Positions 1 through 38,598 of a stretch of DNA of 38,598 bases are shown piece after piece (the first letter of the stretch is position 1; every line of letters starts with the position of its first letter). The notes under the pieces are model-generated. The model was not told the origin of the DNA. It saw nothing but the letters and a program-made list of their open reading frames with translations, and ran no database searches. This DNA comes from an uncultured SAR86 cluster bacterium (GTDB lineage: Bacteria; Pseudomonadota; Gammaproteobacteria; Magnimaribacterales; D2472): NCBI GenBank assembly GCA_902591565.1, contig CACJBC010000010.1:1-38598 (forward strand), read 5' to 3'. The position numbers were made by a program, and so were the translations under genes.

Positions 1-804
1 GATGCAGAGTTCATAGGAAATCTTAACGAACCTCTAAAAAAGATTGTTCATGATGCAGCGAATGCAATTATGGAGATTTACAAAAAAGATGATTTTGATA
101 CTGCAATAAAATCCGATGGTTCTCCTGTCACAGAGGCCGACAACAATGCAAATAAAATTATTATTGATGCGCTTAAAGAAATTACTCCAAAAATCCCAAT
201 AGTTTCAGAAGAAACTTATAAAAAAGAATTAGATATACCTAAAACTCTTTATTGGTTAGTTGATCCTTTAGATGGTACAAGAGAATTTCTAAACAAGTCT
301 AAAGACTTTACTGTTAATATTGCTCTTATTGAAAATACCGATTCTATTTTTGGAATCATATGTGCGCCAGCATCAGGCAAGACCTGGCTTGGATCTAAAT
401 TTAATATTTCTAGTTGTGACGAAACATCTATTGACAGTTTAAGAATTGTTATGAGTAAAAGTCATCAAACAGACAAAGAAAAAATGTTTCTTGATTACCT
501 CAATAGCTTAAACGTTTCTTATGAAATAATAGAAAAGGGCAGCTCATTAAAATTATGCGCACTTGCTGATAATAAAGCTGATATATATCCAAGATTTGGA
601 CCTACTTCAGAATGGGATATAGCAGCTGGACACGCAATATTAAATTCAATTGGTGGAAGTATTTCTCAAATGGCTAATACTAAAGATCTAGAGTACTCAA
701 AAGAGGAAAGCATCTTAAATCCAGCTTTTGTAGCATTTAGAAATAAAGCCATAAAAGACCAATATTTGCCTATTTTGAGCGAGTTTTATAAAAAGTTGGT
801 ATAA
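1..804 (+). CDS. cysQ: 3'(2'),5'-bisphosphate nucleotidase CysQ (5' end outside window)
   Basis: Magnesium-dependent phosphatase of the inositol monophosphatase superfamily. It would hydrolyse PAP to AMP, clearing the by-product of sulfate assimilation in the cytoplasm. The frame is open from base 1, so the gene starts upstream of the window. The first ATG inside (base 70) is internal, because the residues before it (DAEFIGNLNEPLKKIVHDAA) fit the family's N-terminal helix. Visible motifs are KSDGSPVTEAD, the metal-binding VDPLDGTREF (CysQ-type rather than SuhB-type), and EWDIAAGHAIL near the C-terminus. About 267 residues are seen, close to full length. It is followed by rpoH after 58 bases. 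The family is certain; PAP as substrate is inferred from the CysQ-type motifs. Confidence 0.9.
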   Translation, partial: DAEFIGNLNEPLKKIVHDAANAIMEIYKKDDFDTAIKSDGSPVTEADNNANKIIIDALKEITPKIPIVSEETYKKELDIPKTLYWLVDPLDGTREFLNKSKDFTVNIALIENTDSIFGIICAPASGKTWLGSKFNISSCDETSIDSLRIVMSKSHQTDKEKMFLDYLNSLNVSYEIIEKGSSLKLCALADNKADIYPRFGPTSEWDIAAGHAILNSIGGSISQMANTKDLEYSKEESILNPAFVAFRNKAIKDQYLPILSEFYKKLV

Positions 805-806
805 TT

Positions 807-835
807 TTGTGTATAACATTAATTAATAATATAAT
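807..835 (+). promoter_or_regulatory. Candidate sigma-70 promoter for rpoH
   Basis: A perfect -10 hexamer TATAAT (830-835) lies 17 bases after TTGTGT (807-812), which matches three of six -35 positions. It ends 27 bases before the rpoH ATG. The region is very AT-rich, so a chance -10 is possible. No sigma-E-type promoter was recognised. Confidence 0.4.
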
Positions 836-862
836 TAATTATAAACAATATTTATAATAAGC

Positions 863-1723
863 ATGGGAACACAGTTACAGCCATCTCAGTTAAATAGTCC
901 TGGCAAGGATATAGAATCCTATTTAGCTTCTGTGCACTCAATTCCTATATTGTCCAAAGAAGAAGAGCAGGAATTAGCGCTCAAACTGTATGAAGAAGAT
1001 GATCTAGATGCTGCAAGACAGTTAGTTATTCACCATCTAAGATTTGTTGTTCATATCGCAAGATCGTATCAAGGTTATGGCCTTCCTTTAGCTGATATTA
1101 TCCAAGAAGGCAATGTAGGGCTCATGAAAGCAGTTGATAAATATGATCCACATAGAGGAGTAAAAGTGGTTTCTTTTGCTGTTCATTGGATTAAAGCAGA
1201 AATACATGAGTACATTCTTAAGAATTGGAGACTTGTAAAAATAGCAACAACTAAAGCTCAAAGAAAATTATTTTTTAATCTCAGAGGCAAGAAAAAGAGT
1301 CTTGAATGGCTTACTAAAGAAGAAGCAGAGAATATTGCTAAAGATCTCAATGTAGAAGTCAAGGATGTTCTCCATATGGAAAACAGGCTCTCATCAAATG
1401 ATGCTTCATTTGATACCCCCGTTCCTTCTGGTGATGATGATGAAATGATGTCACCTTCGCAATATATTGAAGATAAAACATATGATCCTGAGGTAATTGT
1501 TGCAAATGCTGAAGCTGATGATATGAATCAGAGTGAATTAATTGAAGCGCTTAAAATGCTAGATGATAGAAGTAAAGATATTCTACAAAGAAGGTATTTG
1601 GCAGAAGACAAAGCAACATTGCATGAATTAGCTGAAGAGTATGATGTGTCTGCAGAAAGAATTAGACAGATTGAGAATGGAGCATTAAAAAAACTAAAGT
1701 CCATAATGCAAAGCGCAGCTTAA
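863..1723 (+). CDS. rpoH: RNA polymerase sigma-32 factor RpoH (heat-shock sigma factor)
   Basis: Directs RNA polymerase to heat-shock promoters. The 286 residues match the usual length. Region 2 is clear (DIIQEGNVGLMKAVDKYDP about 78-96, then FAVHWIKAEIHEYILKNWR). The RpoH-box signature QRKLFFNLR is present at residues 133-141, which separates RpoH from RpoD and RpoS and is implicated in FtsH/DnaK-mediated control of stability. The region 4.2 helix-turn-helix ends in RIRQIENGALKKLK. The ATG at 863 gives the normal N-terminus (E. coli-type QPSQLNSPGKDIESYLASV context). It stands alone between cysQ and trmB. ftsEX, the usual neighbour, is not within the window. Confidence 0.97.
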   Translation: MGTQLQPSQLNSPGKDIESYLASVHSIPILSKEEEQELALKLYEEDDLDAARQLVIHHLRFVVHIARSYQGYGLPLADIIQEGNVGLMKAVDKYDPHRGVKVVSFAVHWIKAEIHEYILKNWRLVKIATTKAQRKLFFNLRGKKKSLEWLTKEEAENIAKDLNVEVKDVLHMENRLSSNDASFDTPVPSGDDDEMMSPSQYIEDKTYDPEVIVANAEADDMNQSELIEALKMLDDRSKDILQRRYLAEDKATLHELAEEYDVSAERIRQIENGALKKLKSIMQSAA

Positions 1724-1751
1724 TTAAAATTAATCATCATTCTCTTGATAA

Positions 1752-2396
1752 ATGCATAACAAATTTCTTCCATCATTTGTTCAAAGAAAAGGTCGCATCA
1801 CAAAAAGCCAAGAAGATAATCTTAACAACCTTCACTCATATCAAATAACTTCTCATAGTCAGATATTGTCTGAGAAAGATAATTTTAAAGAAATTATCTT
1901 AGAAATAGGTTTTGGCAATGGAGACAATCTTGTTAATCTTGCTCAAGAAAATCCACATAATTTATATATTGGCTCGGAAGTTTATTTGGCAGGAATTGGC
2001 CAAGTTCTTGGAGCAATTAGGGATAACGAATTAACTAACATAAGATTAATTACTGGTGATATAAGATTATTTTTAGATGAAATTAACCAACCAATTTTTG
2101 ATGCAGTTCTTATAATTTGCCCTGACCCATGGCCAAAATTAAAACATCATAAAAGACGTATGATCAATTCAGAGTTTTTAAACCTAACTCATAAGGTTTT
2201 AAAATTGAGTGGACATCTTTTCATGTCTACAGATTGGGCGAACTATGCTGAATCGATTGAAGAGTTAATCAATCAAAATTCAATCTTTGAAGTTCTAACT
2301 TCTTCGTCATATGAACATCTAAAACTTACTAAATTTCAGCAAAGAGCTATAGAAGAGGGCAGAAAAATATATCCCTTTTCACTCAAAAAAAATTAG
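1752..2396 (+). CDS. trmB: tRNA (guanine-N7-)-methyltransferase TrmB
   Basis: SAM-dependent enzyme that makes m7G46 in tRNA variable loops. The Rossmann methyltransferase motif EIGFGNG is at residues 51-57. The diagnostic PDPWPK (124-129) is followed by HHKRRM, and the C-terminal TKFQQRAIEEGRKIYPF fits the family's T-F-E/Q-R-x-G tail. At 214 residues it is slightly shorter than E. coli TrmB (about 239), with a short N-terminus. It starts 28 bases after rpoH and converges on hemW with a 4-base overlap at the stop codons, so no separate terminator fits between them. Confidence 0.93.
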   Translation: MHNKFLPSFVQRKGRITKSQEDNLNNLHSYQITSHSQILSEKDNFKEIILEIGFGNGDNLVNLAQENPHNLYIGSEVYLAGIGQVLGAIRDNELTNIRLITGDIRLFLDEINQPIFDAVLIICPDPWPKLKHHKRRMINSEFLNLTHKVLKLSGHLFMSTDWANYAESIEELINQNSIFEVLTSSSYEHLKLTKFQQRAIEEGRKIYPFSLKKN

Positions 2397-3553
2397 TTAA
2401 ACGTGTTTATTGTATCGTTAAGAAATTTATATCCTTGATCGGTTGCCTTAATTAAATTTTGATCTATTAAGCCATTTTCATAACCAAGCTGTAATTTTTC
2501 TCTAAAACTTTTAGAAATAAAAACACCTCTTTTTTTAAGCTCTTCAAAAGATACTCCATTTTTAACTCTTAAAACATTCATAGCAAGATCAAGATCATAT
2601 GAAGAATTATCTATTTGAATTTTAGTTATCTTTAATGGATCACTTATATATGATTCAACTTTTTTTAATTTAATCATTCGAGTGATTGAACTTTTTTCTG
2701 TAATTTTACTGTGGGCGCCTGGACCTATCCCGAGATAATCTCCATAGAGCCAATAGTTCATATTATGTTTGCTAAATGAATTATTTTTAGCCCAAGACGA
2801 CACTTCATACTGAAAAATATCATATGCATTCAGAGATTCTTTGGCTGCAATTTCCATTAATTCTATAGTTTTATCAGATGGCACATTTAGTTCTCTTTTA
2901 TAAAAAATTGTATTGGGTTCAATAGTCAACTGATAAAAAGATAGGTGACTAATTTTACTTTCACAGAAAATTTGAATATCTTTTTTGAGAGATTCTACTG
3001 ATTGGTCCATGATTCCATATATCAAATCAATTGATATATCTATTTCTTTAAATTCTGATGCAATTTTAATAGCTTGATAACTATCATCACTACTATGATT
3101 TCTTTCGAGAGTATCGAGCATATTTTGATCAAAGCTTTGAATACCAATTGAGATTCTATTAACTCCAGCTTCAATAATTTCTTCAATATATGCATGAGTT
3201 ACTTCTTTTGGATTTAATTCAAAACTTATTTCACACCCTTTCTGTAAAAGGCTCATGTCTTGAAATTTTGCTAGGATTTTTTTAATCATTTTTGCAGAGA
3301 CTAGTGATGGAGTTCCTCCGCCAAAATATACAGAGCTGAATTTTCTATTTTGTATATATTGATCTGAGCCTCTCAAATCTTGATAAAGAGCATTTATTAG
3401 CTTATCTTCATCGCCTTCCGACTTATTTGTATTTATATTGAAGTCACAGTAAGGACATTGCTTTTCACACCATGGGAGATGTATATATAGTGATAGCGGT
3501 ACTTTGCTAGGATTAAAGTTTTTCAAGCTCTTTTGTGAATGATTTTGCTGCAA
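2393..3553 (-). CDS. hemW: Radical SAM heme chaperone HemW (HemN-like)
   Basis: Member of the HemN-like radical-SAM family now regarded as a heme chaperone rather than a true coproporphyrinogen oxidase. The [4Fe-4S]-binding CxxxCxxC is at C29, C33 and C36 in CEKQCPYCDFN, preceded by SLYIHLPW. The SAM-binding motif YFGGGTPS follows. The C-terminal HemN domain (DLAMNVLRVKNGVSFEELKKRG) is intact. Total 386 residues. The ATG at 3553 overlaps rdgB by 41 bases; an in-frame TTG at 3526 would give a more typical short N-terminus, so the start is uncertain. It is the last gene of the long efp-to-hemW run. Confidence 0.93.
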   Translation of the reverse strand: MQQNHSQKSLKNFNPSKVPLSLYIHLPWCEKQCPYCDFNINTNKSEGDEDKLINALYQDLRGSDQYIQNRKFSSVYFGGGTPSLVSAKMIKKILAKFQDMSLLQKGCEISFELNPKEVTHAYIEEIIEAGVNRISIGIQSFDQNMLDTLERNHSSDDSYQAIKIASEFKEIDISIDLIYGIMDQSVESLKKDIQIFCESKISHLSFYQLTIEPNTIFYKRELNVPSDKTIELMEIAAKESLNAYDIFQYEVSSWAKNNSFSKHNMNYWLYGDYLGIGPGAHSKITEKSSITRMIKLKKVESYISDPLKITKIQIDNSSYDLDLAMNVLRVKNGVSFEELKKRGVFISKSFREKLQLGYENGLIDQNLIKATDQGYKFLNDTINTFN

Positions 3554-4109
3554 TACCTCTATGACTTATCCTATTTTTTTCTTCAGTATCAATTGAAGCC
3601 ATTGATACATCATACCCGTTAGGGTAAAAAATTTTGTCATAACCAAAGCCACCATCACCTGAACTTCTAATTGAAATTTTTCCGTGAATTTCGCCTATCG
3701 AATAAAGAGGTATAGGGTCTGAATATGATCGAACTCCCACTAAAACACATACATAAAAGGCATCTAGAGAGGAGACATTTTTTCTATTTAATTCAGCAAT
3801 AATTTTATCTCTATTGTCTTTATCGGACGCGCCTTCGCCAGCATATCTACCTGAATAAATTCCTGGTGCATAGTCTAACTCAGGCACAACCAAACCTGAA
3901 TCGTCTGCAACAGTAAAGAGATTTGATTTTTTTGAACCATGCCTAGCTTTTTTTAAGGCATTTTCAAAGAATGAAATGCCATCCTCGACAGCATCGTCAA
4001 TCCCTAGTTCTTCTTGAGATATTAGCTCAAAGCAATCAAAAATTTTTTTAAACTCTCTTATTTTGCCTTTATTAGATGAAGCAAGAAGGATTTTATTATT
4101 TTTTAGCAA
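3513..4109 (-). CDS. rdgB: dITP/XTP pyrophosphatase RdgB (Ham1-like), TTG start
   Basis: Cleans ITP, dITP and XTP from nucleotide pools by hydrolysis to the monophosphate. The family N-terminus ILLASSNKGKIREF is clear, as are the substrate and metal motifs (VADDSGLVVPELDYAPGIYSGRYAG) and FGYDKIF...SHRGIA. The open frame extends to 4274, but the extra residues do not resemble the family and lie inside metW. The best start is TTG at 4109, giving 198 residues (E. coli has 197). It overlaps the metW stop by 14 bases, which suggests translational coupling. Confidence 0.92.
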   Translation of the reverse strand: MLKNNKILLASSNKGKIREFKKIFDCFELISQEELGIDDAVEDGISFFENALKKARHGSKKSNLFTVADDSGLVVPELDYAPGIYSGRYAGEGASDKDNRDKIIAELNRKNVSSLDAFYVCVLVGVRSYSDPIPLYSIGEIHGKISIRSSGDGGFGYDKIFYPNGYDVSMASIDTEEKNRISHRGIAAKSFTKELEKL

Positions 4110-4689
4110 GTAGATAGACTCCCTCAGAGGCAAAAGTATTTGGAAAGGTTGAAGCTGCAGCGCTTTTAACACCCTTGTCGTTAAGGAAAAGTTTTTCATT
4201 AATGACGAATCCTTCTTCAACACATAGTGTTTCAAAATCTTTAATTGTACAAAGATGCAAGTTCTTAGTTTCATACCAGCTTGATGGCAGATTTGGCGTG
4301 ACCGGCATTCTGCCTTGAACTAAATCAAGCCTGCATTTCCAAAAACCTAAATTTGGCAGAGTGACTATGCATTGTTTTGAAAGGTTGAGCATTTTCCTTA
4401 AAGCTAAATGCGGTTCTTTTAAACATTGGATTGAACTTGCCATTATAGCAACATCAAAATTACATGTTTCAAAGTCTTGGATGCCTTCATCAATATCTTT
4501 TTCTACAACTGATATGCCTTTATCGATACAATCTTGGATTTTATTATGATCGATCTCAACTCCGTATCCACGAATATTTTTTTGATCAATTAAATCTTTT
4601 AGAAGGGATCCATCACCGCAACCAAAATCAATGACCTTACTTTTTTCTGGAACCCATGCTTTTATTATATGTGTTAGCGAGGTTTTCAT
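4096..4689 (-). CDS. metW: MetW, methyltransferase-fold partner of MetX
   Basis: Small class-I SAM-methyltransferase-fold protein (197 residues) with motif I VIDFGCGDGSLLKDL and IMASSIQCL. In proteobacteria metW sits next to metX, and in Pseudomonas-type organisms it is reported to be needed for MetX activity in methionine synthesis. Its ATG overlaps the metX stop by 4 bases (4686-4689), and its own end overlaps rdgB, so it is translated as part of the operon. Whether it has methyltransferase activity of its own is not known from the sequence. Confidence 0.93.
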   Translation of the reverse strand: MKTSLTHIIKAWVPEKSKVIDFGCGDGSLLKDLIDQKNIRGYGVEIDHNKIQDCIDKGISVVEKDIDEGIQDFETCNFDVAIMASSIQCLKEPHLALRKMLNLSKQCIVTLPNLGFWKCRLDLVQGRMPVTPNLPSSWYETKNLHLCTIKDFETLCVEEGFVINEKLFLNDKGVKSAAASTFPNTFASEGVYLLAKK

Positions 4690-5783
4690 TTTGATTTTAA
4701 AAACCCCTTTATGATATTTACAAACCTTTCAGAGGCAAATAAAAAACTATCATGTCCTTGGTCACCTTTTAGTATTACGCATGAACACTCAATATCAACA
4801 TTCATTGCAGCTAATTGAATTTCTTTGCTTCTTTTAGGTGGATACAACCAATCACTATCAAAACCTACTACTAATAATTTAGCTTGAATCTTTTTCATAA
4901 CATTCTCAAGGCTGCCATTAGAAGAGTATGAAGCATCATAACCATCCATTGCTTTGGTCATTAAAATATAACTGTTTGCATCAAATGTATCTGAAAATTT
5001 TTCACCTTTATACTGAAGATAGTTCTCTACTTCGTAATCAACGGTACCTTCTATTTTTGATTTAATATCTTGAAATTTTCTACCAAATTTTTGGTCCATA
5101 ATTTCTTCAGAAGAATACGTAATATGTCCAAGCATCCTGGCTGCTTTAAGACCATTTTTAGGCTTAACACTATGCTTTAAATAATCGCCACCCATAAAAT
5201 TTTTATCTTTTCTTATAGCCTCTCTTCCAACTTCATTCATAGCTATATTTTGTGTGCTCGATTTTGTTGCAGTAGCAAATATTCCAGCTTTTTTTACTTT
5301 TTTGGGATAAGAGATTGACCACTGAAGAGCCTGCATTCCGCCAAGACTTCCACCGACAACCATGTGCCATTTAGAAATACCTAAATGGTCAGTTAGAAGT
5401 TTTTGAGAGTTTACCCAATCAGTTACTGAGACTGATGGAAAGTCTTTTCCATAAGATTCACCAGTCTCTGGATTGGTGCTTAGCGGTCCAGATGAACCAG
5501 AACATCCACCCAAATTATTTGAACAAACAACAAAAAATATATCGGTATCAATTGCTTTTCCAGGCCCAATTATTTCATCCCACCATCCCAATACAGCGCT
5601 ATCAGCTGTTTTACCTGCGGCATGATGATTTCCAGAAAATGCATGACAAATTAAGATTCCATTATCTTTATCGGTGTTAAGTTGACCATAAGTCTCTACC
5701 ATTAAATCAAAAGTATCCAACCTTTCTCCAGATTCTAAATCAAGGCCCTGATCAAATTTAATAAGCTCAGTTTTTATTTTCAT
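4686..5783 (-). CDS. metX: Homoserine O-acyltransferase MetX
   Basis: Alpha/beta-hydrolase-fold enzyme that activates homoserine for methionine synthesis. The nucleophile elbow is GGSLGGMQALQW with catalytic Ser146. The C-terminal FDSDWLYPP and GHDSFL supply the Asp and His of the triad. The oxyanion and entry motifs ICHAFSGNHHAAG and NNLGGCSGSSGP are present. It has 365 residues, a usual length. The acyl donor cannot be assigned by name alone: MetX enzymes paired with MetW in gammaproteobacteria are often succinyltransferases, so either acetyl- or succinyl-CoA is possible. Confidence 0.94.
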   Translation of the reverse strand: MKIKTELIKFDQGLDLESGERLDTFDLMVETYGQLNTDKDNGILICHAFSGNHHAAGKTADSAVLGWWDEIIGPGKAIDTDIFFVVCSNNLGGCSGSSGPLSTNPETGESYGKDFPSVSVTDWVNSQKLLTDHLGISKWHMVVGGSLGGMQALQWSISYPKKVKKAGIFATATKSSTQNIAMNEVGREAIRKDKNFMGGDYLKHSVKPKNGLKAARMLGHITYSSEEIMDQKFGRKFQDIKSKIEGTVDYEVENYLQYKGEKFSDTFDANSYILMTKAMDGYDASYSSNGSLENVMKKIQAKLLVVGFDSDWLYPPKRSKEIQLAAMNVDIECSCVILKGDQGHDSFLFASERFVNIIKGFLKSK

Positions 5784-6292
5784 ATAAATGATCTAATTAT
5801 ACTCGCTAGAAATATCTCTAATTGCCTTATTAAAATCAAAGCAAATATTGGAGAAAAATCTAAACCACCAGCTGACGGTATAAATTTCCTTATCGGCTTG
5901 AGAAGCTTTAAAGAAATTTCTTCAATTATTTGTAGCATTGGATGGGAGGTGTTGGGCGCTACCCAGCTAAGAATAACAGCTCCAATCACTGAAAAGAAAA
6001 AAATTGTAAGTGTAGTATTTAAAACCTCAACTAATGATATTAAGCTTAGGGTAATTGCATCATATTGAGATGAGTAAAGAATATAAAAGTTAGAAAACCT
6101 AAGCAGAACAGCAATAATAAATATTGTATAAAGTTGATTTGAAAAAATAGATATTTTAGCAATAGGCTTATAGACATTTACAAAGCCTTTAACTATTGGG
6201 TTGTAGTAATCAATTTTCAGTAGATTAAAAATAAAGAGCAAAATGAATGCATAACTTAAAATTCCTAAACTTAGACCTAATAACTCATTCAT
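5780..6292 (-). CDS. yggT: YggT family integral membrane protein
   Basis: Inner-membrane protein with two YGGT repeats. The second, ILSWVAPNTSHPMLQIIEEI, is followed by LLKPIRKFIPSAGGLDFSPI, the family signature. About four membrane segments are evident. The frame is open to 6304 but that codon is TTG; the ATG at 6292, just after the proC stop, gives 170 residues and is the better start. It overlaps metX by 4 bases. The family has been linked to osmotic tolerance and cell-envelope functions, but its biochemical role is unsettled. Confidence 0.9.
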   Translation of the reverse strand: MNELLGLSLGILSYAFILLFIFNLLKIDYYNPIVKGFVNVYKPIAKISIFSNQLYTIFIIAVLLRFSNFYILYSSQYDAITLSLISLVEVLNTTLTIFFFSVIGAVILSWVAPNTSHPMLQIIEEISLKLLKPIRKFIPSAGGLDFSPIFALILIRQLEIFLASIIRSFI

Positions 6293-6293
6293 T

Positions 6294-7085
6294 TTAGAAC
6301 TCAACTGAAATATCTTTTGCTCGTTTGATTGCTGCAGCTATCCCTTTTTCAAAATTTTGAGATAATTTTGATGATTTAAAGCTCTTTAGACCAGCTTCGG
6401 TTGTTCCTTTTTTTGAAGCAACTGAGGCGATTAATTCATCAAGATTACTATTATCATTGATTGAATATGAAACTCCCTCTAATAAGTTACATATAATAGT
6501 TTCTTTTTTAGACCTATCACCATCACAGAGTTTTAGGATTCTTTTTTCGTATACTTTTAAAAGATAGAAGAAGTAGGCAGGACCGCTGCCAATTAGCCCA
6601 GTAAAATCGTCAATCTTATTCTCTTTGGTAATATCTATAGTGGTACCAACTTTTTTAAATATTATGGATACTCTGTTAAAAGTAGTTTTACTTGCATTGC
6701 AATTATAAATCGCTGTAATACCTTTATTATATCTTGATGAGGTATTGGGCATAGCTCTAATAAGCTCAACATCTTTGTACATAGATAAGTACTTATTTGA
6801 TTTTATCCCAGCAACCAAAGATACAATTTTAGGTTTTTTTATTACTGAGCATATTTCATCGAAGGCTTTAATGGCATCCTTTGGTTTTACACCTAAAAAA
6901 ATAATAGATTTTGAATCAATGCGCCCAAGCGTTATTTTTTTTGCTCCTAGTTTTTTAGCTCTCTGTGTATTTATTTTATTTCTGTCAACAAACTCTATTA
7001 GATTTTTATCATACCCAGATGATATTAAGCCTGACAATATAGCTTGAGAAATATTTCCTGATCCATAAAAAACTATTTTATTCAT
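6294..7085 (-). CDS. proC: Pyrroline-5-carboxylate reductase ProC
   Basis: Last enzyme of proline synthesis, reducing pyrroline-5-carboxylate with NAD(P)H. The N-terminal Rossmann motif (FYGSGNISQAILSGLI), FLGVKPKD, RAMPNTSSRYNKGITAIY and GLIGSGPAYFF define the family. The C-terminal dimerisation helix contains the conserved VASKKGTTEAGL. It has 263 residues, standard length. The ATG at 7085 touches the yggS stop (they share one base), consistent with coupled translation. The yggS-proC-yggT order is widely conserved in gammaproteobacteria. Confidence 0.96.
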   Translation of the reverse strand: MNKIVFYGSGNISQAILSGLISSGYDKNLIEFVDRNKINTQRAKKLGAKKITLGRIDSKSIIFLGVKPKDAIKAFDEICSVIKKPKIVSLVAGIKSNKYLSMYKDVELIRAMPNTSSRYNKGITAIYNCNASKTTFNRVSIIFKKVGTTIDITKENKIDDFTGLIGSGPAYFFYLLKVYEKRILKLCDGDRSKKETIICNLLEGVSYSINDNSNLDELIASVASKKGTTEAGLKSFKSSKLSQNFEKGIAAAIKRAKDISVEF

Positions 7086-7756
7086 TATCTTTTACCAAAA
7101 ATTAGTTCACCAACTCTAATCATATTAGAGCCAGATACAATTGCTGTCTCAAAATCATTTGTTGTTCCCATTGATAAATATTTTGCATCAGGAAAGGCTG
7201 ATACTAGCTCTTCATGAAGCAATTTTGACATTTGCATTTGTTTTCTATTTTCTTCACCCAAACTTGGGAGAACCATTATGCCTTTTAAATTTATATTTTC
7301 CATAGAATTTACATATTTAGCGAAAACTAGCATATCTTCTGGACTAATTCCTGATTTTGTTGACTCTTTAGAGATATTAATTTGGATACAAGCACTTATA
7401 ACTTTATTAATTTTTTTACATTCATCATTAATTTTTTCTGCTATTTTTTTTCTGTCAATTGTATGAATCCAGTCAGCATATTTAGCAACTATTTTTGCTT
7501 TATTGGTCTGAAGGGGTCCTATGAAATGCCAATTTATATTTTTATCAAGATTTATGGCTTTGTTTTTAAGCTCTTGTGCATAATTTTCACCAAAATTATT
7601 AATACCTAATTCATGAGCTGTTATTATGTGTTCGATACTTTTTTTCTTTGAAACTGCAATTAAGAAAATATCATTTAGATTTTTAGAAACAACTTTACTT
7701 GCCTCGGAAATTTTAAAGTTCAAAGAATTAATATTAGATTCTAATTCTTTTTGCAT
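7085..7756 (-). CDS. yggS: YggS/PROSC family PLP-homeostasis protein
   Basis: Single-domain, alanine-racemase-fold PLP-binding protein that helps buffer pyridoxal phosphate; no enzymatic activity is established for the family. The PLP lysine lies in IAVSKKKS, followed by FGENYAQEL, WHFIGPLQTNK and the C-terminal SMGTTNDFETAI and IRVGELIFG, all family hallmarks. It has 223 residues. It overlaps the end of the SPOR-domain gene by 16 bases and is followed immediately by proC. Confidence 0.95.
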   Translation of the reverse strand: MQKELESNINSLNFKISEASKVVSKNLNDIFLIAVSKKKSIEHIITAHELGINNFGENYAQELKNKAINLDKNINWHFIGPLQTNKAKIVAKYADWIHTIDRKKIAEKINDECKKINKVISACIQINISKESTKSGISPEDMLVFAKYVNSMENINLKGIMVLPSLGEENRKQMQMSKLLHEELVSAFPDAKYLSMGTTNDFETAIVSGSNMIRVGELIFGKR

Positions 7757-8274
7757 AAGGTCCTCAATTGAGGATCAAACCCTCTATTAGTTATTTTTTC
7801 CTTAATGTTGTTAGCAGCCGACCTATTTCTGTAGGGACCAGTTATAACGCTATGTAATATTTTTCCAGGCTTGGAATTGCTATATATTTCGTTAATAGTA
7901 ATAAACTCAATTTCACTGAGAATATCTTTTGCTTCATAAGCATATTTTTTATTGCCATATACTCCAATTTGAACAAAATACTCACAAGAAAGAAAATTTT
8001 CTTTTGAGTCAGTCTCTATAAGAATAGAGTTTTCTATTAAAGATGTTGGAAAATCAATTTTTACAACATTGGAATTTTCCCTAGTCTTAATGCTAGCTAC
8101 ATCGGTGTCAAAATATAAAAATGAAATAGCTCCCAAGGTTATTGCTAATATAATGATCCCAAAAATTATATTCTTTGATATTAACGGGCCATCATTTTTT
8201 TTAGACCTAAATACAGTTTTTTTTCTTGTTATATTTTTTTTTCTGGACCTATTTCTATTAGCGTAGTCTTTCAT
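7741..8274 (-). CDS. SPOR-domain membrane protein (FtsN/DedD-like)
   Basis: Basic cytoplasmic N-terminus (RNRSRKKNITRKK), one membrane segment at about residues 33-53 (IIFGIIILAITLGAISFLYF), a short linker and a C-terminal SPOR domain (about 100-175; YFVQIGVYGNKKYAYEAKDIL ... VITGPYRNRSAANNIKEKI). SPOR domains bind denuded septal peptidoglycan, so a role in division or envelope remodelling is likely. It is the gene directly downstream of argS, an arrangement also found in pseudomonads. At 177 residues it is shorter than E. coli FtsN, and the FtsN essential helices cannot be recognised, so no gene symbol is given. Confidence 0.85.
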   Translation of the reverse strand: MKDYANRNRSRKKNITRKKTVFRSKKNDGPLISKNIIFGIIILAITLGAISFLYFDTDVASIKTRENSNVVKIDFPTSLIENSILIETDSKENFLSCEYFVQIGVYGNKKYAYEAKDILSEIEFITINEIYSNSKPGKILHSVITGPYRNRSAANNIKEKITNRGFDPQLRTLCKKN

Positions 8275-8279
8275 GCTGT

Positions 8280-10022
8280 CTACATTTTTTCTATTGGTTT
8301 TATTCCTAAAAGCTTGAGCCCATTAGCTATAATGATTTTGACTGCATATAAACAATAAACTATTGAATCTGTATTTTCTTTTGATTCAGTTAGGACTTTG
8401 TTATCGTTGTAAAAACTATGAAAGCTTTGAGCAAAGTCTTTTAAGTAATAAATTATTAAATGAGGTTGGAGTGCATTAGCAGCCCTTAATACAATATGAG
8501 GATATTTGCTCATTTCATGAATCAACTTATCGCAATTAGTATAAGTATTATTGCTTATTGCAGTTGCATCTTCTGGCATTGAGCTAAAACTTTTATTATA
8601 TTTTTCTAGTAAAGAACATATTCTTGCATGAGCATACTGAATGTAGTAGAAAATATTTTCTTTGTTATCTGCTTGTGCGAGGTCTAAATCAAAGTCTAAA
8701 TGCTGATCAGCTTGTTTTGACAGATAATAAAATCTTGCAGCATCGGTTCCAATTTCATTTATTAAATCAGCTAAAGAGTAAAAATCACCAGACCTTGTCG
8801 ACATTTTTACTTTTTTTCCATCTTTAAAAAGATTTGCAAATTGAACAAGCTGGACATCTAATTTTTCTTTGTCAAAACCAAGTCCCTCAATTGATGCTTC
8901 AATTCTTTTAATATAACCATGGTGATCAGCTCCCCAAACATTTATTAACTTATCGAATCCTCTATCAATTTTATCTTTATGATAAGCAACATCAGAGGCA
9001 AAATAAGTAGCTCTTCCGTCATCTCGTATAAGAACTCTATTTTTATCGTCACCACTTTTGCTAGTATCTAACCAGACAGCGCCATTGTCTTCATAAGCAA
9101 GCTTATTTTTAATTAAATAATCTATGGCTTTTTTAATTTTAGATTTTTTATCACTTATATCTCCAAGGCTTGATTCGCTATACCATTTGTCAAAGGTAAC
9201 ATCAAAACTTTCAAGATCCGTCCTTATGGTCTTTAAAACCTCATCTAATGCAAAAGCTTTTATATCAGTCCATGCTCCATAATTCTCTTTTAATCTTAGT
9301 ATTAACTCATCTATTTCTTTTTCTTCATCTATGGGAAGATTTTCAATAAGAGAGGTTTTATCAATATCTAATTTGAGATTATTTTTATTTTTGAACGCTA
9401 ATGCTATTTCAGAAATATATGATCCTTTGTATGCATTTTTTGGAAAAAATCCATTAAGCTCATCCGAAAAAATTCTTGCAAAAACACTCGCTGTGAGAAT
9501 ATCTATTTGTCTTCCAGCATCATTTATATAATATTCTTTCTGAACTTTGTATCCAGAGGATGAAAGTATTCTTCCAATTGCATCACCATATGCCGCTCCT
9601 CTTCCATGCCCAACATGTAAAGGTCCGGTCGGATTAGCTGAAACAAATTCAATTTGAACTGATTTACCTTTTCCATAATCTGATTCACCAAACTTTTGCG
9701 ATTTTTGATTAATCTTATTAATAGTTGAAACAAAATCTGATCTTTTTAGAGTAATATTTATAAAACCTGGACCGGCAGATTCCACTTTTTCAAATTTTTT
9801 TGTTTTTTCAAGCCACTCAACTAGTGCAGTTGCGATATCTTTTGGGCTCTTTTTTAGATTGCTAGCAGCTATCATGCTGACATTTGTTGTCACATGGCCT
9901 TTATTGAGATCATCAGTAATAGAAGTAGAAAATTTTTTTTGTATTTGATTTATTTTCTCTTCTTCGATATTTTCAAATGAAGACAAAAATTTATTTATTT
10001 CCTCATTTAGTTTATCTATCAT
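8280..10022 (-). CDS. argS: Arginyl-tRNA synthetase ArgS
   Basis: Class I aminoacyl-tRNA synthetase charging tRNA-Arg. The HIGH-type motif appears as HVGH (136-139) in ANPTGPLHVGHGRGAAYGD. The KMSKS-equivalent is KMSTRSG, both normal for ArgS. An N-terminal Add-1 tRNA-binding domain and a C-terminal anticodon-binding domain (YIQYAHARICSLLEKY onward) are present, and 580 residues is typical. The start ATG overlaps the efp stop by 4 bases. Confidence 0.97.
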   Translation of the reverse strand: MIDKLNEEINKFLSSFENIEEEKINQIQKKFSTSITDDLNKGHVTTNVSMIAASNLKKSPKDIATALVEWLEKTKKFEKVESAGPGFINITLKRSDFVSTINKINQKSQKFGESDYGKGKSVQIEFVSANPTGPLHVGHGRGAAYGDAIGRILSSSGYKVQKEYYINDAGRQIDILTASVFARIFSDELNGFFPKNAYKGSYISEIALAFKNKNNLKLDIDKTSLIENLPIDEEKEIDELILRLKENYGAWTDIKAFALDEVLKTIRTDLESFDVTFDKWYSESSLGDISDKKSKIKKAIDYLIKNKLAYEDNGAVWLDTSKSGDDKNRVLIRDDGRATYFASDVAYHKDKIDRGFDKLINVWGADHHGYIKRIEASIEGLGFDKEKLDVQLVQFANLFKDGKKVKMSTRSGDFYSLADLINEIGTDAARFYYLSKQADQHLDFDLDLAQADNKENIFYYIQYAHARICSLLEKYNKSFSSMPEDATAISNNTYTNCDKLIHEMSKYPHIVLRAANALQPHLIIYYLKDFAQSFHSFYNDNKVLTESKENTDSIVYCLYAVKIIIANGLKLLGIKPIEKM

Positions 10023-10585
10023 TGCTTCGCCCTACCAAGATAGCTTTCATCTCTTGTATCAACCTTAACAATTTCTCCCTCATTAACAAAAAGAGGTACT
10101 TGAATTACAACTCCAGTCTCAAGTTCAGCAGGCTTAGTAGCTCCAGAAACTGTGTCACCTTTTACACCTGGTTCAGATTTTACAATTCTTAATTCTACAT
10201 TTACTGGAGGATCTACAAGTATTGGCTTGTCATCCCAGAGTATGATTTCACAAGTTTCCTGCCCAACAAGCCATCTTTTTGCATCTCCTATTTCGTTCAA
10301 ACCAATTTCTATTTGTTCATAGCTGTTTGAATCCATAAAATGCCAAGATTCACCATCTGTATATAAAAATTCCATGTCTTTATGATTCACATCTGCAGCT
10401 TCAACAGATTCTCCTGATTTAAATGTTTTATCGTTAGTATTACCAGTAAGAAGATTTTTATATTTAACTCTCATTACAGCTTGGCCTTTTCCTGGTTTAT
10501 GAAATTCATGCTCAACTATGGAGCAGGGGGCATTGTCAATTAAAATCTTAGTTCCATTTTTAAACTGGTTTGTAGAGATTTTCAT
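10019..10585 (-). CDS. efp: Translation elongation factor P
   Basis: Relieves ribosome stalling at polyproline stretches. All three beta-barrel domains are present in 188 residues. The modification-site loop is HKPGKGQA, with Lys33 in the position beta-lysylated in E. coli (Lys34), so an EpmA/EpmB-type modification is expected but must be encoded elsewhere. The C-terminal KVDTRDESYLGRAKQ is canonical. It is the first gene of the minus-strand run to hemW. The 165 bases upstream are shared with the divergent DUF1295 gene and should hold its promoter, but I could not pick a convincing one. Confidence 0.96.
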   Translation of the reverse strand: MKISTNQFKNGTKILIDNAPCSIVEHEFHKPGKGQAVMRVKYKNLLTGNTNDKTFKSGESVEAADVNHKDMEFLYTDGESWHFMDSNSYEQIEIGLNEIGDAKRWLVGQETCEIILWDDKPILVDPPVNVELRIVKSEPGVKGDTVSGATKPAELETGVVIQVPLFVNEGEIVKVDTRDESYLGRAKQ

Positions 10586-10750
10586 TTTATGTAAAAACTA
10601 ATGAAATATTATTTGTTAGTGCAATTGTAACTTTTTGTCATAAAACTAGCTAACAATCTGTTAAATAGTATTCGAAATATGTTTTGTTAAAATTAGATAG
10701 AATCAGAAAATAAGCATAAAATTAAACATAGCAGTTTTAAGGGAGATTTT

Positions 10751-11605
10751 ATGAAAGCAACAACAAATATATTTATATCATTAGCAGCATTTTTTATAGC
10801 CATTACTATTGCTGGTGCCACAGGAATAGATCAAGTTCTAAAGGTTGTGATATTGGCATTTTTAATCCAATGGATTGCTTTTATACCTGCTTATGTACTA
10901 CAAACAGAAAAGTTTTATGATTTGACAGGTAGTTTTACTTACTTATCTGTTGTTTGGTATTCATTAGCTTTATCATCTCAAAATTTAACAGTTTTAAATA
11001 AAGCAAATGTAATAGTTGTTGTCTTGATATCTATTTGGGCTGTGAGATTGGGCTCTTTCTTATTTATGAGAATCCATAGGGATGGAGAAGATAAAAGATT
11101 TAGAACAATAAAACCATCTGCCACACAGTTTTTTATGACTTGGACCTTACAAGGATTATGGGTTTCATTATGCTCCATGTGCGCTTTAACAGCCATAGCC
11201 TCTGAAACTGGCGTTCTAATAAACAATTTGTTTTATTTTGGCTTTACTTTATTTATATTTGGCTTTGCTATCGAAGTTATTGCTGATAATCAAAAATCTA
11301 AATTTAGATCAGTGCCTGAAAATAGAGATAAATATATCACTAGTGGCTTATGGGCTAAGTCAAGACATCCTAATTTTTTTGGTGAAATTATGCTTTGGAC
11401 AGGTATTGCAATTATCTCTTTGAGTTCTTTGGAAGGAATGCAGTACTTAACATTAATATCGCCATTATTTACTTATTTGTTGTTAGTGTATGTCAGTGGA
11501 GTTCGCATGTTAGAAGCAAGGGCAGATAAAAAATGGGGTGATGATGAACTATATATGAAATATAAGAAAGAAACTCCAGTCCTAATGATTAAATTCTGGA
11601 AATAG
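10751..11605 (+). CDS. DUF1295 membrane protein (steroid 5-alpha-reductase-like)
   Basis: Polytopic membrane protein (284 residues, about seven hydrophobic segments) of the DUF1295 / 3-oxo-5-alpha-steroid 4-dehydrogenase-like superfamily, which also includes isoprenylcysteine methyltransferases. The conserved C-terminal signature is KYITSGLWAKSRHPNFFGE followed by LEARADKKWGDDELYMKYKKETP. A strong ribosome-binding site (AAGGGAGA, 10739-10746) precedes the ATG. Substrate unknown; a lipid or isoprenoid reductase is plausible by family. Confidence 0.85.
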   Translation: MKATTNIFISLAAFFIAITIAGATGIDQVLKVVILAFLIQWIAFIPAYVLQTEKFYDLTGSFTYLSVVWYSLALSSQNLTVLNKANVIVVVLISIWAVRLGSFLFMRIHRDGEDKRFRTIKPSATQFFMTWTLQGLWVSLCSMCALTAIASETGVLINNLFYFGFTLFIFGFAIEVIADNQKSKFRSVPENRDKYITSGLWAKSRHPNFFGEIMLWTGIAIISLSSLEGMQYLTLISPLFTYLLLVYVSGVRMLEARADKKWGDDELYMKYKKETPVLMIKFWK

Positions 11606-11685
11606 AAGTTTTAGTAAAAATAAAAAAAAAGTTTTATTATATTAATATGACTGTTAATATGGTCAGTCTTAAAGGGAGACTTAAC

Positions 11686-12435
11686 ATGAAAAGAAAATTA
11701 AACTTTATGCATTTGTGCATGGTTATGGCGCTTTCTGCACCTTTACATTCATCTGATATGGAAAGTGTGCTTGAGGTTGGTAGAGATAACCAACAGTTGT
11801 CAGCTAAATCACAATCATTAATTGATTCCACAGAAAGGCAGACTGATAAAATTGTTAACGAATGGAAGGCTGTTTCAAAACAAGTTGAAGGTTTAAAGCT
11901 GTATAACGCACAAAAAAGAATTCAGATTCAAGCTCAGCTTGACTTAATGGATAAGCTTGATGAGCAACTTGTTCAGGTTGTTGTTATGCAAAGGCAAATA
12001 CCTCCTTTAGCTGAAAAAATGCTTGATAGTTTAGAGTCTTTTATCTCTCTTGATACTCCCTTCAGGATTGAAGAAAGACAAAATCGAATCGATCTAGTCC
12101 GATCATCATTAGCTAAGCCTAAAGTTACAGCTTCCGAGCAAGTACGACAAGTTCTAGAGGCTTATAATATTGAAGCAGAATACGGAAGAAAAATTGATAC
12201 GTATGAGAGTACTCTTAATGATGGAACTGTTGTGAATATATTAGTAATTGGAAGAATTGGGATGTTCTATCAAACTAAGGATGAGCAATCAAGCGGCAGA
12301 TGGAATAATGAAACTGGTCAATGGGATGAATTACCTGGTTCTTACAGAAAACCAATAAGAGACGGCATAAGAATGGCTAAAAAGTTAGCCCCAACAGATA
12401 TGCTAATGATGCCTATTATTAAAGGAGAGGCGTAA
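11686..12435 (+). CDS. DUF3450 periplasmic protein of the TonB2-type cluster
   Basis: Secreted coiled-coil protein of the DUF3450 family. The open frame reaches 11647, but the ATG at 11686 follows a good Shine-Dalgarno (AAAGGGAGA, 11671-11679) and begins a signal peptide (KRKLNFMHLCMVMALSAPLHSS). The mature part is a long heptad-like helix (QLSAKSQSLIDSTERQTDKIV) followed by a conserved C-terminal domain (RIGMFYQTKDEQSSGRWNNE). DUF3450 genes regularly head ExbB/TonB2 operons in marine gammaproteobacteria and are thought to work with the energy-transduction complex; mechanism unknown. Its stop overlaps the next ATG (TAATG). Confidence 0.87.
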   Translation: MKRKLNFMHLCMVMALSAPLHSSDMESVLEVGRDNQQLSAKSQSLIDSTERQTDKIVNEWKAVSKQVEGLKLYNAQKRIQIQAQLDLMDKLDEQLVQVVVMQRQIPPLAEKMLDSLESFISLDTPFRIEERQNRIDLVRSSLAKPKVTASEQVRQVLEAYNIEAEYGRKIDTYESTLNDGTVVNILVIGRIGMFYQTKDEQSSGRWNNETGQWDELPGSYRKPIRDGIRMAKKLAPTDMLMMPIIKGEA

Positions 12436-13820
12436 TGAAAAATATACAAAAGATATCAATATTTATGCTTACCATAAGTAGTTTTGCATTTGCTCAAGAT
12501 ACCCAAAATGAAGAGGAAGAACTTTCAACTGTTGAAGCACTGTTAGCGCTTGTAAAAGAAGGAAAAACTGTAGAACAAGCAGCTAATGCTGATAGAGAAA
12601 GCAAGTTTATAGCTAACAAAAATAAACAAGCATCTATTTTAGCTGCTGAAAAACGAGAGCTAGCAAGACAGGAAAAAATTGCGGACACACTAGAAGCAGA
12701 ATATAAAAAGAATGAAGAAATTCTTCGAGTAAAAGAAGAGGCCTACAACAAAGAACTTGGTTCGCTTGTTGAACTTTTTGGACATTTACAAAGCTCTGCT
12801 GGTGAGGCTGCTGTCCAATTTTCTGGCTCATTAACTGGTGCAGAGTATGGGCAAGACAGAGTTAAGTTTTTAAATAGCCTAACTGGAAAAATGTCTGAAA
12901 CAACTGAGTTACCAACAATTAGAGAGATTGAAGGTCTTTGGTATGAATTGCAACGTGAAATGGTTGCAAGTGGTCAAGTTGTTTCTTTCACTACAAACGT
13001 TATAGACGTAGATGGCGAAACGTCAGAGTGTAATGTTACTAGGATTGGATTATTTAATGCTGTTTGTGATGGAAAATATCTTGAATACGCAACTTCAAAA
13101 GGACAATATGCATTTTTACCAAGACAACCTGCAGGCAGATATACAAAAACTGCCAGCAAAATAGGCAATGCTGATCCTGGTGAACAGGTAAAATTTGGTG
13201 TTGACCCAACCGGCCCTACTGGCGGAAGTCTGTTAGCAAACTTAATACAAACACCATCTTTAATGGAAAGAGCTCAGCAGGGTAGAGAGGTAGGATATGC
13301 AATTATTGCTGTTGGTATTATTGCAGTTATATTTGCTTTTTATAAGTTATATAGTTTATATATGATTGGAACAGCAGTTAGAAAACAAGCTGGTCAAAAA
13401 GCAGCAGATCCATCAAACCCACTTGGAAGAGTGCTTAAAGTAGGAAAGGATAATTTTGATAAAGATATTGATACTCTCGAATTAAAATTAGCTGAAGCAA
13501 TTATGGCTGAAAGACCTGCAATCGATCAGGGCATTGGATTTATAAAAATTATTTCAGTTATAGCGCCACTAGCAGGACTATTAGGCACGGTAACTGGTAT
13601 GATTGTTACTTTCCAGATGATTACCTTATATGGTACGGGCGATCCAAAGCTGATGGCTGGAGGTATTTCACAAGCTCTTGTAACAACAGTTTTAGGTTTA
13701 TTGGTAGCAATACCAACAAGTTTGCTGCACTCGTTTACGCAGTCATCTGCTAGAGGAATTATAAGCATTCTTGAGGAACAAAGTACTGGTATTCTTGCTG
13801 AAAGGGCAGAATCTAAGTAG
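12435..13820 (+). CDS. TtpC-like long ExbB-family proton-channel protein
   Basis: Long member of the MotA/TolQ/ExbB family (461 residues against about 170-240 for ExbB). Order: signal peptide (MKNIQKISIFMLTISSFAFA), a charged coiled coil (about 60-120), a periplasmic domain with a Cys pair (SECNVTRIGLFNAVCDG), a first membrane helix (IIAVGIIAVIFAFYKLYSLY), then the ExbB pore helices (ISVIAPLAGLLGTVTGMIVTF and ALVTTVLGLLVAIPTSLLHSF). This matches TtpC of Vibrio TonB2 systems, which is needed together with ExbB2/ExbD2. It is translationally coupled to the DUF3450 gene. Confidence 0.9.
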   Translation: MKNIQKISIFMLTISSFAFAQDTQNEEEELSTVEALLALVKEGKTVEQAANADRESKFIANKNKQASILAAEKRELARQEKIADTLEAEYKKNEEILRVKEEAYNKELGSLVELFGHLQSSAGEAAVQFSGSLTGAEYGQDRVKFLNSLTGKMSETTELPTIREIEGLWYELQREMVASGQVVSFTTNVIDVDGETSECNVTRIGLFNAVCDGKYLEYATSKGQYAFLPRQPAGRYTKTASKIGNADPGEQVKFGVDPTGPTGGSLLANLIQTPSLMERAQQGREVGYAIIAVGIIAVIFAFYKLYSLYMIGTAVRKQAGQKAADPSNPLGRVLKVGKDNFDKDIDTLELKLAEAIMAERPAIDQGIGFIKIISVIAPLAGLLGTVTGMIVTFQMITLYGTGDPKLMAGGISQALVTTVLGLLVAIPTSLLHSFTQSSARGIISILEEQSTGILAERAESK

Positions 13821-13832
13821 GAGCTAGGGTCT

Positions 13833-14363
13833 ATGCTTTTTGCATTTACTGAAGCAATTTCTTCCATAAGAGATTTTATGGAAGCTGGAGGAAGTGTTCT
13901 ATGGCTTATAGCCCTTCTTGTTTTTTTTATGTGGGGAATGATTTTTGAGAGAATATGGTATCTTTCTCATGCCTATCAAGAATATATAACAAGTCTATCA
14001 GCCAAATGGAATTCTAGAAGTGATAAAAAATCATGGCATGCTCTTCAAATCAGGGAGATGATGATCTCTCAAGCAAAGATGGAGATTAATAAGAACATTA
14101 GTATTATCCAGACTTGTATTGTTTTGGCGCCGTTGCTTGGTCTTTTAGGAACTGTTACAGGCATGATTGAGGTATTTCAGGTTATGGCTTTTAATGGCGG
14201 TGGTGATGCTAGAGCTATGGCAGGAGGTGTTTCAAAAGCAACTCTACCAACAATGGCAGGTATGGTAGCGGCACTGTCTGGTTCTTTTGCTGCAATTTAT
14301 TTAACCAGTACAAGTAAAAGACATGAATCCGAGCTTAATGATATTATTAAAAGAGAGATATAG
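13833..14363 (+). CDS. exbB: ExbB-type proton-channel subunit
   Basis: Inner-membrane subunit of the proton-driven TonB motor, 176 residues. Three membrane helices are visible: VLWLIALLVFFMWGMIFERI near the N-terminus, then IIQTCIVLAPLLGLLGTVTGM and ATLPTMAGMVAALSGSFAAIY. The LGLLGTVTGMI...GVSKATLPTMAG pattern is the family signature. It starts 12 bases after the TtpC-like gene with TAGGAG before it. It is the second ExbB-fold protein in the operon, as expected for the TonB2 type. Confidence 0.93.
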   Translation: MLFAFTEAISSIRDFMEAGGSVLWLIALLVFFMWGMIFERIWYLSHAYQEYITSLSAKWNSRSDKKSWHALQIREMMISQAKMEINKNISIIQTCIVLAPLLGLLGTVTGMIEVFQVMAFNGGGDARAMAGGVSKATLPTMAGMVAALSGSFAAIYLTSTSKRHESELNDIIKREI

Positions 14364-14372
14364 AGGAAAAAA

Positions 14373-14783
14373 ATGAGAAGAAATGCAATTACAAGCGCTG
14401 TTCAAGAAGAAAGTGATGAAATTAATTTAACACCAATGCTTGATGTTGTTTTCATCATGCTTATATTTTTTATTGTTACAGCAAATTTTATTAAAGAGCC
14501 AGGCTTAGAAATTAATAGGCCCGATTCAGATACGGCCGAGACTCAAGAGAATGCTGCAATTTTGATTGCTGTGGGTCCAACTGGAGAAGTCTGGATGGAC
14601 GGAAGAAGAATTGATGTTCGTCAGGTAAAAGCTAATGTTGTTAAGTTATTGGCGGATAATCCTCAAGGCTCTGTCGTAATTCAAGCAGATGAAAAAGCAA
14701 TGGCAGATACAATTATTCAAGTTATGGATGGTGCAAGAGAGGCCGGAGTTAATGCTATATCCTTAGCATCTGAGCCAAAATAG
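14373..14783 (+). CDS. exbD: ExbD-type biopolymer transport protein
   Basis: Single-pass partner of ExbB, 136 residues. The transmembrane helix carries the essential aspartate in NLTPMLDVVFIMLIFFIVTA (about residues 21-40). A periplasmic domain follows (VVIQADEKAMADTIIQVMD ... AREAGVNAISLA). It starts 9 bases after exbB behind AGAGGAAAA. Confidence 0.94.
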   Translation: MRRNAITSAVQEESDEINLTPMLDVVFIMLIFFIVTANFIKEPGLEINRPDSDTAETQENAAILIAVGPTGEVWMDGRRIDVRQVKANVVKLLADNPQGSVVIQADEKAMADTIIQVMDGAREAGVNAISLASEPK

Positions 14784-14787
14784 TTTT

Positions 14788-15492
14788 ATGGATCAAATTT
14801 CTTCAGCACTTAAACCTGTATTCGGACCTCTACAGGATTTATATAACAAAGCATTTAATGCTAATAAATATGCTGCTGGTGTAGGATTATCTGTTGTAAT
14901 TACCACTTTTCTTTTTTTTGTAATGGTTATACTTATATCTTTAGGCGACAGTGGAATGAAAGAAGATACTTCAGTCAAACTAGCTGACATTGTTATGCCT
15001 GAAAGACAAATTGATACTTTTTTATCAGAAGTTGATAAGCCAGATAAACCAGAAGAGCAACCAGAAGATATTGCTCAGCCAGAGTTAGACCTTCAACCTC
15101 TTGCTGGTATAGATGTATCAATAGCAAAACCTAAGGCTAATTTTAAATCAAGCGGCTCATTTTTTCGTGATGGTGAATACATTCCTCTTTTTAAGGTTCA
15201 GCCAATATATCCACGAAGAGCACAAGAAAGAGGAACTCAAGGTTTTGCAATTGTCTCCTTTACAATTACTGAGAGTGGAAGTGTTGAAAATGCAAAAGCG
15301 ATTGAAGGCTATTGTGGTGATCCAACTGGACCTGAATCAGAATTAAGGCCTTGCACAATGTTTAATAGTGCATCTGCAAGAGCTGCTCTTAAACTAAAAT
15401 ATAAACCAAAAATTGTTGATGGCAAAGCAACCTCAGTAAGTGATGTTTTACATAGATTCACTTTTATAATGTCCGACGAAGAGGCTAGGTAA
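14788..15492 (+). CDS. tonB: TonB energy-transducing protein
   Basis: Links the ExbB/ExbD motor to outer-membrane receptors. N-terminal membrane anchor (VGLSVVITTFLFFVMVILIS, about 33-52), a short acidic and Pro-containing linker (KPDKPEEQPEDIAQPELD), and a C-terminal TonB domain (PLFKVQPIYPRRAQERGTQG, VSFTITESGSVENAKAIEG). It has 234 residues. The linker is much shorter than in E. coli TonB, as is usual for TonB2-type proteins. It starts 4 bases after exbD and its stop overlaps the TPR gene. Confidence 0.93.
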   Translation: MDQISSALKPVFGPLQDLYNKAFNANKYAAGVGLSVVITTFLFFVMVILISLGDSGMKEDTSVKLADIVMPERQIDTFLSEVDKPDKPEEQPEDIAQPELDLQPLAGIDVSIAKPKANFKSSGSFFRDGEYIPLFKVQPIYPRRAQERGTQGFAIVSFTITESGSVENAKAIEGYCGDPTGPESELRPCTMFNSASARAALKLKYKPKIVDGKATSVSDVLHRFTFIMSDEEAR

Positions 15493-16937
15493 TGAAATTA
15501 ATTTCAAGTAAAAATAATTTTTTATATATATTCTTTATATTAGCAATTTCTCTATTGTATATGCCTGCTATATTGCATGCTCAATCAGCAGATGACCAAC
15601 CAAAAAAACAAGTTAAATATAGAAAAGCTAGAGCACTTTCAACAAGCACTGCTAAAAAAATGGCCAAGGTTTACGAAGCACTAGAAGAAGTTGATGAAAA
15701 GGGCGAGCCTAATCCAGATATGGAAACAGTTATAGAAATTTTAACTGATTTAAGAAATCAGAAAGATTCACTAAAAAGCTATGATCGTTCAGTTATGTGG
15801 AATGCATGGGGTTATGTGTATTTTTCAGAAGAAAAATATATCAAGGCTATTGAGGCATATAATTATTTATTAAATGAGCCTGAGGGAACTATTCCTTTAA
15901 GAGTATCTGCTCTCCTAACTCTCGGACAGCTTTATTTGAGTCAAGAAGATTACAATAAAGGCATAAAATATATTCTTCAATGGATGGATGAAGTTGAGAC
16001 TGTAACAGCTCAAGCATGGCAGTTGCTAGGAAGAGCATACTATTCTGTTGGAGATTACAATAAAGCTATTTCATCTCTAGAAAATGCAATTGCTTTAGCA
16101 GAAGAGGAAGGATATAAACCTAAGGAAAGTTGGTATGTGATTCTTGCGGCCTCTATTGGTGAACTTAAAAATGAAATTGGAGAAAAAGAGTCATATCTTA
16201 GACAGCTAGAAATATATGAAATATTAGTAAATTTATATCCAAAAAAACTATACTTTATTCAACTAGGCGGAATATATAACGAGCTTGGCAGAGAAAGGGA
16301 TTATATGATCACGCTAAAAGCAGCATACCAAAAAGATATGCTTAACAGAGAAACAGAATATTTGGCATTAGCACAATTACTCCTTTTAAACCAAAATCCT
16401 TATTGGGCAGCCGAGGTTTTGGTCTCCGGCCAGAATAAGATAGTCACGTATAATGAAACCAAAAAAGATGAAGTTACAGGTGAAGAAATAAAAATAGAAA
16501 AAACTGGTCCGGTTATAAAAGAAACTGAAAAAAACTTAAAACTATTAGCTGATTCATGGAGAATGGCTCAAGAAATAGACAAAGCAATACCAGTATTAGA
16601 AAAGGCTGCGAAGATGTCTAATGATGGTAAGTCATATGTTCTTTTAGGTAACTTGTATTTATCTGAAGATAAAATTGAGCAAGCTGTTGACTCTATAAAA
16701 AAGGGACTAAAAAAAGGCAAAATTGATAAGATTTCTCAAGTACACCTAACTCTTGGACAAGCATATTTTGAATTACAAAAGTTTGATGATGCTAAAAAAG
16801 AATTTAGAATTGCTGCTAGAGATAAAGATAAAAAAGTGAAAACCACAGCTAACAATTGGTTAAAATATACTGAAAATGAAGAAATAAGGGTAAAAAATCT
16901 TGCTCTTAGAAGAGAGTATATTCAAAGTCAGTCATAA
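15492..16937 (+). CDS. TPR-repeat lipid/periplasmic protein of the TonB cluster
   Basis: 481-residue protein with an N-terminal hydrophobic export segment (FLYIFFILAISLLYMPAILHA, likely cleaved after AHA-type HAQSA) and many tetratricopeptide repeats, e.g. SVMWNAWGYVYFSEEKYIKA, AQAWQLLGRAYYSVGDYNKA, KSYVLLGNLYLSEDKIEQAV and QVHLTLGQAYFELQKFDDAK. The last gene of Vibrio-type TonB2 clusters is a similar TPR protein; it probably scaffolds the complex in the periplasm. ATG overlaps the tonB stop (TAATG). It converges on folA with a 6-base overlap. Confidence 0.88.
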   Translation: MKLISSKNNFLYIFFILAISLLYMPAILHAQSADDQPKKQVKYRKARALSTSTAKKMAKVYEALEEVDEKGEPNPDMETVIEILTDLRNQKDSLKSYDRSVMWNAWGYVYFSEEKYIKAIEAYNYLLNEPEGTIPLRVSALLTLGQLYLSQEDYNKGIKYILQWMDEVETVTAQAWQLLGRAYYSVGDYNKAISSLENAIALAEEEGYKPKESWYVILAASIGELKNEIGEKESYLRQLEIYEILVNLYPKKLYFIQLGGIYNELGRERDYMITLKAAYQKDMLNRETEYLALAQLLLLNQNPYWAAEVLVSGQNKIVTYNETKKDEVTGEEIKIEKTGPVIKETEKNLKLLADSWRMAQEIDKAIPVLEKAAKMSNDGKSYVLLGNLYLSEDKIEQAVDSIKKGLKKGKIDKISQVHLTLGQAYFELQKFDDAKKEFRIAARDKDKKVKTTANNWLKYTENEEIRVKNLALRREYIQSQS

Positions 16938-17438
16938 CTTTAAGTACTCCTCAATTTTAAAATTGTAATCATTGTTTTCATCTTTTTCATATGATTTAGA
17001 TGAAATTTTCTTCCAGTTAGACATATCAATTTTTGGATAATAAATATCTCCTTTAACATTACAATCAACCCTAGTAATGACAAGCTTATTTACTGAAGAT
17101 GAGGTCTCTTTGAAAAGATAGCCACCACCAATAATTATTATTTCATTATCTATATTTTCTTTTTTGTTATGCTTTTCGGCACTATTTATGGCATCTTCTA
17201 AATTATTAAATACATCAGCGCCATCAATTTTTTTTAGAGTTTTAGATATTACATAATTTATTCTATTAGGAAGAGGTCTCCCAATAGACTCATATGTTTT
17301 TCTTCCCATGATTATTATTTTATTGAGAGTATATTTTTTAAAATGAGCAAGATCATCTTTTAAATTCCATGGCAAATCATTATCCACTCCAATGACAAGA
17401 TCATTCGAAACAGCAACAAGATGGGAGATAGTTTTCAT
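16932..17438 (-). CDS. folA: Dihydrofolate reductase FolA
   Basis: Reduces dihydrofolate to tetrahydrofolate with NADPH. The signature is ISHLVAVSNDLVIGVDNDLPWNLKDDLAHFK, given here in parts: VIGVDNDLPW and the catalytic acidic residue in LKDDLAHFK. IIMGRKTYESIGRPLPNR and IIIGGGYLFKE follow. It has 168 residues, slightly longer than E. coli (159). It lies 2 bases after thyA, the enzyme whose product it recycles. Confidence 0.96.
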   Translation of the reverse strand: MKTISHLVAVSNDLVIGVDNDLPWNLKDDLAHFKKYTLNKIIIMGRKTYESIGRPLPNRINYVISKTLKKIDGADVFNNLEDAINSAEKHNKKENIDNEIIIIGGGYLFKETSSSVNKLVITRVDCNVKGDIYYPKIDMSNWKKISSKSYEKDENNDYNFKIEEYLKL

Positions 17439-17440
17439 TT

Positions 17441-18304
17441 TTATACTGCCATTTTTGCTTTAATTGCTGGATGGTGTTCATAGCCTTCAAGCTTAAAGTC
17501 ATCTATAGAATATGATGAAAGATCTTCAAGAGAATTTAATTTCGGTAAGATTAACTTAGGAGGATTAAATGGTTTTCTTGATATTTGTTCTTTGACTTGC
17601 TCTACAGAATTTAAATAAATATGGGCATCGCCAAAAGAATGAACAAATTTTTTTGGTTTGAGATTAAGTATTTCTGCAAAAATACTCAACAAAAGTGAAT
17701 AGCTTGCTATATTGAATGGCACACCAAGAAACATATCAGCACTTCTTTGGTACATGTGACAACTTATTGTTCCATTGCTTATATAAAATTGCGACATAAC
17801 ATGACATGGAGGCAAGGCCATTTTTTCAATTTTTCCAACATTCCATGCTGAAAGGATATGCCTTCTACTTTCAGGATTATTTTTCAGACTACTTATTAAA
17901 GCTTTAATCTGATCAATGCCGTCCCAGTCTCTCCATTGAACACCATATACAGGACCAAGTTCTTTTCTTAATTCATTGTTTTCATATCCTAAATCTTTTC
18001 CTTGATTATCAGCATTATCCGTCCAAATAGTTGAATATTTTTTTAAGTCTGTAAGCTCTTCTCTATTTTTTCCAAACCTTATCTCAGCAAGCCTTCTTTC
18101 ATCACTAGAGCCTTCCAGAAACCAAATTAGCTCAGATACAACGCCTTTCCATGCCAGTGATTTTGTTGTAACCGCAGGAAAACCTTTTTCTAGATCAAAT
18201 GAGAGCTGATGACCAAAAGACGAAATAGTTCCTGTATTTGTTCTATCATTTCTTTTCTCACCATTCTCTAAAATATATTCCAGCAGATCTAAATAAGCTT
18301 TCAT
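17441..18304 (-). CDS. thyA: Thymidylate synthase ThyA
   Basis: Makes dTMP from dUMP using methylene-tetrahydrofolate. The catalytic cysteine is C167 in ALPPCHVMSQFY. The dUMP-binding arginines (RRHILSAWN), DMFLGVPFNIASYSLL and the C-terminal HPAIKAKMAV are typical. At 287 residues it has a small insert relative to E. coli (264), in the region TDLKKYSTIW-TDNADNQGKD. It overlaps lgt by 4 bases. Downstream folA completes the dTMP cycle. Confidence 0.97.
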   Translation of the reverse strand: MKAYLDLLEYILENGEKRNDRTNTGTISSFGHQLSFDLEKGFPAVTTKSLAWKGVVSELIWFLEGSSDERRLAEIRFGKNREELTDLKKYSTIWTDNADNQGKDLGYENNELRKELGPVYGVQWRDWDGIDQIKALISSLKNNPESRRHILSAWNVGKIEKMALPPCHVMSQFYISNGTISCHMYQRSADMFLGVPFNIASYSLLLSIFAEILNLKPKKFVHSFGDAHIYLNSVEQVKEQISRKPFNPPKLILPKLNSLEDLSSYSIDDFKLEGYEHHPAIKAKMAV

Positions 18305-19098
18305 GAAGTTTTCCTTGAATAAAATAACATTATAAAACCAATTGCTATCATTGGAACACAGAGAATTTGTCCCATGCTTAGTGATTCTAAAAATACATAT
18401 CCTATATGAGAATCTGGCTGTCTAAAGAACTCAATAATAAATCGTATTAATCCATATAGTATTAAAAAGCTAGAACAAACTACCCCATGAATTTTTGTAA
18501 GTTTATTTATCCAATACAAAAGAATGAATAATAGAATGCCTTCACCGAAACTTTCATATAACTGTGATGGATGCCTTAATAGACCAAATGGGTCTGTAGG
18601 AAAAATAAATCCCCAATGGCCATTTGTTTCTTTTCCATATAACTCACCATTAAGGAAGTTACCAATTCTTACAAGACCAAGGCCTATCGGCATAGCTAGA
18701 GCTGCTCCATCCATAAGTCTTAAAAAACTTAGATTATTTCTTTTAGAAAAAACTAAAAAACTTATTACTACTCCAACTAAACCTCCATGGAAACTAAGAC
18801 CTCCTTGCCAAATATAAAACAGAGATAATGGATTACTTATTAACTGCTCTGTTCCATAGAAGATCATATAACCAATTCTTCCTCCGCACATAGATCCGAT
18901 AAATAAACCATACATGAAGACTAAGTCATTAACTTTTTCATGATTCAAACCCAGCTCCATCATTATTTGATTAGATTTCAAGAAAAGGTATATAAAGATT
19001 GCGGACAATAACCAAGTAACTGCGTAGTATTGAATTTTTAATGGACCAATTTCGATCAATGAGGGATTATTAAAAAAATCTGATAATTCTATGATCAT
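18301..19098 (-). CDS. lgt: Prolipoprotein diacylglyceryl transferase Lgt
   Basis: Inner-membrane enzyme that attaches diacylglycerol to the lipobox cysteine of prolipoproteins. It has 265 residues with seven membrane segments. Key family features: GGRIGYMIFYG, SFHGGLVGVVISF with the conserved His-Gly-Gly, and the Lgt signature RIGNFLNGELYGKETNG with the essential Arg. It overlaps both thyA and the upstream TauE-family gene by 4 bases. Confidence 0.96.
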   Translation of the reverse strand: MIIELSDFFNNPSLIEIGPLKIQYYAVTWLLSAIFIYLFLKSNQIMMELGLNHEKVNDLVFMYGLFIGSMCGGRIGYMIFYGTEQLISNPLSLFYIWQGGLSFHGGLVGVVISFLVFSKRNNLSFLRLMDGAALAMPIGLGLVRIGNFLNGELYGKETNGHWGFIFPTDPFGLLRHPSQLYESFGEGILLFILLYWINKLTKIHGVVCSSFLILYGLIRFIIEFFRQPDSHIGYVFLESLSMGQILCVPMIAIGFIMLFYSRKTS

Positions 19099-19886
19099 GA
19101 AAAAACCATATAAATAGATATAAGAAACATCATAGATGCCATCATTCTCTTTAACATTTTTTCAGATACATGATGCGCAATATTAGCGCCATATTTGGCG
19201 GCAAGTATACTTGTTAGACTTATACCAATAACAGCTGGCAAATATATGTAGCCCAAAGCAAAAGGAGGTAAAAGTATATTGTCGACACCGGAAATAAGAT
19301 AACCAAGAGTACCAAAAACAGCTATTGGAATTCCACATGCTGCAGAAGTTCCCACACTTGAAGTCATTGGTAGCCCAGAAGCTTTTAAATAGGGCACTGA
19401 AAATATACCTCCACCGATGCCTAAAATAGATGATAAGAATCCAATTCCACTTCCAACAAAGTATGGTTCTTTGTTTGTTTGATTCCTTGGTTTTAGTTTT
19501 ATATCTTTACTAACGCTCATCTGAATAGCAATAAGTAATGCAAAAATTCCTATAATTGTTTTCAGTAAATTTCCGTTAAGTTGTACTGCAAATAAAGCAC
19601 CCAAGAATGCCCCAATTACTATTCCTGAAGCTAACGGTTTTAGAAAATTATAACTTATAGCATTTTTTTTACTATGAGCATATGCAGATGATATCCCTGT
19701 AAAAACAATGCAGCCTAAAGATGTACCTACTGCCATGTGAATAATAATTTCTTGCTCAAAACCAAATTGTATAAAAAAGGCTACAAAAAAAGGTACTGTA
19801 ATAATTCCTCCACCAACACCGAACATACCAGCAATAAGCCCAGCAAAAATACCTAAAATTGCAAACAATGTAAGCGTTTCAATCAT
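19095..19886 (-). CDS. TauE/SafE family membrane permease
   Basis: Polytopic protein (263 residues, about eight membrane segments) of the TauE/SafE (former DUF81) family, associated with export of sulfite or organosulfonates. Two glycine-rich repeats typify the family: GLIAGMFGVGGGIITVPFFV near residue 20 and FLSSILGIGGGIFSVPYLKA near 150. It lies between rppH and lgt, a position where pseudomonads also carry this family. Substrate unknown. Confidence 0.9.
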   Translation of the reverse strand: MIETLTLFAILGIFAGLIAGMFGVGGGIITVPFFVAFFIQFGFEQEIIIHMAVGTSLGCIVFTGISSAYAHSKKNAISYNFLKPLASGIVIGAFLGALFAVQLNGNLLKTIIGIFALLIAIQMSVSKDIKLKPRNQTNKEPYFVGSGIGFLSSILGIGGGIFSVPYLKASGLPMTSSVGTSAACGIPIAVFGTLGYLISGVDNILLPPFALGYIYLPAVIGISLTSILAAKYGANIAHHVSEKMLKRMMASMMFLISIYMVFS

Positions 19887-20367
19887 TATTTATTTCTGTA
19901 CAAAAATCATCTTTAAGTTCATTGAGGGCTAACCGATATACTTCTCTTTTAAATTCAACGATAGCATACAATGGATACCAATAAGGAACCCATTGAAAAT
20001 CAATAAACTCGTTATCTGGATCATTTTCAAAATGAATTTTTACATCATGTATAAGCTTAAACATGAACCATTTTTGCTTTTGACCTCTAAATCTTTTTTT
20101 TAGAAAATGATTCTTTCTTTTTTCATGTGGAACATCGTACTTAAACCACTTATCCGTTGAAGATATTAATTTTACATCTTTCTTTTTTATTCCAACTTCT
20201 TCATATAATTCTCTTTTTGCTGCCTTTAAAGGACTCTCCCCGAAATCTATACCTCCTTGTGGAAATTGCCAACTATCTATTTTTTTTCTTTTGCATAGCA
20301 ACAATTTGCCGTTATCATTGATAACAATAATACCAACGTTTAATCTATATCCAGGTTCATTTATCAT
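19879..20367 (-). CDS. rppH: RNA pyrophosphohydrolase RppH (Nudix)
   Basis: Removes pyrophosphate from the 5' end of mRNA to start decay. The Nudix box GGIDFGESPLKAAKRELYEEVGI fits G-x5-E-x7-REUxEExGU, shown here as GGIDFGES and RELYEEVGI. The N-terminal YRLNVGIIVIN and DSWQFPQGG, plus the C-terminal WVPYWYPLYAIVEFKREVY, are RppH-specific. The frame is open to 20427, but the ATG at 20367 (MINEPGYRLN) matches the family start and gives 162 residues. It overlaps the TauE-family gene by 8 bases. Confidence 0.95.
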   Translation of the reverse strand: MINEPGYRLNVGIIVINDNGKLLLCKRKKIDSWQFPQGGIDFGESPLKAAKRELYEEVGIKKKDVKLISSTDKWFKYDVPHEKRKNHFLKKRFRGQKQKWFMFKLIHDVKIHFENDPDNEFIDFQWVPYWYPLYAIVEFKREVYRLALNELKDDFCTEINND

Positions 20368-20386
20368 TGTGTAAATTATTATTTTT

Positions 20387-21049
20387 ATGAAAAAGAATTT
20401 AGCAATATTTGATTTAGATAATACCATTCTTAATGGAGATTCTGATTATTCATGGATCAATTTTTTGATTGATATTGGTTATGTTAACAAAGATGAATAT
20501 GAGAAAAAAAATCAATATTTTTATGACAAGTATTATGAAGGGAAGCTAGATTATGATGAGTGGGCTGAGTTTGCCCTATCAACAATTAAAGGTAAAAGAA
20601 CAGAAGAAATCGAAAACCTCCTCAATAAATTCCTTTCAATAATCATAGAGCCAATGATTAATATATATGCCTTAAGATTATTACATAATCATTATCACAA
20701 AAACGATGTAATGTTACTTGCCTCAGCCACAAACTCTGTAATAGTTAATCCAATTGCCAAGAGACTTGGTTTCGAAAATATTGTTGCAACAGAGGTTGAA
20801 ATAGTTAATGGAGTATATTCTGGTAAGTTTCAAAACACTCCAGCATTGGGTGAGGGCAAACTTCAAAAGGTAAGAGAATGGATGCTTAGGAATGATTTTT
20901 GTGATTTTAAGAATACTACATTTTACTCAGATTCAATAAATGACTTACCATTACTTTCAGCAGTTAACAAAGCGGTAGCTGTAAACCCTGATGATAAATT
21001 GCGAGAGGAGTGTGAGAAAAGATCTTGGGAGATTGTGGACTTACCTTAA
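20387..21049 (+). CDS. HAD-IB family phosphatase (SerB-like)
   Basis: HAD-superfamily hydrolase of the IB subfamily with the nucleophile motif FDLDNTIL (Asp9 and Asp11), motif II VMLLASATNS and motif III/IV YSDSINDLPLL. It has 220 residues. Substrate unclear: relatives are annotated as phosphoserine phosphatase or phosphatidylglycerophosphatase-like, and histidinol-phosphate phosphatases also occur in this subfamily. It is divergent from rppH with only 19 bases between the start codons, so promoters must overlap coding sequence. Confidence 0.85.
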   Translation: MKKNLAIFDLDNTILNGDSDYSWINFLIDIGYVNKDEYEKKNQYFYDKYYEGKLDYDEWAEFALSTIKGKRTEEIENLLNKFLSIIIEPMINIYALRLLHNHYHKNDVMLLASATNSVIVNPIAKRLGFENIVATEVEIVNGVYSGKFQNTPALGEGKLQKVREWMLRNDFCDFKNTTFYSDSINDLPLLSAVNKAVAVNPDDKLREECEKRSWEIVDLP

Positions 21050-22281
21050 TTAGAATCTATATTATCTGCAACAATTTGTGCTGTATGTGCGCTAAGAGTC
21101 CAGCCTAGATGACCATGTCCTGCATGATAGAAAACCCCCTTCATTTTACTTTCTCTAGTTATAGGCATCATATTAGGAGTCATAGGTCTCAACCCAGCCC
21201 AAGGAGTATATGTCTCAGTGCTAACATTTGGAAAATATTTCTCTACCCATTTCAATAAAGGTTTAATTCTATCTTGTCTTATATCGGTATTTATTCCAGC
21301 AAGCTCTGCTGTGCCTGCAACCCTAAATCTATCGCCAAGTCTGCTAGCAACTATTTTTACGGGTTGATCGATTAAAGATACAGTTGGAGCACATTTTTTG
21401 GATATTTCATCTTTAAGATCAATTGTTACGCTATATCCTTTAACAGGATATATATTCATCTTATCACCGAGTCGACTTGCAAAGCTTTGTGTGTTGACTC
21501 CTGCACAAATGACAACATTATCAAATGAATCATTAATTATTTCATTTTCATGTCTCATGGTAAGAACAAGCTTATCTTTTTGCCTGGTTATATATTCAAC
21601 TGTTGTTTTAAGTTGAAGGATTGCTGAATATTTTTCTACAAGAATTCTCTCTAGATTCGTACAAAATTTATGAATATCACCACTTGCATCAGATTTGGTA
21701 TATATTCCGCCAAGAATTTTTTCATAATTTTTATTATTTTCGAAAGCTGGTTCTATTTTTTTGACTTCATCAGTAGTTAATACCTCCCACTCCATACCCT
21801 CTTGATGAAGCCATGAAACCTTTTCTTTATCTAGTTTGAATTCTTTTGCATTATCATAAAATCTTAGAATACCTTTTTTAAGTAATTCAAATTCTATTCC
21901 TTCTTCATCAGCTATTTTGAAATAAATTTCTCTAGCTTTTTTTGCAAAATTAATTGTATCAAGAGTATTTTTTTTATGATCACCCTTAAGAGTTGTCCAC
22001 AGAAATCCGAGCATCCATCTATATTTTTGGATTTCAGGTGATGGATTAAATAATAGTGGAGCATCGGGAGTAAACATCCATTTAATTCCGCTCACAACAT
22101 TTTTAGTTGTATTCCATGTTTCTGCGTTACTTGCACTTAACTGTCCTCCATTGGCATAACTTGTTGCCATTGCAGGATATCTTCTGGAGTCAATAATAGT
22201 TACGTTATGACCTTTTTTTACAAGAGCATAAGCCGTAGTTGTGCCAGCAATTCCAGCACCAATTACAGCTATTTTTTTCAT
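21046..22281 (-). CDS. dadA: D-amino-acid dehydrogenase-like FAD oxidoreductase (DadA family)
   Basis: FAD-dependent enzyme oxidatively deaminating D-amino acids, typically feeding the respiratory chain. The N-terminal dinucleotide motif VIGAGIAGTTTAYAL, then SYANGGQLS, VVICAGVNTQSFASRLG, YPVKGYSVTI and the C-terminal GHGHLGWTLSAHTAQIVAD follow DadA. The frame is open to 22320, but the ATG at 22281 (MKKIAVIGAG) is the natural start, giving 411 residues. It converges on the HAD gene with a 4-base overlap. An associated alanine racemase (dadX) is not adjacent. Confidence 0.88.
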   Translation of the reverse strand: MKKIAVIGAGIAGTTTAYALVKKGHNVTIIDSRRYPAMATSYANGGQLSASNAETWNTTKNVVSGIKWMFTPDAPLLFNPSPEIQKYRWMLGFLWTTLKGDHKKNTLDTINFAKKAREIYFKIADEEGIEFELLKKGILRFYDNAKEFKLDKEKVSWLHQEGMEWEVLTTDEVKKIEPAFENNKNYEKILGGIYTKSDASGDIHKFCTNLERILVEKYSAILQLKTTVEYITRQKDKLVLTMRHENEIINDSFDNVVICAGVNTQSFASRLGDKMNIYPVKGYSVTIDLKDEISKKCAPTVSLIDQPVKIVASRLGDRFRVAGTAELAGINTDIRQDRIKPLLKWVEKYFPNVSTETYTPWAGLRPMTPNMMPITRESKMKGVFYHAGHGHLGWTLSAHTAQIVADNIDSN

Positions 22282-22372
22282 AATGCATTGTCTCAACAAA
22301 TATAAATAAAAGCGACACAATAATATTAAAAACTTACTTTTTATTTGATAAAAATTTAGTTACAATCCAAAT

Positions 22373-22391
22373 AAGAATGATTCTCATTTAG
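22373..22391 (+). promoter_or_regulatory. Fur-box-like palindrome upstream of the FTR1 permease
   Basis: The 19 bases AAGAATGATTCTCATTTAG contain a perfect inverted repeat AATGA-TTC-TCATT and match 12 of 19 positions of the classical Fur box (GATAATGATAATCATTATC). It lies 21 bases before the ATG of a predicted iron permease, exactly where an iron-dependent repressor would act. Fur itself is not encoded in the window. Confidence 0.65.
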
Positions 22392-22412
22392 AAAACCTAT
22401 AAGAATATAAAC

Positions 22413-23252
22413 ATGAGCGAATTTATAATTGTATTTAGAGAAGTTTTAGAAGCATCTCTTGTTGTTGGTATCATTTATTTGATTTTAGAGAAATCAAATC
22501 AATTGAGCCACTTTTATAAATTATGGATGGGCGTCCTGGCTGCAATTGTTGCAAGCATTATAGTTGGATATTTTGTTTTAGCCGCAAAGGAATCTCTTGG
22601 CAATGATTCTACTGCAGCTTTATTTGAGGGCATTTTTCTTTATTTAACAGCTATTTTGATTTGGTATGTAATATTTTGGTTATCAAAACATGTTAGTGAT
22701 AGAAAAGAGCTTGAAGGTAAAACTTTAAATGCTATTAAATTATCTTCATGGGGAGTATTTTTTGTAGTCTTCTTTGCAATTCTAAGAGAGGGCTTTGAAA
22801 CTGCTGTTTTCTTAATCTCAAGCTTTTCTATTACTGGATCATTTTCATATTTAGGATTTATAACAGGAGCAGCTCTTGCAATCCTCATAGGATATTTAAT
22901 AGTACTTCAAGGTAGAAAAATAAATTTAAGATATGTATTTAAATATACAACATTACTATTAGTTTTTTTATCAGCAGGGATGGTTGCGTATGGTACTCAT
23001 GAAGTCGAAGAGTATTTAGTAAAATCAGACCAAATTGAGAAAACAGAAATTTATAGACCTTGGGATATTTTACAACCGCAGATAAATGAGCAAGGACAAA
23101 AGATTTATCATCCACTTCATGATAAAGGCTCTATAGGTGTTTTCTTAAAAGGGTTTTTTGGCTATAACAGCAACCCAAATATTCCTGAAGTTATTCTGTG
23201 GATTTGTGCTTTATTTTTTGGGTTAAATATGTGGAGAAGATTCTACTTTTAA
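22413..23252 (+). CDS. FTR1-family high-affinity iron permease (EfeU-like)
   Basis: Seven-helix inner-membrane protein (279 residues) of the iron permease FTR1 family. The two iron-ligand REXXE motifs are visible as REVLE (residues 8-12, FREVLEASLVVGII) and REGFE (about 127-131, AILREGFETAVFLIS). No EfeO or EfeB partner is adjacent, so it may act alone or with distant partners. A Fur-like operator precedes it, supporting an iron role. It converges on rmuC with a 4-base overlap. Confidence 0.9.
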   Translation: MSEFIIVFREVLEASLVVGIIYLILEKSNQLSHFYKLWMGVLAAIVASIIVGYFVLAAKESLGNDSTAALFEGIFLYLTAILIWYVIFWLSKHVSDRKELEGKTLNAIKLSSWGVFFVVFFAILREGFETAVFLISSFSITGSFSYLGFITGAALAILIGYLIVLQGRKINLRYVFKYTTLLLVFLSAGMVAYGTHEVEEYLVKSDQIEKTEIYRPWDILQPQINEQGQKIYHPLHDKGSIGVFLKGFFGYNSNPNIPEVILWICALFFGLNMWRRFYF

Positions 23253-24145
23253 TTATCTAATTGATCCATATTATTAATAGCTTTATTCATTTGTCTCTCG
23301 CGAGTAGCATGTTCATTTACTGCCTTTAGCATTGCGTCTGCCTTTTTTAGCAATTCTTCGGTTGAGCTTCCAAATTTTTCAAACTCTTTTTTTAACTTAC
23401 CAAATTCTTCCATAATCTCTCCGGCTCTATTATTAAGAGCAAGAGTTCTAAAGCCCATATGAACACTAATCAAATATGCTGCCAAGGAGTTTGGCCCCAT
23501 AATTAAAACTCTTGAATCTCTAAAAACAGATTCGCGAAGATTTTCAATAGAATCGATTAATTGCATTAAAGACTCACTGGGTATATACATAACTCCGAGG
23601 TCGACAGTTATACCCGATTGAAGATATTTATCTTGGATATCTGATGCATCTTTTATTACATGTCTTTTTATATCGTCTATAGATTTTTTAATTAATCTTT
23701 CGTCTGTTTGATTAATTGAATCTAGATAAGTGTCATAAAGTCCTGAAGGAAATTTGGCATCAATTGGCAACAAAAGTCCTTCTGGCATTTTTAAAACAAA
23801 CTCTACTCTCTTGCCAGTGCCTTTGATTACTTCTGCATTTTTTATATATTGATTTGGATTGAAAATATCTTGCATTATGGATTCAAGCGACCATTCACCA
23901 AATTTTCCTGCAAGGGTTCCACCAGACAAGTATCTTCGTAACTTATTCAATGGATCATGAAATGACTGAATATCTTTAGTTAGATCTAATAAGGTATCTT
24001 CTTGTTTTAATAGTGCTTTGTCTAATTCCTTTATTGACTCTTGATCTTTGTCTTTATTGGACCTATTTTGAATCTGTAAGTAAATAATGATGATTAATAA
24101 TGAAATTATTATTACTGATATGATTGTTAAAATCCAGAAATCCAT
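23249..24145 (-). CDS. rmuC: RmuC family protein
   Basis: Predicted membrane-anchored nuclease-fold protein that limits recombination at inverted repeats in E. coli. An N-terminal membrane helix (ILTIISVIIISLLIIIIYLQI) is followed by a short coiled coil and the RmuC core: GGTLAGKFGEWSLESI, VEFVLKMPEGLLLPIDAKFP, YIPSESLMQL and LAAYLISVHMGFRTLALN. At 298 residues it is shorter than E. coli RmuC (475), mainly in the coiled coil and C-terminus, like other compact-genome homologues. Confidence 0.9.
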   Translation of the reverse strand: MDFWILTIISVIIISLLIIIIYLQIQNRSNKDKDQESIKELDKALLKQEDTLLDLTKDIQSFHDPLNKLRRYLSGGTLAGKFGEWSLESIMQDIFNPNQYIKNAEVIKGTGKRVEFVLKMPEGLLLPIDAKFPSGLYDTYLDSINQTDERLIKKSIDDIKRHVIKDASDIQDKYLQSGITVDLGVMYIPSESLMQLIDSIENLRESVFRDSRVLIMGPNSLAAYLISVHMGFRTLALNNRAGEIMEEFGKLKKEFEKFGSSTEELLKKADAMLKAVNEHATRERQMNKAINNMDQLDN

Positions 24146-24217
24146 TTTTATCCAAGAAAGTTTTAAATTTTCTTATAATATATACCACTAATCTTTTAAT
24201 TCTATAAAATAAGCGGT

Positions 24218-25420
24218 ATGTCAGAGAACATTTTAACTTATTTTGAGCAGATCAAGGCCCAAGGTCTTTCAATTGATATAACTAGAGGAAAACCAGATTC
24301 ACATCAATTAGATTTGGCAAATGACTTATTAAGTATGAATGTAGAGCCATTTGACGGCAAAGTTGATTTAAGAAATTATGGAGAGCCTTTCGGCATTGAA
24401 GATGCCAGAGTTCTTGGCGCAGACCTTCTTTCAGCTACTGCTGATCATGTTATCACGGGCGAGCAATCTAGCTTAATGCTTACTTATCAGATGATTCTTT
24501 CAAAATACTTATTTGCTAAACCTGTACCTTGGAGAGATATCGAAACTCCAAAATTTATATGTCCTGTACCTGGATTCGACAGACATTTCAGAATGCTAGA
24601 AGATTTTGGAATCGAAATGATAGCAATACCTTTGATAGAGGATGGTGTCGATCTAGATGCGCTGTCAGATGCTCTTCAAAGTAACTCAAATGTTGTTGGA
24701 ATAATTTGTGTACCTCGTCATTCAAATCCATCTGGAGAAGTTTACAGCGACGATAATATAAATGATCTTTTTGAAATTGGTAAAAAATATTCTGAAGATT
24801 TCCTTTTTCTTTTTGATCATGCCTACTTGGTTCATGACTTTCTTCCTACCAAGAATCAAATACCAGTCTGGAAGTTAGCAGAACAAAACAAAACTACCAA
24901 TCAAACTGTAGTTGTAACTTCTTTCTCTAAAGTTACTTTTGGAGGCGGCGGTTTATCATTTATGGCTGCAGCGGATGAAAATTTATCTCTAATTAAAAGA
25001 ATAAGAGGTTCTATGGTAATTTGTCCTGACAAGGTTAATCAAAAAAGACATACAAAGTTCTTTAAAGATTCTAATGCTGTAAAAGATCATATGAAAAAAC
25101 ATGCTGATTTAGTAAGGCCTAAATTTGAAATAGCATATCAAGCATTAGAAAAACTTGATAAAGATATTGGTGAATATTCTCGACCAACTGGCGGCTATTT
25201 TATCACTTTTACATCACATAAACCTATTGCCTCAAAAATTGTTGAGTTATGCAAAGAGGCTGGAGTACTTCTAACCCCAGCAGGTGCGACACATCCTTAT
25301 GGAAATGACCCTAAAAATAATACCTTAAGAATTGCACCAACATTTATTAATGAAAAAGAGTTAGAAATTGCAATGGACGTTTTTGTAACTGCTGCACAGA
25401 TAGCTCATAACCAAACTTAA
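24218..25420 (+). CDS. PLP-dependent aminotransferase (aspartate-aminotransferase type 1c-like)
   Basis: Fold-type I aminotransferase of the family often labelled Aminotran_MocR / alanine-glyoxylate aminotransferase, which contains the type-1c aspartate aminotransferases. The N-terminus LSIDITRGKPDSHQLDL and DLRNYGEPFGIEDAR are characteristic. PLP residues: the Asp in FLFDHAYLVHDF and the Schiff-base lysine in TSFSKVTFGGGGLSFM. The C-terminal NNTLRIAPTF holds the carboxylate-binding Arg. It has 400 residues. Aspartate is the likely amino donor, but this is inferred from family only. Confidence 0.85.
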   Translation: MSENILTYFEQIKAQGLSIDITRGKPDSHQLDLANDLLSMNVEPFDGKVDLRNYGEPFGIEDARVLGADLLSATADHVITGEQSSLMLTYQMILSKYLFAKPVPWRDIETPKFICPVPGFDRHFRMLEDFGIEMIAIPLIEDGVDLDALSDALQSNSNVVGIICVPRHSNPSGEVYSDDNINDLFEIGKKYSEDFLFLFDHAYLVHDFLPTKNQIPVWKLAEQNKTTNQTVVVTSFSKVTFGGGGLSFMAAADENLSLIKRIRGSMVICPDKVNQKRHTKFFKDSNAVKDHMKKHADLVRPKFEIAYQALEKLDKDIGEYSRPTGGYFITFTSHKPIASKIVELCKEAGVLLTPAGATHPYGNDPKNNTLRIAPTFINEKELEIAMDVFVTAAQIAHNQT

Positions 25421-25421
25421 T

Positions 25422-25754
25422 TTAGTTTTTTGCTTTGCTATGAGGCTGATAGTTAACACCATCGAATGATTCGAATATCTCCTTGATACCAGGATGATTA
25501 CACTGTTTTTTTGACTTATCTAACAATAAGTTTTGTTCCGAAACATATGCTATGTAAAAAATTTCTTTATTTTCAGCAAATAAATGATAGAAAGGCTGTT
25601 CTTTGTTTGGTCTAATTTGCTCAGGTATAGCTTGATACCACTCTTCTGTATTATTAAATTCTGGATCTAAATCAAAGATAACACCTCTAAAGTTTAAAAA
25701 CTTATGCTTAACTATATTCCCAATAGAAAATTTTGCTTCAACTAATTTCTGCAT
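25422..25754 (-). CDS. hspQ: HspQ (YccV-like hemimethylated-DNA-binding domain) heat-shock protein
   Basis: Small 110-residue protein. In enterobacteria HspQ is a heat-induced specificity factor for Lon, and the fold was earlier described as hemimethylated-DNA binding. AKFSIGNIVKHKFLNFRGVI, FDLDPEF and PFYHLFAENKE...IAYVSEQNLL fit the family. It converges on the aminotransferase gene with one base between the stops. RpoH, in this window, is the probable regulator by analogy; no sigma-32 promoter was identified. Confidence 0.88.
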   Translation of the reverse strand: MQKLVEAKFSIGNIVKHKFLNFRGVIFDLDPEFNNTEEWYQAIPEQIRPNKEQPFYHLFAENKEIFYIAYVSEQNLLLDKSKKQCNHPGIKEIFESFDGVNYQPHSKAKN

Positions 25755-25790
25755 TATATTTATAAATTAAACTATTTAAGGAAAAAAGTC

Positions 25791-26147
25791 ATGATAGAAA
25801 ATTTTAGAAAAGATCACAAAAAAGAAGATTTTATGGTTGTTTCAACAAACAATATAGAGGGAGCTATAATAACTGAGTATTTAGGAATAGTACAAGGAAG
25901 TACTGTAAGATCAAGAAATGTGGGCTCTGATATTTTTGCAAATTTAAAAAATTTAGTTGGTGGAGAGCTAGTTGGTTATTCTAAATTACTTCAATCTTCA
26001 AGAGATCAGGCATATCAAAGAATGTTAGATGATGCTATTGAAAAAGGAGCTAATGCTATAATTTGCTTTAGATTTCAAACTTCTACCATAACTCAAGGCG
26101 CATCAGAAATATTGGCATATGGCACTGGAATAAGAATTAAAAAATAA
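25791..26147 (+). CDS. YbjQ / UPF0145 family protein
   Basis: 118-residue homopentamer-type protein of the YbjQ family (putative heavy-metal-binding domain), with VVSTNNIEGAIITEYLGIVQG, a central helix RDQAYQRMLDDAIEKGANAII and the end ILAYGTGIRIK. Function is not established. It is preceded by AAGGAAAAAA and followed after 7 bases by a small membrane-protein gene, probably in the same transcript. Confidence 0.87.
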   Translation: MIENFRKDHKKEDFMVVSTNNIEGAIITEYLGIVQGSTVRSRNVGSDIFANLKNLVGGELVGYSKLLQSSRDQAYQRMLDDAIEKGANAIICFRFQTSTITQGASEILAYGTGIRIKK

Positions 26148-26154
26148 GGAAAAA

Positions 26155-26379
26155 ATGAATAAAACAGAAAAAGTAGCATTTAGAGAAGCAGTTATTGTTG
26201 TGATGATGGGAGCAGTAATTAATTTTCCCCTTCAAACATTTTTATTATGGCTGACAATTGATAATTGGCAATGGTCAAATCCATTAACAATTTCATTATT
26301 TACGCAAACTATACTTACGCTGGTTGCATTAGTAAGAGTTTTCTCAATAAGAATGAGATTTCAAAGAGGAAAGTTTTAA
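26155..26379 (+). CDS. Small hypothetical membrane protein (74 aa)
   Basis: 74 residues with two hydrophobic segments (AVIVVMMGAVINFPLQTFLL and FTQTILTLVALVRVFSIRM) and a basic C-terminus (RMRFQRGKF). The layout resembles small two-helix proteins common in marine bacteria and phages, but I do not recognise the family with confidence. AAGGAAAAA precedes the ATG, and it sits 7 bases after the ybjQ-like gene. It ends 3 bases before the convergent secreted-protein gene. Confidence 0.65.
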   Translation: MNKTEKVAFREAVIVVMMGAVINFPLQTFLLWLTIDNWQWSNPLTISLFTQTILTLVALVRVFSIRMRFQRGKF

Positions 26380-26382
26380 AAC

Positions 26383-26760
26383 TCAATCATTCTTCTTGGC
26401 ATGTTCTTTTAAATGGTTTTTATAAGAATCTTTCATTCTCATTTTCATTCTATGTGAAATCATATCCTTACACCATACATCATAAACTGTTGAGTAATTT
26501 GAGGCCAAGGTAGATAAAGCGATTGCTTCACCCCATTTTTCATCATTCCAAGATTTATCTTTTAAATCTCCATGTTTTTTTATGTCATCAAAAACACTAT
26601 CTGCAGCACCAAGAAACCATCCAATACCAGACTTAGTTTCCATACACTCTTTAGCACTCATAAGCATGTTAGGGTGTTCTTTTTTTTCTTTTTTATGATC
26701 ATCCGCATACAAGGAACCCACCATAGAAAAAGCAATTATTAAGGTAGTTATTTTTTTCAT
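26383..26760 (-). CDS. Hypothetical secreted protein (125 aa)
   Basis: Unrecognised. A clear signal peptide (MKKITTLIIAFSMVGSLYADD) predicts export. The mature part is small, highly charged and helix-rich, with two cysteines (MSAKECMETKSG and VYDVWCKDM) that could pair in the periplasm. The segment just after the signal is Lys/His-rich (DDHKKEKKEHP), which could bind metal, but nothing else supports that. The AT-rich gap to the next gene (26761-26898) holds its likely promoter. Confidence 0.7.
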   Translation of the reverse strand: MKKITTLIIAFSMVGSLYADDHKKEKKEHPNMLMSAKECMETKSGIGWFLGAADSVFDDIKKHGDLKDKSWNDEKWGEAIALSTLASNYSTVYDVWCKDMISHRMKMRMKDSYKNHLKEHAKKND

Positions 26761-26898
26761 ATTTCTCCAAAAATTTTATTCATATTAATAGAGTAAATTA
26801 TTTACAAAAAAGTTCAAAAAAATATTTACTTTTAAAAAAAAATATTCATAATGCTCCGATATTTATACTCATAGGCACAACTCTTTTTGTCTATCAGT

Positions 26899-27150
26899 AT
26901 GACTATCCTTGAAATCATTCAAATTATTAGCGTTATTTTTGGCACATTGATAGCCGCACCCCTTATTGTCTCAAAAAAGTATAATAAGAGATTGCTAGGT
27001 CTTATTGCAGTTGCAATGGGTAGCATCCTTGCGATGATAGTTCAACTATATGCGGGCTTATATTACTTTTTCTTTGCTTCTGCTTTTTGGTTATTAAATT
27101 CAGCGCATGCAATTCGTAAAATGCTTAAGACAAATAGAGAAATTTTTTAG
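26899..27150 (+). CDS. Small hypothetical membrane protein (83 aa)
   Basis: Three hydrophobic segments fill most of the 83 residues (IIQIISVIFGTLIAAPLIV, LLGLIAVAMGSILAMIVQLY, YYFFFASAFWLLNSAHAIR). The overall pattern resembles small PnuC/YgjV/SemiSWEET-like proteins, but the similarity is only by layout. The frame is open to a TTG at 26887; the ATG at 26899 is preferred. It converges on the NAD-binding protein gene with a 4-base overlap. Confidence 0.6.
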   Translation: MTILEIIQIISVIFGTLIAAPLIVSKKYNKRLLGLIAVAMGSILAMIVQLYAGLYYFFFASAFWLLNSAHAIRKMLKTNREIF

Positions 27151-27821
27151 ATATTAACAAAATCTTTATATCTTAGGATTGTTAGCCCTCTTGAATCATC
27201 ATTCATTTTTTGCACCATTGCTTTAGCAACATCTCGCGCTTCTACAAATTTAAAATCTGAAAAAGGGCCTAGCATCAATGGCGAAAAAATTTTACCCCCT
27301 AACTCGATTAATGAAATATCAAGTTTGAATGATTCATTTACTCTTTTGCCAAGTAAGTGGCTTGGTTGAGCAAAGATAGTTTTTGAATATCCTATTTTTT
27401 TTATAAGATTTTCCATATTGCCCTTTGTTTTAAGATACAAGTTATATGAATTTTTATCTGCACCAATTGCAGAAACTATTGCTATTGATCTTGCACCATT
27501 ATCAAATGCTTTTTTAGCTATTTTTAAAACATATTCACAATCTACTCTAATAAAATTATCTCTATCAGATTTGCTAATATATAACAGCTCACTTGAGCCT
27601 AACTTTTTTCCAATTGCAATATAAACGTGATCAATTCTTGGAAGGTTTATTTCATCTAAGTCATCAAATTCTGTAATGATTTCTTTAAATTTATTTTGAT
27701 CTTTATCTGAAGTTCTTCTAGATAATAAGAAAATATCTTGATTTTCTTTTGAAATGCATTCAAAAATTTCATTACCTACAAGTCCGGAGGCTCCAATTAA
27801 TAATGTTCTTGTTTTTTCCAT
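27147..27821 (-). CDS. NAD(P)-binding oxidoreductase, atypical SDR (HTATIP2/YbjT-like)
   Basis: Rossmann-fold protein of 224 residues with the atypical-SDR dinucleotide motif LLIGASGLVGNEIFE, then VYIAIGKK, SIAIVSAIGAD and YLKTKGNMENLIKKIG (YxxxK). This resembles the TIP30/HTATIP2-like and YbjT-like NAD(P)-binding group. Substrate unknown. Its start codon adjoins the end of the shikimate-kinase-like gene, with one base shared, so they probably form a transcript with pip and mcd. Confidence 0.8.
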   Translation of the reverse strand: MEKTRTLLIGASGLVGNEIFECISKENQDIFLLSRRTSDKDQNKFKEIITEFDDLDEINLPRIDHVYIAIGKKLGSSELLYISKSDRDNFIRVDCEYVLKIAKKAFDNGARSIAIVSAIGADKNSYNLYLKTKGNMENLIKKIGYSKTIFAQPSHLLGKRVNESFKLDISLIELGGKIFSPLMLGPFSDFKFVEARDVAKAMVQKMNDDSRGLTILRYKDFVNI

Positions 27822-28309
27822 TAAATTAAACTAATAATTTTTGATATTAGGTCTTCTATAGATTTATTGCCATTCAACGTAATATGAGCCCATTTATTAT
27901 AGAGAGGAACTCTTTCTTTATATATGTCATCAATACTTAAACCATCAGGAGCAGCCAAACCTCTTTCTTGACCATCCCCAATTCTTTGTTTAATTTCATC
28001 AAGAGGAGTATTGATGTACATAATTTTAGAAAAAGAGCTTAGATGTAACATTGATTTTTCAGAATAGACGGCACTACCTCCTGTAGATATAACTTTTATG
28101 TTTTCATCGAGTCTAAGTATTACCTCTTCTTCAGCTTGCCTTACAAATTCGTAACCCTTTTTCTTTTTTAGTTGTTCTAAGGATAATTTAAATTTTTCTT
28201 CAATTAGTAAATCGGTGTCAACAAAACTAATATCTAATTGTGATGACAAAGCTCCACCAATTGTTGATTTTCCACAACCTGCCATGCCTATAAAACTTAT
28301 ATTATTCAT
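27821..28309 (-). CDS. Shikimate-kinase-like protein (divergent AroK family)
   Basis: P-loop kinase of 162 residues in the shikimate kinase family. Walker A GMAGCGKST, VDTDLLIE (shikimate-binding Asp), EFVRQAEEEV (Arg) and ERVPLYNKWA (C-terminal Arg) are present. Two sites deviate from classical AroK: the GGG triplet is TGGS, and the lid is QERGLAAPDG rather than a RPLL type. This pattern recurs in a paralogous branch often annotated as shikimate kinase. The first codon of the open frame (28318) is TTG; the ATG at 28309 is chosen, overlapping the pip stop. Function as the main AroK is uncertain, since aroB is not adjacent. Confidence 0.78.
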   Translation of the reverse strand: MNNISFIGMAGCGKSTIGGALSSQLDISFVDTDLLIEEKFKLSLEQLKKKKGYEFVRQAEEEVILRLDENIKVISTGGSAVYSEKSMLHLSSFSKIMYINTPLDEIKQRIGDGQERGLAAPDGLSIDDIYKERVPLYNKWAHITLNGNKSIEDLISKIISLI

Positions 28310-29261
28310 TTTTAGCAAACTCCTCAGTTGCTTTAATTAGTTCATGAGTGATCTCTTTTTCAAAAGCAGTATGTCCAGAAGAGGGCGCAACTATTAAGTT
28401 GGCTTCTGGCCAATTTTTGGATAATTCCCATGCAGTTGTCATCGGGCAAACAATATCATATCTACCTTGAACGATTGTAGTAGGAATATTTCTTATGATA
28501 TCTATTCCAGATTCTATTAATTGATTTTCGTGTTCCAAGAATCCTTTATTAACAAAATAATGATTTTCAATAAGAGCAAAGGCTAATGCAAATCTAGGAT
28601 CAGAGAAGCTATCTGCCATATCTGGGTTATAACTCAAGCTACTAGTTGAGCCTTCCCATCTGGACCAAGCTATGGCTGCATTTAATTTTTTTTCTGTGTT
28701 ATCGCTTTTAAATATTTCATGATACGCGGACATTAAATCATCTCTCTGACTTATATCAATTGGCTCTAAAAATTTCTCCCATGCCTCTGGAAAAATGTTG
28801 GAAGCTCCTTCTTGATAAAACCAATCTAGCTCTTTTTTTCTTAGCATAAAGATTCCTCTAAGAACCATTTCACTAACGGATTTTGGATAGGTTTGAGAGT
28901 ATGCAAGAGATAATGTACTACCCCAAGAACCACCAAAAACTAGCCATTTTTCAAATCCAAGTTTATTTTTAAGAGTCTCTATATCTTCAACAAGATCCCA
29001 TGTTGTATTTTGTTCCAGACAGCCATGAGGCTTACTTCTTCCGCAACCTCTTTGGTCAAAAATAACAATATGATACCTTTCTGGATTAAAAAACCTTCTT
29101 ACTGTTGTGCTTCCCCCACCGCCTGGACCGCCATGAAGAAAAACTGCTGGCTTACCATCTGGATTACCACATTGCTCATAATAAATTTCATGACAGCCTC
29201 TTTCCATGTAACCTGTATTAAATGGCTCAATAGCAGGGAAGAGTTTGAGCATGTCAGACAT
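28302..29261 (-). CDS. pip: Proline iminopeptidase
   Basis: Alpha/beta-hydrolase of peptidase family S33 releasing N-terminal proline from peptides. Oxyanion region VFLHGGPGGGGST, FDQRGCGRS, nucleophile elbow FGGSWGSTLSLAY, a cap domain (WSRWEGSTSSL), and the terminal VQGRYDIVCP and SSGHTAFE carrying Asp and His. It has 319 residues, the normal length. Cytoplasmic; no signal peptide. It is 5 bases downstream of the malonyl-CoA decarboxylase gene. Confidence 0.93.
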   Translation of the reverse strand: MSDMLKLFPAIEPFNTGYMERGCHEIYYEQCGNPDGKPAVFLHGGPGGGGSTTVRRFFNPERYHIVIFDQRGCGRSKPHGCLEQNTTWDLVEDIETLKNKLGFEKWLVFGGSWGSTLSLAYSQTYPKSVSEMVLRGIFMLRKKELDWFYQEGASNIFPEAWEKFLEPIDISQRDDLMSAYHEIFKSDNTEKKLNAAIAWSRWEGSTSSLSYNPDMADSFSDPRFALAFALIENHYFVNKGFLEHENQLIESGIDIIRNIPTTIVQGRYDIVCPMTTAWELSKNWPEANLIVAPSSGHTAFEKEITHELIKATEEFAKNE

Positions 29262-29266
29262 ATAAA

Positions 29267-30532
29267 TTAGCTATATTTTTTTTTAAGAGATTTAATTTCA
29301 TTTGAAATAATGACTACTTTATCTTTAAAAAATTGCTCATGATTTTTTTCAACAACATCTAAATCGTATAAGTAATTAACCATCGTTCCTTGAGATTGTT
29401 TTATGCCTTTAGCAGATAGATCTGCATGAAGATTTATCTTATGAAGAATAGCTCCGTTGCCAAGATGAAATCTAGCCACTGGATCATTAGGAAGTCCATC
29501 TTCTCTATTGGATTCAGTTAAGTAAATTATCGAATTTTTAAGAAGAACCTCATCTTGATCTTCATTTAAACAATTTTCATATGCCAAAGGTGCATTTTTT
29601 TCCATCCACTTCATCAATCCAGGAATAGGAGATAGTGTTACAAATTTATCTAAACCTTGAATCTCTTGTTTAAGCTTATGTGCTACTTTTTTGATTAAAA
29701 AATTTCCAAATGAAATTCCAGAAAGACCATCCTGACAGTTAGATATAGAGTAAAAAACAGCAGTATTGATTTCATCAAAGCTTAACTCTTCTCTATCAAT
29801 TTTAATAATATTTTCAATTGATTCTGGTATTTCTTTTGTGAAAGCAACTTCAACAAATATTAGAGGATCTTCAGGCACAAGAGGATGAAAAAAGGCAAAA
29901 CATTGTCTGTCATTCGGTGCCAGTCTTGACCTTAAGTCTTTCCATGAATTTATTTCATGAACTGCCTCATACTCTATAATTTTTTCTAGAATATTTGCCG
30001 GTGTAGACCAATCTATTTTTTCCAAGACAAGAAATGATGGGTTAAACCAATACTTAAATAGTTTGAGCAAACTAGCATCAAGTGGTCTTAGTTGATCTTT
30101 ATTTTTTTTTAAAAGACTCCTAACCCTTTCTCTTAGTTTAATAAGTCTATGAGTACCATTTGGAGTAGCATTTAGTCTTCTAAATAACTCTATCCATTTT
30201 GGTTCGGCAGCATTGCTAATCCCTTGTAAATTTTGCTGATTTTTATTTTTTGAATAATTTTGTGTAGCTTTGATAATTAAATCAGTATTTACATCATACT
30301 CCTTAAGAAGATGCTCGAGATATATTACTAAGTCTTCATCATTTTTTTCTTCGATTAAATCTAATAAATGCTCTCCAAACGCAATTGAAGAAACCTCTCC
30401 AGATGTGTGCATTACAGATTCAGTTGCTTGATTTATGTTCTTATGTAGTGTGCCAAAGCCTTGTGAACGAAATCTTCTTAAGCTTAGACCATTCTCCATA
30501 ATGGAAGAAATCATATTTTGGAAAAAATTCAT
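29267..30532 (-). CDS. Malonyl-CoA decarboxylase
   Basis: Converts malonyl-CoA to acetyl-CoA and CO2. The N-terminal helical domain is followed by the catalytic GNAT-fold domain with CFAFFHPLVPEDPLIFVEVA, FYSISNCQDGLSGISFGNFL, TLSPIPGLMKWM and DPVARFHLGNGA, all family features. It has 421 residues. No malonyl-CoA synthetase or malonate transporter is adjacent, so its role may be to remove malonyl-CoA formed by side reactions or to regulate fatty-acid flux. It is divergent from psd across 75 bases. Confidence 0.92.
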   Translation of the reverse strand: MNFFQNMISSIMENGLSLRRFRSQGFGTLHKNINQATESVMHTSGEVSSIAFGEHLLDLIEEKNDEDLVIYLEHLLKEYDVNTDLIIKATQNYSKNKNQQNLQGISNAAEPKWIELFRRLNATPNGTHRLIKLRERVRSLLKKNKDQLRPLDASLLKLFKYWFNPSFLVLEKIDWSTPANILEKIIEYEAVHEINSWKDLRSRLAPNDRQCFAFFHPLVPEDPLIFVEVAFTKEIPESIENIIKIDREELSFDEINTAVFYSISNCQDGLSGISFGNFLIKKVAHKLKQEIQGLDKFVTLSPIPGLMKWMEKNAPLAYENCLNEDQDEVLLKNSIIYLTESNREDGLPNDPVARFHLGNGAILHKINLHADLSAKGIKQSQGTMVNYLYDLDVVEKNHEQFFKDKVVIISNEIKSLKKKYS

Positions 30533-30607
30533 AGTTAAACTATACTTTACAACTTTTATTTAAAGCAATTTAAAAAAATAAAGAAGTTATCAATAATTCG
30601 ATAAAAA

Positions 30608-31279
30608 ATGAAAAATAAAGATTTAAATTCAAAATTTTATATTCATCCTGAAGGGTGGAAGTTTGCTTTTATTTTTTTTGTCTCGTCACTTTTTATGTCA
30701 TTAGTCTATTTACCATTAGCATATGTAGGATATTTATTAACACTGTTTACGTTATGGTTTTTTAGAAACCCTGAAAGAAAAACTCCCAAAAACTCAAATT
30801 ACATTATCAGCTCTGCTGATGGTAAGGTTTGCCTAATTGATAATGCAATTCCACCTCAAGAAGTTCAGTTTGGAACTAACCAAATGCTTCGTATATGTGT
30901 TTTTATGAATGTCTTTAATGTTCATATAAATAGAAGTCCTATTGAAGGCAAAATCGATAAAGTCATATATAAAAAAGGCAGTTTCTTCAATGCTAGTCTA
31001 GATAAGGCTAGTGAAAAAAATGAAAGAAGCAGTATGATTATCTCTAATACAAATGGCACTCAACTTGTAGTTGTTCAAATTGCAGGATTAATTGCTAGAA
31101 GAATTTTAAGCTTTGTCTCTGATAATCAATATCTTGATCAAGGAGAGAGATACGGTTTAATAAGGTTCGGATCTAGGGTTGACATCTACATGCCATTAAA
31201 CTCCTCTATAAATTGTAAAGTAGGTGATAAGGTTATTGCTGGAGAAAGTGTGCTTGCAATACTGGCTGAAAATCAATGA
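30608..31279 (+). CDS. psd: Phosphatidylserine decarboxylase proenzyme (short type)
   Basis: Makes phosphatidylethanolamine from phosphatidylserine. It has 223 residues, the short type found next to pssA in many bacteria, with an N-terminal hydrophobic hairpin (FAFIFFVSSLFMSLVYLPLA). Conserved elements are SADGKVCLID, FMNVFNVHINRSPI and the self-cleavage site RFGSRVD. Cleavage is expected between Gly188 and Ser189, making the pyruvoyl group (FGS instead of the LGST of the E. coli type). It overlaps pssA by 4 bases (ATGA). Confidence 0.94.
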   Translation: MKNKDLNSKFYIHPEGWKFAFIFFVSSLFMSLVYLPLAYVGYLLTLFTLWFFRNPERKTPKNSNYIISSADGKVCLIDNAIPPQEVQFGTNQMLRICVFMNVFNVHINRSPIEGKIDKVIYKKGSFFNASLDKASEKNERSSMIISNTNGTQLVVVQIAGLIARRILSFVSDNQYLDQGERYGLIRFGSRVDIYMPLNSSINCKVGDKVIAGESVLAILAENQ

Positions 31280-32004
31280 AAAAAATTAATTTAAGATCAC
31301 TTTTACCAAACCTAATTACATTATCAGGCTTGAGTTTTGGATTAAGTTCTATGAGATTTGCAATTGAAGGAGAATACAACTTAGCAATACTTTGCATACT
31401 TTTTGCAGCTGTATGTGATGCTTTAGACGGCATGCTTGCAAGACATTTAGATAGCGAATCAGATCTTGGATTTCAATTAGATTCACTTTCAGATTTTTTA
31501 AGCTTTGGAATTGCCCCAGGCTTACTTATGTATATGGCTGTTTTTAATCAAAATAGCATTGGAGCATTCGCTGCATTAATTTTTATAGTATTTTCATGTT
31601 TGCGATTGGCGCTCTTTAATGTGCTTCATGAAAAATCTAAGAACAACGAAGCACAAAGAATAGATTTTTTTACTGGAATACCAACTCCAGCTGGAGCCAT
31701 ATTAATATTGTTACCATTAACTCATGTTTATATTGGTTATGACTGGGCATATGAAAATCTCAATTTTGTAGCTGGCTATATTATTTTAATTAGTGGTCTT
31801 CTAGTAAGTAAGATTCCAACTTTTTCGATAAAAGGAAGAGACCAATTTATCAACTCAAAGCTCGTTTTTTTAGCTATATTTTCTACTCTAGTTTTAAGTA
31901 TGATTAATTTTCCATGGCATACATTAAATTTATTAGCTTTTATTTATTTTTTTACAATTCCTTTTTCAATACTATCTTGGCAAAAATATAGACTTAAACA
32001 CTAG
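31276..32004 (+). CDS. pssA: CDP-diacylglycerol-serine O-phosphatidyltransferase PssA
   Basis: Integral membrane CDP-alcohol phosphatidyltransferase producing phosphatidylserine. The metal and substrate motif D-x2-DG-x2-AR-x8-G-x3-D-x3-D is complete (D48, D51-G52, A55-R56, G65, D69, D73). About six to eight membrane helices in 242 residues. Paired with psd, it gives the two final steps to phosphatidylethanolamine. It converges on the SDR gene with an 11-base overlap. Confidence 0.94.
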   Translation: MKKINLRSLLPNLITLSGLSFGLSSMRFAIEGEYNLAILCILFAAVCDALDGMLARHLDSESDLGFQLDSLSDFLSFGIAPGLLMYMAVFNQNSIGAFAALIFIVFSCLRLALFNVLHEKSKNNEAQRIDFFTGIPTPAGAILILLPLTHVYIGYDWAYENLNFVAGYIILISGLLVSKIPTFSIKGRDQFINSKLVFLAIFSTLVLSMINFPWHTLNLLAFIYFFTIPFSILSWQKYRLKH

Positions 32005-32974
32005 ATATCATTTTTTCAGTTTCTTCCCACAATCTTTTTGCTTCTTCTGTATCTATTGCATGATCAGCAACACCAAAATACCTATGCATTGATTCATCTA
32101 TATTTTCTTTCCGCTTTGCAATATCACAATTTTCACAAAACACTCCACCAATATCATTTAGCATTGAGCTCACAGCACACCAAATAGTTGTTGAAGCACC
32201 CTGTGAAGGACTCTTAAAAAAGTTTGCTGCTAAATCTGATAGTGAGCCATCCTCTTTTTTCCATCCAAGTGCAACCATTTCCTCGTGCTCTAGATGTCTT
32301 TGTAGAGGGGTTAAAATACCGCCAGGGTGCACTGCAAAACTTCTAATACCTTTATCCTTCATTTTTCTATCAAACTCAATTGCCAAAAGAGATGCAGCTG
32401 TTTTTGATTGTCCATATGCAGTCCACTTATTGTATGAGCTGTCTTCAAAATGTATGTCATCCCATAAAATTTTTGAAATAGAATGAGCAGAAGAAGATAG
32501 GCTAATGAATCTTGATTGCCCGTTCGCACGAAATTTATTCATTAACTGATCTAGAAGTAATTGATGTCCTATATGATTGACGCCAAATTGGCTCTCCCAA
32601 TTATTACCAATCCGCGTTTCTGGACATGCCATGATACCAGCGTTATTTATTAAAATATCAAGCTTTAGATTTAGTTGTGAAAATGATTCAACAAAATTCA
32701 TTACTGAGTTTAGATCAGCAAGATCCATTTCATAAATATCATTTTTAGGCACAATGCCGTCAAGAATAGATTTTGCATGATCAAGTCTCTTTGCTGGAAC
32801 TATTACTTTAGCATTCGCTTTTTTTAAAGCTTTAGTTGTTTCCAAACCAATTCCAGAATAACCTCCGGTAATAATGATATTTTTATTAGATAGATCAAGA
32901 TCCTTGATGATTTCATATGGTTCAGTTTTTTGTCCAAACCCAGAATGAAGTGGTTGTTGCAGAGTAGAAATCAT
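31994..32974 (-). CDS. Short-chain dehydrogenase/reductase (retinol-dehydrogenase-like)
   Basis: Classical-type SDR in a 326-residue chain. NAD(P)-binding IITGGYSGIGLETTKAL (TGxxxGIG), NNAG in LINNAGIMACPE, catalytic Ser in FISLSSSAH, and YxxxK in YGQSKTAA. The C-terminal half matches RDH/WW-domain oxidoreductase-type SDRs that act on hydrophobic alcohols or ketones. It is divergent from the P450 gene with 48 bases between starts, so the two may be co-regulated, possibly in oxidation of a lipid or terpenoid. Confidence 0.9.
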   Translation of the reverse strand: MISTLQQPLHSGFGQKTEPYEIIKDLDLSNKNIIITGGYSGIGLETTKALKKANAKVIVPAKRLDHAKSILDGIVPKNDIYEMDLADLNSVMNFVESFSQLNLKLDILINNAGIMACPETRIGNNWESQFGVNHIGHQLLLDQLMNKFRANGQSRFISLSSSAHSISKILWDDIHFEDSSYNKWTAYGQSKTAASLLAIEFDRKMKDKGIRSFAVHPGGILTPLQRHLEHEEMVALGWKKEDGSLSDLAANFFKSPSQGASTTIWCAVSSMLNDIGGVFCENCDIAKRKENIDESMHRYFGVADHAIDTEEAKRLWEETEKMISSV

Positions 32975-33022
32975 AATTTTTTCTTACAGTATGACAATTT
33001 AATATAGTAAAGTATTTACATA

Positions 33023-34378
33023 ATGTCTAAAAGTTTTGTTCTCTCATCTAGAGTGATAAATAATAAAATTAATCATCCTAGCTTTGAAAAAAGATTTTCT
33101 CATAATCCATCAAACTCATTAAATGATTTAGATCTCTTTAGAAGAGGCCAACCATTTGATTTATATAAAGAACTTAGGGAGAGTGCGCCAGTGTTTTTTC
33201 ATCCACCAATGCACACTGATCCTGAGCCAGGGTATTGGGTTCTAACAAAATATAAAGATATTAAGACTGTATCAATGAATCCAAAGATTTTTTCATCACA
33301 GTATTCAACTGGCAATCTATTAACACTTGGCTCAGAGGAAAATAGACACCCAAAGCTATTCAAATCTACTATAGATCATATGTTAAATCTCGATGGAGAA
33401 ATGCATTTGAATTTAAGAAAAGAACATATGCCTTTCTTCAAGCATGGATATATAGATGAATTACAAAAAAAAGTTTCCTTAAAAGTTAGTGATTTATTAG
33501 ATGAAGCAGAAAAACTTAATGAATTTAATTTAGTTAAAGAGATATCGCAACAGCTTCCAATTTTTACTCTTTCCGAAATTTTAGGAATTCCAGAATCAGA
33601 TAGACAAAAACTCATAGAGTGGATGGAGTTTTTAGAGCTAGCCCAGTATTTTACTCTTGAGCAAATAAAACAAAATGAGGAAGGAATAACTGACACAACA
33701 CCTGATCCCGCTCTTGTTGAGATGTTTAATAATATGATTGATGAAATGTTTGATTATGGAAGATTTATCCTTAATAAAAAGAAAGATAAACCTGAGAATG
33801 ATTTACTCAGTGCAATTGCAAATGCAAAAATTGAGGGAGAAGACTTATCGCAAGAATTTCTAGATGGCTCATGGCTTTTAATAGTTTTTGCTGGAAACGA
33901 TACTACAAGAAATACTATGAGTGGTGGCATTAAATTACTTCACGAAAACCCTGAGCAAAAACAATTAGTTTTAGATGATTTTGAAAGGGTCTCAGGATTA
34001 ATAAATGAGACTGTTAGATATGTCTCTCCTGTAATTCATATGAGAAGAACTTCCCTTGAGGAAACATTTATAGGCGAACAAAAAATAGGCCCGTATGAAA
34101 AAATTGCATTATGGTACGGAGCTGCAAATAGAGACCCTGAAATTTTTGATTCACCAGATGAATTTAATATCTTGCGAGAGAATGCTGATCAACATCTTGC
34201 TTTTGGTATAGGGAGGCATACCTGTTTAGGAAAACCAGTTGCATTAATGCAATTAAGAGAATTTTACTCACAATTCTTATCTAGATTTCCTTATTATCAA
34301 ATAACAGGAGATTGGAAAGTTGCACCAAATAATTTCGTACATGCAATTCAAGAAATACCCATACGACTTAAAAAGTAG
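33023..34378 (+). CDS. Cytochrome P450 (soluble bacterial class I type)
   Basis: 451-residue soluble heme monooxygenase. I-helix oxygen-binding motif FAGNDTTRN, ExxR in NETVRYVSPV, and heme loop FGIGRHTCLGKPVA with the cysteine ligand at Cys401. There is no N-terminal membrane anchor. The sequence resembles the CYP125/CYP142/CYP153-like bacterial enzymes that oxidise sterol side chains, terpenes or alkanes, but substrate cannot be assigned. No ferredoxin or ferredoxin reductase gene is adjacent, so redox partners must come from elsewhere. Confidence 0.94.
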   Translation: MSKSFVLSSRVINNKINHPSFEKRFSHNPSNSLNDLDLFRRGQPFDLYKELRESAPVFFHPPMHTDPEPGYWVLTKYKDIKTVSMNPKIFSSQYSTGNLLTLGSEENRHPKLFKSTIDHMLNLDGEMHLNLRKEHMPFFKHGYIDELQKKVSLKVSDLLDEAEKLNEFNLVKEISQQLPIFTLSEILGIPESDRQKLIEWMEFLELAQYFTLEQIKQNEEGITDTTPDPALVEMFNNMIDEMFDYGRFILNKKKDKPENDLLSAIANAKIEGEDLSQEFLDGSWLLIVFAGNDTTRNTMSGGIKLLHENPEQKQLVLDDFERVSGLINETVRYVSPVIHMRRTSLEETFIGEQKIGPYEKIALWYGAANRDPEIFDSPDEFNILRENADQHLAFGIGRHTCLGKPVALMQLREFYSQFLSRFPYYQITGDWKVAPNNFVHAIQEIPIRLKK

Positions 34379-34487
34379 ATAATTTTTTTATAAAAAATTA
34401 AAAAACTATAAAAATTATTTTTAAAAAAAGATTTAAATTTTATACACAATAAAGATTGTAGTGACTAGTATGTGTTTTTTTAATGTA

Positions 34488-34520
34488 TATAATTTTAAGG
34501 GTATGCAATTAAAAGGAGAG
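34488..34520 (+). promoter_or_regulatory. Possible -10 element and strong RBS for the DUF805 gene
   Basis: TATAAT at 34488-34493 in the AT-rich 146-base gap after the P450 gene, followed by AAAGGAGAG (34512-34520), a strong Shine-Dalgarno by the standards of this window. No good -35 is seen at the right distance. Confidence 0.35.
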
Positions 34521-34524
34521 AGTT

Positions 34525-34899
34525 ATGAGCATGAAAGAGTCATTTATTTCAGTTTTTAAAAACTGGAGAAACTTTAGTGGTAGAGCATGTCGAAGTGAGT
34601 ATTGGTTTTTTGTGCTTTCAATTTTTCTCATTGCTTTCGTATTAGCATTTGTAGAAGCGTTGTTAGGAATCTTCAATGAAGAAATTGGTTACGGACCAAT
34701 GACCTTTTTATTTCAAATTATAACTATCATTCCGAGCATTTCTGTGACATCAAGAAGATTGCAAGATAGAGGCATTTCTGGATGGTGGCAATTGTCTTAT
34801 ATCTTAATTATTCCGATATTTGTAATTTTCATTTTATTAATGTTGCCTGCAAAAGAAGATGAAAATAAATGGGGCAGAAATCCATTACTGGAGACTTAA
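34525..34899 (+). CDS. DUF805 inner-membrane protein
   Basis: 124-residue DUF805 (YhaH/YhaI-type) membrane protein. NFSGRACRSEYWFFVLSIFL at residues 15-34 is the family signature, followed by SVTSRRLQDRGISGWW and a C-terminal KEDENKWGRNP. About three membrane helices. Function unknown. It precedes a secreted DUF2059 protein by 5 bases, so the two are probably co-transcribed. Confidence 0.9.
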   Translation: MSMKESFISVFKNWRNFSGRACRSEYWFFVLSIFLIAFVLAFVEALLGIFNEEIGYGPMTFLFQIITIIPSISVTSRRLQDRGISGWWQLSYILIIPIFVIFILLMLPAKEDENKWGRNPLLET

Positions 34900-34904
34900 A
34901 ACTT

Positions 34905-35366
34905 ATGAATAAAATCTATATTTCTTTACTACTAATTTTTAACACTTATATAAGCGCAGACGAGATTTCTGTTGATGAGATGGTAGATTTCATTGTTCAA
35001 GAACAATTCCTATCACAACAAGAAGATACAATGAAAAATTCTATGCATACCATGATGGAGTCAATGGGTTTGAGTGTAAAAAGCAAAGCAATGAGCGATT
35101 TCTTAGATCCTCTTATTAATGAATACATAAGCAGCATAGAGAAAAAAGTTCCTGCTCTGTATAAAGATATTTATTCTGATGATGAAATAACAGCACTCTA
35201 TAATTTTATGAAAACCAAGGAGGGGACCTCTATCAACAGCAAACAATCTCTTATGGTTGAGAAGACCATGCTCATGGTTAGTGAAGATGCGGTTAAATTG
35301 AGTGAAAGTATAGGAATTGCATTTCAAGAAAATCCTGAATTGATTCAGTCTTTAATGAAGCAATAG
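34905..35366 (+). CDS. DUF2059 secreted protein
   Basis: Signal peptide (MNKIYISLLLIFNTYISADE) and a helical DUF2059 domain with DEITALYNFMKTKEGTSINS and VEKTMLMVSEDAVKL. The frame is open to 34869, but the ATG at 34905, with GGAGAC about ten bases before it, gives the signal peptide and 153 residues. Function unknown. It is the last gene before the tRNA-Phe-flanked island: its stop lies 19 bases from the left direct repeat. Confidence 0.85.
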   Translation: MNKIYISLLLIFNTYISADEISVDEMVDFIVQEQFLSQQEDTMKNSMHTMMESMGLSVKSKAMSDFLDPLINEYISSIEKKVPALYKDIYSDDEITALYNFMKTKEGTSINSKQSLMVEKTMLMVSEDAVKLSESIGIAFQENPELIQSLMKQ

Positions 35367-35385
35367 TCATTCTAAAGGGTTTGAA

Positions 35386-35431
35386 TGGTGCCCAGAGGTG
35401 GGATCGAACCACCGACACAAGGATTTTCAGT
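35386..35431 (-). repeat. Distal att repeat: truncated tRNA-Phe 3' copy
   Basis: Forty-six bases identical to 37516-37561, equal to tRNA-Phe nucleotides 31-76 including the CCA end. Similarity fades over the next nine bases (about 6 of 9 match) and the 5' half of the tRNA is absent, so this is not a functional tRNA. Confidence 0.93.
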
Positions 35432-35479
35432 TCTTGACTCGAAAATAAAAACCTCATAAGAATGCATGTATCAGAGGTT

Positions 35480-35501
35480 ACTGTGCATATTACTGTTCAT
35501 A
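35480..35501 (+). repeat. Two tandem 10-mers at the island's left inner end
   Basis: ACTGTGCATA (35480-35489) and ACTGTTCATA (35492-35501), same orientation, starts 12 bases apart. The second continues into ATTTAAAT and forms the left arm of an imperfect 18-bp inverted repeat with 37442-37460. The remaining left flank (35432-35479) shows no gene. Possible arm-type recombinase sites; function inferred only. Confidence 0.65.
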
Positions 35502-35516
35502 ATTTAAATTTAAAAA

Positions 35517-36416
35517 TTAAGTTTCTTTAAAAGCAGAATCAAACTTTTTAAAAAAATCTCCAAGTTCTTCAAAGTTTGAATCATCTATTTGGATTTCATT
35601 TAAAATCTTTTCTATATTTTTTCCAACCTCATTACCATTAACTGATAATGGATTATCAAAAATAAGTTTTGCATCAATTTGATTTGTTGAAACAGACTTT
35701 GACCATTTCACCCAAACAGACAAAGGTCTATTTCCATCCCACTTATTTTTATTCACTCTATAATTTATTCCTTTGCACGCAAAATATAAATCGACCTTAG
35801 GGGCATAATCTGAAATTGCCTGAATCTTTTCAGCATAATCTTGAATAGTTTTTTCTTTGCTATCTGTAACAATTATGTAATTTGATATGCCTGAATCTTT
35901 TACCTTTACCCCGTCAATCAGAGCATCTTTTTTTTCTTTAGGCAGCGACGTACCAGCATAAAAATCAATTTTTTCATCATTTGTGAGATTTAATTTAGAT
36001 GATAAAAATCCCCCTTTACCTTTACCAACTTCAAATTTCCAACCAATTCTTATATTTTTATCCTTCCCTCTATAGTAAATAAGTTTATTCTTATAAAAAA
36101 TATCTTTAATTTTTAGTAACTCCTCACTTATTCTTTTTTGAGCATTTTCTCCAAATATTTGCCTAAGTCTTTCTAATTTAATCTTATTAGCAACAAACCA
36201 ATAATTAGTCTGCTTTATTGAAAACTTAAACTCTTTTTCCTTCCCATTTAAACTTTTTGCTTTTACATATAGGTCTGTTTTACATTCACCATTTGCGGAT
36301 ATGGTAGGTTTTTCAGATTGAATTACTTTATATGTCTCACCGTCAAAATTAAAACTTAACCCTCTTTTAAAAAAAGATTGGACTCTATCTTCTGTTTTTA
36401 TAAATGTTTTTACCAT
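35517..36416 (-). CDS. Probable type II restriction endonuclease partner (unrecognised family)
   Basis: 299-residue protein with no family I can name. A PD-(D/E)xK-like arrangement is visible: GECKTDLYV (Glu44, Asp48), then a beta-strand pair ending FKFSIKQTNYW with Lys68. The SIKQ/SIKHN style resembles R.HaeIII and related nucleases, although the rest does not. Being divergent to a solitary cytosine methyltransferase within one island, a cognate endonuclease is the simplest reading. The frame is open to 36626, but that part is antisense to the methyltransferase; the ATG at 36416 (MVKTFIKTED) is chosen. The C-terminal half is Lys-rich and compatible with DNA binding. Confidence 0.72.
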   Translation of the reverse strand: MVKTFIKTEDRVQSFFKRGLSFNFDGETYKVIQSEKPTISANGECKTDLYVKAKSLNGKEKEFKFSIKQTNYWFVANKIKLERLRQIFGENAQKRISEELLKIKDIFYKNKLIYYRGKDKNIRIGWKFEVGKGKGGFLSSKLNLTNDEKIDFYAGTSLPKEKKDALIDGVKVKDSGISNYIIVTDSKEKTIQDYAEKIQAISDYAPKVDLYFACKGINYRVNKNKWDGNRPLSVWVKWSKSVSTNQIDAKLIFDNPLSVNGNEVGKNIEKILNEIQIDDSNFEELGDFFKKFDSAFKET

Positions 36417-36423
36417 TTTAGAA

Positions 36424-36448
36424 AGATAGCATCTATGAGAAGATATCT
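36424..36448. promoter_or_regulatory. Twin palindromes between the divergent R-M genes
   Basis: The 34-base gap between the two start codons holds AGAT-AGC-ATCT (36424-36434) and the perfect palindrome AGATATCT (36441-36448), 17 bases apart from start to start. No C-protein gene is present, so these could be sites where the methyltransferase or another factor balances expression. Promoters for both genes must extend into the opposite coding region. GAGAAG (36438-36443 region) serves as a plausible ribosome site for the methyltransferase. Confidence 0.4.
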
Positions 36449-36450
36449 CC

Positions 36451-37455
36451 ATGAAGATAAGTTCTTTTTTTACAGGCGCAGGTGGACTAGATTTAGGTTT
36501 TAAAAATGTAGGTTCACAGATCTTATATGCTAATGAATTTGATAAAAGTATATGGAAAACATTTGAAAGAAATTTTACAAAAAAATCAAATACATTCTTA
36601 GATAAAAGAAGCATTACTGAGGTCAATGCAGATGAGGTTCCAGATTGTGATGGAATAATTGGTGGACCGCCATGTCAATCATGGAGTGAAGCAGGCGCAC
36701 TTAGGGGAATAGAGGACAAGAGAGGTCAATTATTCTTTGATTTCATAAGAATACTCAAAGCAAAAAAACCAAAGTTTTTTTTGGCAGAGAATGTATCAGG
36801 TATGTTAGCAGCGAGACATTCAGAAGCACTTAAAAATATAATTACCTTATTTGAAAAAAGTGGATATATAGTTTCATATAAACTCTTGAATACCAGCGAC
36901 TATGGCGTACCACAGGATAGAAAAAGGGTAATTTTCGTAGGTTATAGAAAAGATTTAAAACTTAAATTTACTCACCCTGAACCATTGGCATCTTCAAAAG
37001 ATGAAAAGTTAACTTTAAGGGATTCTATTTGGGATCTCAGGAACAATGCTCTACCAGCAAAAGAAAAAAATAAATCAAATCTAGAAAAATGCAAAATACC
37101 GAATCATGAATATATGATTGGAGGTTTTTCAACAATATTTATGTCAAGAAATCGAGTAAGAGCATGGGATGATCAATCATTTACCATTCAAGCAGGGGGC
37201 AGGCATGCTCCAATTCATCCTCAGGCGCCTGAAATGTTGTTTGTCGAAAAGAATAAGAGAGTATTTGTTCCTGGAAAAGAAAAACTATATAGAAGATTGT
37301 CTGTTAGAGAATGTGCAAGAATTCAAACCTTCCCAGATAATTTTATTTTTGATTATGAAAATATTGCAGATGGTTATAAGATGATTGGCAATGCTGTCCC
37401 AGTAAAATTTGCTGAAGTTTTAGCAAATACAATTAAAAATGATTTAAATTTATGA
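36451..37455 (+). CDS. DNA (cytosine-5) methyltransferase, M.HaeIII-like
   Basis: 334-residue m5C methyltransferase with all key motifs: [13 protein letters not shown] (SAM), [14 protein letters not shown] with catalytic Cys75, VI AENVSG (113-118), VIII QDRKRV (155-160), [15 protein letters not shown] and [13 protein letters not shown]. From memory it aligns along its length with M.HaeIII, including the target-recognition part ([27 protein letters not shown]), so modification of GGCC is the best guess. The stretch [11 protein letters not shown] differs from M.HaeIII, which leaves room for another target. The start ATG reproduces the M.HaeIII N-terminus. The stop codon lies inside the right-hand inverted repeat. 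Confidence 0.93.
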
Positions 37456-37486
37456 ACAGTAAAGTCGCTGTTCATAACTGTTCATA
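37442..37486 (+). repeat. Right-end repeat cluster with 9-bp hairpin
   Basis: Holds ATTTAAATTTATGAACAGT (37442-37460), the inverted partner of 35492-35509 with one extra T, then GCTGTTCATA (37467-37476) and ACTGTTCATA (37477-37486) in tandem. TATGAACAG (37451-37459) and CTGTTCATA (37468-37476) can form a perfect 9-bp hairpin with an 8-base loop right at the methyltransferase stop. It could terminate transcription (no T-run follows directly) or bind a recombinase. Confidence 0.65.
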
Positions 37487-37515
37487 AAATCATATTTTGA
37501 AAAATGCTTTAAGAG

Positions 37516-37591
37516 TGGTGCCCAGAGGTGGGATCGAACCACCGACACAAGGATTTTCAGTCCTTTGCTCTACCAACTGAGCTATCTGGGC
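37516..37591 (-). tRNA. tRNA-Phe (anticodon GAA)
   Basis: Complete 76-nt cloverleaf with encoded CCA. The acceptor stem pairs GCCCAGA with TCTGGGC, the D-loop is AGCTCAGTTGGTAGAGC, the anticodon loop CTGAAAA gives GAA, and the T-arm is GGTGGTTCGATCCCACC. Its 3' 46 nucleotides are duplicated at 35386-35431, so this gene is the attachment site of the adjacent island and its present 3' half may have come from the element. Confidence 0.97.
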
Positions 37592-37606
37592 AATAAATGA
37601 AAGAGG

Positions 37607-37635
37607 ATTATAGAAAAGATTCCATCCAATGTCAT
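37607..37635 (-). promoter_or_regulatory. Sigma-70 promoter for tRNA-Phe
   Basis: On the minus strand, ATGACA (37635-37630; five of six -35 bases) is followed after exactly 17 bases by a perfect TATAAT (37612-37607). The -10 ends 15 bases before the mature tRNA 5' end, giving a short leader of roughly 8 bases. Spacing and match are the best of any promoter seen in the window. Confidence 0.7.
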
Positions 37636-37656
37636 TAAGATTAAATTTTTAATTAA

Positions 37657-38598
37657 TTAGCTTCGAACCTTTTTATTTTCTGGATCATAAAGAGACCCTT
37701 TTCCAACTATTTTAACCGTAATAGGGTAAACACCATCACCATCTTCATTAAAGTATTCGATGGCTAGTTTTTGACCTTCTTTTGCAAGTTCAGCAGGCAA
37801 ATAGCCCATTACAACAAATTCTTTTAAAGAAGGACAGTAAGACATTCCAGTGGTATATGATCTTCTTCCTTTACTGTCCACCGGGACTTCTCCACTACTT
37901 GGATCAACTATTGGAGAAATTCCAACAGGGTACCTAGGAACTCCCGATACATTGAGGTCGTCCACGGTCATGGTACACAAAATTGCACACGGGTCTTCTT
38001 CTCTGTGTTTTAAATGAGCGGCCTTACCATGAAAATCAGCTTCTTTGACAAGAGGTCTCTGAATAGCTGCCTCACACGCATTGTATTCAGTTTCTAGATC
38101 AGCGCCTTGAAGCCTAAAACTTTTTTCAAGACGTCTGCTATTAGCATAGGTTTCTATTCCAACAGGAATTACTCCAACTTCAAGTAATGAATCATATAAT
38201 GCTAAGCCTTCGTCACTACTATTGTTGAGATAAATTTCCCAACCACTCTCACCAACATAGGATATTCTTGCAGCCCAGACATCAATAGTTTTACCGCCTG
38301 ATAAATTAAGAGTTAAATTTTTTGCTGTTACAAATGGAAAATTCTCTAGGCTAATTTCATCTGGATTAACAAAATTACCTAGTGCCTCTTCAGCTTTTGG
38401 ACCCCATAGACCAAGTGTAGCTATATCATGAGTTCTAATTGTGATTTCAGCATCAAGATTATTGTCATCTCTATAATTACGCAATGTAACCCAATCTCTA
38501 TTCCCATCAGCTCCACCGGTTACAACTCTATACTTGGTGTCACCAAGCCTTGAGATTGTTAGATCAGCATGAACACCACCATCTTCATCGAGGAAATT
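37657..38598 (-). CDS. GcvT-family aminomethyltransferase-like protein (5' end outside window)
   Basis: The frame stays open to the window edge, so the N-terminal part is missing; 313 residues are visible. The start of the visible part (FLDEDGGVHADLTISRLGD) and later WAARISYVGESGWEIYL match the folate-binding GcvT domain. A GCV_T C-terminal barrel follows (about the last 90 residues; YTTGMSYCPSLKEFVVMGYL). The style is that of the C-terminal half of dimethylglycine/sarcosine dehydrogenases or stand-alone GcvT-like demethylases rather than classical GcvT. Which substrate it demethylates cannot be settled without the missing N-terminus. Confidence 0.83.
   Translation of the reverse strand, partial: NFLDEDGGVHADLTISRLGDTKYRVVTGGADGNRDWVTLRNYRDDNNLDAEITIRTHDIATLGLWGPKAEEALGNFVNPDEISLENFPFVTAKNLTLNLSGGKTIDVWAARISYVGESGWEIYLNNSSDEGLALYDSLLEVGVIPVGIETYANSRRLEKSFRLQGADLETEYNACEAAIQRPLVKEADFHGKAAHLKHREEDPCAILCTMTVDDLNVSGVPRYPVGISPIVDPSSGEVPVDSKGRRSYTTGMSYCPSLKEFVVMGYLPAELAKEGQKLAIEYFNEDGDGVYPITVKIVGKGSLYDPENKKVRS

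Follow-up and report, generated by a model that had tools for sequence, protein, structure and literature searches.

P4-like satellites and phage-inducible islands are small, reside integrated in a genome and need a helper. PICMIs, VEIMEs and tycheposons are likewise small, integrated and helper-dependent according to the relevant section of PMC11389934, which also treats CALINs, integron cassettes that lack an integrase. Cis-mobilizable elements (CIMEs), as characterized in sections of PMC5704250 and PMC3146451, keep attL and attR, lack genes for integration and transfer, and are found in tandem at one target gene. In streamlined aquatic bacteria, additive flexible genomic islands are made of small tRNA-targeted cassettes of variable content whose end is marked by a direct repeat of part of the tRNA; the passages concerned deal with Ca. 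Actinomarinales (PMC7771536), for which exchange between genera has been reported, and Ca. Methylopumilus (PMC10872708). The element treated in the corresponding part of PMC12324425 is a different one.

Here we analyzed 38,598 nucleotides (the window) of a contig from an uncultured SAR86 cluster bacterium. A perfect 46-bp direct repeat is present at 35386-35431 and 37516-37561, with 2,130 bp from start to start. The sole tRNA gene of the window found by ARAGORN is an intact tRNA-Phe(GAA) on the minus strand at 37516-37591, and from this position the proximal repeat copy, which is the 3′ part of the gene, corresponds to tRNA nucleotides 31-76 including the encoded CCA. The distal copy (35386-35431, minus strand) is the same part of tRNA-Phe by sequence identity, confirming the earlier note, which had described such a repeat bracketing 2.13 kb. 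Pattern matching located a distal core-type site with a 10-7-10 layout (GAGTCAAGAA-CTGAAAA-TCCTTGTGTC) at 35414-35440 on the minus strand, and its overlap, the length of which we infer, lies at 35424-35430, corresponding to the anticodon loop. The 7-bp overlap is flanked by inverted arms that are imperfect in the window and perfect in four other elements (G007, G022, G065 and G094). On the same strand, a pair of P-arm repeats, TATGAACAG and TATGCACAG, 12 bp apart, is located at 35481-35501, approximately 71 bp from the overlap, and an exact-site scan placed the P′-arm direct repeat, two copies of TTATGAACAG 10 bp apart, at 37468-37487. An inverted copy of the latter repeat (37450-37459, plus strand) overlaps the stop codon of the methyltransferase gene described below. 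Thus, attL and attR of the unit are present by sequence, as the 46-bp repeat, the core and arm-type repeats on both sides. The TTATGAACAG pair of the window has six exact sites in 107 genomes of the family, every one at the proximal end of a tRNA-Phe element. When the distal repeat with the P arm was compared with a phage collection, 11 records matched over 36-46 bp, in the tRNA-derived part only.

Between the repeats, the ORF list, Pfam and PADLOC gave only a methyltransferase and an endonuclease, with no primase, regulator or packaging gene. The former, a 334-aa C5-cytosine methyltransferase (36451-37455, plus strand; Pfam DNA_methylase, 4.2e-97), is HaeIII-like and predicted to recognize GGCC, because the closest solved protein is the HaeIII methyltransferase (E 1.1e-130), aligned over nearly the full length, and the homology extends to the target-recognition part. 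The latter (35517-36416, minus strand) is a predicted type II restriction endonuclease of 299 aa (PADLOC REase_II, 2.2e-38), for which the ATG at 36416 was chosen as the start in a longest frame extending to 36626. It gave no Pfam match above cut-off, no convincing relative among solved structures and no relative in IMG/VR; in the comparison with HaeIII restriction-modification, the resemblance observed is that of the methyltransferase. A homologue with 38.5% identity adjoins a HaeIII-like methyltransferase in one of 35 loci (L039). Judging from these similarities, the cargo is probably a minimal restriction-modification system of GGCC specificity, and the earlier description of the unit as a cytosine methyltransferase with a divergent putative endonuclease and nothing else agrees with this.

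The unit is not a single case: of 203 genomes of the order, 29 hold integrase-less elements at tRNA-Phe, and we characterized 33 of these, 0.7-6.3 kb long. Distal tRNA-Phe copies are present in at least 29 of the 107 family genomes. Integrase-less elements outside family f1 were found only via the core pattern, and most genomes are incomplete; a solitary repeat (G017:C3), two repeats at contig ends (G076, G106) and second distal copies in G054 (4 mismatches) and G129 were excluded from the element count. The cargo differs between elements, at least 12 of which carry DNA methyltransferases while others carry an alternative oxidase or unknown proteins. Within the genus, other cargo is found between the same repeats in G007, G009 (two units) and G011, and the site is empty in 5 of the 17 genomes with a located tRNA-Phe, where a P450 gene directly adjoins the tRNA. 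Therefore, the arrangement is not invariant among relatives. A larger island with both this cargo and an integrase was absent from the sequences searched.

Tandem units were observed in G009, G071, G087, G142 and the window. In the window, a second and older element of this type, its distal repeat eroded, probably occupies positions 34379-35385, to the left of the distal repeat of the unit. It encodes a secreted-like protein of 152 aa (weak match to DUF2059) and a DUF805 protein, and shows 88% identity over 467 bp to the cargo of G100 and G087b; its distal end resembles unit G009b and its proximal end starts like those of G078, G087b and G121.

The anatomy of the element ends is attP-like, consisting of the core and paired arm repeats of 9-10 bp, and is not explained by the tRNA. 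A form of the 10-7-10 core pattern on the anticodon loop that the tRNA itself cannot match was found in 14 of 107 family genomes and 18 of 203 order genomes, and the reversed pattern used as control gave no match in the genomes listed. In 19 of the 33 integrase-less elements, a distal pair of P-arm repeats spaced by 12 bp was observed between -70 and -73, compared with 0.2% of random windows, and a P′-arm pair in 14 of 33 compared with 0.4%, the positions for this comparison having been picked post hoc with the data already seen and G066 left out of the counts. The sequence of the arm repeat varies from element to element. Nevertheless, P and P′ arms match within an element (mean 9.0 versus 7.38 when permuted; 0 of 20,000 permutations; 27 elements, with G100 and G071b dropped as duplicates). 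Individually, the arm pair matched in 11 of 29 elements, G066 among them, and did not in 18; in a second set 4 of 5 matched, and 14 of the 33 integrase-less units have individually matched arms. Since the unmatched elements have a single arm or mismatched arms (G068, for example), many elements may be immobile hybrids.

The absence of an integrase from the window unit, claimed in the earlier note, was borne out by the ORF list, phmmer, tblastn and HMM searches. In all 33 integrase-less elements, a search for integrase remnants gave a best stray tblastn match of E 0.21 and nothing by phmmer, and a six-frame HMM search with 12 tyrosine recombinases gave a best E of 0.36, while recovering the integrases of G066 and G116 as positive controls. 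A family scan of the cargo, covering the 77 of 90 ORFs with at least 90 aa, gave 52 Pfam families, and Phage_integrase is absent from the 25 of these that were listed. G066, G116 and G166 (families f1-f3) do contain elements in which an integrase accompanies the same tRNA-Phe repeat, the same layout and partly related cargo, and the three integrases belong to one family.

These elements have a bearing on the origin of the integrase-less ones, which might be decayed islands, that is, classic cis-mobilizable elements that were complete once, lost the integrase by deletion and are now moved at most in cis with a neighbor. The integrase-bearing elements of G066 and G116 occupy the same site, are 8.5-9.5 kb long and have some cargo in common with integrase-less ones; one arm is missing in several units, and tandem stacking is known for cis-mobilizable elements from the pertinent section of PMC5704250. 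Nevertheless, we consider this origin unlikely, because no integrase remnants were found in the 33 elements by these searches, arms are individually matched in 14 of the 33 units, the sample contains 33 integrase-less elements to 3 with an integrase, 24 of 29 genomes with distal repeats show only Xer-like recombinases, and the cargo has crossed genera.

The paired repeats could instead be replication iterons for a helper initiator, with the tRNA-Phe insertion being secondary. Some repeats in G101, G129 and G025 are identical to GGTGAACAG, which we take to be the P4 type I iteron. In addition, repeats of the TTATGAACA type occur in L161, a contig that we interpret as a P4-like satellite, and the integrase-bearing elements encode a protein of approximately 460 aa that could be an initiator. 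The repeats, however, resemble integrase arm sites in being present on both sides of the core with a constant spacing from it, match across both ends of one element and have the same bilateral layout in integrase-bearing elements, so that a role as iterons appears improbable.

Another explanation regards the repeats as fossils: DNA was taken up, and the cassettes spread through homologous recombination in the conserved flanks of the tRNA. The flank of the locus is conserved between genera g1 and g9, and most genomes examined have only Xer-like recombinases, both of which speak in its favor. Elements are, however, also found in other genera at tRNA-Phe loci with different neighbors, and many retain the arm sites, which leaves little room for it. 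Some cross-genus cargo pairs show 88-96% identity compared with approximately 78% for the g1-g9 flanks; other pairs go down to 70%, and the methyltransferase region of the window is 75.5% identical to that of G087, lower than the flanks. The higher values show, at the level of sequence, that cargo has been exchanged between genera; the lower ones count against the explanation favored below.

A distal repeat is present in 29 genomes of the family, and in 24 of them all Phage_integrase matches are Xer-sized and Xer-scoring, typing by NCBIfam having been done for the two proteins of the window's genome, of which one exceeds the XerD cut-off and the other is closest to XerC, slightly under its cut-off. 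Insertion by host XerC/XerD, which these matches might suggest, is very hard to accept, because the core, 10-7-10 in layout, represents the anticodon arm of a tRNA, has no resemblance to what we take to be dif, and is accompanied by separate arm-type sites of changing sequence that suit integrases with an arm-binding domain, such as PF13356 found by Pfam in the integrases of G066 and G166 (G116 matched the catalytic family only).

A tRNA-Phe-type tyrosine recombinase elsewhere in the genome, which the earlier note had suggested looking for, was not found: the assembly (83% complete) yields only the two Phage_integrase matches, XerD and the XerC-like protein, and thus no helper candidate. Non-Xer integrases of the genus were rejected, since the sequence pieces that carry them contain tRNA-Met (G001), tRNA-Ser (G006, G014) or tRNA-Arg (G002), as was a contig-end fragment on a piece without a tRNA (G017:C2). 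Those of distal-repeat genomes are near tRNA-Leu (G087:C3) or tRNA-Ser (G044:C5), or on a short contig with neither a tRNA nor the tRNA-Phe core (G050:C7). The core is also absent from eight more integrase-bearing pieces of the order (G180, G162, G176, G169, G179, G152, G154 and G130). In IMG/VR, neither the exact repeat nor this tRNA-Phe 3′ end gave a match; TTATGAACANTTATGAACA gave four, none with tRNA-Phe sequence in the 160 bp upstream of the motif, and the core gave two, in contigs read as T7-like phages whose integrase has approximately 57% identity to those of HTVC019P-group pelagiphages. These phages were not taken as helpers because of their different tRNA end and arm sequences, and no helper with matching arm sites was found in the genomes and IMG/VR searched. 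The arm pairs of G066 and G116 are 11 bp apart, at -76/-85 and +46, and because of this somewhat different geometry the integrases of G066, G116 and G166 are regarded as the helper's relatives, not as proven helpers.

Taken together, the window unit is probably an integrative cassette that is not autonomous, consisting of an attP and, as cargo, a minimal restriction-modification system, and that would be moved in trans. The proposal in the earlier note of a trans-moved restriction-modification cassette thus holds as to an integrase-less, tRNA-Phe-targeted unit with integrase-type paired repeats at both ends, while the actual helper was not found. The anatomy, the recurrence, the agreement between the two arms of some elements and the cargo exchange between genera are established at the level of sequence; the mobilization, circular intermediate, helper, transfer route and cargo function are proposed as follows. 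In a circular cassette, the attP would have a core that duplicates the tRNA-Phe sequence of the anticodon arm and the 3′ half, with arm-type sites on either side. A tyrosine integrase, for which those of G066, G116 and G166 at tRNA-Phe serve as the model, would act in trans and recombine the cassette with the anticodon loop of tRNA-Phe, where the 3′ half that the cassette brings would restore the tRNA. Later cassettes would enter the same tRNA and form tandem stacks, and the cargo would confer a selectable trait, in the window probably GGCC restriction-modification.

An even chance may be given to a wider reading, in which attP-only cassettes, mostly without a mobility gene, form an order-wide class and a defense-gene exchange network of a streamlined marine lineage. 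They would correspond to integron cassettes, with a tRNA as the basis; helper elements passing through would provide the tRNA-Phe integrases that move them, and the varying but internally matched arms would record the helper family to which each cassette is tuned. Genomes of approximately 1 Mb with few resident integrases could by this candidate mechanism exchange restriction systems and metabolic genes, the cassettes carrying only the landing site and borrowing the integrase. The direct repeat of a tRNA by which additive islands are recognized would then become a defined attP, the arm sequence of which may reveal the required helper.

Compared with P4-like satellites and phage-inducible islands, the elements are also small and integrated, and integrases with an arm-binding domain occur among the integrase-bearing relatives, but the two genes of the window cassette include none for an integrase, a primase, a regulator or packaging. 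Like CALINs in the part of PMC11389934 concerned, the cassettes form arrays and would rely on an external integrase, whereas the site for recombination is here an attP that derives from a tRNA and is equipped with arm repeats. The closest known kinds are cis-mobilizable elements and tRNA-targeted additive-island cassettes. The unit resembles CIMEs in having attL and attR by sequence without integrase or transfer genes, and an origin by decay would fit the larger integrase-bearing elements at the same site, yet no remnants are seen; unlike CIMEs, integrase-less units are the rule here (33 to 3), go down to 0.7 kb in size and have individually matched arms in 14 of 33 cases, in hosts with mostly (24 of 29) only Xer-like recombinases. 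It resembles additive-island cassettes in its position at a tRNA, the tRNA-fragment direct repeat at its end and the variable content within its family, whereas in the sections of PMC7771536 and PMC10872708 concerned the repeats are described without core and arm-site anatomy or an integrase family.

The tRNA-Phe gene of the window lies at 37516-37591 on the minus strand, and a perfect 46-bp copy of its nucleotides 31-76 is found at 35386-35431, 2,130 bp from the copy within the tRNA, as the earlier note had described. The two genes between the repeats also agree with the cargo it proposed, a cytosine methyltransferase and a divergent putative endonuclease, and are separated by a 34-bp gap when the ATG at 36416 is taken as the endonuclease start. 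The C5 methyltransferase (334 aa) aligns with M.HaeIII over nearly its whole length (E = 1.1e-130), and because of this nearly end-to-end alignment GGCC is its likely predicted target. The other product, a predicted type II endonuclease of 299 aa, is recognised by the type II restriction model of PADLOC at E = 2.2e-38, and a relative (38.5%) adjoins a HaeIII-like methyltransferase in L039, one of 35 loci, several of them short. The restriction-modification (R-M) unit is compact: the stop codon of the methyltransferase gene and an inverted arm repeat overlap, and approximately 15 bp separate the P-arm (distal-side) repeats from the endonuclease stop.

The earlier note had proposed looking in relatives for empty sites and for other cargo between the same repeats, and both exist in the genus. 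tRNA-Phe was located in 17 of the 18 genus genomes, and in five of these 17 (G010, G012, G014, G001 and G004) the P450 gene flanking the window locus directly adjoins it. Other cargo was seen in G007, whose C5 methyltransferase and partner gene both differ from those of the window, in G009, whose two tandem units carry two other methyltransferase genes and DUF805, and in G011, where an alternative oxidase (Pfam AOX, 1.1e-66; L069:6039-6656) is the cassette cargo. No integrase was found in these units by tblastn and six-frame HMM search. An apparent metal-handling gene block, without repeat, lies between the P450 gene and tRNA-Phe in loci L072, L073, L074 and L076, and likewise on the left side of the L067 and L069 units (ORFs were read in L067, L069, L072 and L074). 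Since a gene similar to its first one is placed between two repeats in genome G129 (L182), the block possibly represents a former element that has since eroded. At L075:5021-5066 (G017 contig C3), near tRNA-Ser and with tRNA-Phe on another contig, a distal-type repeat with a P arm stands alone; it could mark a secondary site of insertion or result from rearrangement.

Three families contain matches to a core pattern composed to be unmatchable by tRNA-Phe itself: it occurs in 14 of the 107 genomes of the family and in 18 of the 203 of the order, and the reversed-pattern control gave zero throughout. When tRNA-Phe was used for the search, distal partial copies were found in at least 29 of the 107 family genomes. 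We characterised 33 integrase-less elements with a median length of 1.8 kb (range 0.7-6.3 kb), 28 from 25 genomes of the window's family (f1) and five from four genomes of f2 and f3, the sample outside f1 being biased because the core pattern was its means of discovery. Their cargo varies (Pfam tallies cover 77 ORFs). DNA methyltransferase genes occur in at least 12 of the 33 (G000, G007, G009a, G025, G036, G044, G068, G078, G087a, G101, G121 and G142b), and a family of approximately 107-aa proteins (L136:12463-12792 and its relatives), a candidate for a new function in defence or anti-defence, in nine; the member tested found no counterpart in Pfam, PADLOC or PHROGs.

On the left side of the distal repeat, the segment 34379-35385 encodes a DUF805 protein and a protein that resembles DUF2059 by a weak match, and relatives of both serve as element cargo in other genomes, DUF805 in G009b and DUF2059-like genes in G022, G071b, G087b and G100. 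By eye, the distal end of this left element resembles that of G009b up to the expected P-arm start. From this resemblance and the shared cargo, we conclude that the R-M cassette probably arrived at tRNA-Phe next to a cassette already present there, whose distal repeat has eroded. G087, of another genus, has the same order, a HaeIII-like methyltransferase unit and then a DUF2059-like unit; the 256-aa gene adjoining its methyltransferase had no match in Pfam or PADLOC. The methyltransferase regions of the two genomes share just 75.5% identity, which argues that transfer between them is not recent.

Homologous flanks of genera g1 and g9 share approximately 78% identity over up to 2 kb, and this pair served as the yardstick, no g1-g7 flank being among the matches listed. 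Cargo identity was 95.7% over 775 bp between G007 (g1) and G094 (g9), 88.4% over 1,410 bp between G007 and G068 (g7), and 88.4% over 467 bp between the left element and G100 (g9). Many other cross-genus cargo pairs among the matches listed share about 70-83%, not or hardly above flank identity.

Beyond its tRNA-derived part, the distal copy runs into sequence that is common to the elements and absent from the tRNA. The core is a 10-7-10 arrangement centred on the anticodon-loop heptamer, with perfect inverted 10-bp arms in G007, G022, G065 and G094, and paired repeats are located outside it in both arms. A P-arm pair, 12 bp apart and starting 70-73 bp from the overlap, was present in 19 of the 33 integrase-less elements versus 0.2% of random windows from the same loci, and a P'-arm (proximal-side) pair, 10-11 bp apart and starting 28-41 bp from CCA, in 14 of 33 versus 0.4%, the positions for both counts having been picked post hoc after the sequences were inspected. 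The repeat sequence varies among elements (TATGAACAC, TTTGAACAG, GGTGAACAG, TTTGAATAC, TATGCACAG), and the arms agree better within than between elements: the mean longest shared string was 9.0 versus 7.38 (sd 0.29) when permuted, and none of 20,000 permutations reached the observed mean (27 elements, two duplicates dropped). The arms also agree in four of five elements examined later, and TTATGAACANTTATGAACA has exactly six copies in the 107 genomes, all of them marking proximal ends of tRNA-Phe elements. No individual arm match was found in 18 of 29 elements. Some have one arm without repeats, such as the TTAACACAC group (G091, G082, G055 and G051) with P' repeats only, and in G068 the two arms bear different repeats; such single or mismatched arms are read as marking hybrids or eroded units. 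Dense TTATGAACA-type repeats resembling iterons are present at L161:11371-11624, an IMG/VR contig of an apparent P4-like satellite.

An HMM of 12 tyrosine recombinases, run over all six reading frames of each of the 33 elements, the R-M unit included, detected no integrase (best E = 0.36; both positive controls recovered), as the earlier note held for the unit. The tRNA-Phe-type recombinase that it had suggested looking for elsewhere in the genome did not appear: Phage_integrase matches in the assembly (1.07 Mb, 34 contigs, 83% complete) are XerD and a XerC-like protein only, and in 24 of the 29 family genomes with distal repeats they are solely Xer-like, judged by size and score. Three of the elements detected with the tRNA-Phe repeat do encode an integrase; those of G066 (f1, 9.5 kb) and G116 (f2, 8.5 kb) are complete, and that of G166 (f3) lies on a contig ending short of the tRNA. 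Their integrases, which we take to be P4-like, share 44-58% identity, their gene starts adjoin the P arm, and Pfam recognises an arm-binding domain in those of G066 and G166. Paired repeats occur in both arms of G066 (AAGTCATCA) and of G116 (GTGTGAACC in P, TGTGAAC in P'), and the G166 P arm has AAGGCATCAT. Some G116 cargo is related to that of elements lacking an integrase, for instance at 61% over 212 aa to that of G046. Because the arm geometry of the three differs from that of the main cassette group, the pairs being 11 bp apart and farther from the core, the window cassette probably has as its helper a further integrase of this type from outside the sample. Proteins of approximately 460 aa, 49% identical and possibly replication proteins, accompany the integrases in G066 (L147:7787-9184) and G176 (L212:14244-15629). 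IMG/VR held no exact match to the 46-bp repeat or to the 3' end of the window tRNA-Phe. Two apparent T7-like phage contigs, L143 (1790-1816) and L144 (3393-3419), have an attP with the tRNA-Phe core of another host, adjoined by a 288-aa tyrosine integrase whose identity to those of HTVC019P-group pelagiphages is approximately 57% (a comparison made for L144).

It is possible that some units arose by decay of complete islands. As far as sequence comparison can tell, the observations agree with att-bearing cassettes that integrate site-specifically in trans. CIMEs and additive-island cassettes with tRNA repeats are already known (PMC5704250, PMC3146451, PMC7771536, PMC10872708). No earlier report of this tRNA-Phe element family was found in the literature searched, most subscription journals lying outside its coverage. 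What appears to be new is how attP is built in units that mostly lack an integrase, the matched yet changing arm sites in tRNA-Phe elements, and the recurrence of such attP elements across three families of the order.
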